This document shows positions 1 through 64,000 of a stretch of 64,000 bases of DNA, piece after piece. A model generated the notes under the pieces. It saw only the letters and a list, made by a program, of their open reading frames with translations. It had not been told where the DNA came from and made no database searches. The stretch comes from Rhodospirillaceae bacterium (GTDB lineage Bacteria > Pseudomonadota > Alphaproteobacteria > Rhodospirillales > JABHCV01): NCBI GenBank assembly GCA_018671895.1, contig JABHGV010000074.1, positions 1 through 64,000 of the forward strand, given 5' to 3'. Position numbers and translations under genes: made by a program. Every line of letters begins with the position of its first letter. The stretch's first letter is position 1.

Positions 1-1
1 A

Positions 2-214
2 GCATTTGCCCGAACGACCAGAGATGCAGGTGACAATGGCATCGTTTATCCCAGTGTCCGTCACAGGGGAGGAGAATGTTTTGCCACCTTCCTACCAAAT
101 GTCATGGGAATACCAATCCAGGGTCGTCACATTACTTATCATTGGGATGGCAATCGCATCGATATGATCCAGGACGTTTCAGATGACAATAAGGTCTATG
201 AGATAGAAATGTGA
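2..214 (+). CDS. RES-domain protein, C-terminal fragment (gene enters from the left edge)
   Basis: The reading frame is open from the first bases of the window and ends in TGA at 214, giving 70 residues with no start codon in view. The motif GIVYPSVRHRGG followed by CFATFLP, then a YHWDG stretch near the end, matches the C-terminal part of RES-domain proteins. These are the toxins of Xre/RES type II toxin-antitoxin pairs, and characterised members degrade or modify NAD+. The N-terminal half, with its Arg and Tyr catalytic residues, and any Xre-type antitoxin would lie to the left, so activity and pairing cannot be judged. The family call rests on motif recognition. The toxin role is inferred. 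Confidence 0.7.
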   Translation, partial: AFARTTRDAGDNGIVYPSVRHRGGECFATFLPNVMGIPIQGRHITYHWDGNRIDMIQDVSDDNKVYEIEM

Positions 215-298
215 ACTGCGAGCGTTAAATTTGCGTCAGAAATTCCTGGAAATTCGCAGCTAAACGCTGTGGCGCTAGGAGAGTGTTGAAGTCGAGTT

Positions 299-313
299 AC
301 TCTCCCTCCGCCA
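299..313 (+). other. Possible tRNA 3'-end remnant / integration site core
   Basis: The bases ACTCTCCCTCCGCCA look like the 3' acceptor strand plus CCA of a Ser-type tRNA, followed 7 bases later by a strong terminator, as downstream of a real tRNA gene. No D or anticodon arm precedes it and the T-loop is not canonical. This is the arrangement left at the distal end of an element that integrated into a tRNA 3' end. The RES fragment just to the left would then belong to the element. This is an inference, because the intact tRNA would lie outside the window. Confidence 0.35.
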
Positions 314-320
314 TAATTCA

Positions 321-353
321 ACCGGGTCCCAAAGGGGGCCCGGTTTTTATTTT
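321..353 (+). terminator. Rho-independent terminator
   Basis: ACCGGGTCCC (321-330) pairs with GGGGCCCGGT (335-344) over ten base pairs with one G-T wobble and a four-base loop (AAAG). A T-rich tail follows (345-353). It would end transcription from the left. Confidence 0.8.
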
Positions 354-372
354 GGGCGAAGGGGATCGGTAG

Positions 373-475
373 ACGAACCCTGGTTCGTGGCAACGCCGAA
401 GAGGCGTTGCCGACGCGGAGCGGTCCGAAGGGCTGTTGCGCCCTGAGGATGAAAATGCGTTTTGAGCGCATTTTC
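373..475. repeat. Array of four perfect hairpins
   Basis: Four inverted repeats follow one another. They are ACGAACC/GGTTCGT (373-388, 2-base spacer), GGCAACGCC/GGCGTTGCC (389-411, 5-base loop), AGGGC/GCCCT (429-444) and GAAAATGCG/CGCATTTTC (451-475, 7-base loop). The first two abut. None carries a T-tract, so this is not a plain terminator. It resembles an interspersed REP-type element or a structured RNA. Only one copy is visible here. Confidence 0.6.
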
Positions 476-749
476 ACAACCCCTCTCGCTGGGCCAAAAT
501 TCTTGAGTAGCCCATTGAAAATATTATGTTTTTGATGGTCTATTTCATTATGGGGTGCAAAATGGGGTGCAAATTAGCCCCAGACCTTATGGCTCAATAC
601 TCCCCTCATTGCATCGTAATTCAGTATATAAACTACCCTGCTTCAGGGAGAGTGCGGCTGCAATGCGACCGGACTAAAATAGCTTAGCAAGCGCTCCCCA
701 TTGCAGAACGCTTTTATCAGGATGGAATATTGCCATGAAGCAATTGAAG

Positions 750-778
750 TTGCACTGAAACATTAACCTTCATAAGAT
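750..778 (+). promoter_or_regulatory. Possible sigma-70 promoter placing +1 at the kinase start codon
   Basis: TTGCAC (750-755) and TAAGAT (773-778) are separated by exactly 17 bases. The ATG of the truncated kinase starts at 784, only five bases after the -10 hexamer, so a transcript from here would be essentially leaderless. Pattern match only. Confidence 0.35.
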
Positions 779-783
779 TCTGC

Positions 784-1593
784 ATGGATACGACACAGGC
801 ATCAAAAGATCACGAATATCGATATTCACAAGCGATGGAAACCATCGGTGACGGTGTCTACGACTGGAATGTTGCGACTAATGTCGTCATCTTTGCGCCA
901 AGCTATTACACCATGGCTGGGTACGAACCCGATGACTTCCCCATGGACTTTGAAAATTGGGCCAGTCGGGTTCATCCGGATGATATTTCCCGGGTGGGCA
1001 AAGACGTGGAAGATTTCATGTCGGGTCGCACACAGACCTATCATCCTCAATTTCGGTTTCGCCGCAAAGATGGCAGTTGGATGTGGATCATGGCGCGGGC
1101 CAAGATCGTCGAAAGAGGCGAGAATGGGGAACCCCTCAGGGTAATCGGCGTCCATACGGATATTGATCAATATATTCGCGCCCAGAACGCACTCATGCAG
1201 AGTGAGGCCCGGATGACCGTGGCTAAAGAAGAAGCTGAGGTTGCCAATAGGGCCAAGTCAGAGTTTCTGGCAAGCATGAGCCACGAATTGCGAACACCGC
1301 TTAACGCCGTATTAGGTTTCGCCCAGATGCTGCAGTTGGATCCTGATAACTCTCTTTCAACGACTCAAAATGAGCACGTCGAGAACATCCTGACTGGGGG
1401 CAATCACCTTCTCGAACTCGTCAACGATATTCTTGATTTAGCCAAGGTCGAAGCCCACCAACTTGATCTTTCCCTTGAGGAGGTAACTGCCAACGAAGTC
1501 ATCGCGAATTGCGTGGCCTTGACAGCCCCTCTTGGGAAACCGCGAGGGATAAGGATAGTCGATCAATTCAGTGACGGATCGGCTCGGAAGTGA
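784..1593 (+). pseudogene. PAS-HisKA sensor histidine kinase, truncated before the ATPase domain
   Basis: The 269 residues hold a PAS fold of the PAS_3 type (about 20-135, with WASRVHPDD and FRRKDGSWMW), a short coiled linker (135-160) and a HisKA dimerisation domain (about 160-225). The phospho-acceptor is His167 in SMSHELRTPLN. The frame stops about 35 residues past the HisKA domain, at IRIVDQF and a few unrelated residues. The whole HATPase_c domain, with its N, G1 and G2 boxes, is missing. Without it the protein cannot autophosphorylate. No signal peptide or membrane segment is seen, so it would be cytosolic. The next frame begins at once with a gene that lacks its own 5' end, which points to a deletion or rearrangement at about 1568-1578. 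Confidence 0.75.
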
Positions 1594-2282
1594 CCGGCGT
1601 TTCTGTCGGCCTCGACAATGCCTCTGTTTCTTTGTCATCGGGCAAGGGCAGCCTGAGCGGGCTTAGCGTCGGCAACCCAAAAGGTTTTAATACCGACAGT
1701 GCGTTCAAGTTGGGCAGCGTCTCCGTCAGCCTGGATACCGCGACGGCCATGTCGGACCCGGTTGTAATCAAGGAAATTGTAATTTCGAAGCCGAACGTCA
1801 CTTACGAACTGGGCGGGTCGGGCAGCAATATCGACGCCATCCAGAAGAACGTCGATAAATTCATTGCCGCCAACAGCAGCGGCGGTTCTGCCGATAAATC
1901 AGAAGGCGGCGATTCACCGAAGCTGATTATCGAAAACCTGTATGTCCGGGGTGGCGAAATTAATGTCAGCGCGGCGTTCCTGAAAGGCAAGGCCCTGACG
2001 ACGCCACTGCCCGATATCCACCTGAAAGACATTGGCAAGGACGATGAAGGCGCCAGTCCCGGCGAGGTCGCCTCTAAACTGATCGACAAAATTCTCGGCA
2101 GTGCTGGCTCGGCCGTTGGTGCGCTGAACCTTGATGCCCTGGCTGGCGCTGTCGGCGATGGCGCGAAAGCGGTTACCGAAAAGCTTGGCAAGGGTGGCGA
2201 AGCCTTGAAAGAAGGCGCTTCGGGAGCCGGAGACGCTATCAAGGGTGTCGGCGGCAAGCTCAAGGGAATGTTCGGAAAATAA
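1590..2282 (+). pseudogene. AsmA-like protein lacking its N-terminal membrane segment
   Basis: About 230 residues resemble the C-terminal part of AsmA-like proteins of the short type, which normally begin with one inner-membrane helix and carry a periplasmic beta-rich domain. The pattern VTGVSVGLDNASVSL, then LSGLSVGNPKGF, VSLDTAT and PKLIIENLYVRGGEI, is typical of the family. The same frame runs upstream to a stop at 1572-1574 and reads RIGSEVTGV, which matches the part just after the lost helix. The leader helix is therefore gone and the GTG at 1590 is only a nominal start. The C-terminus is Gly/Ala/Lys-rich with low complexity. It is probably a gene remnant unless it is expressed from another start. 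Confidence 0.6.
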
Positions 2283-2390
2283 GCCCGGCTCCAAATTTCA
2301 TTACGATTTCGTCACTTTTTTGTTGCGTCACGGGGGGTGTGTCGGATAGAAGTTTTGATGTCGTAACGAATGCGGGGAAACGGGATCGGC

Positions 2391-2744
2391 ATGTCCCTCT
2401 ATCAGGAAGAACGCGAAGAACTGAAAGCCCTGGAAATGTGGCGTCGCGCCACGGTGACCGGCGTTCGCCGCGAAGCGCCTGACCTGTCGGCCCGACAAAT
2501 GGCATTGATGCTGACGGTTTACCTGATGCCGGCACCCCACACGGTGCGCGGCCTTGCCGAAGCCTTGAACGTCTCGAAACCGGCGATTACCCGTGCACTT
2601 GATCGTTTGAGCGAACTGCAAATGATTCGTCGCAAGCCCGATGAAAACGACCGTCGCAGCGTGCTTATTCAGCGAACGGTCCGGGGCTCTGTCTTCCTGC
2701 GCGAATTCGGCGAGTTGATCGTCGAGGCGGCAAAAAAACTATAA
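2391..2744 (+). CDS. MarR-family transcriptional regulator
   Basis: This 117-residue protein is a winged-helix regulator. SARQMALMLTVYL begins the first helices, VRGLAEALNVSKPAITRALDRL is the recognition helix-turn-helix (about residues 52-73), and MIRRKPDENDRRSVLIQ is the beta-wing with the DxR pattern typical of MarR proteins. I chose the ATG at 2391, preceded by GGGGAA, over an in-frame ATG at 2370 that has no ribosome site. It is slightly short for MarR, as the C-terminal dimerisation helix is brief. It converges with the NDUFA9-like gene two bases away and has no obvious target gene next to it. The ligand is unknown. Confidence 0.75.
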   Translation: MSLYQEEREELKALEMWRRATVTGVRREAPDLSARQMALMLTVYLMPAPHTVRGLAEALNVSKPAITRALDRLSELQMIRRKPDENDRRSVLIQRTVRGSVFLREFGELIVEAAKKL

Positions 2745-2746
2745 CC

Positions 2747-3763
2747 CTATAAACTGCGGGCGAGGTCGGCGGTCTGTGGCCGAAAGCGGCTCAGGTACGT
2801 TGGCAGTACCGACCGCACGGATACCGGTGAAATACCCAGATCGGCCAGTCCGGGCATGTTGCCATCAACGACATTATCCGATTTTAGCAACTCAACCTGA
2901 TCGCAGGTCATCAGCGGTGCCGGCCATTTTTGCAGGAACCAGGCCCAGAACGATATCCAGAAGAATGGAATCGGCACCAGCAGACGTTTGCGGGCCGATG
3001 CCTCGAGCGTCATTTCCATCAGTTGCTTGAAGCTATAGGCCTCAGCCCCGCCCAGCTCGTAGGTCACACCATTGCTGCCTGAATCGGCGAGGGCACCGGT
3101 GATGGCCCGGGCCAGATCGCCGACGAAAAGCGGCTGCATGCGGGTGCCGCCTTCACCATAGAAATCAATTCCCGGCTCGCGGCCCTGACACGCGCACACG
3201 GTGACCTTCGGTATCACCGGGCAGCCAAACACCGGCAACACCGGTGAAAATCGCGTCATGCTGGCGAACAGATTGAAGAACCGGTCTTCCGGGCCAAAGA
3301 CGACACTGGGGCGCACGATGGTGGCATCAGGAAAGGCCGCCTTGACCGCCGCTTCACCGGCAGCCTTGGTGCGGGCATAAGCGGAAGCGGATTTTTCATC
3401 CGCGCCGATTGCAGAGATATGAACCAGTCGCTTAACGCCGTTGTCCTTCGCAGCACGTGCGATATTGGCCGCCGCATCAACGTGAATGTTTTTGAATGTC
3501 TGTTTACCCCATTCCGACAACAGGCCAACCAGATTTACCGCCTCGTCGGCCCCTCTGAGCGCCTCGCTGACTTGGGCAGAATCGGTGACGTTGGTCGGTA
3601 TCAGAACCACCTGTCCGATGTCGCCCATGGTTTTAAGAAAGGCCGCATCTTCGGTGTCGCGAACACAGACTCGGACCATCGCGCCATCCTGGGTCAGGCG
3701 GCGGACAAGGTGCCTGCCGATAAATCCGGAACCGCCGAAAACTGTGACCACACGCCGCGCCAT
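2747..3763 (-). CDS. Complex I NDUFA9-subunit-like NAD(P)-binding protein
   Basis: This 338-residue atypical short-chain dehydrogenase has the N-terminal Rossmann motif VFGGSGFIGRHLVRRL (about residues 7-22), the family signature RLVHISAIGAD, a YARTKAAGE segment carrying the Tyr-x3-Lys pair, and VRPSVVFGPEDRFFN. Alphaproteobacterial homologues are close relatives of the mitochondrial complex I accessory subunit NDUFA9, and catalysis is not established for them. The start at ATG 3763 has GGAG just upstream. An upstream in-frame start at 3808 is less likely. Between the substrate region and MQPLFVGDLA there is a Cys-containing insertion (GCPVIPKVTVCAC). It is transcribed away from tRNA-Leu. Confidence 0.8.
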   Translation of the reverse strand: MARRVVTVFGGSGFIGRHLVRRLTQDGAMVRVCVRDTEDAAFLKTMGDIGQVVLIPTNVTDSAQVSEALRGADEAVNLVGLLSEWGKQTFKNIHVDAAANIARAAKDNGVKRLVHISAIGADEKSASAYARTKAAGEAAVKAAFPDATIVRPSVVFGPEDRFFNLFASMTRFSPVLPVFGCPVIPKVTVCACQGREPGIDFYGEGGTRMQPLFVGDLARAITGALADSGSNGVTYELGGAEAYSFKQLMEMTLEASARKRLLVPIPFFWISFWAWFLQKWPAPLMTCDQVELLKSDNVVDGNMPGLADLGISPVSVRSVLPTYLSRFRPQTADLARSL

Positions 3764-3841
3764 GAAGTTTCTCCATTTGTCTGGTGTAACGTAAACATAC
3801 CATGCCACAGGCCGGTGTTGAGTAAAAGCCGTCCGATTTTG

Positions 3842-3870
3842 TTGACATCATCGAACTGTGAGGGTATCGA
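3842..3870 (+). promoter_or_regulatory. Sigma-70 promoter of tRNA-Leu
   Basis: TTGACA (3842-3847) and TATCGA (3865-3870) are 17 bases apart. Transcription would start near 3877, about 44 bases before the tRNA 5' end. It may also feed RNase D downstream. Confidence 0.65.
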
Positions 3871-3920
3871 CTGTGCCTTCGCTGCCTTCAATGACGGCGG
3901 GAAGACGCCCCTAACACAAT

Positions 3921-4007
<87 letters not shown>

Positions 4008-4038
4008 TTTTTTTTAAGGCTCTTCAGGGTCAGTAAAT

Positions 4039-4662
4039 ATGAACAAAGCACCGAACATAGAATTGCACCAGGGCGATCTGCCGTCGGGTCTGACGTTCAG
4101 CGGTTCCGTTGCGATTGACAGCGAAGCCATGGGCCTGAACCCGCACCGCGACCGGCTGTGCGTGGTGCAGTTGTCTGGCGGTGACGGCAATGCCCATCTG
4201 GTTCAGTTTGCACCCGGCGAATACGATGCGCCGAACCTGAAGGCGCTGTTCGCCGATACGTCCCTGACCAAAATATTTCATTATGCCCGTTTCGATGTCG
4301 CCATTATCGAGGCCTATCTGGGCGTTACCTGCGAGCCGGTTTACTGCACCAAGATCGCTTCGCGGCTGGCCCGCACCTATACGGACAAGCATGGCCTGAA
4401 GCATCTGTGCAAGGAAATCCTCGACGTTGATTTGTCGAAGGCGCAACAGTCTTCGGACTGGGGTGCGAAGGAACTGAGCGCCGATCAGCTGGCGTATGCG
4501 GCGTCCGACGTGCTGTATCTGCACCAGTTGAAAGCGCGCCTTGATGAAATGCTCGAACGTGAAGGGCGCACCGAACTGGCGGCCCAGTGTTTCGACTTTA
4601 TCAGCACCCGCTGCCGCCTCGACCTCGAAGGTTGGCCTGATTTCGATATCTTCAGTCACTAA
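4039..4662 (+). CDS. rnd: Ribonuclease D (short, exonuclease domain only)
   Basis: The 207 residues form a single DEDDy 3'-5' exonuclease domain. The motifs are AIDSEAMGL (Asp-x-Glu, Exo I), FHYARFDV (Exo II) and the final YAASDVLYL (Tyr-x3-Asp, Exo III). The family trims the 3' ends of tRNA precursors and other stable RNAs. The C-terminal HRDC domains of enterobacterial RNase D are absent, as is usual for the short alphaproteobacterial form. The gene starts 32 bases after tRNA-Leu with no terminator between them, so the two may share a transcript. Confidence 0.9.
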   Translation: MNKAPNIELHQGDLPSGLTFSGSVAIDSEAMGLNPHRDRLCVVQLSGGDGNAHLVQFAPGEYDAPNLKALFADTSLTKIFHYARFDVAIIEAYLGVTCEPVYCTKIASRLARTYTDKHGLKHLCKEILDVDLSKAQQSSDWGAKELSADQLAYAASDVLYLHQLKARLDEMLEREGRTELAAQCFDFISTRCRLDLEGWPDFDIFSH

Positions 4663-4698
4663 TAACGCTTGAAACGTGCTGGTTTAACGTTGATTTTG

Positions 4699-4727
4699 TT
4701 GACGAATCAAAGCGTTGGCTCCATACT
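4699..4727 (+). promoter_or_regulatory. Sigma-70 promoter of the kdsD-lpt operon
   Basis: TTGACG (4699-4704) and CATACT (4722-4727) are separated by 17 bases, with the kdsD start codon 46 bases further on. Confidence 0.6.
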
Positions 4728-4773
4728 CTTGGGCTCATTCGGCACGTATGTTGCATAGCTAGAAGCCCAAATT

Positions 4774-5763
4774 ATGACGTCCAGCAGTACCAAAAAAAAG
4801 ACGCGCTCGTCCGACGACCTGCTCGAATCCGCGAAACGGGTTCTGGCACATGAAATCGATGGCCTGAAGGCGTTGGCCGACAGCCTTGATGACTTGTTCA
4901 TCGAAACCCTTGATCTGTTGTCGGCGATGCAGGGACGCTGCGTCGTTACCGGCATGGGTAAAAGCGGCCACATCGCCAACAAGATCGCCGCCACCATGGC
5001 CTCGACCGGAACGCCCGCGATGTTCGTGCACCCGGCAGAAGCCAGCCATGGCGACCTGGGCATGATTACCACCGACGACGTCGTTATCGCGCTGTCGAAT
5101 TCCGGCGAGACGACGGAACTGGCCGACCTGCTCGCCTATACCCGGCGTTTCGATATTCCGCTGATCGCCATGACGTCCGGGGCTGACAGCAGCCTGGCCA
5201 AGGCGGCCGACGTTGCCCTCGTACTGCCGGCCCTGACGGAAGCCTGCCCGATGGGTCTCGCCCCGACGACCTCGACGACGGTGATGCTGGCGCTCGGCGA
5301 TGCCATTTCGGTGGCGATGCTGGAACGCAAGGGATTCTCGCCCGACGATTTTCAGGTCTTCCATCCCGGTGGCAAGCTCGGCCAGCAGCTTTTGAAGGTC
5401 GCAGATATCATGCACACCGGTGATGCCCTGCCGCTGATGTCAGCGACGGTGGCGATGTCTGATGCCATTCTTGTAATGACGGCGAAAAGTTTTGGCTGCC
5501 TGGGCATCGTTGACCCTGACGGTCAACTGGAAGGCATCATTACCGATGGTGACCTGCGCCGCCACATGGGCGCCGACCTGATCGACAAGACCGCCGGTGA
5601 CATCATGACGTGTGGCACCACGACCATTGGCCCGGATGCCATGGCCAGCGAGGCGCTTGGCAAGATGAACGCCAAGTCCATCACGACCCTGTTTGTCATT
5701 GAAGATGATCGTCCTGTGGGGATTGTTCACATTCACGATTGCCTCAGGTTCGGTGTCGCGTGA
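4774..5763 (+). CDS. kdsD: D-arabinose-5-phosphate isomerase (KpsF/GutQ family)
   Basis: This cytosolic enzyme converts ribulose-5-phosphate to arabinose-5-phosphate, the first step towards Kdo of the LPS inner core. The 329 residues hold a SIS sugar-isomerase domain (about 40-180; GMGKSGHIANKIAATMAS, then HPAEASHGDLGMI with the catalytic His region and ALSNSGET) and two CBS repeats (about 205-265 and 275-325; IITDGDLRRHM is typical). It leads the lipopolysaccharide block. lptC begins inside its stop codon (GTGA), so the two are translationally coupled. Confidence 0.93.
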   Translation: MTSSSTKKKTRSSDDLLESAKRVLAHEIDGLKALADSLDDLFIETLDLLSAMQGRCVVTGMGKSGHIANKIAATMASTGTPAMFVHPAEASHGDLGMITTDDVVIALSNSGETTELADLLAYTRRFDIPLIAMTSGADSSLAKAADVALVLPALTEACPMGLAPTTSTTVMLALGDAISVAMLERKGFSPDDFQVFHPGGKLGQQLLKVADIMHTGDALPLMSATVAMSDAILVMTAKSFGCLGIVDPDGQLEGIITDGDLRRHMGADLIDKTAGDIMTCGTTTIGPDAMASEALGKMNAKSITTLFVIEDDRPVGIVHIHDCLRFGVA

Positions 5764-6458
5764 CGGTCCAGCCATCGACCGTCGGCGGACTATCCCCCGC
5801 CCCGCCCCCCACTTCCGCCAGAAAAATCAAGCGGGAAATCGCTTCACGCCCCGATGGCGCATCGACACAGCTTTACAGCCGCTTCGTCACATGGATGAAG
5901 GTGCTGTTGCCTGGCGTTGCTTTGGTTTTGATCATATTGGTCGTCGCATGGCCACATTTGAAATTACAGGACACCCGCTTTCGCATCGGGTTTTCGGCGT
6001 TGAAGGCCGGTGATGCAGAAGACCCGTCGATGTTGAATCCGCGGTTTCTGGGTGCCGACAAAACCCAACAGACCTTCTCCGTAACCGCCGACATCGCCAA
6101 AAACCTTCTTAACAACAAAAAAAGCGTCGAGCTGGAAATGCCGAAGGCCGATATCGCGCTGGACGACGGCACATGGCTGGTGCTGACGGCCGAGACCGGT
6201 ATCTTTACCCGCCTCGAGGAAACACTGGAGCTCAAGGGCTCGGTCAATATGTTTCATGATTCCGGATACGAATTTCGCACCGAACAGGCTGACATCAACT
6301 TGACCGACGGTTCAGCCACCGGTTCCGTCGCGGTCGTTGGGCAAGGGCCGTTCGGGATACTGAATGCCGAAGGCTTCCGGCTTATCGACAAGGGCAAGAC
6401 GATTTACTTCACCGGCAAGTCGAAGCTGACGATGTACCCGGGAGCGGGTAAACTATGA
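5760..6458 (+). CDS. lptC: LPS export system protein LptC
   Basis: LptC is the single-pass inner-membrane protein that receives LPS from the LptB2FG transporter and passes it to LptA. The 232-residue product has a basic, Pro-rich cytosolic N-terminus, one membrane helix (about residues 46-64, VLLPGVALVLIILVVAW) and a periplasmic beta-jellyroll region of the DUF1239 type (for example LTAETGIFTRLEETLELKGSV). I chose the GTG at 5760 because it overlaps the kdsD stop. An ORF start at 5739 would overlap kdsD further. The 3' end overlaps lptA by four bases. Confidence 0.85.
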   Translation: MTVQPSTVGGLSPAPPPTSARKIKREIASRPDGASTQLYSRFVTWMKVLLPGVALVLIILVVAWPHLKLQDTRFRIGFSALKAGDAEDPSMLNPRFLGADKTQQTFSVTADIAKNLLNNKKSVELEMPKADIALDDGTWLVLTAETGIFTRLEETLELKGSVNMFHDSGYEFRTEQADINLTDGSATGSVAVVGQGPFGILNAEGFRLIDKGKTIYFTGKSKLTMYPGAGKL

Positions 6459-7264
6459 ACGGGAATATGATGATCAGGATTTTCGGTTTTATTTTATTGG
6501 TGCTGGCATCGCCGGTGGGGGCCCAGAGCCTGAATTTCGGCAGTGGCGATTCTGATCAGCCGATCGAGGTGTTTGCCGATGAAGGCATCGAATGGCAACA
6601 GGACAAACTGACGTTTCTGGCCCGGGGCAATGCACGCGCCGTACGCGGCGAAGTCACCGTCTTTGCCGATGAACTGAGAGCCTATTATCGTCAACTGCCC
6701 CAGGGCGGCACCGAAATCCGCCAGTTGGATGCCATCGGCAATGTCCGTATCGTGACGCCCGGCGAGACGGCCTATGGCGAGCGCGGTGTCTATGACGTCG
6801 ACAATGCAATCCTGATTATCAGTGGCGGCAAGGCACGACTGGTCACGGCAAACGAGGAAATTACCGCCCACGACCAGATCGAATACTGGGAACGCAAGCA
6901 AATGGCGGTAGCGCGCGGCAAAGCCAATGCGGTGCAGGGCGACAAGAAACTCGCTGCCGATATTCTGGTTGCCTATTTCAAGAAGGATAAAGCCGGGAAA
7001 AGCGCCATCCATCGGGTCGAGGCCTTTGACAATGTTCACATCGATACCGGCAAAGACAGTGCAACGTCTGACCGTGGCGTCTATAACGTCAATAGCGGTA
7101 TCGCGACGCTGTCCGGTGCCGTCCAGATCGGACGCGATGGCAACAAGCTGGATGGCTGTAAGGCCGAACTCAATATGAACAGTGGCGTCAGCAAGCTGTT
7201 TGGGTGTGGAAAATCCGGCGGTGGACAGGTCGGGGGCGTTTTCAAGCCACGCAGCAAAAAATAA
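6455..7264 (+). CDS. lptA: LPS transport periplasmic protein LptA (OstA-like)
   Basis: The 269-residue precursor has a signal peptide (about residues 1-24, hydrophobic IRIFGFILLVLASPVGA then AQS). Two OstA-type beta-jellyroll segments follow (QPIEVFADEGIEWQQDKLTFLARGNA and the later VYNVNSGIATLSGAVQI). LptA forms the periplasmic bridge that carries LPS to LptDE. The length exceeds that of E. coli LptA (185) but is common in alphaproteobacteria. It overlaps lptC by four bases (ATGA) and is followed 32 bases later by lptB. Confidence 0.88.
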   Translation: MNGNMMIRIFGFILLVLASPVGAQSLNFGSGDSDQPIEVFADEGIEWQQDKLTFLARGNARAVRGEVTVFADELRAYYRQLPQGGTEIRQLDAIGNVRIVTPGETAYGERGVYDVDNAILIISGGKARLVTANEEITAHDQIEYWERKQMAVARGKANAVQGDKKLAADILVAYFKKDKAGKSAIHRVEAFDNVHIDTGKDSATSDRGVYNVNSGIATLSGAVQIGRDGNKLDGCKAELNMNSGVSKLFGCGKSGGGQVGGVFKPRSKK

Positions 7265-7296
7265 TTTTTTAAGACTATCGGTATAGACAAGAGTTT

Positions 7297-8079
7297 ATGG
7301 ACAACAGAAACACCATCACCGGCCCAACAGACGGCACCCCGCAGCTGGTTGCCGACAATCAGGGCCTGCACGCCGATAACATGGGCAAAAGCTTCAAGAA
7401 GCGCCCGGTCGTCCGCGGCGTCAGCCTGTCGATTCAGCGCGGCGAGGTGGTCGGTCTGCTGGGGCCGAACGGGGCTGGCAAGACGACCTGTTTTTATATG
7501 ATAACCGGCCTGATCCCGCTGGATTACGGTTCGGTCAAACTGGACGGACACGATATTTCCGACCTGCCCATGTATCGCCGTGCCCGCCTTGGCATCGGTT
7601 ATCTGCCCCAAGAGGCATCCATCTTTCGCGGCATGACGGTCGAAAACAATATTCGCGCCGTGCTCGAGGTGGTCGAGAAATCCCGTGAACGTCGCGAAGC
7701 GGTGCTCGATGCCCTGCTGGCCGAATTCTCCATCACCCATTTGCGTCGCACCCCGGCGCTGGCGTTGTCCGGTGGCGAACGTCGCCGTGTTGAAATCGCC
7801 CGCGCACTGGCGTCCAATCCGCATTTCATCCTGCTCGACGAACCGTTCGCGGGCATCGACCCGATTGCCGTTGGCGATATCCGCGAGCTGGTCGCCCACC
7901 TGAAAGACCGAGGCATCGGGGTTCTGATTACCGATCACAATGTACGCGAGACACTGGACGTCATCGACCGTGCTTACATCATTCACGATGGCATGATGCT
8001 GATGGAGGGCGCGCCGTCGGACATCGTCGGCAACGAAGATGTCAGGCGCGTATATTTGGGTGATCGCTTCAGCTTATAA
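7297..8079 (+). CDS. lptB: LPS export ABC transporter ATP-binding protein LptB
   Basis: This is the cytosolic ATPase that powers LPS extraction with LptF and LptG, which are not in this window. The 260 residues hold Walker [14 protein letters not shown] (about 59-71), the Q-loop LPQEAS, the ABC signature [15 protein letters not shown], Walker [13 protein letters not shown] and the switch His in ITDHN. About 30 extra N-terminal residues precede the usual LptB start. The order lptC-lptA-lptB-rpoN is conserved across proteobacteria. Confidence 0.95.
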
Positions 8080-8109
8080 CCCTCCGCCCTGTTTGGGACG
8101 GCTTTCAAA

Positions 8110-9660
8110 ATGGCCATAACACCCAGACTCGATCTGCGCCAAAGCCAGTCTTTGGTGATGACGCCGCAATTACAGCAGGCGATAAAACTGCTGCAATTGT
8201 CGAACCTGGAACTGCGCGAATATGTCGAGCAGGAACTGGAAGAAAACCCACTGCTCGAACGTTCCGAGGCAGAAGACAACAGCGGCGATGGGCTCGGTGG
8301 CCCCGATAGCGGCGCGGCGGATGCGAATTCTGGCGACAGCGCCGAAGGCGAAGGGCTGGAAGCCGTCGATTTCAGCAACCCTGACAAAGATGGTGAAGCG
8401 CACGCCAACGATATGGACGTCGATATCGACAACGACTGGAACACAGAAGAAGTCAGCGACGCCGAGATTGCTGCGGCCTCGATGAGCGAACAGGCCTTTT
8501 CCGACTGGGGTTCAGGCGGCGGGTCGGGCACCGACATGGGTGGTGGCGGTGCCAACCTTGAAGAAATGATGCCGGAACACATTAGTCTTCGTGATCACCT
8601 GACAAGTCAGATGGCGATGACCCTGTTTGATCCGGTCGAGCGGATGATTGGTGCCATGCTGGTCGATATGTTGAATGACTCAGGGTATGTCAGCGGCGAC
8701 CTGGAACAGGTATCGGACAGTCTTGGTTGTGATCTGGATCAGGTCGAAGACGTTCTTGGAAAATTACAGAAGTTCGATCCGCCGGGCATTTTCGCCCGCG
8801 ATCTGGGCGAGTGTCTGGCGCTGCAACTGCAGGAACGCGATCGATATGACCCGGCCATGCAGACGCTGCTCGATAACCTGGATTTGCTGGCCAAGCGCGA
8901 GATTGCCGCACTGGTCAAGGTTTGCGGTGTCGATGAAGAAGATATCATCGACATGGTTGAAGAAATCCGAGAGTTGAATCCGAAACCGGCCGACCTGTTT
9001 GACGATGTCATCTCCCAGCCGGTTATCCCTGATGTCACCATGCGGGCGCAACCGGGCGGCGGCTGGATTGTCGAGCTTAATGCGCAAACCCTACCGCGCG
9101 TTCTGGTCAACAACACCTATTTCGCCCGTGTTTCCAAGACGGCCAGCAAAGCCGACAAGAACTACATCAACGAATGCTTCCAGTCGGCCAACTGGCTGGT
9201 CAAATCTTTGCACCAGCGCGCCACCACCATCCTTAAAGTGTCCAGCGAACTGGTTCGCCAGCAAGACGCTTTCTTCGCCCACGGGGTGCAGCATTTACGA
9301 CCGTTGGTGCTGCGCGATATCGCCGACGCCATCGAGATGCATGAAAGCACGGTGTCGCGGGTGACCTCGAATAAATACATCTCGACCCCGCGCGGCATCT
9401 TCGAATTGAAATATTTCTTCTCTGCGGCACTGGCCTCAAAGTCGGGTGGTGATACGCACTCCGCAGAGGCGGTGCGTCATCGTATCAAAGAGATGATCAA
9501 TGCCGAATCCGTCGACAAGATTCTGTCGGATGATAAAATAGTGACGGTCCTGAACGACGCCGGTATCGATATTGCGCGCAGGACAGTTGCCAAATATCGC
9601 GAGGCGCTGGGGATTCCATCATCGGTTCAGCGCCGCCGTGAAAAATGCTCGGCCCTTTAA
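8110..9660 (+). CDS. rpoN: RNA polymerase sigma-54 factor
   Basis: The 516 residues show the three sigma-54 regions. Region I is Gln-rich and contacts activators (residues 1-50, LDLRQSQSLVMTPQLQQAIKLLQ). Region II is long, acidic and Gly/Ser-rich (about 55-160). Region III ends in the core-binding part, the helix-turn-helix (MHESTVSRVTSNKYI) and the RpoN box ARRTVAKYREALGI, which reads the -24 element. It directs nitrogen-related and other enhancer-dependent promoters. It is 30 bases after lptB and followed by hpf and ptsN, as in most proteobacteria. Confidence 0.96.
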   Translation: MAITPRLDLRQSQSLVMTPQLQQAIKLLQLSNLELREYVEQELEENPLLERSEAEDNSGDGLGGPDSGAADANSGDSAEGEGLEAVDFSNPDKDGEAHANDMDVDIDNDWNTEEVSDAEIAAASMSEQAFSDWGSGGGSGTDMGGGGANLEEMMPEHISLRDHLTSQMAMTLFDPVERMIGAMLVDMLNDSGYVSGDLEQVSDSLGCDLDQVEDVLGKLQKFDPPGIFARDLGECLALQLQERDRYDPAMQTLLDNLDLLAKREIAALVKVCGVDEEDIIDMVEEIRELNPKPADLFDDVISQPVIPDVTMRAQPGGGWIVELNAQTLPRVLVNNTYFARVSKTASKADKNYINECFQSANWLVKSLHQRATTILKVSSELVRQQDAFFAHGVQHLRPLVLRDIADAIEMHESTVSRVTSNKYISTPRGIFELKYFFSAALASKSGGDTHSAEAVRHRIKEMINAESVDKILSDDKIVTVLNDAGIDIARRTVAKYREALGIPSSVQRRREKCSAL

Positions 9661-9706
9661 AAAACGTGAGTTTTCCGGGCATAATGCGAACTTTCGGGGA
9701 AAACAA

Positions 9707-9735
9707 TTGACACCTGCACCCGGGGGTTCTAATTT
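9707..9735 (+). promoter_or_regulatory. Sigma-70 promoter of hpf
   Basis: A perfect -35 TTGACA (9707-9712) and -10 TAATTT (9730-9735) with 17 bases between. The leader to the hpf start is about 110 bases and contains a strong palindrome. Confidence 0.65.
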
Positions 9736-9757
9736 CCGGGCCTTCGCCGGGTTTTGA

Positions 9758-9778
9758 CTTGGCAGACGGTCTGCCAAG
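9758..9778. promoter_or_regulatory. Nine-base-pair palindrome in the hpf leader
   Basis: CTTGGCAGA (9758-9766) and TCTGCCAAG (9770-9778) are perfect inverted copies around CGG. It lies downstream of the predicted promoter and upstream of the hpf start, so it could be an operator or an mRNA hairpin. It has no T-tract. Confidence 0.5.
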
Positions 9779-9851
9779 ACGGCAGGAAAATACATAACAC
9801 GCAACAACATGGATAGCCGAACAGCCCGTCAGGGCACGACGGTTTTAATCA

Positions 9852-10424
9852 ATGGAAATAGCAGTTAAAGGCAAGCACGTGGATGTCGGTGACGCCCTGC
9901 GTGGTCATGCTGAAAATGAATTAAACAACGCCGTTACCAAATATTTCGAGAAAGCGATCAACGCCAGCGTTATCTTCTCCAAGGAAGGTCACGGTTTCCG
10001 TACGGATATCTCTGTGCATGCCGGACGTGGCATGGTCATGCAGGGCGGCGGCAATGGTGCAGACGCTTACATCGCTTTCGATGGTGCGCTGGGGCGTATC
10101 GCCAAGCAGCTGCGCCGTTATAAAAGCCGGATCCGCGATCACCACAAGGGCAACGACGCCGATTTGGTCGCCGCTCAGTATGCGATTCTCGCACCCGAAG
10201 AGGGTGAGGAAGAATTGCCGGAACAGGGCCAACCGGCTATCGTTGCCGAAATGCCTCATGAAATTGCAACCCTGACAGTCAGTCAGGCGGTGATGCGCAT
10301 GGACCTTGCTGACAGCCCGGCGATGATGTTCCGCAACAGTGCCCACGGTGGCTTTAACGTTGTTTATCGCCGTGCCGACGGTAACGTCGGATGGATTGAT
10401 CCGAACAACGCCGATAATTCCTGA
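9852..10424 (+). CDS. hpf: Ribosome hibernation promoting factor, long form
   Basis: The 190 residues have an N-terminal S30AE/YfiA ribosome-binding domain (about 1-100, MEIAVKGKHVDVGDALRGH... FEKAINASVIF) and a C-terminal dimerisation domain (about 130-185, with MFRNSAHGGFNVVYRRADGNVGWI). Long HPF joins two 70S ribosomes into inactive 100S dimers in stationary phase. The gene sits between rpoN and ptsN, and sigma-54 control of such genes is known elsewhere. Here the visible promoter looks like sigma-70. Confidence 0.92.
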   Translation: MEIAVKGKHVDVGDALRGHAENELNNAVTKYFEKAINASVIFSKEGHGFRTDISVHAGRGMVMQGGGNGADAYIAFDGALGRIAKQLRRYKSRIRDHHKGNDADLVAAQYAILAPEEGEEELPEQGQPAIVAEMPHEIATLTVSQAVMRMDLADSPAMMFRNSAHGGFNVVYRRADGNVGWIDPNNADNS

Positions 10425-10443
10425 CTGTTTAGGGAGTGGTCTG

Positions 10444-10908
10444 ATGGAAATTTCTGACCTGATAACAACCGACAGTGTCGTTGCCGACCTTCGCGTAACG
10501 TCGAAAAAACAGTCCCTGCAGGAACTGTCGAAGACGGCTGCTGAAATTACCGGCCTGCACGAACGGGTTATCTTTGATGTGCTGATGGAGCGTGAGCGCC
10601 TTGGCACCACGGGTGTCGGAAACGGCATCGCCATTCCCCACGGCAAGCTGGCAAATCTGGACAAGCTGCACGGCTTGTTCGCCAGGCTCGACAAGCCGAT
10701 TGATTTTCAGGCCATCGACGAACAGCCGGTCGACTTGATCTTCCTGCTGCTGGCCCCTGAATCGGCTGGTGCTGATCACTTGAAGGCGCTGGCGCGTGTT
10801 TCCAGGCTGCTGCGTGACAAGAAAATCTGCGAAAAACTTCGCGGCACCGACAGCCAGGAAGCGCTGTTTGCCATGCTGACTGAATCCGCAGCGCATCAGG
10901 CTGCGTAA
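10444..10908 (+). CDS. ptsN: PTS-Ntr EIIA nitrogen regulatory protein
   Basis: The 154 residues form one PTS EIIA type-2 domain. The phosphorylated His is in GNGIAIPHGKL (about residue 66), after the typical LTTxxV-like N-terminus and RLGTTGV. In the PTS-Ntr chain it receives phosphate from PtsP/PtsO and controls potassium uptake, stress and nitrogen responses. Transport IIB/IIC partners are not expected. The start at 10444 has AGGGAG upstream. An in-frame start at 10339 would overlap hpf by 86 bases and is rejected. Confidence 0.93.
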   Translation: MEISDLITTDSVVADLRVTSKKQSLQELSKTAAEITGLHERVIFDVLMERERLGTTGVGNGIAIPHGKLANLDKLHGLFARLDKPIDFQAIDEQPVDLIFLLLAPESAGADHLKALARVSRLLRDKKICEKLRGTDSQEALFAMLTESAAHQAA

Positions 10909-10911
10909 AAA

Positions 10912-11361
10912 CTACTCTTGCGGATCTACTTCAATTGTTTTGGTTTTTTTCGCACCCTCTATCTCGATGGTGCGTATTTCCGGTTCCGGCACATGGCGTT
11001 CAAGGTCGATGTGCAATAAACCATTATCCATGTTGGCTCCGATAATCTCGATTCCCTCTGCCAGCACGAAGCTGCGCTGAAACTGTCGGGCGGCGATGCC
11101 ACGGTGCAGGTAGGTGCGTTTCGGACCGTCGTCGACTTGGCGACCCCGGACAATCAACTGGTTGTCCTCGGTGGTGACAGACAGGTCGTCCATGGAGAAC
11201 CCGGCGACGGCAATGGAAATGCGCAGGGCATGCTCACCGGTTTGTTCGATGTTGTAGGGCGGGTATCCGTCGCCACCGGCTTTCGAGACCCGGTCGAGAA
11301 TTTGTTCGAAATGGTCAAAGCCGAGCAATAGCGGACTATTGAAGGCGGACATACGTGACAT
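10912..11361 (-). CDS. Small heat-shock protein (Hsp20/IbpA-like)
   Basis: This 149-residue alpha-crystallin-type chaperone holds unfolding proteins for refolding by DnaK/ClpB. The core domain spans about residues 35-130 (YPPYNIEQTGEHALRISIAVAGF, then LIVRGRQ and the IARQFQRSFVLAEGI strand typical of IbpA), with a basic C-terminal tail after the IEIEG segment. The start MSRMSAFNSPLL at 11361 has AGGAGA nearby. An ATG at 11394 would add an unrelated leader. It converges with ptsN, with only three bases between stops. I did not find a clear sigma-32 promoter upstream. Confidence 0.9.
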   Translation of the reverse strand: MSRMSAFNSPLLLGFDHFEQILDRVSKAGGDGYPPYNIEQTGEHALRISIAVAGFSMDDLSVTTEDNQLIVRGRQVDDGPKRTYLHRGIAARQFQRSFVLAEGIEIIGANMDNGLLHIDLERHVPEPEIRTIEIEGAKKTKTIEVDPQE

Positions 11362-11590
11362 GATGGCGTCTCCTCTTTGAGCGAGTATCTCCACGACGGC
11401 CCTTCAATAGGCACCGACGATAGTTGCCATCATCCGTGCGACGGGGTGGAAAAGTCAAGGTTTTGAGTGATTTGCGGTTTTTGAAAATATTTGGCAACAC
11501 TTAACCGGGGTCTAGTGGGCCCCGTCATACATATTGTAAAATCATTCTGTTCCGGGGTTTGTTCTGGCCTTGCGGGAAAGGGTGTGTCGC

Positions 11591-14287
11591 GTGCACAAAT
11601 CCATAACAGAGCCACACAAAACGTCGCTTGATGAGTTGTTCGCCAACCTTGGTAGCAGCCCTGATGGGCTGACCGGCGAACAGGTCAGGGATCGCCTTCG
11701 GGCCTATGGCAAGAACGAGCTCAGGGTGCGTCGGGCAACGCCTGAAATTATCAAGTTCCTGCGCCAGTTCAAAAATTTTTTCGCCCTGCTGTTGATGGTC
11801 GGCGGTGCATTGGCATTGCTGGCCGAACGGCTCGACCCCGGTCAGGGCAATTTGTACATCGCCTATGCGCTGCTTGGCGTCGTCGTTTTGAACGCCGCCT
11901 TTACCTATGCCCAGGAACACCAGAGCGAAAAAATCATGGAGAGCTTCAAGAAGCTTCTGCCATCAATGGCGACGGTGCAGCGCGATGGCGAGGTGCAGCG
12001 TCTTGAGGCTAAATTTCTGGTTCCGGGTGATGTTATCCGTCTGGCCGAAGGAGACCGCATTCCCGCCGACGGACGGTTAATCGAAGAAAGCCTTCTCAGG
12101 GTCGATATCAGCGGCCTGACAGGCGAGAGCGAGCCGCAACGCTTGCGGGTCGACGCCACCAGCGAGCAACTGCTCGACAGTCGTAATATGGTGTTTTCCG
12201 GCAGCATGGTTCAAAGCGGCACCGGCAAGGTAATGGTCAGCAACACCGGCATGTCGACGCAGATGGGCGACATCGTCAAGCTGACCAAAGAAACCAAAGA
12301 AGTGCCGACCCCCATACACCGGGAACTGACCCACTTCATCAAGGTTATTTCGAGCATTGCCATTACCCTGGGCGTGCTGTTCTTTCTGGTCAGTGTAGGC
12401 ATCGGCAAGGGCCCCATCGTCAGCCTGATTTTCGCCATCGGCATCATTGTCGCCAACGTGCCCGAAGGATTGTTGCCGACGGTGACCCTGTCGCTGACCA
12501 TGGCCAGCAAGCGCATGGCCGGCAAGATGGCACTGATCAAGAATTTGGAAAGTGTCGAAACCCTGGGCAGCACGACGGTGATTTGTACCGATAAAACCGG
12601 CACCCTGACGCAAAATCGGCTGGCGGTCTCGACCCTGGTCATTAACGGTCACGAGCATGCTGCCGACAGTCTGGCGGTTCTCGACGAAGAAGGGCTCGAA
12701 GACCTGTGGAATGTGATGACGCTGTGCAACAACGCCAATCTGACCGGCGACGGCTACGCCGGTGACCCGACCGAAGGCGCGTTGCTGGAGTTCGCCCATA
12801 CCATCCGCCCGATTACCGGCACCGGCGAGGGCTCGAGAATTTCCGAGCAACCGTTTGACTCGACCCGCAAGTGGATGGCCGTGGTTTGCCCCAGGCCCGA
12901 TGGCAAGGGCCCCCGATCCTACATGAAGGGGGCACCGGAAATCGTCCTCGATATGTGTGACCGGGTGCTGATCGACGGCGAGGTGCTGGATATGACCGAC
13001 GAGCGGCAGGCACATGTGCTTGCAGACTATCAACGGCTGGCCGGACGCGGCGAGCGCGGCCTGGCCTTTGCCAGCATTAACGCCGAAGACGAAAGCATCA
13101 GCGAAAAGGGTTATGTCTTTCTTGCCATCACCGGCATGCGCGATCCGCCCAGACCGGAAGTCCCTGATGCATTGACAAAATGCCGAACCGCCGGAATCCG
13201 GGTGATCATGATGACCGGTGACAATGGCCTGACGGCGGAAACCATTGCCCGACAGATCGGCATGATCAGCGGTCACGGAACCATTGTGAACGGTGCCGAC
13301 CTGGAAGCCATGAACGATGACGACCTTGACCGGGTACTTGGCAATGACTCGCTGATCTTCGCGCGCATTTCGCCGGTACAGAAACTCCGCATCGTTCAGG
13401 CGCTGCAACGCGCGGGCGAGGTCGTGACCGTTACCGGCGACGGTGTCAACGATGCCCCGGCGCTAAAGAACGCCGACATGGGCGTGGCCATGGGAATTGT
13501 CGGGACCGACGTTGCAAAAGAAGCCAGCAACATGGTGCTGATGGATGACAACTTCGCCACCATCGTCGTTGCCGTCGAGGAAGGTCGGGCAATTTTCGAG
13601 AACATCAAGAAATTCGTCGCCTACATTCTGACCAGTAATATTCCGGAAATCCTGCCGTTTATCGCCTTCGTGCTGCTCGATATTCCATTGCCACTGACGG
13701 TGGTGTTGATTCTGAGCATCGACCTTGGCACCGATATCGTTCCGGCCTTGGGGCTGGGCGCGGAAAGGCCTGAGAGCGATGTCATGCACAAACCACCTCG
13801 CGCACGGGACGAACGGCTGCTGACCAACAAGATGCTGGGCATGAGCTACGGCATCATTGGCATGGTTCAGGCGGCTGCCGGATTTTTCAGCTTCTTCGTT
13901 ATCCTGAATGCTGGTGGCTGGCAGTGGGGCGAGGCGCTGGCCAGCAATGATGCTTTGTATCGGATGGCGGTGACGGGGTTCTTCGCCTCAATCATTATTT
14001 GCCAGATCGCCGACGTCATCATTTGCCGCACCCGTCGCCAGAGCCTGTTGACGGTGGGCGTTTTCAGCAATCATCTGGTGCTGTTCGGGATTGCCACCGA
14101 ACTTTTGTTGCTCAGCATGATCTCGTATATTCCGGCCTTCAACACGTTCTTCGGCACCGCTCCGCTGCAAGCGTGGCAGTTGAGCCTCAGCATTCCGTTC
14201 GCGCTGTTGATCCTGTTCGGTGATGAAATTCGCCGCGTCTTCGTGCGCCGCGGAAACCCCTTTGTGCTCAGGTGGCTGACCTGGTAA
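11591..14287 (+). CDS. P-type cation ATPase of the Na,K-ATPase-like (P2) class
   Basis: A multi-pass inner-membrane pump of about 898 residues. It has the actuator motif LTGESEP, the phosphorylation site TDKTGTLTQNRL (Asp about 334), the KGAPE nucleotide site, TGDN and TGDGVNDAPALKNADMG. Membrane segments M4 (NVPEGLLPTVTLSLTMASKRM), M5 (LTSNIPEILPFIAF) and M6 (SIDLGTDIVPALGLGAE) resemble the animal Na,K/H,K-ATPase alpha chain more than SERCA or PMA1. The ion is not known and there is no beta-subunit gene nearby. The start is uncertain: GTG 11591 has GGGAAAGGG upstream, while a TTG at 11570 is also open. Confidence 0.88.
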   Translation: MHKSITEPHKTSLDELFANLGSSPDGLTGEQVRDRLRAYGKNELRVRRATPEIIKFLRQFKNFFALLLMVGGALALLAERLDPGQGNLYIAYALLGVVVLNAAFTYAQEHQSEKIMESFKKLLPSMATVQRDGEVQRLEAKFLVPGDVIRLAEGDRIPADGRLIEESLLRVDISGLTGESEPQRLRVDATSEQLLDSRNMVFSGSMVQSGTGKVMVSNTGMSTQMGDIVKLTKETKEVPTPIHRELTHFIKVISSIAITLGVLFFLVSVGIGKGPIVSLIFAIGIIVANVPEGLLPTVTLSLTMASKRMAGKMALIKNLESVETLGSTTVICTDKTGTLTQNRLAVSTLVINGHEHAADSLAVLDEEGLEDLWNVMTLCNNANLTGDGYAGDPTEGALLEFAHTIRPITGTGEGSRISEQPFDSTRKWMAVVCPRPDGKGPRSYMKGAPEIVLDMCDRVLIDGEVLDMTDERQAHVLADYQRLAGRGERGLAFASINAEDESISEKGYVFLAITGMRDPPRPEVPDALTKCRTAGIRVIMMTGDNGLTAETIARQIGMISGHGTIVNGADLEAMNDDDLDRVLGNDSLIFARISPVQKLRIVQALQRAGEVVTVTGDGVNDAPALKNADMGVAMGIVGTDVAKEASNMVLMDDNFATIVVAVEEGRAIFENIKKFVAYILTSNIPEILPFIAFVLLDIPLPLTVVLILSIDLGTDIVPALGLGAERPESDVMHKPPRARDERLLTNKMLGMSYGIIGMVQAAAGFFSFFVILNAGGWQWGEALASNDALYRMAVTGFFASIIICQIADVIICRTRRQSLLTVGVFSNHLVLFGIATELLLLSMISYIPAFNTFFGTAPLQAWQLSLSIPFALLILFGDEIRRVFVRRGNPFVLRWLTW

Positions 14288-14429
14288 GTGCAGGAAAGTC
14301 ACGGTGAAAATGCGTCTAAAGATTTGACGTGCTATGTGGATGAAAAACATCTAAAAAAACGTATCAATGAGCCTTCGTGGCCTAACATTCCCGCAAGATT
14401 TCGGTTAAAGGCAGAAAGCGCAAGCTCCC

Positions 14430-16400
14430 ATGGAAATGTCTCATTTAACAAACTCATTTCTGGATAATTTCCTTTTGGGAACGATGCCGTCAAGCATAGC
14501 CACAAGTGTTTTGGGCTATCTGGTTGCCGCCGGATTGATTGGCAAAATTCTCAGGCGTCCGTGGCTTGAGGGTCAAAGCATCGGGTTGCTCATTTTGGCT
14601 GCGGGAAGTGGCGTGGCTCTATATTTGACTCGCTGGCTTGGGGTGAGTATCGATTTCTTCGGAATCCTGAGTATCGCTTTTATCGTCGGGCTGGTTGCCA
14701 TTTTGAAAGCGACCGCTTTTTGTCGACCTTATCCAGGTCAACCGGCGGGTCCCACCGTTTGGTATGCGTTTGGCTTTCTAACGCTTATCATATGGGGCGT
14801 TCGTATTCTAATGCCGTATCCGGCCGCTGCTTACTCAATCTATCAGGCGTGGAACCCACTCTATCTGGATAGCAGTTTTCAGCAGAATTTATTTCTCCTG
14901 GAACAACATATGGCTCAAGGAAGTGGGTTTATGACGACCGGCAATATCGCCTATGCGGTAGAGGGGCTAGGGCTTGCAGCCTTGAATAAATGGATTTTCG
15001 GCGTTCAATCTTTTCCAGCGACGAACGCGTATTCAGTAGCCGCCGTGATCGCCGCCGTGGGAATTCTTTTGTTTGGTCTCAGGCGTAATATTTTTGCCGT
15101 TTTGGCATTTGCGTTGATGTTTTTGGTTTTCTATCGACACAGCTCAAGCTTCGGTGTGGTAACAAAAAACGATTGGGATGACACGGCTCTCTTTTTAGGG
15201 GGCACAACGGCCATGTATTACATGGTCACAGGCGAGGCTGGACGCACCGCCCGTTTTGGTGCCGCGTTTGCCTCTTCCATGATGGTTATATCTCGATCCT
15301 ATGGTGCCGTATATTCGGCATTTATTGGGTTGCTGGGATTCTCTGCCGATGTGAAAGCGCGAATCTGGAAAAGAAACTTTCTGGGCTGGGTCGCCTACGC
15401 GTTTGTCCTTGGTGCTCTGTCATTTCGTGAAATGTTTCCCGTCGTCTTCAACAGGGACGTATTTCAAGCTCGCTTCAAGATGATGGAAATTCATCCACGG
15501 TCCTTTGACAAAACTTTATTCGGCACCTTGGGGGATTGGGGAATTGTACCCGACACCGTGCATTTTAATTACCCCGTTCCGATTATTCTGCCAGCAGTCC
15601 TGATGCTGCTTGTTTTGATTTATATGAAAGGCGGTTGGCGGGGGCACAGACTAAAAGCGTTTGCGATTGTCTTGTCGCCTTTCATGTTGCTGTTGGCCCC
15701 GTTGGGGGTCGAGCTTTTAACCGGATTTAGAAAAGGCCTTGGCTTTAGCAAGCTGTACGTTGTTTCAATATTTTTCTTTAGTTGGTATCCGTGCTGGTTG
15801 TTGTCTCGTGTGCAATTGCCCCCTTTTTGGAGAACGGCCGCGTCGAGGCTTGAGTTATTATCGAAAGTCGGCGGACCGGCCTTGATTGTCATCATCGCGC
15901 TAGGGGTGGTGATAAAATATGATGCCATCACCAAATGGTATCAGCACGCAACCGAGGTTTATTTGAGTTCTGACACCGATGTAGCCATCGCACGCGGATT
16001 AAAAGATACGTATAGGTCGCCAGCGGAGTGGCAGTGCATCGTCGATCGTCCCGTCATGTATTTTTATTACGAACCGGGCCTGGGATTGAGGAGTTTTATC
16101 GGGGGTGACGTGTTTAAGGACTATGATTTCTGGAGTGACGATGTTCAGGGAAAGCTGGAAAAATCGGAGCGCTTTGAAAGTATCGTAGAGAATTTGGGCT
16201 ATCCTAATCTGTACTATTCATTCCCAATGGGAGCAGGGTACAGCGAGTGGATGGAGACGGACGCTTCCCTTGCCTATTTGGATGAGATAAAAAATTTCAG
16301 TAAGATGACCTATGTTCGCCATTCAGTCTGTGCAATGGGCGGGTGTTTTTATGTAACCGGGCCAGAAAATAAAAAATCCTCAAAAGCTTGTTTGAATTGA
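14430..16400 (+). CDS. Large multi-pass membrane protein of the polysaccharide region (unknown)
   Basis: The 656 residues contain about a dozen hydrophobic helices in the first 500 (for example VLGYLVAAGLIGKIL, AVIAAVGILLFGL, VLAFALMFLVFY). A soluble C-terminal part of about 140 residues follows, with several Cys (CIVDRPVMYFYYEPG, SVCAMGGCFYV). The layout resembles GT-C-fold glycosyltransferases or membrane proteins of O-antigen clusters, but no catalytic motif is secure. The gene is visibly more A/T-rich than its neighbours, which suggests transfer. It opens the glycan region 142 bases after the ATPase gene. Function not recognised. Confidence 0.6.
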   Translation: MEMSHLTNSFLDNFLLGTMPSSIATSVLGYLVAAGLIGKILRRPWLEGQSIGLLILAAGSGVALYLTRWLGVSIDFFGILSIAFIVGLVAILKATAFCRPYPGQPAGPTVWYAFGFLTLIIWGVRILMPYPAAAYSIYQAWNPLYLDSSFQQNLFLLEQHMAQGSGFMTTGNIAYAVEGLGLAALNKWIFGVQSFPATNAYSVAAVIAAVGILLFGLRRNIFAVLAFALMFLVFYRHSSSFGVVTKNDWDDTALFLGGTTAMYYMVTGEAGRTARFGAAFASSMMVISRSYGAVYSAFIGLLGFSADVKARIWKRNFLGWVAYAFVLGALSFREMFPVVFNRDVFQARFKMMEIHPRSFDKTLFGTLGDWGIVPDTVHFNYPVPIILPAVLMLLVLIYMKGGWRGHRLKAFAIVLSPFMLLLAPLGVELLTGFRKGLGFSKLYVVSIFFFSWYPCWLLSRVQLPPFWRTAASRLELLSKVGGPALIVIIALGVVIKYDAITKWYQHATEVYLSSDTDVAIARGLKDTYRSPAEWQCIVDRPVMYFYYEPGLGLRSFIGGDVFKDYDFWSDDVQGKLEKSERFESIVENLGYPNLYYSFPMGAGYSEWMETDASLAYLDEIKNFSKMTYVRHSVCAMGGCFYVTGPENKKSSKACLN

Positions 16401-16542
16401 TGATGCATTAGGTTAGTCGCAAGAATAGCATCCCGCGGCTTTAGCCCCGATTGGTTCTGACGGCAAGTGTTTCAAGAATACAGGGACCTCGTTTTTAGTA
16501 ATTATACAGGGCGCTACACCAAGAGGGGGCGGAAGACGACGG

Positions 16543-17931
16543 ATGAACGAAGTAAGAGTTCATGAATTTCCGTTTCAAATGGCGGTAGTTGCTGCCTGCA
16601 TTTTTGTGATTGCGGGAACACTGGTTCCCGGCGTTCCGTTAGAATTTCTGAGGTTTGTTGCCCTCGCCGTCCTGGCAGCCCAGGTGTGGGTCGAGCGCCG
16701 CGCCACAGGATCGCTGTTTCTGACCTCGCCGCCGTTCCTGTTAGCGGCCATACCGACGGTATTTTTTTCTGTTCTGCCGGGGTTGCTGTCTATCAACCCG
16801 ATTGGCCGGTTCCGACCGGAAATATTGAGCTACATAGGCAGTGATGCAGAACGCATCATCCTTGTGTTTTCCATGGCCGCATTGGTAATTCATGGGGTCG
16901 TTTGCCGTTTTGCCGTATCAAGCCTCCGGCAATCCGGTGGCGGGCTACTTTCTCATACAAAAATGACTTTCTCTCTTGTCGCCGTTTTCTCATCTGTCCT
17001 GTTTCTAACCTATGGTGCCCTGATCTGGATGGCGGACAGTTTTCCATGGGCCTCATCAATTTTTGGACCTTTCAAGACCTTTGCCATACCCACACTGGCG
17101 TTTTTGATGATCTGTCTTGTGCGCTGGGCTGCTGATGGTGGCTGGGGCCTGAAGGTGCTGACGATCACGATGTTTGCCGCTACGGTCGCCGTCCTTATTG
17201 TTACTCGCGAAGGTAAGATTCCCATATTTATGGTTCTTGCCGGATGGCTTTACTGGTTGCGATTAAAAAATGTCCCGTTCAGAAATATATTTTTAAGTGG
17301 GCTGGCAGTTATCTTGCTGGCCATTTCCCTGATCCAGATATCACAAATTATCCGCACGCCCCATGTGTCGATGTTGGCGAACTTGACCGATGACAATCCG
17401 ATCTTGCGGGTTCTTGTCAGGAAAGCCGTTTGGCGTCAGACGGAGACAGGATATTGCCTTCTCAATGTCATTGATGCGCATGGGGACACGCCGCTGCAGG
17501 CTTCCAGACAGTTGTTCTGGTTGGAGGGCCTGGTGCCGCGCGCTCTTTGGCCAGACAAGCCGAATATGTCTAAGGGGGACGATTATGCGACAGATTACTG
17601 CAAGTTTATTAAAGGCAGAGCCCCCAGCCCAACCGGACGGCACAGCGCCTCCATCACTTTGCTGGGTCAGCCGATTATTCATGGTGGAATGACGGGGCTC
17701 ATTCTGCATGGGGGACTTTTGCTATTCGGGCTTGGGGGGTTGGCCTGGGCGACGCGATCACCCGGCAGTCTGTCATCCTTGACTGTTGTCGCGTTGCTGC
17801 CCTGGTGGATAGACTTTGATCAGGATTTTGTCCTGTATGTGGCGAACTTGGTGAAGTTTTTCCTGATAATGCTGCCGATGATCTTTATTGTCGCATTCTT
17901 GGATAACAACCGAAAAGACGAGATCCCTTAA
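16543..17931 (+). CDS. Wzy-like polysaccharide polymerase/ligase family membrane protein
   Basis: The 462-residue protein has about ten membrane segments. A long loop (about 285-385) contains LVPRALWPDKPNMSKGDDYA and then HSASITLLGQPIIHGG. The PRxLWPDKP-type motif in the big loop is common in O-antigen polymerase-like proteins. Such enzymes join lipid-linked repeat units in the periplasm. A strong GAGGGGG site precedes the ATG. The next gene starts directly after its stop codon, so it belongs with the glycosyltransferase operon. Family call by motif and topology, so moderate. Confidence 0.6.
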   Translation: MNEVRVHEFPFQMAVVAACIFVIAGTLVPGVPLEFLRFVALAVLAAQVWVERRATGSLFLTSPPFLLAAIPTVFFSVLPGLLSINPIGRFRPEILSYIGSDAERIILVFSMAALVIHGVVCRFAVSSLRQSGGGLLSHTKMTFSLVAVFSSVLFLTYGALIWMADSFPWASSIFGPFKTFAIPTLAFLMICLVRWAADGGWGLKVLTITMFAATVAVLIVTREGKIPIFMVLAGWLYWLRLKNVPFRNIFLSGLAVILLAISLIQISQIIRTPHVSMLANLTDDNPILRVLVRKAVWRQTETGYCLLNVIDAHGDTPLQASRQLFWLEGLVPRALWPDKPNMSKGDDYATDYCKFIKGRAPSPTGRHSASITLLGQPIIHGGMTGLILHGGLLLFGLGGLAWATRSPGSLSSLTVVALLPWWIDFDQDFVLYVANLVKFFLIMLPMIFIVAFLDNNRKDEIP

Positions 17932-19095
17932 ATGCCATCGGACGACACCCCGGCCCCGAAGAAGCGCCCGCTCAGGATTGCCATTAACGGCACCCATGCA
18001 AAGAGTGGCGGCGGTGTTACGTATCTTCGTAATCTGTTGCCGGAACTGGCCGAGATACCGGACCTGGAATTACACCTTTTCTTGCATGCCGATCAGATGG
18101 AGTTGTTTTATCCGGTTCACGAGAAAGTCCGGGTGACCCTGTTCCGCTTCAAGCCGACATTTTTTAGAACCCTGATATGGGAGCAATTCGCCATCCCCCT
18201 GAATGCCTGGGGAATGGGGACAGATGTGGTTTTCTCGCCAGCCAATTACGGCCCGATATTTGGACGAAACCATGTCATCTTGTTGCGCAACGCGGTGTCG
18301 GTTATCCAGTTCACGCGCCGCATCGGGGCGATCATGTACTGGGCGGTTCTGGCGGCGGCGACGTTTGTTTCGTTGGCAACGGCGAAGAAGGCAATCGCGG
18401 TGTCGGGTTATGCAAAAAAACTGCTGTCTTTTGGCATGCCGAAGTTTCTCGGTCGCAAGGTCGAGGTTGTCCATCATGGCACCCGACAAGTGGATGGCGG
18501 AAAAACACATACGCCGCATCCGGATGGTTGCGTGCTCGCGGTCTCCGACATCTATATCCAGAAGAACTATCACACCCTGCTGCGTGCCCATGCGGTGCTT
18601 GTAAAAAAACATCCGGACCTGAAGCTTTTCATCGTCGGGCGCGAGATCGACGCCGATTACGCGTTCGAACTGCGTCGATTGACCAAAGAATTGAATCTGG
18701 AATCGCACGTCGTCTTCAAGGGGCATGTCGAGACGGAAGAGCTGGACGGGTTGTATCAGAATTGCAGGTTGTTTGTTTTTCCGTCTCTGGTCGAAACCTT
18801 CGGCAATCCGTTGTTAGAGGCAATGGTGGTTGGCGCACCGATTGCGTGTTCGAACGAGGCGGCAATGCCGGAAGTGCTTGGCGATACCGGTATGTTGTTC
18901 GATCCCAGGGATCATCAGGACATGGCGGCGAAGATAGAGGCCTTGCTGTCTGATGAAAAACTTGGCAAGGAACTTGGCGCAAAGGCCGCCATCAGGGGAA
19001 AGCTGTTCGTCTGGAAAAACACGGCCAGTGAAACAGCCACGGTGCTTAAGAATGCTGCCGGACGCTGGTTCGAGATCACAAGACCGGTCCGATGA
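17932..19095 (+). CDS. Glycosyltransferase family 4 (GT-B)
   Basis: This 387-residue cytosolic GT-B enzyme has an N-terminal acceptor domain (LRIAINGTHAKSGGGVTYLRNLL) and a C-terminal nucleotide-sugar domain. The latter holds VSDIYIQKNYHTLLRAH, the VEVVHHG segment and the retaining-GT signature FPSLVETFGNPLLEAMVVGAPIACSNEAAMPEV (Glu-x7-Glu). The ATG follows the previous stop with no gap, and the 3' end overlaps the next gene by four bases. Donor and acceptor cannot be read from the sequence. Confidence 0.85.
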   Translation: MPSDDTPAPKKRPLRIAINGTHAKSGGGVTYLRNLLPELAEIPDLELHLFLHADQMELFYPVHEKVRVTLFRFKPTFFRTLIWEQFAIPLNAWGMGTDVVFSPANYGPIFGRNHVILLRNAVSVIQFTRRIGAIMYWAVLAAATFVSLATAKKAIAVSGYAKKLLSFGMPKFLGRKVEVVHHGTRQVDGGKTHTPHPDGCVLAVSDIYIQKNYHTLLRAHAVLVKKHPDLKLFIVGREIDADYAFELRRLTKELNLESHVVFKGHVETEELDGLYQNCRLFVFPSLVETFGNPLLEAMVVGAPIACSNEAAMPEVLGDTGMLFDPRDHQDMAAKIEALLSDEKLGKELGAKAAIRGKLFVWKNTASETATVLKNAAGRWFEITRPVR

Positions 19096-20285
19096 GCCGA
19101 TCTGTCCTGATCGTCACCTTGCCGCCATTGACCGGGGGTGTTCCGGCAAAAACGGAAATTCTTTGCCGACATCTGCGCAGCCTTGGTCATCCGGTGACGG
19201 TGTCACATTATGCGACCTTAAGTGATTATCCCGAACTGGTGGTGCCATCCTGGCAGATGCTGTCAGGCAAACGCCCGGCCATGCGGGAAGGTCAATGCTT
19301 TGGAGATTTTTCGTCGGTGGCGGTTGGCTGCCGCTTCCCGGAACTGGAATTCCAGTACTTCAAGCCATCAGCTTTCTGGCAGGAACTGATAGAAAGCCAC
19401 GACCGACACATCGCCGTCGGAGGCACCACGCTCGCATCCTATCCATTGATGTGCGCCGGTATTCCGCATCTGGTTTGGTGTGCCAGCACCATGATCGCCG
19501 ACAGGGTCGACCGTCGGGCGGCGATGCCGGTGGCGCGGCGACTGTTAGACCGTTTTATTGTCGGCTCGGTCCAACGCGCCATGGAAAAGAAAATCCTGTC
19601 TGCATCAACTCAGATTATGGCAGTCAGTTCCTACACACGGGACACGCTGATTAAAGCGGGCGGGAATTCCGAAAATATTTCCCGCGTTCCGATCCCGGTT
19701 GACGTGGACCGCTTTCATTTGCCATCGACACCTGCCGATACAGGGGTCATCGGCTTTGCCGGGCGGCCTGGCGACCCTCGCAAGAATCTTGGGCTCTTGT
19801 TTGGTGCCCTGAAGCGACTGCTCGATCAGGGGCAATCTGTCACGTTGCGGCTGACCGGCGATGAGCCTTCGGAATTGTCACCCGTGATCCGCCGTCTTGG
19901 TATTTCGGACCATATCACCTGGACCGGCTGGCTGGATGACGATGCCCTGCCGGAATTTTATCGGGGCCTGGACATTTTCGTTATTCCTTCCCTGCAGGAA
20001 GGACTTAACATCGCCGGGGTACAAGCGATGGCGTCCGGTGTTCCTGTTGTCTCGACCCGTTCGGGCGGCCCAGAAGATTATGTCATTGATGGCGAAACAG
20101 GCCAGCTTGTCGGGTTCGATGAAAAAGACATGGCTATGGCCATCGGCGACATCGTTTCTTCAAGACAGCGGCGTGACGAAATGTCGGCCAAGGCCAGGGC
20201 TTTTGCCGTCCAACACTATGGCCGTCAGGAATTCGCAGACGGCCTTGCCGCTGCATGGCAACAGACATGGGGGGAAACACCATAG
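19092..20285 (+). CDS. Glycosyltransferase family 4 (GT-B)
   Basis: The 397 residues begin with the loop VTLPPLTGGVPAKTEILCRHL of the acceptor domain. They contain SVQRAMEKKILSASTQIMAVS, the sugar-nucleotide domain IGFAGRPGDPRKNLGLLFGAL, and the signature IPSLQEGLNIAGVQAMASGVPVVSTRSGGPEDYV. The ATG overlaps the preceding stop (ATGA). It sits in a run of five coupled glycosyltransferase genes and so probably adds one sugar of a common repeat unit. Confidence 0.85.
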   Translation: MSRSVLIVTLPPLTGGVPAKTEILCRHLRSLGHPVTVSHYATLSDYPELVVPSWQMLSGKRPAMREGQCFGDFSSVAVGCRFPELEFQYFKPSAFWQELIESHDRHIAVGGTTLASYPLMCAGIPHLVWCASTMIADRVDRRAAMPVARRLLDRFIVGSVQRAMEKKILSASTQIMAVSSYTRDTLIKAGGNSENISRVPIPVDVDRFHLPSTPADTGVIGFAGRPGDPRKNLGLLFGALKRLLDQGQSVTLRLTGDEPSELSPVIRRLGISDHITWTGWLDDDALPEFYRGLDIFVIPSLQEGLNIAGVQAMASGVPVVSTRSGGPEDYVIDGETGQLVGFDEKDMAMAIGDIVSSRQRRDEMSAKARAFAVQHYGRQEFADGLAAAWQQTWGETP

Positions 20286-21394
20286 CGACCAAGTTGACAT
20301 ATCTGGTGTCACACCCGATCCAGTATCAGGCTTCCCTGTTGGCCCGGATCGCCGCGCATGGTGACATTAATTTGCGGGTCGTCTTCGAACGCACGTCTTC
20401 GCAAGCGGATCATTTCGATTCCGGCTTCGGACGTACGGTTGAATGGGACGTTCCGCTGCGCGAAGGCTATGACAGCGTCGTGCTTTCCGACACCGATTTA
20501 CAGACGGAAATCGCGGACGCCGATATCGTGTGGTTGCACGGATGGCAAACGCCAATGCTTCGCCATGCCCTGATGCTGGCCAGGCAAAAAGCCGTTCCGG
20601 TGTTGATGCGTGGCGAGAATTGCGATCTGGCAATGCCCGATGGATGGGGCCCCAAGGGTTGGTTGAAGCGTTTTTATCTGAGCCGAATTTTCGAGCAATG
20701 CCAGGGATTCCTTGCCATCGGTACGGAGAACGAAAATTACTATCGCGCCCGCGGGGTGTCGGCTTCGCATATTTTTCAGATGCCCTATGCCGTTGATAAT
20801 GACACGTTTGCGGACAAGGCGCTGAAGGCGGCAGAGCAGCGCGCAAGCCTGAAGGCATCTCTCGGCATTGCACCGGAACAAAAGGTGGTTTTGTTCGCCG
20901 GAAAATTTCAACACCGCAAACGGCCCGACCTGTTGGTTCAGGCAATGAAGCCGCTGCTTGGCGACGGTTCGCCGGTTTTGGTGTTTGTCGGCAGCGGCGA
21001 CATGGATGGGGAATTGCGGCGCATGGCCCCAGAGGCGATTTTCACCGGTTTCAAGAATCAATCGGAATTGCCAGCCTTTTACGATCTTGCCGATGTTTTC
21101 GTATTGCCGTCGGAGCGGGAGCCCTGGGGGTTGGCCGTCAACGAAGCAATGGCTTGCGGCACGGCGGTGATCGTCAGTGACCAGGTCGGGTGTGCCGTTG
21201 ATCTTATCGGCCCGGATTGCGGCCGGGTGTTCCCTGCCGGTGATGTCCGAGCTTTGACAGAGGCTCTTCTGCACTGCCTCGAAAATGCCGATGCCATGGG
21301 CAAGGCAGCGACTGAGAAAATTACGGGCTGGGACTTCGATGCCGATGTGCGTGGCTTAACAACGGCACTTGATGCCCTCAAAGGTGATGCATGA
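20255..21394 (+). CDS. Glycosyltransferase family 4 (GT-B)
   Basis: About 379 residues. The N-terminus LTYLVSHPIQYQASLLARIA is characteristic of a GT4 subgroup in O-antigen and exopolysaccharide clusters. The C-terminal domain has VVLFAGKFQHRKRPDLLVQAM and LPSEREPWGLAVNEAMACGTAVIVSDQVG. The start is uncertain: ATG 20255 and ATG 20267 both lie inside the previous gene, and homologues suggest a start close to the LTYLVSH motif, where only TTG or GTG codons are available. The stop overlaps the next start (ATGA). Confidence 0.82.
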   Translation: MATDMGGNTIATKLTYLVSHPIQYQASLLARIAAHGDINLRVVFERTSSQADHFDSGFGRTVEWDVPLREGYDSVVLSDTDLQTEIADADIVWLHGWQTPMLRHALMLARQKAVPVLMRGENCDLAMPDGWGPKGWLKRFYLSRIFEQCQGFLAIGTENENYYRARGVSASHIFQMPYAVDNDTFADKALKAAEQRASLKASLGIAPEQKVVLFAGKFQHRKRPDLLVQAMKPLLGDGSPVLVFVGSGDMDGELRRMAPEAIFTGFKNQSELPAFYDLADVFVLPSEREPWGLAVNEAMACGTAVIVSDQVGCAVDLIGPDCGRVFPAGDVRALTEALLHCLENADAMGKAATEKITGWDFDADVRGLTTALDALKGDA

Positions 21395-22473
21395 CGCTCG
21401 CCCTTTCATGGCCGCAACCGCCAGCCATTGTTGTTGTCGGGCAAACTTTCGATGCGTCACGCACGACAGGACGGGTGGCGGCGATGCGGGCGCTTGGGTG
21501 TCGGGTGGTCCAGGTGCCAACGACACCGCCAGGACAGGATTACGAGACACCACCGTCGTTAATGCAGCGGCTACGCTATCGACTACGGTTGCCCGCCGAT
21601 GTCGCGGGCAGTAATGAATCCTTGCTCGCTGCCATTGCTCAGGGCGCGGACGTCTTGTGGCTTGATGCAGCCGATATGATTTGGCCAAAGACATTGCAGC
21701 AGGCAAAACGTGTCAATCCGGATATCAAGATTATCTGGTATGCCGAAGATGACATGATGAACCACCGTTTGCGTACCCGTTGGCTGGAGCGATCCTTAAG
21801 TCTGTTTGACCTTTGGGTAACGACCAAGTCCTTTAATGCAGACGTCAGCGAAATGCCGTCTCTGGGTGTCATTGACGTGTTATTCGTCAACAACAGTTTC
21901 GATGCGAACCTGCATCGTCCCATTGCTGCTTCCGACCAGGATAAACAACAGTTCGGCAGCCCTGTCAGTTTTATCGGCACCTTTGAAGAGCCCCGTGCTC
22001 AGAGTCTTTTACACCTCGCCAGACAGGGATTCTCCGTTCGCGTCTGGGGTAATGGATGGGGTGACTGGGTTGGGCGGCACGATAATCTGCGAATTGAAAA
22101 CCGGCCTGCCTATAACGATGACTTTGCTCGCGTTATCGCAGCCAGCGACATCAACCTGTGTTTCCTGCGCAAGTCCAATCGTGATTTGCAAACCTGTCGT
22201 TCCATCGAGATTCCGGCTTGTGGCGGCTTTATGGTCCACGAGCGGAATGACGAAATCACAGCTTTGTTTCGCGAGGACAGGGAGGCAGTATACTTTTTTG
22301 ATAATGATGCGTTGGTCGAGGCGTGCGAAAATTGGCTTAGGCGGGATGATGATCGCGGGCGTATTGGCCAGGCCGCACGTAACAGGGCGTTTGAGCTAGA
22401 CTTGTCACACGAATCAAACGTTGTCCGGATTCTCAATGCGGCAGGGTCACAAGGTGCAGGTGGGAAATCATGA
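21391..22473 (+). CDS. CgeB-like glycosyltransferase-family protein
   Basis: The 360 residues lack the usual GT4 core signature. They resemble the CgeB/DUF3880-type group: an N-terminal half with VLWLDAADMIWPKTLQQAK and IIWYAEDDMMNHRLRTRWL, and a C-terminal half with VSFIGTFEEPRAQSLLHLA, VRVWGNGW, DINLCFLRKSNRDLQTCRSIEIPACGGFMVHERNDE. That last segment is the typical donor-site region of these enzymes. It overlaps both neighbours by four bases, which places it in the glycan operon. Substrate unknown. Confidence 0.7.
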   Translation: MTLALSWPQPPAIVVVGQTFDASRTTGRVAAMRALGCRVVQVPTTPPGQDYETPPSLMQRLRYRLRLPADVAGSNESLLAAIAQGADVLWLDAADMIWPKTLQQAKRVNPDIKIIWYAEDDMMNHRLRTRWLERSLSLFDLWVTTKSFNADVSEMPSLGVIDVLFVNNSFDANLHRPIAASDQDKQQFGSPVSFIGTFEEPRAQSLLHLARQGFSVRVWGNGWGDWVGRHDNLRIENRPAYNDDFARVIAASDINLCFLRKSNRDLQTCRSIEIPACGGFMVHERNDEITALFREDREAVYFFDNDALVEACENWLRRDDDRGRIGQAARNRAFELDLSHESNVVRILNAAGSQGAGGKS

Positions 22474-23609
22474 AGATAATCGTTAATGCGATTTCCGCCA
22501 AGACCGGTGGTATTATGACCTATACGAAAAACCTGATGCGATCATTGGCCAAGCGCAGCGTCGATGTTGTGTTCGCGTTGCCATCTGAAACCAACCTTGA
22601 AGCGGATGTTCCGGTCATTCACATGCCCGCTGATCGCATGGGCCCTGTTCCCCGACTTTTATGGGAGCAGACCATGTGGCGGCGAACTGTTTCTTCCCAC
22701 AAGCCTGACATCCTGTTTTCATCGGCCAATTTCGGATTGTTGGCACCGCCGGTGCCGCAGGTATTGCTGGTTCGCGAGGGTGGGCTGTTCGATCCCTATT
22801 ATCTGACCAACGTCGCGCCGAGTTTGTATACGAAACCAATATTTCACCGCATTGCACGGCGCAAACTGATTGTCGCTTCGGCGCAGGCGTCTGATGTTGT
22901 GATGACGCCGACCCAAACCATGAAGGATCTTCTGGTGTCATGGGCCGGGGGGCTGGAAGGCCGTGTTGAAAAAAACCAATACGGCACCCTGTCCGATGTT
23001 TTCACACCTGAGGGCGAGCAGCGGGGCTGGAATCAGGATGGTGTTCTGAAACTGCTTTTTGTTTCAGCATATTATCCGCACAAACAACCGGGGCTGGTTT
23101 CAGAAGCCGTCAAGCTACTTAACGAGGCGGGCTTTTCGTGTCATCTAAGCGTCACCATGGAGATGGAACAAATCGCCGGAACACGAGGTGGGGCACAGGA
23201 TCATTTCCTGTTGGGTAAGGGCATCGAAAGGGGACAGGTCAGCATGCTCGGGCATGTTCCCTATGACCAACTTCCCGATTTGTACAAGGAAAATGACCTG
23301 TTTGTTTTTCCGTCCCTTTCGGAAACCTTTGGCCACCCATTGGCCGAGGCGATGAGTATTGGAATGCCGATCATGGCATCTGACACGCCGGTCCACCGAG
23401 AGGTCTGTCAGGATGCGGCAGAATATTTTTCGCCCCTGTTGCCGTCGGATCTGGCGCAGCAGATTCGGGAGCTGGATGCTAATCCCAGCCGTCGTCAGCA
23501 GATGGGCGAACTGGGTCAGACATACGTAAAATCGAATTTCTCGTGGGAAGACCACGTTGATCGGCTGCTTGATATTTTCGAGCGGGTTATTGCTGCTCGT
23601 CGCCGCTAA
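22470..23609 (+). CDS. Glycosyltransferase family 4 (GT-B)
   Basis: This 379-residue protein has the N-terminus IVNAISAKTGGIMTYTKNLMRSL, which resembles the start of the gene at 17932, and WEQTMWRR and ILFSSANFGLLAP, which echo WEQFAIPLN and VVFSPANYGPIF there. The two are likely paralogues. The C-terminal signature is FPSLSETFGHPLAEAMSIGMPIMASDTPVHREV. It is the last gene of the plus-strand operon. Its final 23 bases overlap the 3' end of the convergent flippase gene. Confidence 0.85.
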   Translation: MKIIVNAISAKTGGIMTYTKNLMRSLAKRSVDVVFALPSETNLEADVPVIHMPADRMGPVPRLLWEQTMWRRTVSSHKPDILFSSANFGLLAPPVPQVLLVREGGLFDPYYLTNVAPSLYTKPIFHRIARRKLIVASAQASDVVMTPTQTMKDLLVSWAGGLEGRVEKNQYGTLSDVFTPEGEQRGWNQDGVLKLLFVSAYYPHKQPGLVSEAVKLLNEAGFSCHLSVTMEMEQIAGTRGGAQDHFLLGKGIERGQVSMLGHVPYDQLPDLYKENDLFVFPSLSETFGHPLAEAMSIGMPIMASDTPVHREVCQDAAEYFSPLLPSDLAQQIRELDANPSRRQQMGELGQTYVKSNFSWEDHVDRLLDIFERVIAARRR

Positions 23610-24840
23610 CGCTCTCCCATGTTTTTTCATCTTTTAACAGTAAAAACAAGACGACGATGAAGCTGGCTGAATAAGCGACGGACAACCCGAGTCCAAGCGA
23701 GATATCGGCGTGCATCAAGCTGGTAAAACCTAACGCTGTCATAAAAAACAACCCTGCGTACTGAACGGCCCGCCCAACCAGAATCTTGTGGGCGTGACGC
23801 GCGGTCAGACAGTAAGACTTAAGAGTTTCAAACAGGCTTAAGAAAACAAGCATACCAGACAGGGCGATAACAATATCAACGATGGGGGCCCATGTTTCGC
23901 CAAACAACCAGGGGATCACCGGTTCGGCAAACAGAACGGTCAGAACGCCCGCCACAAAAAGCGGGAAGAACATGTATATCAGCACCCGGTTGCGCCCGGC
24001 ACGGCGGCGCCATCGGTCTTCCGTACGCCCGAACCAGACGGCCATGATGCGGTCGGTTATTGGCGAAATTATCTGATGCGGAACGATGGCCAGGCGCTGC
24101 GCCTGAAAGAAATACCCGGCCGTCGCCTCGCCGCCGATAAGGCTGGCAAGCAGGATGGTTAATCTCTGGAAGCTTCCTTCGAGCACACCGTCGAGCCAAC
24201 CGCCGCGGGCCTCAGCAAAAAGGGTGCGCATGTCAGTCCACGACAGGGGTTGAATTGTCCGCCATGTCAGGCCGCCAATTTTCCAGAGGCCGAGCAGGCC
24301 AATAATGGAAACAATCATCTCGCGGACAAACAGCACGACCCATCCGCCGCCCATCAGAACCAGCCCAAGCGCCGCGAGGTGCCCGACCATGCTGGCACCA
24401 GTTTCGATGATCGCCAGTTTCCTGAACGGCATGGAACGTTCGAAAAAGGCCCGGTTAACGCCGGTCCAGTGACGAAGGCCGACGGCCAGAACCAACATTG
24501 CTTCCCATTGGCCCAGCGAGTTTGTCGCCGCCATCCACAGAAAAATAATCAAGGTCGCCACAACGGTTTCGTAAGCAAGGGCTGAAAAATAAATGTCTTT
24601 TGTTGCCCCATCTAAATCGGCTTCGGCCTTGCGGATAATCAGAATGTTCAGGCGCGGCGACAAAATGGTGTAGACGATGGATGCCCCCGCCAGAATGATG
24701 GCGAAACGGCCGAATTCCTCGGGGAAAATATATCGAACCAGAACCAGATTGACGGCAAAGGCCAACACCGCTTGAAACCCCTGGCCGAAAACCAGAAAGC
24801 CGCCGCCAATTTTCAATTCTTTGCTGTTGGCCGTTGTCAT
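23587..24840 (-). CDS. Polysaccharide flippase (Wzx/MATE-like)
   Basis: The 417 residues are hydrophobic with about 12 membrane segments. They begin with GGGFLVFGQGFQAVLAFAVNLVLVRYIFPEEFGRFAIILAG, the typical Wzx-type start. Such proteins flip undecaprenyl-linked repeat units across the inner membrane, and here one would hand them to the Wzy-like protein encoded at 16543. It lies on the opposite strand and is divergent from the asparagine synthetase homologue, with 116 bases between starts. The family is assigned from topology and the N-terminal pattern. Confidence 0.8.
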   Translation of the reverse strand: MTTANSKELKIGGGFLVFGQGFQAVLAFAVNLVLVRYIFPEEFGRFAIILAGASIVYTILSPRLNILIIRKAEADLDGATKDIYFSALAYETVVATLIIFLWMAATNSLGQWEAMLVLAVGLRHWTGVNRAFFERSMPFRKLAIIETGASMVGHLAALGLVLMGGGWVVLFVREMIVSIIGLLGLWKIGGLTWRTIQPLSWTDMRTLFAEARGGWLDGVLEGSFQRLTILLASLIGGEATAGYFFQAQRLAIVPHQIISPITDRIMAVWFGRTEDRWRRRAGRNRVLIYMFFPLFVAGVLTVLFAEPVIPWLFGETWAPIVDIVIALSGMLVFLSLFETLKSYCLTARHAHKILVGRAVQYAGLFFMTALGFTSLMHADISLGLGLSVAYSASFIVVLFLLLKDEKTWESVSGDEQQ

Positions 24841-24956
24841 TCATATCCCCCGGTCCCGCCTTTGCTATCTGATGCGGGATGCGACAGTATGCAGCCAGAC
24901 GCCTTCCGACAAAAGGCAAAGGAATGACCAATATTCAAGAACGTGGACAATAACTG

Positions 24957-26834
24957 ATGTGCGGTATCGCGGGAATCGTTGGACAATCCCCGGTCAATGG
25001 TGATGCCGTTCGGGCGATGACGGACTTGATGGTCCATCGCGGCCCTGATGGCGAGGGGCTGTGGCAAAGCACAGACGGTCGGACCTGTCTTGGTCATCGC
25101 AGGCTGGCGGTTCTTGATCTTCACGACCGTGCGGCCCAGCCGATGACCAGCGTCGATGAAGACTTGGTGCTGACCTACAACGGCGAGATTTATAATTACC
25201 TTGAATTGAAATCTCGGCTCGAGGCCGAGGGGGTAATTTTTAGAACCAGTGGCGATACAGAAGTGGTGCTAGAGGCCTATCGGGCGTGGGGCGAGGACTG
25301 CCTCGGCGAATTTAACGGCATGTTCGCCTTCGCTATTTATGACCGACGGCAGAATCGTCTGTTCTGTGCCCGCGACCGTTTTGGTGAAAAACCGTTCCTG
25401 TTTCTGGAACAGGACGGGGTCTTTGCATTTGCGTCCGAATACAAGGCCCTGTTCGTATTGGCTGGTGTTGATGTCGATATTGACGAACGCGCCTTGATCA
25501 ACTTTTTTGACAAACCGGCCAGTGGTTTGGACCACGATCGCGATACTGTATTCCGGGGAATTTGTCAGTTGCTGCCGGGCGAAAAACTGACCGTCGAACT
25601 GGATGATCTGTCATGGGCGGCGACGAAATACTGGACCGGCGTGGTCGCGCCCCGCGATGACGCGATATCCGATGCTGATGCCATCACCCGGTTTCGCGAC
25701 TTGCTCGCCGATGCCGTGAAAATCCGCTTGCGCAGCGATGTCGCCACCGGGTCGTGTCTGTCCGGTGGCCTCGATTCCAGTGCCATTACATACCTGTCCC
25801 GGGGGCTGCAGGGCGATGATGCCCCCTATCACACTTTCACCGGGCGGTTCCCGGGCAGCCCGGCTGACGAAGGGGCGTGGGCCGAACAGGTGGCGGCGGC
25901 GACGTCTGCCAAGGCCCACGAAACATTTCCCGATGCCGAAGGGTTCATGACCGATGTGGAAAATTTCATTTGGCTGAATGAACTGCCGGTCGATAGCGCC
26001 AGCCAATACGCCCAGTGGTGCGTCTTTCGCACCGCGGCTGATGCCGGGGTAACTGTGCTGCTCGACGGCCAGGGGGCGGATGAAATTCTGGGGGGATACG
26101 AGCAATATTTCGTTGCCTATTGCCAGACGCCTGCGGGCCGGTCTGAGGAGGCGAAAATCCGGAAACGCTACCCAATGGCATTCTCCAACGCCGATCAGGG
26201 CTGGAAAAAGGCGTTGCCATCAGGGATCAGGCGTTTTGCCGCCCACATGTTTCAGCGTGGCACGGACCTGCGTTTTGGCATCCGGCCTGAATGGGACAAT
26301 GCCATGTCAGGGTCCGATAGCCCGCCCGAAAGTCTGCTACAGGCATTGCACCGGGACTCTTGCGACGGGTTTCTGACGACCCTGCTGCGTTATGGCGATC
26401 GAAACTCGATGGCTCATTCGCGAGAGGTCAGGTTGCCGTTCTGCGATCATCGCATCGCCGAATTTGCCTTTTCTCTGCCGCCCCGCCTGTTGATGGGCGA
26501 GGCCCAGACCAAACGCCTGTTGCGCGAGGCGATGCGCGGCGTTTTGCCGGAGCCCATCCGCACCCGTTGGAACAAACAGGGTTTCCTGCCACCCCAAGCC
26601 GACTGGTTGCGGGGCGAATTGTTTGATGTTGCCGAAGACCTGTTCAACAGCCCGTCATTTATCACCAATTCCATCTGGGACGCATCGTGGTGGCAAGGTG
26701 CGCTCGGCCGGTTGCGCGCCGGTGAAGGCGGATTGGCGACAGCCTTGTGGAAGCCTTTTATCAGCGAGCTGTGGACGCGCCATTTCGTTGAACGGGTGAA
26801 GGCGCAGCCCCGGGTGTCTGCCTTAATCCAATAA
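24957..26834 (+). CDS. asnB: Asparagine synthetase (glutamine-hydrolysing) homologue
   Basis: The 625 residues hold an N-terminal class II glutaminase domain (Cys2 in MCGIAGIVG, then RRLAVLDL, YNGEIYN and SGDTEVVLEAY) and a C-terminal ATP-dependent synthetase domain (P-loop SCLSGGLDSSAI near 265, later LLDGQGADEILGGY). In polysaccharide clusters such proteins usually amidate a sugar carboxylate rather than make free asparagine, and the setting here favours that reading. The first codon is fixed by the catalytic Cys. It converges with the next glycosyltransferase, overlapping by 12 bases. Confidence 0.88.
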   Translation: MCGIAGIVGQSPVNGDAVRAMTDLMVHRGPDGEGLWQSTDGRTCLGHRRLAVLDLHDRAAQPMTSVDEDLVLTYNGEIYNYLELKSRLEAEGVIFRTSGDTEVVLEAYRAWGEDCLGEFNGMFAFAIYDRRQNRLFCARDRFGEKPFLFLEQDGVFAFASEYKALFVLAGVDVDIDERALINFFDKPASGLDHDRDTVFRGICQLLPGEKLTVELDDLSWAATKYWTGVVAPRDDAISDADAITRFRDLLADAVKIRLRSDVATGSCLSGGLDSSAITYLSRGLQGDDAPYHTFTGRFPGSPADEGAWAEQVAAATSAKAHETFPDAEGFMTDVENFIWLNELPVDSASQYAQWCVFRTAADAGVTVLLDGQGADEILGGYEQYFVAYCQTPAGRSEEAKIRKRYPMAFSNADQGWKKALPSGIRRFAAHMFQRGTDLRFGIRPEWDNAMSGSDSPPESLLQALHRDSCDGFLTTLLRYGDRNSMAHSREVRLPFCDHRIAEFAFSLPPRLLMGEAQTKRLLREAMRGVLPEPIRTRWNKQGFLPPQADWLRGELFDVAEDLFNSPSFITNSIWDASWWQGALGRLRAGEGGLATALWKPFISELWTRHFVERVKAQPRVSALIQ

Positions 26835-27980
26835 TCTCTCATAGGCCGCAACCAGCCGGTCGATGTAGTCATCCCAGCCGTATACGTCGTTGACGGTGTC
26901 ACGCGCCGCCTGTCCCATGCTTGTGCGACGGCTCGCATCTGCGACCAGACCAGCAAGCGCCATCGACAAGGCAGCCGCATTGCCGGGGGGAACGATTATG
27001 CCGCCGGAACTGCCGCCATGGATCAGGATATCTGCCGCCCCGACGGGCTCGCTGACGACAACCGGCAGTCCCGCCGCCATCGCTTGCGGGACGACCATGC
27101 CGAATCCTTCTTCGATGGACGGCAGGCAGAAAATATCGGCGTCGGCATAAATTTTCGGCAGATCGTGCCCCGCTACGGGGCCCCGGACATGGATGTTGTC
27201 CGATGCCAGTCGGTCCAGCGTCGGCTTGAATTCTTCTTCGATGGGGCCGATGAGATGCAGTTCCGCCGGGTCTTTTATCTGGGCAAATGCATTGATCAGC
27301 GTCGGCACCCCTTTGCGCAATCCGACCGAACCAACAAACAATATGCGACATGGGCGATCAGAAGGGCGATCAGAAGGGCGATCCGGGGCGCTATATCCGT
27401 CGAGGTCGACGCCCAGCGGATTGACGATCAGCTTGTTCAGGTCGATGCCGCTTTTGGCAAAGGTCTGTGCCGAATGCCGCGACAGCACGGCGATGGCGTC
27501 GGCCTGTTCGTATTCGGCCAATTCGCGTTCGATGATTCCGGGGTCGGTTGCCTGAAACGTCAGGCCGTGGCGTTTGTATTCTTCCGTCAGAACATCTGTT
27601 TGATGAACGATATGGGTGGACCCGCGCTCAATCACCACCTTTAGCCCTAAATCATGGGCAACGGGAATGGCTTCCAAGGTGGCCGAACTCCAACCTGTCA
27701 GGATATCGGCGGTACAGCCGGGCAGGTTGCGCGCAGCAAATCGCCCGAAGGCCCGTGCGATGGCCAGGTCCGGCTTCGCTCCGAGCCCCAGCTTGTCATG
27801 CAGGCGACGCCGCAATTCCAGCCATGGCGCGGTACGCATCTTCGCGTCATGCCCCAGCCAGCGTCGTGCGGCAAAGGCCGGATAGGTGGTGTTAAGGCTT
27901 TCCAGCAGGCCACGCCGATGCAGCCCCCGGGCCATCTCGAAGGCATGGTAACGGCCATGGACACTGACACGGACCTTCAT
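26823..27980 (-). CDS. Glycosyltransferase family 4 (GT-B) with a repeat-encoded linker
   Basis: This 385-residue GT-B enzyme has the start VRVSVHGRYHAFEMARGLHRRG, a middle VIERGSTHIVHQ and a C-terminal domain with ILFVGSVGLRKGVPTLINAF and LPSIEEGFGMVVPQAMAAGLPVVVSEPVGAADI. Between the two domains (about residues 197-207) the chain reads DRPSDRPSDRP, encoded by a 12-base tandem repeat. The gene overlaps the upstream gene's stop by four bases, so the two form a minus-strand pair. Confidence 0.84.
   Translation of the reverse strand: MKVRVSVHGRYHAFEMARGLHRRGLLESLNTTYPAFAARRWLGHDAKMRTAPWLELRRRLHDKLGLGAKPDLAIARAFGRFAARNLPGCTADILTGWSSATLEAIPVAHDLGLKVVIERGSTHIVHQTDVLTEEYKRHGLTFQATDPGIIERELAEYEQADAIAVLSRHSAQTFAKSGIDLNKLIVNPLGVDLDGYSAPDRPSDRPSDRPCRILFVGSVGLRKGVPTLINAFAQIKDPAELHLIGPIEEEFKPTLDRLASDNIHVRGPVAGHDLPKIYADADIFCLPSIEEGFGMVVPQAMAAGLPVVVSEPVGAADILIHGGSSGGIIVPPGNAAALSMALAGLVADASRRTSMGQAARDTVNDVYGWDDYIDRLVAAYERLLD
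27352..27383. repeat. 12-base tandem repeat inside a glycosyltransferase gene
   Basis: GGGCGATCAGAA occurs twice (27352-27363 and 27364-27375), followed by a partial third copy GGGCGATC. The unit is a multiple of three, so copy-number change would add or remove Ser-Asp-Arg-Pro without a frameshift. It falls in the interdomain linker. Confidence 0.85.
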
Positions 27981-29203
27981 GGTGTCTCCCCGATAATACG
28001 TTCGAACAACGTTTCAAGCTTATCGGCCTGACGCGGCCAGGAATAGGCGTTCAGGTTATCCGGGTCAGCAACAGGGGTGTCGTTTGTCGTCTGCGCGAGG
28101 GCATCGGCGACGGCCTCAGGTGTCACGGGCGTTGAGGGCGTCAGCAAAAGCCCGCCGATGTTACGGGCAATTTTTTTGGCCTCATTACCCTCGCCGGGAA
28201 CGCTGATGACCGGGCGTCCGGCGGCCAGCAATTCCAGCGTCTTGTGCTGAAACAGACAATGGGGGTTGTGGATATAGGCATTAACGTGGGCGAGGCGTTG
28301 CCGGTCGTTAAGCTCGACCATCGGCATGAACGGGTTCAGGTCGACCCTTGCAAGTCCATCAAGGCGGTGGATTTGTCGCTCGACACGGTCGATGTCATTT
28401 CCGGCATAGGCAAAGACGGCGTCGTTGATGGATTGTTTGCGCAACCACATCGCCAACCCGTCGAGCAGGATGCCGAGGCTGCGGTCATCGTAGACACTGC
28501 CGGTCAAAAGCATCTGAAAAGGGCCGTCTGTTGGCCGGGATAACGCGCATGGCTCGAACCCACTGTAGATGGTCGTCTTTGTCTGACTGAAAAATTGCGA
28601 TGCTTCTTCGGCATGGTCGTCGGAAAATGCCGTCATGTGGGCGGCGTCGCGATACCGCCCGGCGATCAGACGGGCCAGACCCGAAGGCAGGAACCGACTC
28701 CACGGGTCTTTAATGTCGGCGACCCATGGGCAACTTGCTGTGCCGGCAATCGCCTGAGCGATATTCCAGACATCGGTATTGCCAAACGTGCCCCAGACAA
28801 TATCGGGCCGGAACTCTTTTGTCAGGGCGGGGATATGGGCCCGGGCACTGTTGCGCCAATCTGTGAAGACACCACTGTTAAGCAGATAACTGCCCGCCAG
28901 CACCATCTGGCGCAGGCCGATGGGCAACTTGCCGATACGCGCACGGGCCAGCAGCATCGTTGGAGTCGGGCGGCATGCCAGTACAAAGGGGGACGAAAAA
29001 TCGTGTGCCGCAAGGCTGGCCTTTAAGTCAGTGATGGTTTCATCGGTGTCACCCAAGGTCTCGCAGACGAGGACAATCTGGTGCCCCTTATGACTAAGGG
29101 CACGGGCGAAGGACGCCATCCTGAGAGCGGAGACGTGCTTTTCGTCCGGATGCGTGTGGTTGACGAAGACCGCCCGAAACCCCTGTCCCAATTTCCCCCC
29201 CAT
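27977..29203 (-). CDS. GT-B-type glycosyltransferase
   Basis: The 408 residues begin VFVNHTHPDEKHVSALRMASFARALSHKGHQIVLV, the gap-and-loop pattern of the GT4 acceptor domain. They continue with DIVWGTFGNTDVWNIAQ and PWVADIKDPWSRFLP, and end with FQHKTLELLAAGRPVISVPGEGNEA, which takes the place of the usual donor signature. The ATG at 29203 is preceded by GGAA. It overlaps the following glycosyltransferase by four bases and is divergent from the methyltransferase gene. Donor and acceptor unknown. Confidence 0.75.
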   Translation of the reverse strand: MGGKLGQGFRAVFVNHTHPDEKHVSALRMASFARALSHKGHQIVLVCETLGDTDETITDLKASLAAHDFSSPFVLACRPTPTMLLARARIGKLPIGLRQMVLAGSYLLNSGVFTDWRNSARAHIPALTKEFRPDIVWGTFGNTDVWNIAQAIAGTASCPWVADIKDPWSRFLPSGLARLIAGRYRDAAHMTAFSDDHAEEASQFFSQTKTTIYSGFEPCALSRPTDGPFQMLLTGSVYDDRSLGILLDGLAMWLRKQSINDAVFAYAGNDIDRVERQIHRLDGLARVDLNPFMPMVELNDRQRLAHVNAYIHNPHCLFQHKTLELLAAGRPVISVPGEGNEAKKIARNIGGLLLTPSTPVTPEAVADALAQTTNDTPVADPDNLNAYSWPRQADKLETLFERIIGETP

Positions 29204-29311
29204 AAGAATTCCGGTTTCCGACTCTGATCATCCTTACGATAGTCCCTGAATTTTTTCGAACAAACTGAAATATGAGGTAGGTTGTCCGGCGTTTTGAAAA
29301 TGAGGATCCGG

Positions 29312-30295
29312 ATGTTTGCGAAACTAGTGGACTGGCTGGCATGCCCCAAGTGTGGCGCGGACCTGTCGCTGGACGGACCGGTGCCGGGTGACGCAGAGAT
29401 AATCGACGCCAGCCTGACCTGTCAGGGGTGTCGGGAAATCTATCGTGTCCGGGACGGCATCCCGCGTTTCGCTGGCGACGACAGCGAGAATTTCGAGAAT
29501 TTCGGCTATCAGTGGAACCTGCTCGGCAATGTTCAGATTGACCGTCTTGCCGGTCATCGTCTCAGCGAAGGCCGCTTGCTGTCTGAAACCGGATGGGATG
29601 CAGACTGGTTCAAGGGCAAGGTCATTCTTGATTGCGGGTGTGGGGCCGGGCGTTTCGCCGATGTTGCTGCCGGACTGGGGGCGACCGTTATCGCCGTCGA
29701 CATCAGCCGGGCCGTCGATGCATGTCGCGAAAATTTATCCGTGCATGGGGACCACGTCAATTGCCTGCAAGCATCGATTTTCGATTTGCCGTTAAAGCCG
29801 GGCATCGTCGATGCGGTATTCAGCCTCGGTGTTATTCAGCACACGCCGGACCCGGAACGGGCGGTCGCCTCGATGGCATCGGTGCTCAGGCCCGGTGGAC
29901 GTCTGGCGGTGAATTTCTACGAGAAGGATTTCTGGCCGTGGTTGCAGCCCATTAAATATGCGCTCAGGCTGACGACCCCGTCGTGGGAACAAGAAAGCCT
30001 GCTTGGGTTCTGCAAGGCGCTGGTCAAGGCGTTCTTCCCGTTATCCTATGCCATCCGCAATGTTCGCAAGGCGCGCCTGCTCAGCCATTTTCTGCCCATC
30101 TGCACGGTTCACAACCCGGAACTGAACAAGCAGCAGCAGCATGACTGGACCCTGCTCGATACTTTCGACTGGTATGGACCGCACTATGAATTGCGTCAGC
30201 GTCATACGCGTCTGGGCGCCTTGCTGGGTGAATTGAATATGAAAAACATCAAGGCTCGCCCCGGAGTTGTGCAGGCAAGTAAACCAGCTGCCTGA
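29312..30295 (+). CDS. SAM-dependent methyltransferase with Trm112-like zinc ribbon
   Basis: The 327-residue protein starts with a small Trm112-like domain (about residues 1-55) with two Cys pairs, CPKCGADL and CQGC, and EIYRVRDGIPRF. A class I methyltransferase core follows: motif I VILDCGCGAGRFADVAAGLGA near 110, then VDIS, SIFDLPL and FSLGVIQHTPDPERAVASM. The C-terminal third has no clear domain. The ATG at 29312 has GAGGA upstream and was preferred over 29300 and a TTG at 29282. Position at the end of the glycan region suggests sugar or lipid-head methylation, an inference. Confidence 0.78.
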   Translation: MFAKLVDWLACPKCGADLSLDGPVPGDAEIIDASLTCQGCREIYRVRDGIPRFAGDDSENFENFGYQWNLLGNVQIDRLAGHRLSEGRLLSETGWDADWFKGKVILDCGCGAGRFADVAAGLGATVIAVDISRAVDACRENLSVHGDHVNCLQASIFDLPLKPGIVDAVFSLGVIQHTPDPERAVASMASVLRPGGRLAVNFYEKDFWPWLQPIKYALRLTTPSWEQESLLGFCKALVKAFFPLSYAIRNVRKARLLSHFLPICTVHNPELNKQQQHDWTLLDTFDWYGPHYELRQRHTRLGALLGELNMKNIKARPGVVQASKPAA

Positions 30296-30375
30296 TTTTG
30301 ATACTTTGAACGACGTTGACGAAGCGGCACATGCAAAGGATGCTATGGCAGGGTGATGCGACCAAGGAGGCGACC

Positions 30376-32085
30376 ATGGCCAAGGCCAGCAATGACCAGC
30401 ACGTAAAACCGAAGAGCGACATCGAGATTTCCCGGGCGGCAACCATGCGGCCCATTCAGGATGTCGCCATGGACAAGCTTGGCATCGGCCCGGAACATCT
30501 GGAGCCCTATGGCCATTACAAGGCGAAACTGTCTCTCGAATTCATCGACAGCCTGAAAAAAAAGAAAGACGGCAAGCTGATCCTGGTGACTGCGATCTCA
30601 CCGACACCTGCGGGCGAAGGCAAGACGGCGACGACGGTTGGACTGGGCGATGGCCTGAACCGGATCGGCAAAAAGGCCATCATGTGCCTGCGCGAGCCTT
30701 CACTGGGGCCGTGTTTTGGTATGAAAGGCGGGGCCGCCGGGGGCGGTTATGCCCAGGTCGTGCCGATGGAAGATATCAACCTTCATTTTACCGGCGATTT
30801 CCACGCCATCAGCTCGGCCAACAACTTGCTCGCCGCAATGGTCGATAATCACGTCTATTGGCACGAGAACGACAAGACCCTGCTGGACAATCGACGCATC
30901 ACATGGCGGCGCGCCGTCGATATGAATGATCGTTCGTTGCGAGATGTTGTGACGGCCTTGGGCGGTGTCTCCAACGGTGCGCCCCGGCAAGGGGGCTTCG
31001 ATATTACGGTTGCATCCGAAGTCATGGCGATCCTGTGCCTGTCCAAAGACCTGGCCGAATTGCAACACCGTCTCGGCAATATCATTGTCGGCCTGTCGCG
31101 CGAGCGCAAACCGGTGACCGCGCGCGAGCTGAAGGCAGAAGGCGCGATGGCGGTCCTGCTGCATGACGCCATCAAACCCAATCTGGTTCAAACCATTGAA
31201 AACAATCCGGCTTTTATCCATGGCGGTCCGTTTGCAAACATCGCCCACGGATGCAATTCGATCATCGCGACGCAGACGGCGCTGAAGCTTGGTGACTATG
31301 TCGTTACCGAGGCCGGTTTCGGTGCCGATCTGGGGGCCGAGAAGTTTTTCAATATCAAATGCCGCAAGGCCGGTCTGAAGCCCGATCTGGTGGTTCTGGT
31401 GGCGACGGTGCGCGCCTTGAAGATGCACGGCGGAGTCGAGATCAAGGAACTGGAGGCAGAAAACCTGGATGCCCTGGAACGTGGCTTCGGCAATCTTGAA
31501 CGTCATATCTCGAACATTGCCCATTTCGGCATGAAGGCGATTGTTGCGATCAACAGGTTTTCTTCCGACACACCGGCGGAAATAGAAAGCATCAAGCAGA
31601 GGTGCCGGGAATTGGGCGTCGACGCCGTTGAAGCGGATCATTGGGCAACCGGCGGGGCGGGTGCCGAAGACCTGGCCCATGCGGTCGTCGCCAAAATCGA
31701 AGAAGGGGAATCGAACTTCCATCCCCTCTACCCGGATGAAATGTCTCTGTGGAATAAAATCCGGACCATTGCGACATCCCTTTACGGGGCCGAAGATGTT
31801 ATTGCCGACAAGAAAATTCGCGAACGGATCAGGTCCCTGCAAGAAGATTACGGGCACTTTCCGATTTGCATGGCCAAGACCCAGTACAGCTTTTCAACCG
31901 ACCCGGACCTGAAAGGCGCACCAAGCGGTCATGTGGTGCCAATCCACGAAGTCAGGCTATCTGCCGGGGCTGAATTTCTGGTCGTCATCTGCGGCGATAT
32001 CATGACATTGCCGGGGCTGCCGCGGGTGCCATCGGCGACAAATATTCATATTGATAAGGACGGCCTGATCGCAGGATTGTCCTGA
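30376..32085 (+). CDS. fhs: Formate-tetrahydrofolate ligase
   Basis: This enzyme activates formate with ATP and tetrahydrofolate to 10-formyl-THF, linking formate to the one-carbon pool. The 569 residues match the family length. The P-loop is [15 protein letters not shown] (about 75-90), and the FTHFS signatures [22 protein letters not shown] and [16 protein letters not shown] follow, with [11 protein letters not shown] later. The ATG at 30376 follows a perfect AAGGAGG. An in-frame start 60 bases earlier is rejected. I looked for a THF riboswitch in the short leader and saw none. It converges with the helicase gene, with ten bases between stops. Confidence 0.95.
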
Positions 32086-32095
32086 CCCGGCGCTA

Positions 32096-34051
32096 TTATG
32101 TGCGGGGTTTCTTGGGTTTTTTCCGCTTCAGCGGAGCGGAGCCGGACAGGTCTTGCCCGCCGCCTTTTTCTGCTTTTCCGGCAAATTTGGACTTATGCTT
32201 TTTCTTGGTCTTGTCTTTTGGCTTTTTCGACTTTTTCTCCCAAGGTTTTTTCTCCCCGGACTTTTTCTCCCCGGACTTTTTCTCCCAAGGCTTCTTGTCT
32301 CCAGGCTTTTTAGCCTCTGACGTTTCGTCTGGCTTGCGTGAAAACGTGCGCTTTGGCTTTTTCTTGCCGTGGGCATCAGGCTTGTCGGACGTGTAGGATA
32401 TTTTCTTCTTGCCGCGCGCCCTGTCGGGGCCATCCCTCTGGGACTTCCTGGGCATAGCCGGGGCGTCTTTCAGGCGGGTCACGGAAATGGTCTTTTCCAT
32501 CTTGGCGCTGGGGCCTAGGGCTTCAAGGAACTTATCGACGCACTGGGGGGCAAGCTCGACATAGGTCTCGCGAGGCTGGATTCTAATCGCGCCTATTTCG
32601 TGCTTGGTGATGTGACCGGCCCGACACAGCATTGGCAACAGCCAGCGGGGCTCTGCGTTATGTTCGCGCCCGACAGACAAGGAAATCCAGACGCCGTCCT
32701 TGAAGTCTTCGCGTTGTTTTTGTGGACGTTCCGATGGTCCGGCATCCAGCAATTCTTCCGGTGCGGCCTGGTCCGCAAAATGCTTGCGCACGAAGGCGGC
32801 GGCGACCTGTTCGGGGCTGTGTCGGGTCAGAATTTCCTCGGCGAAGTTTTTTTCAATGTCGCTTAACGGCTCGCTCAAGGACGGGTCTGACAGCAGGCGC
32901 TCGTGATCGCGTACCATAACCTCTTCGGCGGACGGTGGCTTCGCCCAGGTGGCTTCGATGTTCGCGTTTCCTAACAGTCTCTCGGTTCGCTTGCGCCAGT
33001 TATGGGGCACAATCAAGGCACAAACGCCTTTGCGTCCGGCACGTCCTGTCCTGCCGCTTCTGTGCAGCAGAGTTTCGCGGCTTTTGGGAATATCGGCGTG
33101 AATAACCAGTTCCAGATTGGGCAGGTCAATACCGCGCGCCGCCACATCGGTGGCGACACACACGCGGGCGCGGCCATCGCGCATGGCTTGCAGGGCGTGG
33201 GTGCGCTCGTTCTGGCTCAATTCACCAGACAGCGCCACAACCGACAATCCCCGGTTGTTGAAGCGGCTGGTCATGTGGTTGACGGTGGCGCGGGTGGCAC
33301 AGAAAACCAGGGCATTTTTCGCTTCGAAATACCGCAGCACGTTGACGATCGCATTTTCCCGGTCGTTGGGCGCGACGGTAAGGGCGCGGTATTCGATGTC
33401 CAGATGCTGCTTCTTATCCGACATGGTGGCGACACGAATGGCATTGCGCTGGTAACGCTTGGCCATGGCCTCGATGGATTTAGGCACGGTGGCCGAAAAC
33501 ATTAATGTGCGACGGTCTTCCGGTGCCGCATCAAGAATGTATTCCAGGTCATCGCGAAAGCCCATGTCGAGCATTTCGTCTGCTTCGTCCAGGACCACGG
33601 CCTTCAGCCCTGTCGTGTTAAACGAGCCGCGTTCGATGTGATCGCGCAGCCGCCCCGGTGTGCCGACAACGATGTGGGCACCCCGCCCAAGGGCACGGCG
33701 CTCATCGCGCATGTCCATGCCACCAACACACGACACAACAGACGCCCCGGTCATTTCGTACAGCCATTCCAGTTCTCGTTTGACCTGCAAAGCCAGTTCC
33801 CGGGTCGGGGCGACGACCAGCGCCAGCGGGGCTTTGGTGTGCGGAAATCGGTCCGCATCCCCCAGCAGGTCTGATGCGACAGCGATGCCAAAGGCCACGG
33901 TCTTGCCCGATCCCGTCTGCGCGGAAACAAGCGTGTCGGCTGCTTTTAGTTCGGGGGCCAGTACGGCCTGTTGCACCGGGGTCAACACGGAATAGCCGCG
34001 TTTGTTCAACGCCTGGGCAAGCGCCGGAACGACGCCTTCGAAATCTGTCAT
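32096..34051 (-). CDS. DEAD-box RNA helicase with DbpA-like domain and Lys-rich tail
   Basis: The 651 residues contain the full DEAD-box core: AQTGSGKT (motif I), PTRELALQ (Ia), GTPGRLRDH, VLDEADEMLDMGF (II), FSATVPK (III), then DVAARGIDLP and HRSGRTGRAG (V and VI). A DbpA-type RNA-binding domain follows (about 465-540, with GVWISLSVGREHNAEPRWLL). The last about 100 residues are a basic tail with tandem copies of (P/S)(W/G)EKK. It probably remodels rRNA or structured mRNA. The ATG overlaps the stop of the 55-residue ORF (ATGA), so its translation is coupled to the sensor-kinase operon. Confidence 0.9.
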   Translation of the reverse strand: MTDFEGVVPALAQALNKRGYSVLTPVQQAVLAPELKAADTLVSAQTGSGKTVAFGIAVASDLLGDADRFPHTKAPLALVVAPTRELALQVKRELEWLYEMTGASVVSCVGGMDMRDERRALGRGAHIVVGTPGRLRDHIERGSFNTTGLKAVVLDEADEMLDMGFRDDLEYILDAAPEDRRTLMFSATVPKSIEAMAKRYQRNAIRVATMSDKKQHLDIEYRALTVAPNDRENAIVNVLRYFEAKNALVFCATRATVNHMTSRFNNRGLSVVALSGELSQNERTHALQAMRDGRARVCVATDVAARGIDLPNLELVIHADIPKSRETLLHRSGRTGRAGRKGVCALIVPHNWRKRTERLLGNANIEATWAKPPSAEEVMVRDHERLLSDPSLSEPLSDIEKNFAEEILTRHSPEQVAAAFVRKHFADQAAPEELLDAGPSERPQKQREDFKDGVWISLSVGREHNAEPRWLLPMLCRAGHITKHEIGAIRIQPRETYVELAPQCVDKFLEALGPSAKMEKTISVTRLKDAPAMPRKSQRDGPDRARGKKKISYTSDKPDAHGKKKPKRTFSRKPDETSEAKKPGDKKPWEKKSGEKKSGEKKPWEKKSKKPKDKTKKKHKSKFAGKAEKGGGQDLSGSAPLKRKKPKKPRT

Positions 34052-34215
34052 TTTTCTTCTTTCGGAGTATCGGTTTTGTGCATCGGGGCGCACATCGCCG
34101 CAATCAAAAACGCGACGGAATAAATCATGTAGGCCGTGTTGTACTTGGTGTTTGCTGCGGCGTAAAGAACGAACAAGGGCTTAGCCCGAGGCAAAACGAT
34201 ATGCCCCCTGATCAT
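34048..34215 (-). CDS. 55-residue membrane microprotein (unannotated small ORF)
   Basis: The ORF starts with an ATG that shares a base with the stop of the hybrid kinase gene (TAATG) and ends in a TGA that overlaps the helicase start (ATGA). It therefore fits the kinase-helicase gap exactly. The product has a basic N-terminus (MIRGHIVLPRAKPLF), one hydrophobic helix (AYMIYSVAFLIAAMCAPM, about 28-45) and a charged tail KTDTPKEEK. I recognise no family. Tight overlaps on both sides suggest that it is translated, either as a small membrane protein or to relay ribosomes to the helicase. Confidence 0.6.
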   Translation of the reverse strand: MIRGHIVLPRAKPLFVLYAAANTKYNTAYMIYSVAFLIAAMCAPMHKTDTPKEEK

Positions 34216-37200
34216 TACAGGTTTTCAATATAGTCCATCACCTCTTGCAAGGCGGGTTCGAGCAGTGGCATGGCCTTGTCAATGCATCCCCAATCATCGG
34301 CCTTGCCAGCCTTTTCCAGATCGGCGCTCAGGTCGGCCAGTGTGTGGGCGCCGACAGATCGTGATGAAGACTTCAACTTATGTCCCGCCCTGCCGATGGC
34401 TTCGGCATCGCGGCCCTCGAAAGCATCATTAATTTCTTTGACGATGGCCGATGATGGATCGCCAAAATCACCGAGGATTTCCTTGAAGGTCTCGTCATCG
34501 TCACCAAAGATATCCTTTAAGGCGCGCTCGTCGATGGCGGGGCTATCAGAAGGAGCGGGTTCAGGAGCAACGTCCGCAGCAGGGGGCTCATCGATTTCCG
34601 TGACGATGATTTCAGGCTCTTCAGACGGCGGGTCAAATTCCTCATCCAGGTTTTGTGACGTCGATGCGGGCATCCACTTGGCCAGTGTTTTCTTCAGCTT
34701 GTCCATCTCCAACGGCTTCGATAAATAGTCGTCCATGCCTGCATCAAGACACCGGTCGACTTCTCCCTGAAGGGCATTGGCGGTGATGGCGACAATCGGA
34801 ATGCGTTCGTCTGCTCCGGCATCGGCTTCGGCCTTGCGGATTTCGCCGGTCAATTCATAGCCGTCCATTTCCGGCATGTGGCAGTCGGTAAGCAAAACTG
34901 CATAAGAACCATTCTTCCAGGCATCCAGCCCCTGAACGCCGTCGTCTCTGACCTCGCAGGCGTAACCCAACATTTCAAGCTGGCGACGAATGACGTCCTG
35001 ATTGGTGATGTTGTCTTCGGCGATCAGGATTAACTGCCCCGCGGCTCTTGCTTCATCAACGCTTGGGGCTTTCTTCTTATTACTAGCGATCTTGCTGCCA
35101 TCATAGTCGATGTCCGGGCTTGCCCGACCCGTCGCCATGGCAACGGCGTGAACGAAGGTCGAGCGACGCAGCGGGTTCGACACCACCACAACCTTGTCCG
35201 GAAGCACCATGCCTTTTTTCGTTTTGCGATCGGATGTCAATAAAACGAAGCGAAGACTGTCGGTCTTGTTTCTAAGGGCCGCCAGCAGCTCTTCTTGAAC
35301 ATCACGGTCCCACCTTGATCCGATGACGACAATATCGAAAGGCGTCTCATTGGCGATGGCCTCGTCGACCATTTCCTCAATGTCCGATATGTCGGGCGAC
35401 AGGGTGACGCTGGCACCATAATGTTCAAGGTAATTGCCTATATATTCCCGCCCTTCATCACTGTAAACGGCGCTCAGAACATTGATTTTGGAAAGATCGT
35501 GACTGTCGGCACGGTCGCGTTCCTTATCGGCGACGCCGAACGGGATGGTAACGGAAAAGGTCGAACCTTGCCCTTCGACGCTCTCGACATTTACTTCACC
35601 GTGCATGATGTCGGTCAGGTTTTTACATATGGAAAGCCCCAGTCCGGTGCCTCCGAAACGTCGGGTTGTCGAGCTTTCGGCCTGGGTGAAGGGCTTGAAC
35701 AGGTTCGTGACGGCGGTTTCCGACATGCCGATGCCGTTATCAATGATCGAGAAGACGACGGTGATGTTTTTCGCATCGCGCTTGTCGGCTAAATCGGCGC
35801 GGATGATCACCTTGCCCTGCCTGTCAGGGGTTGATTCCGTGAACTTGACGGCATTGCCTGCCAGATTGAATAAAATCTGACGCAACCGAACCTGATCGCT
35901 CAACACCCACGAGGGGATGTCTGGGTCGATATAGATAATCAGGCGCAGATTTTTCGGCGTTGTGTTGGGCAGCAATGTCTCGGCGACGCCTTCGATCACG
36001 TCGCGCAAAGACACGGGGATCATCTCCAGATCCATCTTGCCGGCTTCGATTTTAGAGAAGTCGAGAATGTCGTTGATAATTTGCAACAGGGAATAAGCGG
36101 AATCGCGGACGGTACGCATCATTTGATGCTGGTCTGTATCCAAGTGTGTTTCACGCAGCAGGTCAATCATGCCGACGACACCGTTCATGGGCGTGCGGAT
36201 TTCATGGCTCATGGCGGCCAGGAACGACGATTTTGCCTTGGTCGCCGATTCTGCTTTCTCTTTCGAGAACATCAACTCGACTTCCATTTGTTTGCGTTCG
36301 GTGATGTCTCGGATAATGCCGGTATAAAGCACTCGTTGGTCTGTAACCGATTTTCCTAGCGCGATGTCCATGGGGAATTTGGTGCCGTCTTTCCTAAGGC
36401 CCGTAACTTCTCTATTTGATCCTATGAAAGTGGAATTCCCGGTGCGGTGGTAGTTCATAATATAGCCGTCATGCTCGCTTTGCATGGGCTCGGGCATCAG
36501 CATTTTGACGTTCTTGCCAAGCACGTCGGCTTCCTTGTGGCCAAAAATCTTCTCGGCGGCGGGGCTGAAACTTTGGATAAGCGCCTGTGTGTTAATCACC
36601 ACAATGCCGTCGGCCGCATTCTCAATAATGCTGCGCATCCGGGATTCGCTGTTTTGAAAGTCGAGGGTGCGCTCGACAACCAGCTCTTCGAGGCTTCCCT
36701 GGTGAGCATCAAGGCGTGCGCTTGTTCTGTAGAAGAAGAAAAGGAACAGACCGAATGCCGCCGTTGTTCCCCCGGCAAACAAAGTCAGCTTGATAATTTG
36801 TTGAGAAAAACGGGCAGACGGGGCATGGACGGCAATCAGGTTCATTGGAAAGGGCGAGACGGCGATGGCCGAGAATTCCAGAGCATCGCCGATGGTATTT
36901 TGTTTTGATGCGATCACCGACTGAAAATTCAAACCCGATGATTCAAGAAGGCCGTCCAATTCCTGTTGGTGGCCGACATCGTCGGCATCAAGTTGTGATT
37001 TTCCCGATACCAGTATTTTCCCGGAGTTGTCGACCAGCGCAGATACGGTCACGTGATGGTTTATCGAGGCCCGGATCAGGTCTTGAATTTTATTCGAATT
37101 CAGCAATACGACTGCGTAAACTTTTTGGCCGTCAAAAACGATGCGTTGCGTCATTGGCAACAGGGGAACCTTACTGTTATCGGTGACAATTTCTTCGTGA

Positions 37201-37682
37201 ACGACAAGCCGGGCGGGAAAGAATCCCTTTTGTCTACCCATCGAGACAATGGTTTCTTCCGATACTTCATTGGTGTGAAAGCCGGCACGCATCAGGACCT
37301 TTCCCGATTCGACAAGGGCAAATCCGAAAAGTTCCGGAACATTAATTATGTACGAGTCAAAATTCTTTACGCCCCACTCGCCAGCCTTTTCTCCGACTTG
37401 TTTAATGGCCCTCGCTTGCAACTGGGTGATGACTTCGGTGTAGATGATCAAGTTGCGCAATTGATTTTTCGAGATCAACAGGCTGGAGGAAACCTGTTCA
37501 TTGTTGCTATCATTTTCCGTCTGGATATCCTTGTTCAGGGAATACCCATAAAGCCCGACCATCGCCACCAGAACGATGGCGACGGTAACGGTGACGAAAT
37601 AAAAGGTACGGCGATTGGTATTGCGAACCAATGCGCGATGTTTTTTTGGCCGGGTATTATTAGTTTTGGACAATTTCGGCAA
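34215..37682 (-). CDS. Hybrid sensor histidine kinase (periplasmic sensor, PAS, HisKA, HATPase, REC, HPt)
   Basis: The 1155 residues read in order: membrane helix (about 27-47), periplasmic region (48-298), second helix (300-320), PAS (345-470), HisKA with His493 in SHEIRTPMN, HATPase (600-715; NAVKFTES, DNGIGM, GGTGLGLSI), a receiver-like domain without a clear phospho-Asp (about 730-850), a true receiver (880-1005, Asp933 in LLTDCHMPEMDG) and a C-terminal HPt domain with His1101 in RAGHKLKSSS. It could run a full internal phosphorelay. Its 5' end overlaps the solute-binding-protein gene by 23 bases, so that protein is a likely periplasmic input. No separate response regulator lies nearby. 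Confidence 0.92.
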   Translation of the reverse strand: MPKLSKTNNTRPKKHRALVRNTNRRTFYFVTVTVAIVLVAMVGLYGYSLNKDIQTENDSNNEQVSSSLLISKNQLRNLIIYTEVITQLQARAIKQVGEKAGEWGVKNFDSYIINVPELFGFALVESGKVLMRAGFHTNEVSEETIVSMGRQKGFFPARLVVHEEIVTDNSKVPLLPMTQRIVFDGQKVYAVVLLNSNKIQDLIRASINHHVTVSALVDNSGKILVSGKSQLDADDVGHQQELDGLLESSGLNFQSVIASKQNTIGDALEFSAIAVSPFPMNLIAVHAPSARFSQQIIKLTLFAGGTTAAFGLFLFFFYRTSARLDAHQGSLEELVVERTLDFQNSESRMRSIIENAADGIVVINTQALIQSFSPAAEKIFGHKEADVLGKNVKMLMPEPMQSEHDGYIMNYHRTGNSTFIGSNREVTGLRKDGTKFPMDIALGKSVTDQRVLYTGIIRDITERKQMEVELMFSKEKAESATKAKSSFLAAMSHEIRTPMNGVVGMIDLLRETHLDTDQHQMMRTVRDSAYSLLQIINDILDFSKIEAGKMDLEMIPVSLRDVIEGVAETLLPNTTPKNLRLIIYIDPDIPSWVLSDQVRLRQILFNLAGNAVKFTESTPDRQGKVIIRADLADKRDAKNITVVFSIIDNGIGMSETAVTNLFKPFTQAESSTTRRFGGTGLGLSICKNLTDIMHGEVNVESVEGQGSTFSVTIPFGVADKERDRADSHDLSKINVLSAVYSDEGREYIGNYLEHYGASVTLSPDISDIEEMVDEAIANETPFDIVVIGSRWDRDVQEELLAALRNKTDSLRFVLLTSDRKTKKGMVLPDKVVVVSNPLRRSTFVHAVAMATGRASPDIDYDGSKIASNKKKAPSVDEARAAGQLILIAEDNITNQDVIRRQLEMLGYACEVRDDGVQGLDAWKNGSYAVLLTDCHMPEMDGYELTGEIRKAEADAGADERIPIVAITANALQGEVDRCLDAGMDDYLSKPLEMDKLKKTLAKWMPASTSQNLDEEFDPPSEEPEIIVTEIDEPPAADVAPEPAPSDSPAIDERALKDIFGDDDETFKEILGDFGDPSSAIVKEINDAFEGRDAEAIGRAGHKLKSSSRSVGAHTLADLSADLEKAGKADDWGCIDKAMPLLEPALQEVMDYIENL

Positions 37683-38670
37683 CTGACATCATTTGCGGCG
37701 AAATTTTCAAGTTCAATTCATTGACGACCGCCATGTTAATAACAATGGCGAATTCTTCCGGAAGGTCGATTGACAATTCAGCCGGGGTTGCGTCGCCATT
37801 TAATATTTTCTCTGCCAGAACTGCCGCGCGCTTCCCGGTCTGTCGATATGAAACGCCGACCCCGATTGCGGCCTTGCCGTCGCGGACAGGGTTCTGCCCC
37901 GACGAGAATATGGGAAGACCCAGATTAACAGCCGTTTGCGTGAAAAATTTCGCATGGGCATTCAGCAGGGAACTGGGCGGGAAATATATTAAATCGGCAC
38001 CTGCGCCTTTAAGTTTCCTGAGTGACATTGTCATGCGGTTTTCAACTTCTCCCTTATTGTCGCTGGACACGATTTCCTCGATCAGAATCTCGACACCCAA
38101 CTTGGTAGCGGCTTGTTTCATTGCTTTAATAGAATTCACAACGTTGACTTCGTTGTTGTTGACGACAATGCCCATTTTTTTAAATGTCAGGCTATCAACG
38201 GCGACAGACAGTTGTTGTTCTTCTGTCAAAACGTAACGAACACCCGTGATGTTCCGCCCCGATGATTGATAATTATCAACTAATTTACTGCGCAAGGGAT
38301 TGGACGGAAACATGAACACGGCCGGAATGTCGGTGATATTTTGCTCGGTGTTTACGGCATCATAAGTACCCAGAATGCCGACGCTGACAGATGTTCCCCA
38401 TGTGACGACAAGATCAGGCCGGGTTTGCTTAATCTCTTTCACGAACCCGGGCAGTTTTTTCTTGTCGCGGGCGGCGTCCCGATGAATCAGTTTGTATTTC
38501 AGCCCACGGTTATCCAGATATTCCTTGAACCCTTCGCAGCCCTCTTCGAAACCACGCCAGGTAACAAGATAGATGTTTTTGACACCGTCCTGGGAATAAG
38601 CCGGAGGATTGAACGCAAATGTTGATACCAGGACAAATGTTACCAGGAATATTCCACGCAGAATTTTCAC
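37660..38670 (-). CDS. ABC-type substrate-binding protein, orphan (PF04392-like)
   Basis: The 336-residue precursor has a signal peptide (about 1-26, ILRGIFLVTFVLVSTFAF ... AYSQ). The mature part is of the ABC_sub_bind/TrpX type: YLVTWRGFEEGCEGFKEYL, RPDLVVTWGTSVSVGIL, IPAVFMFPSNPLRSKLV, GADLIYFPPSSLL and GLPIFSSGQNPVRDGKAAIGVGVSYRQTG. The ligand is not readable; known members bind amino acids such as tryptophan. No permease or ATPase gene adjoins, and the sensor kinase overlaps its 3' end, so a sensing role is more likely than transport. The start is GTG with GGGAGG upstream. Confidence 0.85.
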   Translation of the reverse strand: MKILRGIFLVTFVLVSTFAFNPPAYSQDGVKNIYLVTWRGFEEGCEGFKEYLDNRGLKYKLIHRDAARDKKKLPGFVKEIKQTRPDLVVTWGTSVSVGILGTYDAVNTEQNITDIPAVFMFPSNPLRSKLVDNYQSSGRNITGVRYVLTEEQQLSVAVDSLTFKKMGIVVNNNEVNVVNSIKAMKQAATKLGVEILIEEIVSSDNKGEVENRMTMSLRKLKGAGADLIYFPPSSLLNAHAKFFTQTAVNLGLPIFSSGQNPVRDGKAAIGVGVSYRQTGKRAAVLAEKILNGDATPAELSIDLPEEFAIVINMAVVNELNLKISPQMMSVAEIVQN

Positions 38671-38720
38671 AAGAGGATCCTCCCGTCAGTCGTCATTTTG
38701 GACGCTTGTCCAAGTTATTG

Positions 38721-38754
38721 ATCATGCGATCACGCATAACGCGATTATGTGTTT
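38721..38754. promoter_or_regulatory. Palindrome-rich region upstream of the sensor operon
   Basis: Two short imperfect palindromes, TGCG-ATCA-CGCA and CATAA-CGCGA-TTATG, lie side by side in the A/T-rich leader of the solute-binding-protein gene. They could be operator sites. No clean promoter hexamers were found with them. Confidence 0.3.
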
Positions 38755-38829
38755 AACCTAACTATTCAGTAGAATAATTCAAGGTATTCGGGGCCACAGA
38801 TGGAAGGCGTCAACTCGCCGCGAAACGAC

Positions 38830-38858
38830 AAACCCTCCCGGGTTTCCCGGAGGGGTTT
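38830..38858 (-). terminator. Second (duplicated) tRNA-Ala terminator
   Basis: The stem AAACCCTCCCGGG / CCCGGAGGGGTTT has two mismatches and a three-base loop, followed on the minus strand by a T-rich stretch. It is a diverged copy of the terminator next to tRNA-Ala. Confidence 0.65.
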
Positions 38859-38943
38859 CGATGGTGGAGCCCGACCGGCGGAGCCGGAAAACCAGAACCC
38901 GAGGCGAAAAGACAAAACCCCCCGGTTTCCCGGAGGGTTTCGA

Positions 38944-38954
<11 letters not shown>
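38841..38954. repeat. Tandem duplication of the tRNA-Ala 3' end plus terminator
   Basis: The segment running from the terminator's right arm through CGATGGTGGAGCC occurs at 38841-38871 and again at 38924-38954, about 83 bases apart and nearly identical. The second copy is the real 3' end of the tRNA. The first is a remnant without the tRNA body. Confidence 0.8.
38915..38940 (-). terminator. Rho-independent terminator of tRNA-Ala
   Basis: On the minus strand AAACCCTCCGG pairs with CCGGGGGGTTT over 11 positions with one mismatch and a GAAA loop, then TTTGTCTTTT. It lies three bases past the tRNA CCA end. Confidence 0.8.
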
Positions 38955-39019
<65 letters not shown>

Positions 39020-39147
39020 TTAGATGGGAATGCGGCTGGCACGGGTGAAACCCGGTGTGTCCCCGCAAGGCTGGGATACATAAGCGTGGCGAAGGTTCAA
39101 GGCAAGTAAAAAACGTTGCAGGGGACGGACGTCAAGGCATGGCGGCT

Positions 39148-39540
39148 TTACTTGTCGCCAACCCCATCGTCGACGTGCTCAAGAACTTCAGAAACGTCAT
39201 CGTCGTCCTCGCCCAGGTCCGATGCGTCTTCGATCAGCGCATCATCGTTTTCGTCATCGTCTTCCAGTTCCTCGACATCATCATCGGTAGCGGGATCATC
39301 AACGGCGCCATCGGCAAGGGTGTCTTCGGTGGGTTTGTCTTCCGCCGGGGTTTCCGCAGTGGCGGCGGGCGTCTCGGCGGCTTGTGGTGCCGGGGCGGGC
39401 TCTCGCCTCGGCTTGGCAGGCTTTGCCACGACGATTGTTTCACCGCACTTCGGGCATACGGGCGGGTTCTTCTTGAGATCAAAAAAACGGGCCTCGCAGC
39501 TATTACACGTGCGCTTGGTCCCCAAAGCTGGCTTCGTCAA
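39148..39540 (-). CDS. TIGR02300/FYDLN-type zinc-ribbon protein with acidic tail
   Basis: The 130-residue protein starts with a small zinc ribbon (about 10-36, CNSCEARFFDLKKNPPVCPKCG), the FYDLN-type domain conserved across alphaproteobacteria. A Pro/Ala-rich linker follows, then a very acidic tail (Asp/Glu runs from about 75 on). The start is TTG at 39540, supported by GGAGG seven bases upstream; a nearby ATG is out of frame. Function is unknown. Its place between tRNA-Ala and aroA is the usual one for this family. Confidence 0.85.
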   Translation of the reverse strand: MTKPALGTKRTCNSCEARFFDLKKNPPVCPKCGETIVVAKPAKPRREPAPAPQAAETPAATAETPAEDKPTEDTLADGAVDDPATDDDVEELEDDDENDDALIEDASDLGEDDDDVSEVLEHVDDGVGDK

Positions 39541-39654
39541 CCTTCATCCTCCGCTGTAGACATTTACATCCCCTGAAATCCAATAGCCATGTTACAGGGG
39601 GTCTGTCAAAAGCAAAAATTTAAATACAGGTCCCGACAGGCCAAGCCTCGGCTA

Positions 39655-39682
39655 TTGGCGATGCCGGGAAGTGTGCTAAAAA
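39655..39682 (+). promoter_or_regulatory. Possible sigma-70 promoter of the aroA operon
   Basis: TTGGCG (39655-39660) and TAAAAA (39677-39682) are 16 bases apart, upstream of aroA and pointing away from the zinc-ribbon gene. Pattern match only. Confidence 0.4.
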
Positions 39683-39758
39683 CCTTGCGACAGGGCCATC
39701 GGGCGACAAAAATTCCGTGGCCAATTTTTTTCATGCCGGGTTTTGGAAAACCATAATT

Positions 39759-41087
39759 GTGACGCCGTTGATCTCATCTGCTGCCGATGCACTCGCAGGA
39801 ACGATCCATGTTCCGGGCGACAAGTCGATCTCGCACCGGGCTCTTCTTTTAGGCGCGCTGTCCACGGGGCAAACCCGTATCGAAGGATTGCTGGAAGGCG
39901 AAGACGTGCTGGCGATGGCGGCGGCCTTAAGAATGATGGGCGTCACTATCAGCAGGACGGGTGATGGCGTGTGGACGGTTAATGGACGCGGCATCGCCGG
40001 ATTGGGAGAACCCGACGGCATCCTTGATATGGGCAATTCCGGTACCGCGGCGCGGCTGTTGATGGGGGTGCTGGCCGGACATCCGTTTCCGGCGACGTTG
40101 ACCGGCGATGCCTCACTGAATTCCCGTCCTATGGGCCGGGTGACCGAACCGCTCAGCGCCATGGGCGTGGTTTTTAACGCCCGTTCGGGCGACCGTTTGC
40201 CGTTGACCATGACCGGCAGCGCCGATCTGCTGCCTCTCGATTACCGGCTGCCGGTGGCGTCCGCCCAGGTGAAATCGGCGATTTTGCTGGCCGGGCTGGC
40301 ATCACCGGGGGTCACCCGCGTGGTCGAACCGACCCCGACCCGCGATCACACGGAACGCATGTTGCAGGCTTTCGGTGCCGAACTGACAGTAGAGCCTGAT
40401 TCTGACGGCGGACGCTCAATTTCGCTTCAAGGTCAGCCGGAACTGACTGCCACGGATGTTGTCGTGCCGGCTGATATTTCCTCAGCCGCCTTCCCGCTGG
40501 TCGCGGCATTGCTGGTTGAGGGATCGGACATCACCGTCGAAAATGTCGGCATCAACCCCGAACGCATCGGGCTGCTTGATGCACTGGATGCAATGGGGGC
40601 CGATATTCGGCTTGAAAACAAGCATCAGGTCGCGGGCGAGCCGGTCGCCGATATTCGCGCCGTTCATGGCCCCTTGAAGGGAGCCGACATTGACCCCGGA
40701 CGCGCTGCTGCGATGATCGACGAATACCCGATCCTTGCCATTGCCGCAGCTTTTGCCACGGGTACCACGACCATGAAGGGGTTGGGGGAGCTCAGGCACA
40801 AGGAAAGTGATCGACTGTCCGCCATGGCGCGCGGGCTGAAGGCCGCAGGCGTCGAGGTCGAAGAAGGCGATGATTATATGATCGTCCAGGGAGATGGCAC
40901 ACCACCTGTCGGCGGGGCCGCCATCAAAACCGGCCTCGATCACCGTATCGCCATGGCATTTCTGGTCTTGGGCATGGCCAGCAACGCGCCCGTCAGCATT
41001 GATGACGCCGCCCCGATCGAAACAAGCTTCCCGGATTTCACCAACCTGATGAACCGTATTGGGACAAAGATTGGACCCGTAACATGA
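39759..41087 (+). CDS. aroA: 3-phosphoshikimate 1-carboxyvinyltransferase (EPSP synthase)
   Basis: This is the sixth step of the shikimate pathway: shikimate-3-phosphate plus PEP gives EPSP. About 442 residues with PGDKSISHRALLLGAL (phosphate site, Lys and Ser), GNSGTAARLLMG, PTRDHTERML, and GELRHKESDRLSAMA near the C-terminus. Ala in the GNSGTA motif region resembles the glyphosate-tolerant class II enzymes, but tolerance cannot be inferred from this alone. The GTG at 39759 is the likeliest start. A GTG at 39717 would add a leader not usual in the family. It overlaps cmk by four bases. Confidence 0.93.
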   Translation: MTPLISSAADALAGTIHVPGDKSISHRALLLGALSTGQTRIEGLLEGEDVLAMAAALRMMGVTISRTGDGVWTVNGRGIAGLGEPDGILDMGNSGTAARLLMGVLAGHPFPATLTGDASLNSRPMGRVTEPLSAMGVVFNARSGDRLPLTMTGSADLLPLDYRLPVASAQVKSAILLAGLASPGVTRVVEPTPTRDHTERMLQAFGAELTVEPDSDGGRSISLQGQPELTATDVVVPADISSAAFPLVAALLVEGSDITVENVGINPERIGLLDALDAMGADIRLENKHQVAGEPVADIRAVHGPLKGADIDPGRAAAMIDEYPILAIAAAFATGTTTMKGLGELRHKESDRLSAMARGLKAAGVEVEEGDDYMIVQGDGTPPVGGAAIKTGLDHRIAMAFLVLGMASNAPVSIDDAAPIETSFPDFTNLMNRIGTKIGPVT

Positions 41088-41755
41088 GCAACACGCCGAA
41101 ATTGATCGCCATTGATGGCCCGGCGGCTGCCGGCAAGGGGACGCTGGCGAAGAGACTGGCCGCACACTTTGATCTGCAATTGCTCGATACCGGGTTGTTG
41201 TACCGGGGGGTCGCACGCAAGGTTCTCGATGCCGGTGTCGAGGTCGCTGATAATCCGGAAGCCTACGCCAAGATTGCCGGTGAGACTGCACGTGGGCTGG
41301 TTGCCGCCGACCTGGAAGTCGATGGCCTGCGTACTGATGAGACGGCGCAAGCAGCCTCGCGCGTATCGGCGGTGCCAGAGGTCCGCGCCGCCCTGCTGGC
41401 CTTCCAGAGAGACTTCGCGGACACCCCGCCATACGACGGCAAAGGGGCAGTTCTGGACGGTCGCGACATCGGCACCGTGGTTTGTCCGGATGCTCCGGTC
41501 AAATTGTTCATAACGGCCTCCACAGAAGTCCGAGCAAAAAGGCGTCTTAAAGAGTTGCAGGATCGGGGTGTTGAAGCTATATATGCCGGCGTTCTGGAGG
41601 ATATGCAGCAAAGAGACGCCCGCGACCAAGGTCGTGACGCCTCACCGCTGGTCCCGGCAGAAGATAGTTTTCTGTTGGATACCAGCGATCTCGACGCCGA
41701 TCAGGCGTTTACGAGTGCGCTGGAATTCATCGCCTCCAGGGAACCTTTCGGCTAA
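41084..41755 (+). CDS. cmk: Cytidylate kinase
   Basis: The 223-residue enzyme phosphorylates CMP and dCMP. It has the P-loop IDGPAAAGKGTLAKRLA (about 9-25), DTGLLYRGVARKV, the CMP-binding RDIGTVVCPDAPVKLFITAS and the lid segment RAKRRLKELQDRG. The start overlaps the aroA stop (ATGA). The order aroA-cmk-rpsA is ancient and widely conserved. Confidence 0.95.
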   Translation: MSNTPKLIAIDGPAAAGKGTLAKRLAAHFDLQLLDTGLLYRGVARKVLDAGVEVADNPEAYAKIAGETARGLVAADLEVDGLRTDETAQAASRVSAVPEVRAALLAFQRDFADTPPYDGKGAVLDGRDIGTVVCPDAPVKLFITASTEVRAKRRLKELQDRGVEAIYAGVLEDMQQRDARDQGRDASPLVPAEDSFLLDTSDLDADQAFTSALEFIASREPFG

Positions 41756-41848
41756 GGGCCCGATCACAAAAAGGCCCACCTGATCGTATCGATACCCGAC
41801 GGCCCTTTCGCGTGGTGCGCAAGGGTTCGAGTCAATTTCCGTCAAAGT

Positions 41849-41869
41849 CCACCGGCAACGACCGGGTGG
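41849..41869 (+). promoter_or_regulatory. Hairpin in the rpsA leader
   Basis: CCACCGG and CCGGGTGG can pair with one bulged base around CAACGA, about 33 bases before the rpsA start. S1 represses its own mRNA in known bacteria, so a structured leader is expected. That this hairpin does it is an inference. Confidence 0.35.
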
Positions 41870-41902
41870 CCGGAAAGTTACAGTTACTTAAGGATACCTA
41901 TC

Positions 41903-43837
41903 ATGGCTCCTGCCAACACAGAACAGACCCCATTTGATACCGGCGAAGTGTTCGCCGACCTTCTCGAAGAATCCCTCGGCAACAGCAACTCCTTTCAGGG
42001 CAGTGTCGTCAAAGGCACCATCATCGCGCTCGACGACGACGCCGCGACCATTGATGTCGGCCTGAAATCCGAAGGTCGTGTCGACATCAAGGAATTCACC
42101 GTTCCCGGCCAAGAGCCGGACATCAAGATCGGCGACGTTATTGATATTTTTGTTGAACGCTTCGAAGACAGGGACGGTGTTGTCCGTCTGAGCCGCGAAA
42201 AAGCGCGCCGCGAGGAAGCCTGGACCGAGCTGGAAAAACAGTTCGAGGCTACCGAGCGTGTCAACGGCGTTATCTTCGGTCGCGTCAAGGGCGGCTTCAT
42301 TGTCGACCTGTCCGGTGCGGTCGCCTTCCTGCCGGGAAGCCAGGTGGACATCCGTCCGGTGCGCGATATCTCGCCGCTGATGGGCACCCCGCAACCGTTC
42401 CAGATCCTGAAAATGGATCGCCAGCGCAACAACATCGTTGTCTCGCGCCGTGCCGTTCTGGAAGAAACCCGCGCCGAAGAACGTGGCGAGCTGATTTCCA
42501 ACCTGTCCGAAGGTCAGGTTCTGGAAGGCGTTGTCAAGAACATCACCGATTACGGTGCGTTCGTTGATCTGGGCGGCGTCGATGGCCTGTTGCATGTCAC
42601 TGACATTGCATGGCGTCGCATCAACCATCCGTCCGATGCCCTGCAGATAGGCCAGACCGTCAAGGTTCAGGTGATCCGCTTCAACGCCGAAACCCAGCGT
42701 ATTTCGCTTGGCATGAAGCAGCTGGAAAGCGATCCGTGGGAAGGCGTCAAATCCAAGTACCCGGTCGACGCCAAGTTCACCGGACGCATTACCAACATCA
42801 CCGATTACGGTGCTTTTGTTGAGTTGGAGCCGGGTGTTGAAGGCCTGGTCCACGTTTCGGAAATGAGCTGGACCAAAAAGAACATCCATCCGGGCAAGAT
42901 CGTTTCGACCAGCCAGGAAGTGGAAGTCATGGTTCTCGATGCCGATCCGGAAAAGCGTCGTATTTCGCTTGGCCTGAAACAGTGCAACGCCAACCCGTGG
43001 GAAGCCTTTGTCGACACCTTCAAGGTCGGCACCGAAGTCGAAGGCGAGGTCAAGAACATCACCGAATTCGGTCTGTTCATCGGTCTCGACGGCGAAATCG
43101 ACGGCATGGCCCACCTGTCCGATCTGTCCTGGGAAAAATCCGGCGAAGAAGCACTTGCCGATTTCAGCAACGGCGACATGGTCAAGGCCAAGGTGCTGGA
43201 TGTTGATGTTGAAAAAGAACGCATCAGTCTGGGGCTCAAGCAGCTCAGCGAAGATCCGTTTGCCTCTGAAATGGGCAGCATCAAAAAGGGCGACACCGTT
43301 ACCTGCACCGTTACCGGCATTACCACCGGTGGCATCGAGGTCAAGGTCGGCGACGGACTGCCGGGCTTCATCCGCAAGACCGATCTGTCGCGCGAACGTT
43401 CCGAGCAGCGTCCTGACCGCTACGCAGCGGGAGAAAAGGTCGATGCCAAGGTTACCCAGATCGACGCGTCGGGCCGCAAGCTGACCCTGTCGATCAAGAA
43501 CCTGGAAGCCGCCGAAGAGAAAAAGGCGATGAAGGAATACGGATCATCGGATTCCGGCGCATCGCTTGGCGATATTCTGGGTGCCGCCCTGAAGGAAAAG
43601 CAGGGTTCGTCTGACACCGATGACACGGCTGAAAAGAAACCGGCTAAAAAAGCCGCGGCCAAGAAAGCTGCACCGAAGAAGGCTGCCGCAAAAGAAGACA
43701 CGGCCGACGAGGCTGACGATAAGGCAGAAGAAAAACCGGCGAAAAAAGCCGCTGCCAAGAAGCCTGCGGCGAAAAAGCCTGCGGCCAAGAAAGCCGCACC
43801 GAAGAAAGCAGCCGCCAAAAAGGCGAAAGACGACTAA
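41903..43837 (+). CDS. rpsA: Ribosomal protein S1 with histone-H1-like C-terminal tail
   Basis: The 644 residues contain six S1 OB-fold repeats (about 30-100, 115-180, 200-270, 285-355, 370-440 and 455-530; ITDYGAFVDLGGVDGLLHVTDIAW is a model repeat). S1 brings mRNA to the 30S subunit. After residue about 570 the chain becomes a low-complexity Lys/Ala/Pro tail (AEKKPAKKAAAKKAAPKK and similar), interrupted once by an acidic stretch DTADEADDKAEE. S1 itself normally ends near 560-570, so the tail is an extension. It follows cmk by 147 bases and has its own leader. Confidence 0.95.
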   Translation: MAPANTEQTPFDTGEVFADLLEESLGNSNSFQGSVVKGTIIALDDDAATIDVGLKSEGRVDIKEFTVPGQEPDIKIGDVIDIFVERFEDRDGVVRLSREKARREEAWTELEKQFEATERVNGVIFGRVKGGFIVDLSGAVAFLPGSQVDIRPVRDISPLMGTPQPFQILKMDRQRNNIVVSRRAVLEETRAEERGELISNLSEGQVLEGVVKNITDYGAFVDLGGVDGLLHVTDIAWRRINHPSDALQIGQTVKVQVIRFNAETQRISLGMKQLESDPWEGVKSKYPVDAKFTGRITNITDYGAFVELEPGVEGLVHVSEMSWTKKNIHPGKIVSTSQEVEVMVLDADPEKRRISLGLKQCNANPWEAFVDTFKVGTEVEGEVKNITEFGLFIGLDGEIDGMAHLSDLSWEKSGEEALADFSNGDMVKAKVLDVDVEKERISLGLKQLSEDPFASEMGSIKKGDTVTCTVTGITTGGIEVKVGDGLPGFIRKTDLSRERSEQRPDRYAAGEKVDAKVTQIDASGRKLTLSIKNLEAAEEKKAMKEYGSSDSGASLGDILGAALKEKQGSSDTDDTAEKKPAKKAAAKKAAPKKAAAKEDTADEADDKAEEKPAKKAAAKKPAAKKPAAKKAAPKKAAAKKAKDD

Positions 43838-43912
43838 ACAGGTCTTTAGTTGCGGGACGGCAGTGGCATTGGTCGCTGCCGTCCGCTTCAAACGGAATGG
43901 GGCAGGGAATCA

Positions 43913-44824
43913 ATGTCTCTTGATGCAGACAGCATTGTTGACAGACGCCGCCTGAAACGCCGCCTGATGGTCTGGCGGGCTTTGGCTGTGGTTGCCTTTG
44001 CCGCTGTCGGTATAGCCCTTGTTGGCGATGTTGATGGCCTGCCCGGCACAGACCATGTTGCCCGGCTCTATGTCTCAAACGTTATTGTCGAAGATACCCA
44101 TCGCCAGACGGCACTTGAAGAATTGCGCGATGATGACAGTGTGCGTGCGCTGATCGTGCATATCGACAGCCCCGGCGGCAGCGTCGTCGGCGGCGAGAGC
44201 TTGTACCGGGCGATCAGAGAGGTTTCTGAGGAAAAACCGGTGGTTGTGACCATGGGCACGCTGGCAACGTCGGCCGGGTACATGGTGGCAATCGGCGGCG
44301 ACCATCTGATCGCGCACGAAGGCTCGGTGACCGGCTCCATCGGTGTGCTGTTGCAGTCGGCGAATATAACAGGCCTGCTGGACAAAATCGGTGTGAAGCC
44401 GGAAATCATCAAAAGCGGGCCATTGAAGGCGCAGCCCAACCCGCTTGAGGTGACGACGCCGGAAGCCCGTCAGGCGATCAAGGATGTCATTCTCGACATG
44501 CAGGAAATGTTCACAACCCTGGTCAAAGAGCGCAGAAAACTGACGTCTGATGAGCTTAAAAAGGTTTCCGACGGGCGTATTTTCAGTGGTCGTCAGGCTC
44601 TTGAGTTGGGGCTTGTGGATGAACTTGGCGGCGAGAAACAGGCGAGAGCCTGGCTGGCCGAAACCCGCAATGTCCCGGAAAGCTTGGATGTCCGGGATGT
44701 CGTGATCGATTACGGCGAAGAAAAATGGCGTCGCCTTGTGAATGGATATATCGGAAAAACGCTGTTTTCTAAACGACTTAGTCTTGACGGGCTGGTCTCG
44801 CTTTGGCAACCTGTTGCCTGGTAA
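43913..44824 (+). CDS. sppA: Signal peptide peptidase SppA (short form)
   Basis: This 303-residue inner-membrane serine protease of family S49 digests cleaved signal peptides. One N-terminal membrane helix (about 22-42, WRALAVVAFAAVGIALVG) precedes a single protease domain with HIDSPGGSVVGGE, the nucleophile Ser in GTLATSAGYM and the general-base Lys in KSGPLKAQPNP. It is half the size of E. coli SppA, as usual in this class. The start at 43913 has GGGGCAGGGAA upstream. The open frame back to 43850 adds no conserved sequence. Confidence 0.9.
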   Translation: MSLDADSIVDRRRLKRRLMVWRALAVVAFAAVGIALVGDVDGLPGTDHVARLYVSNVIVEDTHRQTALEELRDDDSVRALIVHIDSPGGSVVGGESLYRAIREVSEEKPVVVTMGTLATSAGYMVAIGGDHLIAHEGSVTGSIGVLLQSANITGLLDKIGVKPEIIKSGPLKAQPNPLEVTTPEARQAIKDVILDMQEMFTTLVKERRKLTSDELKKVSDGRIFSGRQALELGLVDELGGEKQARAWLAETRNVPESLDVRDVVIDYGEEKWRRLVNGYIGKTLFSKRLSLDGLVSLWQPVAW

Positions 44825-44884
44825 CGAGCATTTGGGTGCTTGTAGGGGTTGCAGACCGGGCCGCTTAACGAAGGATTGGGGACA

Positions 44885-45163
44885 ATGACGAAATCCGAAT
44901 TGATACAGCGTCTGGCCGAAGCCAATCCGCATCTCTATCAACGGGATGTGGAAAGAATTGTGACGACTATTTTCGATGAAATCACCGACGCGCTGGCTAA
45001 TGGCGATCGTGTCGAGCTTCGTGGCTTTGGTGCATTCTCGGTCAAGGAACGCAGCGCGCGTGTCGGTCGCAACCCGCGCACCGGTGCTGCGGTGAATGTT
45101 GCGGCCAAATACATCCCCTATTTCAAGACCGGCAAACAGCTGCGTGAGAAGCTGAACAGCTGA
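44885..45163 (+). CDS. ihfB: Integration host factor beta subunit
   Basis: The 92-residue HU/IHF-family protein bends DNA together with Ihf[18 protein letters not shown] opens the helical dimer part. The arm region is [30 protein letters not shown], with the Pro that intercalates at the DNA kink in NPRTG. IHF helps sigma-54 promoters loop, which links it to rpoN in this window. It begins 60 bases after sppA. Upstream codons from 44849 are excluded because the ribosome site GGGGA sits just before 44885. Confidence 0.94.
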
Positions 45164-45174
45164 TCGGACCCCAC

Positions 45175-45540
45175 GTGAATCGTATACTGACCTGGATTAT
45201 CATGCTGCCGTTATTCGCGGCGGTTGTTGCGTTTTCCATATCGAACCGCAGCCATGTCGAAATCGACCTGTCGCCGCTTCCTTACATCTATGAAGCGCCG
45301 ATCTTTATTGTCGGGCTGGTCGGCGTTCTCGCCGGTTTCCTGTTCGGGGCCGTTGTCGTCTGGCTGTCGGCTGGAAAATCCCGCGCCTTTTCACGCCAGT
45401 TGATGCGCGCCCTCGACAGTTCGCGCCGCGAAGAGGCCTATCTGAAAGAACAGATCAAGAAGCTGGAGGCGACACCAACGCCACCACCGTCCGCAACGCT
45501 GCTGCCCGGAAACGGGCACAAGGACGCCGACGCGGCTTAA
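45175..45540 (+). CDS. lapA: LapA-family membrane protein (DUF1049)
   Basis: The 121 residues have two N-terminal membrane helices (about 5-22, ILTWIIMLPLFAAVVAF, and 43-65, IFIVGLVGVLAGFLFGAVVVW) and a cytosolic coiled part (SSRREEAYLKEQIKKLEA). LapA-type proteins act in LPS assembly control together with LapB in E. coli, but a lapB gene is not next to this one. The start is GTG at 45175, 11 bases after ihfB. Confidence 0.82.
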   Translation: MNRILTWIIMLPLFAAVVAFSISNRSHVEIDLSPLPYIYEAPIFIVGLVGVLAGFLFGAVVVWLSAGKSRAFSRQLMRALDSSRREEAYLKEQIKKLEATPTPPPSATLLPGNGHKDADAA

Positions 45541-45587
45541 AGACCCGGACTGGTCTTTTGACCGCTTCCCGGTCTATAAATCAGCGC

Positions 45588-46301
45588 ATGAGCAAGATTA
45601 AACCGAACGAACGCACCTTCGTCGCCCTCGACACCACCGATCTCGAGGCTGCTGTCGATCTCGCCGGTCGCCTGCAAGGCCATGTTGGCGGCATCAAGCT
45701 TGGCAAAGAATTTTTTACCGCACTGGGCCCAGAAGGGGTGCGCCGGATCACGGAACTCGGCATGCCGGTGTTCCTGGACCTGAAATTTCACGATATTCCC
45801 AACACCGTCGCCGGTGCTGTCCGTGCCGCCTTGGGGCTGACGCCAGCCATTGTGAACGTACACGCATCGGGGGGCGCGGAAATGATGCAGGCCGCGGCTG
45901 CTGCTGCGGCAGAGGCAGGCGATTCGCGCCCGATGCTGCTGGGGGTCACCGTGCTGACGTCCATGCACAAGGCCGACATGCATGCCATTGGTGTCACCGG
46001 TGAGGTTCTCGATCAGGTCCTGCGTCTGGCCATGCTGGCCCAGGACAGCGGCCTTGACGGCGTCGTCTGCTCTGCGCTCGAGGTCGAGGATATCCGCGAG
46101 CATCTGGGCAATGATTTTAAGCTGGTGGTGCCGGGTATTCGCCCCGACTGGGCCTCGAAAGACGACCAGAAGCGTATCGTGACACCGTCCGATGCCATCA
46201 AGATTGGTGCCGATTATCTGGTCATTGGGCGGCCGATCACCGGGGCTGACGATCCTGTCGCCGCAGCTGATCGCATCGCTGACGAAATCGCCGGAATATG
46301 A
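45588..46301 (+). CDS. pyrF: Orotidine-5'-phosphate decarboxylase
   Basis: This TIM-barrel enzyme makes UMP from OMP, the last step of de novo pyrimidine synthesis. The 237 residues contain TFVALDTTDLEAAVDLAG, the catalytic block FLDLKFHDIPNTVAGA (Asp-Lys-x-x-Asp) and VPGIRP near the phosphate site. I chose the ATG at 45588 from homology. The frame stays open to 45558 without conserved sequence. It overlaps trpF by four bases. Confidence 0.94.
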   Translation: MSKIKPNERTFVALDTTDLEAAVDLAGRLQGHVGGIKLGKEFFTALGPEGVRRITELGMPVFLDLKFHDIPNTVAGAVRAALGLTPAIVNVHASGGAEMMQAAAAAAAEAGDSRPMLLGVTVLTSMHKADMHAIGVTGEVLDQVLRLAMLAQDSGLDGVVCSALEVEDIREHLGNDFKLVVPGIRPDWASKDDQKRIVTPSDAIKIGADYLVIGRPITGADDPVAAADRIADEIAGI

Positions 46302-46939
46302 CCGTTGCGGTCAAAATCTGTGGCCTTGGCACACCCCAATCGGTTGCCGTTGCTGTTGAGGGCGGTGCCGCCATGCTCGGCTTTGTTTTTTTCGCAAAAA
46401 GCCCGCGTGCCATAACGCCGGACCAATTGCCCGAACTCACCGCCAAGGTGCCCGACAGCGTTATCCGCGTCGGCCTGTTTGTCGATGCCAGCGACGATGA
46501 TATCGCCGCCGCCGTCAACACCGGCTGTCTCGACATGCTGCAACTGCATGGTTCTGAGACCCCGGGCCGGGTCGCCGGGATCAAGGAAAAGTTCGGTCTG
46601 GCCGTCATGAAGGCGCTGCCCATCGCCGATGCGGGAGATGTTACTGCCGCGCGTCAGTACGAAATCAGCGCCGACCGCCTGTTGTTTGATGCCAGGGCCC
46701 CGCAAGGTGCGGACCGTCCCGGCGGCAATGCCCGCCCCTTTGACTGGAGCCTGCTCAATGGTGCCGAAGAGGTGCTGCCGTGGATGCTGGCCGGTGGCCT
46801 GAACGCCGATAATCTGGCCGAAGCCGTGCGTATATCCGGGGCGACAGCGGTCGATGTGTCGAGCGGTGTCGAAGACGGGCCGGGCGTCAAAAGCGCCGAT
46901 AAAATCCGTCAATTTCTTAACCTCGCCGCCAGTCTTTAA
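46298..46939 (+). CDS. trpF: Phosphoribosylanthranilate isomerase
   Basis: The 213-residue TIM barrel carries out the Amadori step of tryptophan synthesis. VKICGLGTPQSV holds the catalytic Cys, DMLQLHGSETP the middle, LLFDA the general-acid Asp, and PWMLAGGLNADNLAEAV and VDVSSGVEDGPGVKS the phosphate site. It starts inside the pyrF stop (ATGA), so pyrimidine and tryptophan genes share one transcript here, as is common in alphaproteobacteria. Confidence 0.95.
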   Translation: MTVAVKICGLGTPQSVAVAVEGGAAMLGFVFFAKSPRAITPDQLPELTAKVPDSVIRVGLFVDASDDDIAAAVNTGCLDMLQLHGSETPGRVAGIKEKFGLAVMKALPIADAGDVTAARQYEISADRLLFDARAPQGADRPGGNARPFDWSLLNGAEEVLPWMLAGGLNADNLAEAVRISGATAVDVSSGVEDGPGVKSADKIRQFLNLAASL

Positions 46940-46978
46940 GGTTCGACCTTAAGCCCGCTTTGTGGTTTATTACGCGCC

Positions 46979-48199
46979 ATGAGCACCCCAAACACATATC
47001 GCGCCGGGCCTGACGAAGACGGGCGTTTCGGTATCTATGGCGGGCGTTTCGTCGCCGAGACCCTGATGCCGCTGATTCTCGAACTCGAGCAGGCCTTTGA
47101 TGAGTCGAAAACCGACCCGGAATTTGCCGCCGATATGGACCGTTACCTGAGCCATTATGTCGGCCGTCCGTCTGCCCTGTATCTGGCCGAACGGCTGACC
47201 AAACACCTGGGCGGCGCAAAAATCTATTTCAAGCGCGAAGACCTGAACCACACGGGCGCCCACAAGATCAACAACTGCATCGGCCAGATCTTGCTGGCCA
47301 AGCGCATGGGCAAAACCCGCATCATCGCCGAAACCGGGGCCGGTCAGCACGGCGTTGCCACGGCCACCGTTTGCGCCCTGTTCGATCTGCCGTGCGTCGT
47401 CTACATGGGGGCCAAGGATATCAAACGTCAGGCCCCCAACGTCTATCGCATGAAGATGCTGGGTGCCGAAGTCCGCCCCGTCACGGCGGGCTCGCAAAGC
47501 CTGAAAGACGCCCTGAACGAGGCGCTGCGCGACTGGGTGACCAATGTTGAGGATACCTTTTACATTATTGGCACCGTCGCCGGACCGCATCCGTTCCCGG
47601 CCATGGTGCGCGATTTCCAATCGATCATCGGCGAAGAAGTGCGCGAGCAGATCATGGCCGCTGAAAATCGCTTACCCGACACGCTGGTCGCTTGCATCGG
47701 CGGCGGTTCCAATGCCATGGGGCTGTTCCACCCGTTTCTCGATGACGCCGACATCGATATCATCGCGGTTGAGGCCGCCGGACGTGGCATTGAAACCGGC
47801 GAGCATGCAGCGTCCTTAAGCGCTGGCAGCGCCGGTGTCCTGCACGGCAATCGCACCTATCTGCTGCAAGATGACGACGGCCAGATCACCGAGGCCCATT
47901 CCATTTCCGCCGGGCTCGATTATCCCGGCATCGGCCCGGAACATTCCTGGCTGCATGACATCGGTCGCGCCAGTTATGTCTCGATCACCGATGACGAAGC
48001 CTTGGACGCGTTCAGGCTGACAACCCGACTGGAAGGCATCATTCCGGCGCTGGAATCGGCTCACGCCATTGCCCATGTCATGAAAATCGCGCCCGACCTG
48101 CCCAAGGACCACGTCATCGTTCTTAATCTCAGCGGACGCGGCGACAAGGACCTGAACACGGTGGCCATGGCCAGCGGCGAGAGCTTCGGGGTCGAATGA
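46979..48199 (+). CDS. trpB: Tryptophan synthase beta subunit
   Basis: The 406-residue PLP enzyme joins indole and serine. [19 protein letters not shown] opens the family pattern, the PLP Lys is in [14 protein letters not shown] (about residue 90), ETGAGQHG binds the carboxylate, and GGGSNAMG holds the cofactor phosphate. The final [11 protein letters not shown] is typical. It overlaps trpA by four bases. No leader peptide or attenuator is seen in the 39 bases after trpF. Confidence 0.96.
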
Positions 48200-49029
48200 T
48201 GAGCACCCGCATTACACGGCGTTTTCAGAGTCTGGCCGAAGAAGGTCGCGGCGGACTGGTCACATTTTGCACGGCAGGCGATCCCGACTATGACGTCTCG
48301 CTGGCGTTGTTGAAGGGGCTGCCCGCAGCGGGTGCCGATATTATCGAACTGGGAATGCCGTTTTCCGATCCCATGGCCGATGGCCCTGCCATCCAGCAGG
48401 CGTCCCTGCGCGCGCTAAAGGGCGGCCAGAACATGGTGAAGACGCTGGACATGGTGCGTGCCTTTCGGTCCGACGACGACGACACGCCGATTGTGCTGAT
48501 GGGCTATTTCAATCCGATTTATGTCTATGGCGTCGATGCCTTTATCACTGACGCCAAGGCCGCCGGGGTCGATGGCCTGATCGTCGTCGACCTGCCGCCG
48601 GAAGAAGAAGCCGAGCTGTGCCTGCCGGCAACAAAGGCCGGTATCGATTTTATTTTCCTGACCGCGCCGACCACCGATGATGCGCGTCTCGACAAGGTTC
48701 TCGAGCATGCCCACGGCTTCGTTTATTATGTTTCCATCACCGGCATTACCGGCACCGCGTCGGCCAGCGCCAGTGACATTGAAGAGGCTTGCAAGCGCCT
48801 GAAATCGCACACGGATTTGCCTGTTGCCGTGGGATTTGGTATCAAGACACCAGAACAGGTCGGCTCTGTGGCCGCCATTGCGGACGCCGCCGTTGTTGGC
48901 TCGGCTCTGGTTAATGTGATTGCCGACAACATTGGTGATGATGGCAAGGCAACGGCCGGACTGGTTGATGCAGCTCTTGGGTTTGTCAGTGATTTGGCAA
49001 ACGGAATAAAAGGAACGGTTGAAAAGTGA
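48196..49029 (+). CDS. trpA: Tryptophan synthase alpha subunit
   Basis: The 277 residues form the TIM barrel that splits indole-3-glycerol phosphate. [22 protein letters not shown] contains the catalytic Glu and Asp, VVDLPPEEE and [13 protein letters not shown] follow. Two ATG codons in a row (48196 and 48199) overlap the trpB stop, and either could be used. The 3' end overlaps the GTG of accD. Confidence 0.96.
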
Positions 49030-49943
49030 ACTGGCTGAAAAACTTCGTCCGCCCGAAACTGAAACAACTGGTTGGCGGCCAGAAGGACATCCCCGACAAC
49101 CTGTGGCACAAGTGTCCCAGTTGCGGCGAGATGATCTTTCATCGCGATCTTGAAAAGAATTTACGGGTCTGCCTGCACTGCGGCCACCACATGCGGCTGT
49201 CGGCGGCGGACCGCCTGAACATGCTGTTCGATAATGGTGAATACAAGTCTATCGAACTGAGCCAGCCCGATCCTGATCCGCTTAAATTCAAGGACCTTCG
49301 CAAGTATACGGAACGGCTGAAGGATTCGAAGGCGAAGACAGGCCTTGATGATGTCCTGACCGTCGCCCACGGGCGCATGGGTGGGCTTGATGTGGTCGTC
49401 GCGGCGTTCGATTTCTCGTTCATGGGTGGTTCCATGGGGGTTGCCGTCGGTGATGGCTTGATCGCCGCTGCCCGCCTTGCCGTTGTTCAGGCTGCGCCGC
49501 TGGTGGTGGTGCCGTCTTCGGGTGGCGCCCGCATGCAAGAAGGCATTTTGTCATTGATGCAGATGGCGCGTACGACCATCGCCGTCGAAGAAGTAAAAGA
49601 CGCCGGGTTGCCGTATATCGTTGTCCTGACCGACCCGACCACGGGTGGCGTGTCGGCATCGTTCGCCATGCTTGGCGATATCGCCATTGCTGAAACCGGC
49701 GCGGTGATTGGTTTTGCAGGTGCCCGGGTGATTGAACAAACGATCCGCGAAAAACTGCCCGAAGGTTTCCAGCGCGCCGAATATCTGCTGGATCATGGAC
49801 AGGTTGACATGGTTGTCCGTCGCCACGACCTGCGCGACACGCTGGTCAAGGTCATTGGCTTGCTGGTCAACATAGGCCCTGCTGCCGATGTCGTCGCCAT
49901 TCCGCCGGGAAGCCCTGGCGACATCAATGTCCCCGCAGATTAA
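49026..49943 (+). CDS. accD: Acetyl-CoA carboxylase carboxyltransferase beta subunit
   Basis: With AccA this subunit transfers CO2 from carboxybiotin to acetyl-CoA, starting fatty-acid synthesis. The 305 residues begin with a four-Cys zinc finger (about 29-51, CPSCGEMIF ... CLHCGHHM), then the crotonase-like core ([60 protein letters not shown]). The start is GTG inside the trpA stop. The folC start lies within its last codons. Confidence 0.95.
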
Positions 49944-51231
49944 CACCGTCCTTGAACGCTTAAGCGCGCTGCACCCCAAGGTCATCGACCTCAGTCTCGG
50001 GCGTATCGAGGGGCTGCTGGCGAAGCTCGGCAATCCGGAACGCAGTTTGCCGCCCGTCGTGCATATCGCGGGCACCAACGGCAAGGGCTCCAGCCTTGCG
50101 TTTTTGAGGGCGATGCTGGAAGCCGCCGGATATCGCTGCCACGTCTATACCTCGCCGCATCTGGTAAAATTCAACGAACGGATCCGCCTCGCCGGAAAAC
50201 TCATCGAAGACGACGAGCTGACGGCAATGCTCGAAGAATGCGAAGCCGCCAATGATGGCGACGAGATTACCTATTTCGAAATCACCACGGCGGCGGCCTT
50301 TCTGGCGTTTTCCAGGACGCCTGCCGATGTGCTGTTGCTGGAAACCGGGCTTGGCGGCAGGCTTGATGCGACCAATGTCATTTCGGCTCCGCTGGTCACC
50401 GCAATTACCACCGTGTCGGTCGACCATCAGCAGTATCTTGGCGACGATGTCGAAGACATTGCGGCGGAAAAGGCGGGCATTCTGAAGGTTGGCGTGCCGT
50501 GTGTGCTGGCCAAACAGGACCGCAAACCTGACAAACGCATCGCCGGAATTGCCAAGGATGTCGGAGCTCCGTTGCTGGTTGAAGGTCGCGACTGGTTCGT
50601 GCGCAAACAACAAGGCGGCATGCTGTTCGATGCTGTCGACAAAGACGGCGCCAAGACAATAACCGAGTACCCGCTGCCGTCGCTTGCCGGTATCCACCAG
50701 CCGCGCAATGCCGGGCTGGCGCTGGCCGTCCTCGATTGTATGGCCGGTTTTGATGTGCCGCTGCCGGCCCGTGCGCTGGGCCTGAAAAGCGCCAGTTGGC
50801 CAGCGCGTCTGCAACGCCTGAACGAAGGACCGCTGGTCGATTTGTTGCCCGATGGCTGGGAACTGTGGCTCGATGGCGGCCATAACGAGGCGGCGGCAAA
50901 AACCATCCGGGCGCAAAGGCGCGTCTGGCGCGACAAGCCGCTGCATATGGTCATGGGCATGCTGAACTCGAAAGACCCACTGGTCTATTTGAAGCATCTG
51001 GAGGCCCGTCTTGGCCTGTTCAGGGGTGTCGCCATCCCCGGCGAGGACAACAGCCTTACCGCCAATGAAGTGACCGAGGCGGCGCTGTCATGGCGCATGG
51101 AGGCCCGGGCGGCGGCCAGCGTTGCCGAGGCCATTGCCGATATCGTCAAGACGGCACCGGCGACCCCGGGCCGGATATTGATTTCAGGCTCGTTGTATCT
51201 GGCCGGGACTGTTTTGGCCGATAACGCTTAA
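49927..51231 (+). CDS. folC: Folylpolyglutamate synthase / dihydrofolate synthase
   Basis: The 434-residue Mur-ligase-type enzyme adds glutamates to folate. Its P-loop is VHIAGTNGKGSSLAFLRAML (about 45-64), followed by YTSPHLVKFNERIRL, LLETGLGGRLDATNV and VDHQQYLGDDVEDIAAEKAGI, with WLDGGHNEAAA in the C-terminal domain. The ATG at 49927 overlaps accD by 17 bases. It ends the long plus-strand operon, converging with the aminotransferase gene. Confidence 0.94.
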   Translation: MSPQINTVLERLSALHPKVIDLSLGRIEGLLAKLGNPERSLPPVVHIAGTNGKGSSLAFLRAMLEAAGYRCHVYTSPHLVKFNERIRLAGKLIEDDELTAMLEECEAANDGDEITYFEITTAAAFLAFSRTPADVLLLETGLGGRLDATNVISAPLVTAITTVSVDHQQYLGDDVEDIAAEKAGILKVGVPCVLAKQDRKPDKRIAGIAKDVGAPLLVEGRDWFVRKQQGGMLFDAVDKDGAKTITEYPLPSLAGIHQPRNAGLALAVLDCMAGFDVPLPARALGLKSASWPARLQRLNEGPLVDLLPDGWELWLDGGHNEAAAKTIRAQRRVWRDKPLHMVMGMLNSKDPLVYLKHLEARLGLFRGVAIPGEDNSLTANEVTEAALSWRMEARAAASVAEAIADIVKTAPATPGRILISGSLYLAGTVLADNA

Positions 51232-51238
51232 AGACGCT

Positions 51239-52468
51239 TTAGGCGGCTTTTTGGGAACTTCCGCCAGAGCCGTCGCCACCGAACAGGATGGCTTGCGCCG
51301 CGGGAACCGCGGCACCTTCGACAATATCGATGCCCATTTCCTTCAGCGTGCCTTCCATGGCGCTGAGACACAAAATGACATGCGCCGGGGTGCTCGATTG
51401 ACCCATCAGTCCGATGCGCCAGACCTTGCCAGCCAGTCCGCCCAATCCACCGCCGACTTCCAGGTCGTAGTTGTCGAGCAGGATTTTGCGGGATTTCGGC
51501 TTGTCGACGCCTTCGGGAACCTTCAGCGTCGTCAGTTGTGGCAGGTGGATATCTTCTGATACCAGCGGGTCAAGACCCATGGCCCGGAAACCGGCACGCA
51601 GCGCATCTGAATTGCGGCGATGGCGGGTCCAGGAATTCTCGATGCCTTCTTCGCGAATCATCAACAGCGATTCATGTAGTCCATACAGTGCGTTAACCGG
51701 GGCCGTGTGGTGATACGAACGCGGTGCACCGGCACCGTCGGTCCAGTAATTCATCACCAACGACAGGTCCAGGAACCAACTCTGCACCGGGGTCTTGCGG
51801 GCCTGAATAACGTCTGTGGCGCGAGAACTGAATGTCACCGGCGAGATGCCGGGCGCACAGGACAGGCATTTCTGGGTGCCGGAATAAACGGCGTCGGCAC
51901 CCCATTCATCGACCATGACCGGGCTGCCGCCCAGCGAGGTGACGGCATCGACGATGGACAGTGCGCCATGCTTTTGCGCCATCTCGCACAACGTCCTGGC
52001 ATCAGATAGCACACCGGTCGAGGTTTCGGCGTGCACGAACGCCAGCGCCTTCGTGCCGGGATTGGCTTTAAGGGCGTCTTCGACCTTGTTCAGGTCAATG
52101 GCGTGTCCCCATTCGTCTTCGACCATCACGGCGGTGCCGCCACAACGCTCGACGTTTTCCTTCATGCGACCGCCGAAAACGCCGTTCTGACAAACAACGA
52201 CCGTGTCGCCGGGCTCAATCAGGTTGACGAAGCAGGTCTCCATACCGGCAGAACCGGGGGCCGATACCGGCAGCGTCAGCTGGTTTTCCGTCTGGAAGAC
52301 ATAGCGCAGCAATTCCTTGATTTCATCCATCAAGCCGACGAAGGATGGGTCCAGGTGACCGACGGTGGGGCGCGCCATGGCTTGCAGGACGCGCGGATGC
52401 ACGTCTGACGGGCCGGGGCCCATTAAAATCCGGTTAGGCGGGGTGAATTGGGTAATTTCGTTAATCAT
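51239..52468 (-). CDS. Serine/alanine-glyoxylate aminotransferase (class V)
   Basis: The 409 residues match class V PLP aminotransferases of the AGXT/SPT group. [16 protein letters not shown] and [16 protein letters not shown] open the family pattern, the internal aldimine Lys is in [10 protein letters not shown] (about residue 200), and the C-terminal domain has [23 protein letters not shown]. It transfers the amino group of alanine or serine to glyoxylate. The sequence does not decide between alanine and serine as donor. The ATG at 52468 has AAGGAC upstream. It lies between folC and trxA, which are often neighbours, so it looks like an insertion into that order. Confidence 0.9.
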
Positions 52469-52498
52469 AAGTTCAATCGTCCTTTTTTCTTCGCCGGA

Positions 52499-52527
52499 TA
52501 TATAGCGTTTGTAAGGGATACGACCAA
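52499..52527 (-). promoter_or_regulatory. Sigma-70 promoter of the aminotransferase gene
   Basis: On the minus strand TTGGTC (52527-52522) and TATATA (52504-52499) are 17 bases apart, with the start codon about 30 bases further. Confidence 0.55.
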
Positions 52528-52610
52528 ACAATATTTCGGCATGCGGAAAATTGCCCGCAAACCGTTTAAAAGAGCGAATTATTGTGTCTTGAAAGGGTCG
52601 TCAGGAAAAA

Positions 52611-52928
52611 TCAGATGTTCGACTGAACCCACTCGGCCAGCTGATTTTTCGGCATGGCACCAATTTTGGTCGCCGCTACCTGTCCGTCCTTGAACATCAT
52701 TAGCGTCGGAATACCGCGCACACCATACGTTGACGGGGTGGTCGGGTTTTCGTCGATGTTCAGTTTGGCGATGATGACCTTGTCGCCCAATTCATTGGAG
52801 ATTTCTTCCAGTGCCGGTGCAATCTGCTTACACGGGCCACACCATTCGGCCCAGAAATCAACAACGACCGGGGTCGAGGATTTGAGCACATCGGCATCGA
52901 AAGAAGAATCGGTCACAGCTATGGGCAT
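52611..52928 (-). CDS. trxA: Thioredoxin 1
   Basis: This 105-residue cytosolic thiol reductant has the canonical active site [14 protein letters not shown] (about 25-38), the cis-Pro in [14 protein letters not shown], and normal length. It lies 79 bases downstream of addA on the same strand and probably shares part of that transcript. Confidence 0.97.
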
Positions 52929-53007
52929 TTACTTACATCCTGTCGTCTTGTTACCGGGAATCGGCTTTGTTTGGGTGCATCGAATCTATGCAGCGGACCC
53001 GCCCTCG

Positions 53008-56000
53008 TCAAGGTGCGAGTAGGGCTTCGGGCAAGGTCATCAGGCGGGGTGCGTTTCCAGGCCCGTGAGTCCAGGCCAGAATGCAGGTTATGCGCCTGTT
53101 GGGATAGATTTCCCCCAGCAATTGGCGATAGGTCGCCATCTGCCGGATATAGGCCTCCGCCACGCCGTCGATGCTCGCGGGTGGCGGGCGGTTGGTCTTG
53201 TAGTCGACAATCCGGATTTCATCGTCACTCACCAGCAACCGGTCGATGCGCCCCGATATCACCCGGCCATCGACGATTCCACAGACCGGCACTTCGGCGA
53301 TTGAACCGGGGCCGAACAGGTCGGCGAATTTCTCATCATTCAGAACGCCCAGGGTTTCCGTCAGAATATCGGCCTGTTCATCGTCGCTGAGTCCATGGCA
53401 TGAACGCGCCAGATAGGCGCTGATGGCGCCCGGGCGATCCCGGGGCGCAAGGTCCGGCGCACTTTCCAACAAGCGGTGGATGATGTTGCCGCGCTTGAAA
53501 CGCTCGCCGTCGTCTTCATCGAAGGGCGAAAACACCGGTGGCGTTTCGTCTGACGGTCTGGACGGGGCCAGCGGGCGCGGCGGTTCGGGCTCGTCCGGGG
53601 CTTTCATTTGTGCCCAGTCGGGCAAGGGGGCGTCGGTGGGTCCTTCACGGTCCGGGGCTTTGTCGCTGATTTCGATGTCTTGGGGGTTTTCCTGAACATG
53701 GATGCCGCCGTCGGTATCCAGGTCAATGTCCATGGCGCTGCATATCAAGTCATACCAGCAGCCCTCGGGCCGCTTGTTCTTGCCCTGCCAGCCACAAATA
53801 TACAGCCGGTCGCGCGCCCGGGTGGCGGCGACATACAGCAGGCGGCGGTTTTCTTCCTCGATTCTGGCGCGCGCGGCGTCGGCGAGTGTGCGGGTGACGG
53901 CTTCCTCTGCCGCTTTATAGCCGGGCCACAGGACCACCGGGTCCGGTTCGTTCAACCATTTCAGTTTCGGGTCGAACTGGGCGCGCGGCATGGTGCAGGT
54001 GTCGGGCAGGAAGACAATATTCGCCTGCAAGCCTTTCGACCCATGCACGGTCATCACCCGGACCTGTCCATGTCCGTGTTCCAGATCACGTTTGATTTGC
54101 GTTTGTCCGGCCTCGATCCAATGGGTGAAGCTTTGCATGGACGCCACGTGTTCGCGTTCGTAATCGAGCGCCAGATTCAGGAATTCGTCAATCGGGTCGT
54201 CGGCTTCCGGCCCCAGTCTGGCGAGCAGCGCCTTGCGCCCGCCTTCGGCCCCCAGCAGGGTCGAGAAAAACTCGTACGGGGCCATGGTGTCGGCGCGTCC
54301 AAGTAATTCACCGAGGCGTTGATACGTAGCCAAATAGCGCCCGTCGGCTTTCAGGGCCTGCCACAGGGAACCCTCGCGCTCAGGCGCCAACTTGATCAGA
54401 TCATCGTCGTTCAGGCCGATCAGCGGGCTTTTCAGGACGACGGCCAGGGTCAGGTCATCATCGGGCAACAGTACAAAACGAGCCAGCGCCAGCAGGTCCA
54501 TGACGGCCAGTTGTTCCGTCAGCACCATGCGGTCGGCACCGGCGACGGGAATGTCGCGCTGCTTCAGGGCGTTGACCATTTTCTCGGCAAAGCTGCCGCG
54601 CTTTTGCAACAAAATCATAATGTCGCCGGCATCAATGGCGCGGCCCGCCGATGGCAATTGTTGCTCGTCATCGAGCCAGCCTTTGATGGTGTCGGCAATC
54701 TTGTTGGCCAGCCGGTCCTGGGGGCTGTCGACAGCGGCGCGGTCCAGCGGTGCGTCCCAGGGGTCCAGTTCCAGCGCTTCGCCCGGCTTCAACGTTGGCC
54801 AGACCTCGATGCGCCCGGCCTCGCCATCGCGCGCCCATCGGTGCACGATTGGCTTGTCCTCGAACGTCAGGCCGTTCCGCGCCGCCTCGCTTTCGAATAT
54901 GGCATCGACGGTCTTCAGCACTGATTCCGTCGAACGGTACGAGACCACCAATTCGACATCACGAAAGGTTTCCTTTGCCGCATCGGCGGTTTTGGCAAAA
55001 TGCTGTTTCATGACCCCGAACATGTGCGGATCGGCACCCTGAAAGCTGTAAATGGATTGTTTTTCATCGCCGACGGCAAAAATGGTGCGGGGATGGTCGG
55101 TGCGGCCCTCGCCACTGAAAAAATCACCGGCTAGCGCCTGAATCACCTGCCACTGGTCCGGGGCGGTGTCTTGCGCTTCATCGACTAGGATATGATCCAG
55201 CCCGCCGTCCAGCTTGTAGAGCACCCACGAGACATCGCTTTCGGTCAGCAGCAGGTCGCGGGTTTTTTCAATCAGGTCGTCGTAATCGAGCAGGGCGCGT
55301 TGTTCTTTCAGCTCTTCGAAACGCTGCATCAGGGCCGCGCCGACAACCACCAGCGCATGGCTGGCTTCGGCGATCCTGACGGCCTTCAGCTTGTCCAGCA
55401 CAGCGACAAGACGTTGTTGCTCGGCATCCAGCGTGGCCAGTACATCGGGATGGGTCTCGCCCATTTTCTTGGTGATGACGTTTTTGCGAGGCTTGTCATC
55501 TTTTGTGAGGAAGACCGACAGATAAACGCTGTGGAACAGATCGTGACGCTGATCCGGTGGCGTTGTCAGGAACTGATCAAGGGCGGCCCCCTGTTTTTTG
55601 TCGGTCGGACTGCCGCCTTGCAGGGTCTCCATGGCGGCTTTCATGGTGCTCTCGTCGATGCCATCAAGGGCATTGGAAATGATGTTCTGGGGCGTGTCGT
55701 CGTCGTTCAGGCCCAACGCGGTGCGGGCGGTTCGGGCGACCTCATCGACCGATCCGTGGTGGCGGATCATCCGATGCAGACGGCCCCGTGCACTCGCCAG
55801 CTCGCGCATCAGGCGGGCGAAGTCTTCTTCGTTGACCAGCATCGATATGTGGGCCAGTTCATCGCCGACCTCGCCATCGGCCAGCACCCGGTCGCGGGCC
55901 TCGGCCATCAGCTCGGCGGTGGTGCGTTCGTCGATGACGGCGAAGTGCGGGGCGACCCCAGCTTCGATGGGAAATCGCCCCAGCAACGATTCACAGAACG

Positions 56001-56373
56001 CATGAATGGTGCGGATTTTAAGCCCGCCGGGTGTGTCCAGAGTGGTCGCGAACAGGCGGCGGGCCGGGGCCAGCAGGTCAGGCGACGGGGCCTTGCCCAG
56101 CAGCGCGGCCAGTTCCGCCGTCAGCGTTTCGTCCGACGCCACCGCCCAGTCGCCCAGTCGTTCCGACAGGCGCGTCGCCATTTCCGCTGCTGCCGCCTTG
56201 GTAAAAGTCAGGCACAAGATACGCTCCGGGCTGGTTCCCGCCAGCAGCAGGCGCGAAATGCGGTCGGTCAGCACCTGCGTTTTGCCGGTCCCGGCATTGG
56301 CCGATACCCAGACCGAGATTTCCGGGTTGGCCCCGATAATCTGTGGGCCGGTGCGTTGTTGCGGCGTGCTCAT
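53008..56373 (-). CDS. addA: Double-strand break repair helicase-nuclease AddA
   Basis: The 1121-residue protein is the UvrD-type motor and nuclease subunit of AddAB, the RecBCD equivalent in alphaproteobacteria. It has Walker A VSANAGTGKTQVLTDRI (about 23-39), FTKAAAAEMA, VDEAQDTAPDQW (motif II), VGDEKQSIYSFQGAD (motif III), VMTVHGSKGLQANIVFLPD, and a C-terminal PD-(D/E)xK nuclease (GRIDRLLVSDDEIRIVDYKTNRPP). Its start overlaps addB by four bases. Confidence 0.95.
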   Translation of the reverse strand: MSTPQQRTGPQIIGANPEISVWVSANAGTGKTQVLTDRISRLLLAGTSPERILCLTFTKAAAAEMATRLSERLGDWAVASDETLTAELAALLGKAPSPDLLAPARRLFATTLDTPGGLKIRTIHAFCESLLGRFPIEAGVAPHFAVIDERTTAELMAEARDRVLADGEVGDELAHISMLVNEEDFARLMRELASARGRLHRMIRHHGSVDEVARTARTALGLNDDDTPQNIISNALDGIDESTMKAAMETLQGGSPTDKKQGAALDQFLTTPPDQRHDLFHSVYLSVFLTKDDKPRKNVITKKMGETHPDVLATLDAEQQRLVAVLDKLKAVRIAEASHALVVVGAALMQRFEELKEQRALLDYDDLIEKTRDLLLTESDVSWVLYKLDGGLDHILVDEAQDTAPDQWQVIQALAGDFFSGEGRTDHPRTIFAVGDEKQSIYSFQGADPHMFGVMKQHFAKTADAAKETFRDVELVVSYRSTESVLKTVDAIFESEAARNGLTFEDKPIVHRWARDGEAGRIEVWPTLKPGEALELDPWDAPLDRAAVDSPQDRLANKIADTIKGWLDDEQQLPSAGRAIDAGDIMILLQKRGSFAEKMVNALKQRDIPVAGADRMVLTEQLAVMDLLALARFVLLPDDDLTLAVVLKSPLIGLNDDDLIKLAPEREGSLWQALKADGRYLATYQRLGELLGRADTMAPYEFFSTLLGAEGGRKALLARLGPEADDPIDEFLNLALDYEREHVASMQSFTHWIEAGQTQIKRDLEHGHGQVRVMTVHGSKGLQANIVFLPDTCTMPRAQFDPKLKWLNEPDPVVLWPGYKAAEEAVTRTLADAARARIEEENRRLLYVAATRARDRLYICGWQGKNKRPEGCWYDLICSAMDIDLDTDGGIHVQENPQDIEISDKAPDREGPTDAPLPDWAQMKAPDEPEPPRPLAPSRPSDETPPVFSPFDEDDGERFKRGNIIHRLLESAPDLAPRDRPGAISAYLARSCHGLSDDEQADILTETLGVLNDEKFADLFGPGSIAEVPVCGIVDGRVISGRIDRLLVSDDEIRIVDYKTNRPPPASIDGVAEAYIRQMATYRQLLGEIYPNRRITCILAWTHGPGNAPRLMTLPEALLAP

Positions 56374-59321
56374 TCGCCGTCTCCATCATCGCCGGTCATC
56401 CATTCCCGGACCCGGGCCAGATGGTCGAAATCACCACCGCGATTCTGGAACATCGGCGTGGTGCGCGACAAATAAGGCGTCGCCTCGTCATCGAAATCCG
56501 CAATGCGTTTTTTCAGCCCGTCGATGGCGTCGCCCGCCATCTCTTCGACGTCCTTGGCGTTGGCGTGTCGCTTGCCGGGAACCCGGCCGCCAGACAGATG
56601 CAAATACAGCAGCTCGCGAACCTCGCCTTCATCGACGCCGTTGAAATGCCCGCCTGTGGCCATGGTCGCTTCCAGCGACAGTTGCGGTGCCAGCCCAGTG
56701 GCAACCTGTTTCCACGTTGGCGGTGCGCCAGTTTTGTAATCGACGATCCCCAAGCCTCCATCTTCATGCCGGTCGATGCGGTCGGCGCGCGCCGTCAGCA
56801 TGAAGTCTCCGGCGGGGCCATCAAGCGGCATTTCCCCTCTGGTTTCGGTCGCCAGCGGCAGCCAGCCCTGATCGCGGCGCAGTCTTTCATCGTCGATGAA
56901 CCAGCGGGCAATGCGCTTGAAACGCGGCCACCAGAACGCCAGCACACCGGGCCGGGACAAATGTTCACCGAAAACCTCCCGCCCAATATCGACAAGCTTG
57001 TCATAGGCATCGTCGGGCAAGCTGTCGGGGTGGGTCTTGAAAAACCGGTCCAGCGCCTCGTGCACCAGAATCCCCCGGTCCGCCGCACCGGGGTCGGCGT
57101 CGATGGCATCCAGTTCCCGCAGTTTCAGGATTTCACCGGCATACAGCGCGTACGGGTCGCGTACCCATTTCTCGACACGTGTGACGGACATTTCCCGTGG
57201 CCTAAGCGCAACCGGCGGCATCGGTTTGGGTTCAGTGGGCGCGATGAATTCCTCTGGCGTGTTGAGTGTGCGCAGCCATTCCGACCAGCGACGGTCGGGA
57301 ATCAATTTGTCTTTTAATGCGGTGCCGGTCAGCAGGGTCCGAAGCCGCAGCAGCCAGCGCGATGGCACCGTCGGCGCGCCGCCAGATCGTCCGGCCCGGC
57401 TCAGAACAACTCTCGGCGCGGCAAAAGCTTGCGTGAAATCATGGGCCGTCAATCCAAGCCGACGCTCCGGTTGCGGCAGCCCGAAAGCATCCATCATCGG
57501 GCGGCTCATCCATGGGCTGGCGTCCGGTTGCGGCGGCCACGAGCCCTCGTTCAGCCCACCCAGAATGGTCACGTCTGCGTGTTGCAGGCGGGCTTCCATC
57601 AATCCCCAGATGTGCAGGCGCGGGTGCAGGCCATAGCGCGGGCGTACGGCGCGTCCGGCCAGCAAGGCATCGAGCAGCGCCGGCCAGGCGGCGGCATCGA
57701 TGTCGCCCAGGCTGTCGGCGGAATCGAGCAGGTCGGCGACGAACCCGGACAGTGCCTCGCCGTCGTCGCCCGCCCATATGCGTTCAGGCCCGCTCGTATC
57801 CGGGGTTGTTGCCAATGCCTCGATAAAGGCGATGTGCCCGGCCAGCAGGGGTTTCAGCGGTATTTCTTCACGTGCGAAAGCTTCAACGAAGGGCGCGGCG
57901 CTTGTCTGCAAAGCATCCAGCAGGGCCAGCAGGTCGGCATCGTCTTTGTCACGGCTTTCCGCCAACGCGGTTTTCAGCCCGTCCAGTCCTGCTGACGGTC
58001 TCGGCCCACGCAGCACGGCAATCTCGAGCCTGCGGACCATGGCCCGAAAACGAGATGCCTGTTGACCACCGGCGGCAAGCGGATGCTTCAGCAAACCGAG
58101 CAGGCTTATCGGTGCGAAGCCCTCGGCGGCGGCCCGCGCTGCAAGACGCAGGAACGTGGCGGGCACAGAATCGGCCAGCGGGCGTCCGGCGGAATCATCG
58201 ACATCAATGTCCCAGCGTTTCAGCTCCGACGCGACCCGGCGCGCCAGCCCCCGGTCCGGTGTCACCAGCGCCGCCGTCTTGTCAGGTTCTGTCAGGGCCT
58301 CTCGCATCAGCATGGCGATGGACCCGGCCTCGTCATGTTCGTTGGCCGCCTCGATAACGCTGAGCCCATCCAGGGCATCGGCGTCGGGCTCGGTGCGATG
58401 TTGCCATGTGTCGGTGACGCTGGCCGGAACCAGGGCGGCGTTGATCAGTGCCGTGCGCGACGATGGCGCGGAGGCAATAACATCGGATTGCCAGTCGCCG
58501 ACGTCACCACGTTCGATGCCGACGTGGCCGAGCAGACGGGCCATGCCGTATTGCGGATGGCTGGCCTCGAGTTCGTCCCACACGGCGTCGGTTGCATCCC
58601 GATCAAGGCCCGGCAGGACCAGTGCGCCCTGTGGCATCAAGGCAATGCATTTCAGCAGGTCGGCGGTCGCCGGTATGGATCCGGTTGAACCGGCGGCGAT
58701 GACCAGCCCGGCGGGCGGCAATTTCGTCCACGCCGCAGTTCGCGCCTCGAACCCTGCGTTGCGCCTCTCGATGGGGTCGATGTAGCCCTCGGCCTTCAAA
58801 ATGCCGGGCCAGTGGTCGGTCAGGATTTTCAGGAACTCGACGGTCTTTTGCCAATGGTCCGACAAATCAACAGTCTCGACCAGGCTACTCAGGCCATCGA
58901 AGGACAGGCGTTCGGTCTGCACCTGATCAAGCAGCCGCGCCAGTTCCGTCGCCAACCGCGCTGCCTGATCGGGGGTCGCTGCCATGTCGTCGCGCGATAA
59001 TATCAGCCGGGTCAGCAGCAATTGGCTGTGCAGGGTGGGAATGGCGGGCGGCAGGTCAAGCGCGTGGTCGTCGTCGAAGGCTTCGTCGTCATCGTCCACA
59101 TCGCCCAACGCCGACATCTGCGGCAGCAACAGGGCGCGGCCTTCGCCCAAGCGCAGGAAAGCATCGGCGAGCGCCCGACAGGCGCGGCGGGTCGGCAACA
59201 GCACGGTGACCGCCGACAAGGCCTCAGGCGCATCACCGACCTGGGCCACAATTCCAGACGCCAGGGCGTCGACGAAACTGGTTTCCGCCCCGATGGTATA
59301 GACGGTGGGGGTGCCCGTCAT
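56370..59321 (-). CDS. addB: Double-strand break repair protein AddB
   Basis: The 983-residue partner of AddA has a degenerate helicase region in which TVLLPTRRACRALADAFL takes the place of Walker A, so its ATPase is probably inactive, as in other alphaproteobacterial AddB. A C-terminal PD-(D/E)xK nuclease domain follows (ADRIDRHEDGGLGIVDYKTGAPP, about 845-870). The four-Cys iron-sulphur frame of Bacillus AddB is not visible. It overlaps addA and the MurU-like gene by four bases each. Confidence 0.92.
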   Translation of the reverse strand: MTGTPTVYTIGAETSFVDALASGIVAQVGDAPEALSAVTVLLPTRRACRALADAFLRLGEGRALLLPQMSALGDVDDDDEAFDDDHALDLPPAIPTLHSQLLLTRLILSRDDMAATPDQAARLATELARLLDQVQTERLSFDGLSSLVETVDLSDHWQKTVEFLKILTDHWPGILKAEGYIDPIERRNAGFEARTAAWTKLPPAGLVIAAGSTGSIPATADLLKCIALMPQGALVLPGLDRDATDAVWDELEASHPQYGMARLLGHVGIERGDVGDWQSDVIASAPSSRTALINAALVPASVTDTWQHRTEPDADALDGLSVIEAANEHDEAGSIAMLMREALTEPDKTAALVTPDRGLARRVASELKRWDIDVDDSAGRPLADSVPATFLRLAARAAAEGFAPISLLGLLKHPLAAGGQQASRFRAMVRRLEIAVLRGPRPSAGLDGLKTALAESRDKDDADLLALLDALQTSAAPFVEAFAREEIPLKPLLAGHIAFIEALATTPDTSGPERIWAGDDGEALSGFVADLLDSADSLGDIDAAAWPALLDALLAGRAVRPRYGLHPRLHIWGLMEARLQHADVTILGGLNEGSWPPQPDASPWMSRPMMDAFGLPQPERRLGLTAHDFTQAFAAPRVVLSRAGRSGGAPTVPSRWLLRLRTLLTGTALKDKLIPDRRWSEWLRTLNTPEEFIAPTEPKPMPPVALRPREMSVTRVEKWVRDPYALYAGEILKLRELDAIDADPGAADRGILVHEALDRFFKTHPDSLPDDAYDKLVDIGREVFGEHLSRPGVLAFWWPRFKRIARWFIDDERLRRDQGWLPLATETRGEMPLDGPAGDFMLTARADRIDRHEDGGLGIVDYKTGAPPTWKQVATGLAPQLSLEATMATGGHFNGVDEGEVRELLYLHLSGGRVPGKRHANAKDVEEMAGDAIDGLKKRIADFDDEATPYLSRTTPMFQNRGGDFDHLARVREWMTGDDGDGE

Positions 59322-60049
59322 CGGTGCTTGATTCCGGCGTAACGCAGTTTCATGTAGGTCTCGGCCTCATCAAGGCCATCGGGCGTGCCGATATGAAACC
59401 ATTCGCCATCGTGGACGACGCCATACAGGCGGTCTTCTTCCAGCGCCTTGTCGTACAGAACGTTCAGCGAGAACGCTCCCTCCGGTGCGTCCTTGAACAG
59501 GCGCGGGTGTAGAATTTGCACGCCGGTAAACAGGTAAGGCGCGACCTCGCTTTCCGGGCGGCGCATCAACGTGCCGTTGGCATCGGCACAGAAATCACCG
59601 CGTCCGTCATAGCCATAGGCATCGACGGTGGAATGCAGCAACAACAGGGCGTCCATATCATCGTCATGCCAGTGCCGGGCGAGGCGTTGCAGCGCGTCTT
59701 GCGATCCGTTCAGCCACAAGGTGTCGGCATTGCAGGCGAAAAACGGCTCGTCGCCCAACAGGTCCAGCGCCTTGGTGATGCCGCCGCCGGTCTCCAGAAT
59801 CGGGTCTTCGGGCGAGAACACGATGTCGATGCCCTGATAATCCTTCAGGTGCTCGACGATCATCTCGCCCAGATGGTGGGTGTTGACGATGATTTTTTCG
59901 ACACCGACGTCTTTCAGCCGGTCGATGGTGTGCGCCAGCAGGCTGCGTCCGGCGACTTTAACAAGCGGCTTCGGGCGGGTCTCGGTAATCGGGCGCATGC
60001 GGATACCAAACCCGGCGGCCAGCACCATGGCGACTTTCGGGATGCTCAT
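59318..60049 (-). CDS. murU: N-acetylmuramate-1-phosphate uridylyltransferase (MurU-like)
   Basis: The 243-residue nucleotidyltransferase has the signature VLAAGFGIRMRPITETRPKPLVKVAGRSLL (about 8-37) and the metal-binding FFACNADTLW. With AmgK it makes UDP-MurNAc from recycled MurNAc, bypassing MurA. The adjacent AmgK-like gene supports that assignment over glucose-1-phosphate transferases. It overlaps both neighbours by four bases. Confidence 0.85.
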   Translation of the reverse strand: MSIPKVAMVLAAGFGIRMRPITETRPKPLVKVAGRSLLAHTIDRLKDVGVEKIIVNTHHLGEMIVEHLKDYQGIDIVFSPEDPILETGGGITKALDLLGDEPFFACNADTLWLNGSQDALQRLARHWHDDDMDALLLLHSTVDAYGYDGRGDFCADANGTLMRRPESEVAPYLFTGVQILHPRLFKDAPEGAFSLNVLYDKALEEDRLYGVVHDGEWFHIGTPDGLDEAETYMKLRYAGIKHR

Positions 60050-61044
60050 TTCCGCACCTCACCCCTGATTCGAGGAGGCATATGTTCATCGAACCATGAT
60101 TTCAGGCGGCTCAGCCGGGGATGCTCTAATGCCGCTTCCAACAGTCGCCAGACACGCGGCAGATGGGCGAGGTAGTCCGGTTTGCCGTCGCGCTTGTCGA
60201 GCCGGGTAAAGATGCCGATGACCTTGGCGTGACGCTGGGCGGCAAGCACGGTAAAGGCAAGGTCGAACGCGTCGCGGTCAAGGTCGGGGAAGGCGGCGGT
60301 GTATCGTTCGATCATGGCGGCTTTCAGGTCCGGGTCGATATCGCGCCGGGCGTCTTGGAGCAGTGACATCAGGTCATAGGCGACGGAACCCAGCACCGCG
60401 TCCTGAAAATCCAGCAGGCCACAGGCCTTCGTTTCGTTCCGCCCCGCCAACCATATCAGATTGTCGACATGATAGTCGCGCAGCACCAGCACCTTCGGCG
60501 TCGCATGAACGTGGGGGAAAAGCTCCAGCCACGCATCGCCGTACTCACGGCGCACGGGCTCAGACAGGGGGATGTCATCGAACAGCCACACCGGTGCCAG
60601 AAAGGCCTCGTCGAGCAGCCGCCCATTGCCATAGGGCAACAGTCCTTCGGGGCGGGTTGAACATTTGTGAAGGCTGATCAGGACATCGACGGCGAGTGCA
60701 TACAGGGCCGCCTCGTCACCGTCAGTTGCCAGCATGCGGGTGTAGGTGTCGTCGCCCAGATCTTCGAGCAGCAACAGTCCGGCGTCTTCGTCAGTAGCGA
60801 TAATGTCGGGTGCGCTGAACCCCTGTTCTGATAAATAACGCGCGATGGCAACGAACGGCCTGACATCTTCATCGGGCGGCGGTGCATCCATCAGCACGGC
60901 ACGTTCATCGCCACGGACGAGCCTGTCGTAGTGCCGGAACGAGGCGTCGCCCGCCAGTGTCGCGCGGGCGGCATCACCCCATCCGTGGGTGTCCAGGAAT
61001 TCATCAATCAGTGCCGGGCGGTCTTTGTGCATGTCGCTGTTCAT
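60046..61044 (-). CDS. amgK: N-acetylmuramate / N-acetylglucosamine kinase (AmgK-like)
   Basis: The 332-residue aminoglycoside-phosphotransferase-fold kinase has GDASFRHYDRLVRG (nucleotide loop), LLLEDLGDDTYTRML, the Brenner-type catalytic loop VLRDYHVDNLIWL (about 195-208) and the metal site GLLDFQDAVLG. AmgK phosphorylates recovered MurNAc at C1 for MurU. Despite the fold it is not an aminoglycoside resistance gene. It overlaps tsaE by four bases. Confidence 0.87.
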   Translation of the reverse strand: MNSDMHKDRPALIDEFLDTHGWGDAARATLAGDASFRHYDRLVRGDERAVLMDAPPPDEDVRPFVAIARYLSEQGFSAPDIIATDEDAGLLLLEDLGDDTYTRMLATDGDEAALYALAVDVLISLHKCSTRPEGLLPYGNGRLLDEAFLAPVWLFDDIPLSEPVRREYGDAWLELFPHVHATPKVLVLRDYHVDNLIWLAGRNETKACGLLDFQDAVLGSVAYDLMSLLQDARRDIDPDLKAAMIERYTAAFPDLDRDAFDLAFTVLAAQRHAKVIGIFTRLDKRDGKPDYLAHLPRVWRLLEAALEHPRLSRLKSWFDEHMPPRIRGEVRK

Positions 61045-61490
61045 GTCAGGTCCACCTCGCGGTCGTCCCAGCCCGATATTCGAACCTCGCGGGCGTCAGT
61101 TCTGTCTGCGTGGCTGAACGTCAGTCTCAGGCAGGTCGCCGGCAACAGGTTGCCCAGTCGTTCCGGCCATTCGATCAGCGATATACCCTCGGCAAAGGCA
61201 TCGTCGATGCCCAATTCCAGCGCCTCATCAGATGTTTCCAGCCGGTACAGGTCGAAATGATATATCGGCGTCTCGGCATCGTCATAAACCTGCAACAGGG
61301 TAAAGGTCGGCGACGGCACTTCCGTTTCAGCCCCGCAAACGGCGCGAATGAAGGCTCGGGCGAAGACAGTCTTGCCGGTGCCAAGGTCACCTTGGAGCGC
61401 CAGCACATCACCAATCCGCGCCCGACCGGCCAGTTTCCCGGCCAGGGCGTTGGTGGCATCTTCGCTATCAAGGTTAATGGTGATGCTCAA
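61041..61490 (-). CDS. tsaE: tRNA threonylcarbamoyladenosine biosynthesis ATPase TsaE
   Basis: The 149-residue P-loop protein has Walker A LQGDLGTGKTVFARAFIR (about 33-50), VPSPTFTLLQVY and the conserved HFDLYRLETSDE. It helps TsaB/TsaD build the t6A modification of ANN-decoding tRNAs. It is the first gene of the tsaE-amgK-murU-addB-addA operon. Confidence 0.95.
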   Translation of the reverse strand: MSITINLDSEDATNALAGKLAGRARIGDVLALQGDLGTGKTVFARAFIRAVCGAETEVPSPTFTLLQVYDDAETPIYHFDLYRLETSDEALELGIDDAFAEGISLIEWPERLGNLLPATCLRLTFSHADRTDAREVRISGWDDREVDLT

Positions 61491-61493
61491 GAC

Positions 61494-61522
61494 TTGATCC
61501 TTAAGACCTTTGGGGTGATAAG
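61494..61522 (+). promoter_or_regulatory. Possible sigma-70 promoter of the ferredoxin-NADP reductase gene
   Basis: TTGATC (61494-61499) and GATAAG (61517-61522) have a 17-base spacing and lie about 30 bases before the start codon. Confidence 0.4.
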
Positions 61523-61551
61523 ATATTTAACCTTTTGAGCCGGGAGATTCC

Positions 61552-62574
61552 ATGTCCAAGATTGACCACACCACAGACGTGACCGTTATCGGGGCTGGCC
61601 CGGCTGGCCTGTTCAGTGTTTTCGAATGCGGGATGATGAAAATGTCCTGTCATGTTGTCGATGCGCTTGATGCCATCGGCGGACAGTTGTCGGCGCTGTA
61701 CCCGGAAAAACCCATTTATGACATTCCTGGCCATTCGAAAATTCTCGCCGCCGATCTGGTTTCCAACCTTGAAGAACAGGCCGCACCGTTTAATCCAGTC
61801 TATCACCTGAACCAGCAGGTAACGTCACTGGAATCGGTCGATGGCCGTTGGCTGCTGGAAACATCGAAGGGCGTTCGCATCGATACCGGTGCCATCATTA
61901 TTGCCGCCGGGGTCGGGGCCTTTGGGCCAAACCGGCCGCCGCTGGACGGCATCACCGATTTCGAAGGCCAGGGTCCCGGCGTCGGCGTTCATTATCTGGT
62001 CAAGCGTCGCGAAGATTTCCTGGGCAAGAAAGTTGTCATCGCAGGCGGCGGTGATTCCGCCGTCGACTGGGCGTTGTCGCTGGTCGAGATCGCCGAGAGC
62101 GTCGCCATCGTTCACCGTCGCCCGAAATTCCGCGCTGCCCCGGACAATGCCGAAAAACTGCAAAAACTTGCCATTGACGGTGCGCTGGAACTGGTCGTGC
62201 CGTACCAGTTGAAAGAAATTTATGGCGACGGCGAAAAACTGACGACGATCACGGTCGCCGATCTGGATGGCAACGAACGCGAGCTTGAAGCCGATGTGCT
62301 GTTGCCGTTCTTTGGACTGTCGCAAGACATTGGCCCGATTGCCGACTGGGGGCTGTCACTGGATCACAACCACATCGCCATCGACCCCGCGACCTGTTCG
62401 GCGGGTCCGGGCGGCCTGTTTGCGGTTGGTGATATTGTCAATTACTCCGGCAAGCAGAAACTGATTCTGACCGGCTTTGCCGAGGCCGCTATTGCAGCCC
62501 ACGCGGCGCGTGCCCACCTGCACCCCGGCGAGGAACTGCACTTCGAATATTCAACGACGCAAGGTGTTCCTTAA
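61552..62574 (+). CDS. Ferredoxin/flavodoxin-NADP+ reductase, thioredoxin-reductase-like
   Basis: The 340-residue flavoprotein has an FAD-binding VIGAGPAGLFSVFECGM (about 11-27), GGQLSALYPEKPIYDIPG, an NADP-binding VVIAGGGDSAVDWALSLVEIA (about 162-182) with IVHRRPKFRA, and a C-terminal FAVGDIVNYSGKQKLILTGFAEAAIAA. There is no CxxC redox pair, which separates it from true thioredoxin reductases and places it with the FNR of this fold. It moves electrons between NADPH and ferredoxin. It is the only plus-strand gene between the tsaE operon and the kinase, which suggests a later insertion or inversion. Confidence 0.88.
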   Translation: MSKIDHTTDVTVIGAGPAGLFSVFECGMMKMSCHVVDALDAIGGQLSALYPEKPIYDIPGHSKILAADLVSNLEEQAAPFNPVYHLNQQVTSLESVDGRWLLETSKGVRIDTGAIIIAAGVGAFGPNRPPLDGITDFEGQGPGVGVHYLVKRREDFLGKKVVIAGGGDSAVDWALSLVEIAESVAIVHRRPKFRAAPDNAEKLQKLAIDGALELVVPYQLKEIYGDGEKLTTITVADLDGNERELEADVLLPFFGLSQDIGPIADWGLSLDHNHIAIDPATCSAGPGGLFAVGDIVNYSGKQKLILTGFAEAAIAAHAARAHLHPGEELHFEYSTTQGVP

Positions 62575-62584
62575 AAGCTGTTCC

Positions 62585-64000
62585 TTAAGCGGACTCGACG
62601 TCGGTAACGATGGAAATATCGCTTCGTTTCGAGCCGCCCGCGGGCAATGTGCATATGACGGTGCTGCCCTTGCCGGGCGGTGACTTGACCTCGACATCGC
62701 CACCATGCAACTCGACGAACCGCTGCACCAGCGACAACCCCAGCCCGGCCCCTGATTGATCGTTGCCGCCTGTGCGCTCGAACGCACCGAAGATATCAAG
62801 CTGTTCGGCCTTTGGCATGCCGCGACCGGTATCGGTTACCCGGAAGTTGACAGCGGCATCGTCGCCGTCGCCGCTTCGTTCGCTGGCCAGAATGATGGTA
62901 CCGCGCGGCGGCGTGAAGTTGACGGCATTGGACAACAGATTGAACAGCACCTGTTTCAGCCGTTTTTCATCGGCGACGATCCAGCCGATGTCGGGCGGAC
63001 AGTCGAACTCGACTTCCAGATTTTTGCGCCGGGCGCTTTCCTTGATCAGGTTAAGTACCGACACCAGCATGGAATGAACATCGACGGTATCCAGTTGCAG
63101 GCTCATCATTCCGGCTTCGATGCTGGCCAGGTCCAGAATATCGTTGATGACACGCTCAAGACCCTTGGCGCTGTCCATGATGCCGGTGCTGTATTCCATC
63201 TGCCGGGCGTTCAGCTTGCCGTGGCTTTCCTGGGTCAGCACATCGGCGAAACCGATCAGCGATGTTAACGGCGTTCGGATTTCGTGCGAGACGTTGGCGA
63301 TGAATTCTGATTTCAACCGGTTCGCCTGATCCAGCGCCTCGGCCCGTTGCCTCAGCGCCCCTTCGACGCGCGCACTGTCCGATACGTCCAGATAGCCCAG
63401 CAGCACCGCGCCATCGGGCAGTGGCACACTGGAATAATCCAGAATGGTACCATTGTTAAGGCGAATGCGGCCGTTCGACGGCTGTCGGCTGCCCAGTTTG
63501 GCGACGGTTGTGGCAACGTGTGATTTCCAGTCTTCGTCACTTGATTTGTCGGCGTCCGATATCAACGAGCGCGTGGCATTCAGGAAATCAGCCATGCGCA
63601 TGGTGTCATTCAGGGATGCCGCATCCAGATTCCAGATTGCGGCGAAGGACGGGTTCGACAGCTTCAGTTTTCCATCGCTGCCAAACACGCAGACCCCTTC
63701 ATATAAATTATCCAGGGTTTCGCGCTGTACCGCGTTCAGGCTTTTGAAAGATCGTTCCAGATCAAGCTTGTCGCTGACGTCTTCGAATGAAAACACCAGC
63801 CCACCGTCGGAATGGGGGCTGACGGTCTGGCTGACGGTGCGACCGTCGGGCAAATGCAACAGGGACTGTTGCGGTTCTTTCACGGTTCGGAACAGCGCCA
63901 CCTGTTGCTCCCTGAATGCGCGGAAGTCGGCGACTTCCGGCAGGTGGCGTTTTTCGCGCAGGCGCTCGAAAATCTCGCCCATGGACGGATCATCGGCCAG
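62585..64000 (-). CDS. PAS-domain sensor histidine kinase, N-terminus beyond the right edge
   Basis: The frame is open to the end of the window, upstream of the ATG at 63982 (LADDPSMGEIF), so the gene continues to the right. The visible part has two PAS-like regions (VALFRTVKEPQQSLLHLPDGRTV and EGVCVFGSDGKLKLSNPSFAAIWNLD), a HisKA domain with His in ANVSHEIRTPLTSLIGFADVL, and a complete HATPase domain (NLLSNAVNFTPP, VTDTGRGMPKAE, GAGLGLSLVQRFVELHGG). A kinase of this type next to tsaE is common in Rhodospirillales. No receiver domain is seen. The signal is unknown. Confidence 0.9.
   Translation of the reverse strand: MADDPSMGEIFERLREKRHLPEVADFRAFREQQVALFRTVKEPQQSLLHLPDGRTVSQTVSPHSDGGLVFSFEDVSDKLDLERSFKSLNAVQRETLDNLYEGVCVFGSDGKLKLSNPSFAAIWNLDAASLNDTMRMADFLNATRSLISDADKSSDEDWKSHVATTVAKLGSRQPSNGRIRLNNGTILDYSSVPLPDGAVLLGYLDVSDSARVEGALRQRAEALDQANRLKSEFIANVSHEIRTPLTSLIGFADVLTQESHGKLNARQMEYSTGIMDSAKGLERVINDILDLASIEAGMMSLQLDTVDVHSMLVSVLNLIKESARRKNLEVEFDCPPDIGWIVADEKRLKQVLFNLLSNAVNFTPPRGTIILASERSGDGDDAAVNFRVTDTGRGMPKAEQLDIFGAFERTGGNDQSGAGLGLSLVQRFVELHGGDVEVKSPPGKGSTVICTLPAGGSKRSDISIVTDVESA

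Follow-up and report, generated by a model that had tools for sequence, protein, structure and literature searches.

A candidate tRNA-anchored, REP-like palindromic DNA element of Rhodospirillales behind four adjacent hairpins

Four adjacent hairpins in a contig of a Rhodospirillaceae bacterium are best explained, in our reading, as a copy of a roughly 100-nt tRNA-anchored, REP-like palindromic DNA element of Rhodospirillales that entered tRNA loops, an explanation to which we assign a probability of about 0.55. The evidence that carries it is the pairing kept among related copies and the placement of those copies behind, or inside, tRNA genes. The window referred to throughout is the whole stretch of DNA analysed, 64,000 nucleotides (64 kb) at the start of a contig in a draft genome.

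Hairpins and surrounding fold in the window

Direct reading of the letters confirms the four adjacent perfect hairpins that a sequence-only reading had placed at 373-475, with stems of 7, 9, 5 and 9 bp, the fourth of which comes to 10 bp on re-reading (450-476), and, as that reading had also claimed, no T-run behind any of the four stems. Among 20,000 first-order Markov shuffles of 373-475, at least four such hairpins appeared in 6 and the same total stem length in none, and none of the window's other 103-base tiles equals the stem total of this segment. Folding 345-505 as RNA gave z = -4.9 for the + strand and z = -6.4 for the - strand, while 354-500 folded as single-stranded DNA gave z = -5.9. 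The four hairpins form the inner part of a larger fold of about 349-500 (Table 1); the sequence-only reading had missed a fifth small hairpin and a closing stem (about 349-364 with 480-500) as well as a terminator and a tRNA-Ser-like 3' end directly upstream.

Table 1. Features of the window copy, with arms, loops and the basis of each assignment
Feature	Position	Strand	Basis
Putative island end and tRNA-Ser 3' end remnant (CTCTCCCTCCGCCA at 300-313)	278..313	+	tRNA identity suggested by other loci with a tRNA 3' end at the same position
H0, terminator-like hairpin ACCGGGTCCC..GGGGCCCGGT with TTTTTATTTT, behind the tRNA remnant	321..353	+	Other tRNA-adjoining copies have a hairpin at the same position
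Closing stem, left arm (ATTTTGGGCGAAGGGG)	349..364	+	MFE and centroid folds
H1, hairpin ACGAACC-CT-GGTTCGT with inverted T-arm motif, CGAACC opposite GGTTCG; 7 bp as the letters stand, 6 bp and a 4-nt loop on steric grounds	373..388	+	Motif precedes most copies
P2, hairpin GGCAACGCC-GAAGA-GGCGTTGCC, 9 bp; sequence hypervariable, pairing conserved	389..411	+	Covariation
P3, short hairpin CGC GGA GCG	414..422	+	Covariance alignments
P4, conserved GTCC...GGAT helix around inner hairpin AGGGC-TGTTGC-GCCCT (429-444, 5 bp)	423..450	+	Most conserved part of the alignment
P5, hairpin TGAAAATGCG-TTTTGAG-CGCATTTTCA, 10 bp (9 by first count)	450..476	+	Covariation
Right flank, tRNA-3'-end-like AACCCCTCTCGCTGGGCCA and closing stem right arm	478..500	+	Fold; tRNA likeness suggested by other copies

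The segment at 300-313 looks like the end of a tRNA-Ser, and that at 478-500 would be a copy of a tRNA 3' end, of which only the pattern shows here. The sequence GGAGAGTGTTGAA, at 278-290 in the window, is found again at the genome's second copy (L033), in both cases a little ahead of the tRNA-Ser-like remnant, and is possibly a shared island end. The C-terminal part of a RES-domain protein (PF08808) fills 2-214, at the contig start, and is presumably island cargo. We take the window copy to be an old, diverged and degenerate example in which a genomic island with a RES-domain gene has replaced the 5' part of the tRNA-Ser.

Several further features of the contig were recorded in passing. An open reading frame at 784-1593 encodes a PAS-HisKA kinase without a HATPase domain and runs into a weakly DUF748/AsmA-like open reading frame at 1590-2282, the pair being a truncated kinase, a degenerate gene or an assembly join. 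Direct repeats of 15 bases at 32214-32333 and 43626-43834 probably lie in coding sequence, as low-complexity protein tails, and a cobalamin riboswitch is located beyond the window on the same contig (L135, 12521-12736).

Copies across the order and conservation of pairing

A search of the genome and its relatives, which the sequence-only reading had proposed, yielded a second copy in the genome itself and many in relatives. Plain DNA comparison recovered a single copy in the own genome and, among 60 relatives, one clear homologue, with more across the order. A covariance model built from seven copies located the second own-genome copy (G000:C77) and copies in 5 of the 8 genomes of an Oleispirillum-like genus, and named records bearing a copy include Oleispirillum naphthae Y-M2 and Rhodospirillum sp. 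UBA1311. With a second covariance model, 29 of 317 genomes of the order were positive, more than half of these Thalassospira, a genus identified from a pattern match in G050 whose coordinates coincide with those of the T. lucentensis record L092; one further Thalassospira genome is positive beyond the 29, and 11 Thalassospira genomes gave no model match. Overall, about 40 other copies were found in 29-30 of roughly 320 Rhodospirillales genomes, carried by Oleispirillum, Thalassospira and several MAG lineages, with absences that are soft because the searches scored only the best candidates per genome. About 18 of 29 Thalassospira genomes have one copy behind tRNA-Met. Copy number is low, with two in the own genome and 1-7 seen per genome. 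A pattern search of 385 genomes of the class returned the window and two chance matches only, blastn gave no match in plasmids and phages, and of 28 pattern matches in IMG/VR viral contigs none scored with covariance model R3, a Thalassospira-specific pattern giving none there. As far as sampled, the family is confined to Rhodospirillales at low copy number.

Variants of the unit were also seen. It is duplicated in tandem at L037/L039 and L072, and a shortened copy at a tRNA-Ser(TGA) (L164) consists of GGTTCG, P4 and P5 only and is followed by the tRNA 3' end at 18 of 19 positions. In Oleispirillum naphthae, palindromes with the related core GTCCGAGGCGAAGCCGAGGATGAGGAAAATGCC form a dispersed family of six pattern matches (L036, L044-L047); those members that were read do not lie at tRNAs and often adjoin another palindromic repeat, GCGCGTAGCGC...GCGGCGAAAAA.

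The conserved order of the unit is GGTTCG-P2-P3-P4-P5-CAC. The arms of P2, P3 and P5 vary freely yet stay complementary, while GTCC...GGAT is nearly invariant, and the compensatory changes that the sequence-only reading had suggested looking for with a covariance model prove to be strong and far above controls. In an alignment of 17 copies (A6), the paired share of cells is 97.4%, falling to 83.8% in shuffles and to 36-50% with the structure slid, and 17 of 32 pairs have changed on both sides; in one of 39 copies (A7), 97.8% are paired against 82.5% shuffled, with 22 pairs changed on both sides. None of 500 shuffles reached any of these measures and slid structures stayed below 55% paired. All these figures lean upward, since each alignment was fitted to the structure and its copies are related to one another, but the margin is large. 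The element is therefore a structured nucleic acid under pairing constraint, with compensatory changes in excess of controls.

Covariation by itself cannot distinguish the two nucleic acids, RNA and DNA; compensatory changes could also come, without selection, from the correction of palindromes as they replicate. G-U pairs make up 10 of 1058 standard pairs in the element (0.9%) versus 37 of 602 in the tRNA genes of the same loci (6.1%), and 61 of its 143 hairpin loops have three bases. Rare G-U pairs and triloops are indirect indications, and would fit DNA-level selection or palindrome correction better than RNA.

Linkage to tRNA genes and competing explanations

Because the tRNA is not part of the covariance model, linkage to tRNA genes is independent evidence. 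Of 43 copies, 26 follow an intact same-strand tRNA at no more than 400 bp, most of them at a distance of 62-85 nt, and the adjoining tRNAs are Ser, Arg, elongator-type Met and, at L144, initiator Met (fMet). In 12 copies an intact tRNA is accompanied by an insertion in its 3' part and a duplicated 3' end, the right flank agreeing with the adjacent, isotype-matched tRNA 3' end at 15 to 19 of 19 positions (19/19 for the fMet tRNA at L144); the window keeps remnants only. In many copies the second tRNA 3' end behind the element begins in the T-loop (AATCC...CCA). Other copies, including that of the window, lie behind tRNA 3' remnants where foreign DNA has taken the place of the 5' part (L029, L033, L085, L157, L159, L160). 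At L014 and L035 the element interrupts an extra tRNA copy, that of tRNA-Arg(CCG) in the T-loop and that of tRNA-Ser(TGA) in the anticodon loop, respectively. The insertion breakpoints, TTCG^AATCC in the T-loop and CTTG^AAA in the anticodon loop, coincide with what we take to be the usual cut sites of tRNA-targeting tyrosine recombinases.

Comparison of single loci adds to this picture. In the Oleispirillum-like genus, the tRNA-Arg(CCG) locus is filled in G211, G302, G303 and G122, is empty in G069 and G304, with neither hairpin terminator nor element, and in G148 holds a remnant of the left end with prophage-like genes behind it. That the G148 site might house a large parent element was considered and set aside, as no matching right end was found over about 78 kb. 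Across 17 Thalassospira loci the core has an identity of 0.87, against 0.53 for the upstream 200 bp and 0.22, which amounts to unrelated sequence, for the downstream 200 bp. Several of these loci have a LysR gene directly downstream and others unrelated genes, including one for an AbiEii-like ATPase; these diverging flanks and variable downstream genes suggest that islands may insert on either side of the element. Among the neighbours sampled, a tyrosine integrase adjoins a single copy (L018), and no integrase is encoded within the unit itself, which is non-coding and under about 200 bp.

As to how the element inserts and what it does, we infer that it acts as folded single-stranded or cruciform DNA, entering T-loops at TTCG^AA, and once an anticodon loop at CTTG^AA, by way of the tRNA-integrase cut site. 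Since it shows no gene of its own, movement would be in trans. Most likely, the folded element inserted, the tRNA 3' half was duplicated and the tRNA was kept alive, since the 3' half and the terminator are restored upstream of the element. That each copy has the 3' end of its own tRNA is better explained by target duplication than by one fixed attP; it also stands as a point against, since one site-specific integrase would not account for such ends unless the target were duplicated. In Thalassospira, vertical inheritance would have followed, with islands apparently inserting on one side or the other. The stable, conserved Thalassospira core looks more like function than like a parasite, and this counts against a mobile element.

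That same core, kept at high identity while its flanks diverge, would suit a structured non-coding RNA downstream of tRNA genes, produced by read-through or from its own promoter and acting in cis or trans. Strong covariation around the highly conserved GTCC...GGAT core and a strand constant relative to the tRNA favour such an RNA too, and at L014 the element lies within an otherwise complete tRNA gene with its upstream region and so would be transcribed. We consider an RNA rather unlikely all the same: in most copies a terminator-like hairpin stands between the tRNA and the element, leaving about 30 nt for a promoter, G-U pairs are few, and copies occur at different tRNAs, in loops, in tandem and in decayed form. 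A search of Rfam 15 gave no family at the gathering cut-off for the element; the best sub-threshold match in a permissive search, RsmW (27.9 against a cut-off of 52), lends no support, and a fluoride riboswitch call near the element at L016 was judged spurious. Of the structured RNA that the sequence-only reading had envisaged, the conserved covarying structure outside known families has thus held up, but the near-absence of G-U pairs points to DNA.

Duplicated tRNA 3' ends, island remnants on either side, the integrase beside L018 and variable cargo downstream would also be expected if there were no element as such, and repeated insertion and excision of genomic islands had duplicated tRNA ends and left palindromic attachment debris. 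We hold this to be improbable, as the core is homologous and covaries across different tRNAs and families, which marks a defined unit rather than debris, and searches of IMG/VR viral contigs did not turn it up. A role as an unusual transcription terminator, or as an insulator, for the tRNA gene would account for the position directly behind the tRNA terminator and for the turnover of neighbouring DNA; it is very improbable, given four stems that all lack a T-tract, a canonical terminator that already precedes them in the window, and the absence of the element at the same tRNA in G069 and G304.

Relation to known systems and significance

Searches of the open-paper literature on tRNA-linked palindromes, Thalassospira repeats and RNA motifs brought up no account of a comparable tRNA-anchored element. 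The REP-like family guessed at from the letters is borne out as a repeat family with copies, but not as REP in the strict sense, since copy number is low, each unit has 4-5 hairpins, the units are bound to tRNAs and most carriers lack a RAYT. In RAYT-linked REPs a single hairpin of 20-40 bp has an unpaired tetranucleotide, GTAG or a similar one, at its foot. At the foot of H1, the window reads GGTAGACGAACC and other copies GGTGA, so that the conserved GTAG tag is missing, and the high dispersed copy number of REPs is replaced by few copies, mostly at tRNA 3' ends, each one unit of about 100 nt. Shared with REP/REPIN sequences and their RAYTs are short non-coding intergenic palindromes, variable stems, a patchy distribution and a probably non-autonomous nature. 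The REP-associated Y1 transposase (PF01797) is absent from all eight tested genomes that have full copies (G000, G211, G122, G259, G302, G303, G059 and G065) and present only in G108 (a doubtful copy at most) and G226 (a partial copy); a RAYT is unlikely to be the mover, because it is absent from most carriers.

Integron attC sites and other folded single-stranded recombination substrates keep structure over sequence and leave their paired arms free. The element is like attC in conserving structure over sequence, a likeness drawn from general knowledge, the look for R/L box motifs and for a linked integron integrase going no further than a reading of the letters. Islands that target tRNAs by P4-type integrases resemble it in their T-loop or anticodon-loop sites, the flanking duplication of the tRNA 3' end and the restored tRNA function; they differ in that the element is under about 200 bp, has no integrase gene and occurs at four kinds of tRNA (Ser, Arg, Met, fMet), in each case with the 3' end of that tRNA.

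CGTC-tagged REPs, as described in PMC3733652, are 20-40 bp long, with stems of 8-9 bp that have AT at their base, loops of 4-5 nt and a tail of the CCA type. Like these and the Rickettsia palindromic elements, the element is alphaproteobacterial and has no dedicated transposase, and some CGTC dimers lie within larger palindromes (PMC3733652). Unlike the CGTC-tagged REPs of that account, it has free stem sequence, many 3-nt loops and tRNA 3' ends as brackets, and its sequences, set against the definition given there, belong neither to these REPs nor to the Rickettsia palindromic elements.

More tentatively, and with the odds against it, the copies may represent a class of minimal gene-less mobile elements, roughly 100-170 bp long, which enter tRNA loops as folded single-stranded DNA; duplication of the 3' half would rebuild the tRNA, and the second tRNA 3' end left behind could be an extra attachment site for islands. 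As genomic islands in bacteria dock mainly at tRNA genes, the tRNA-anchored palindromic element, if the reading is true, would be a new player at these docking sites, whether as an integration passenger, a decoy attachment site or an unrecognised RNA, and Thalassospira, which is culturable, would offer a concrete case in which these possibilities can be separated.
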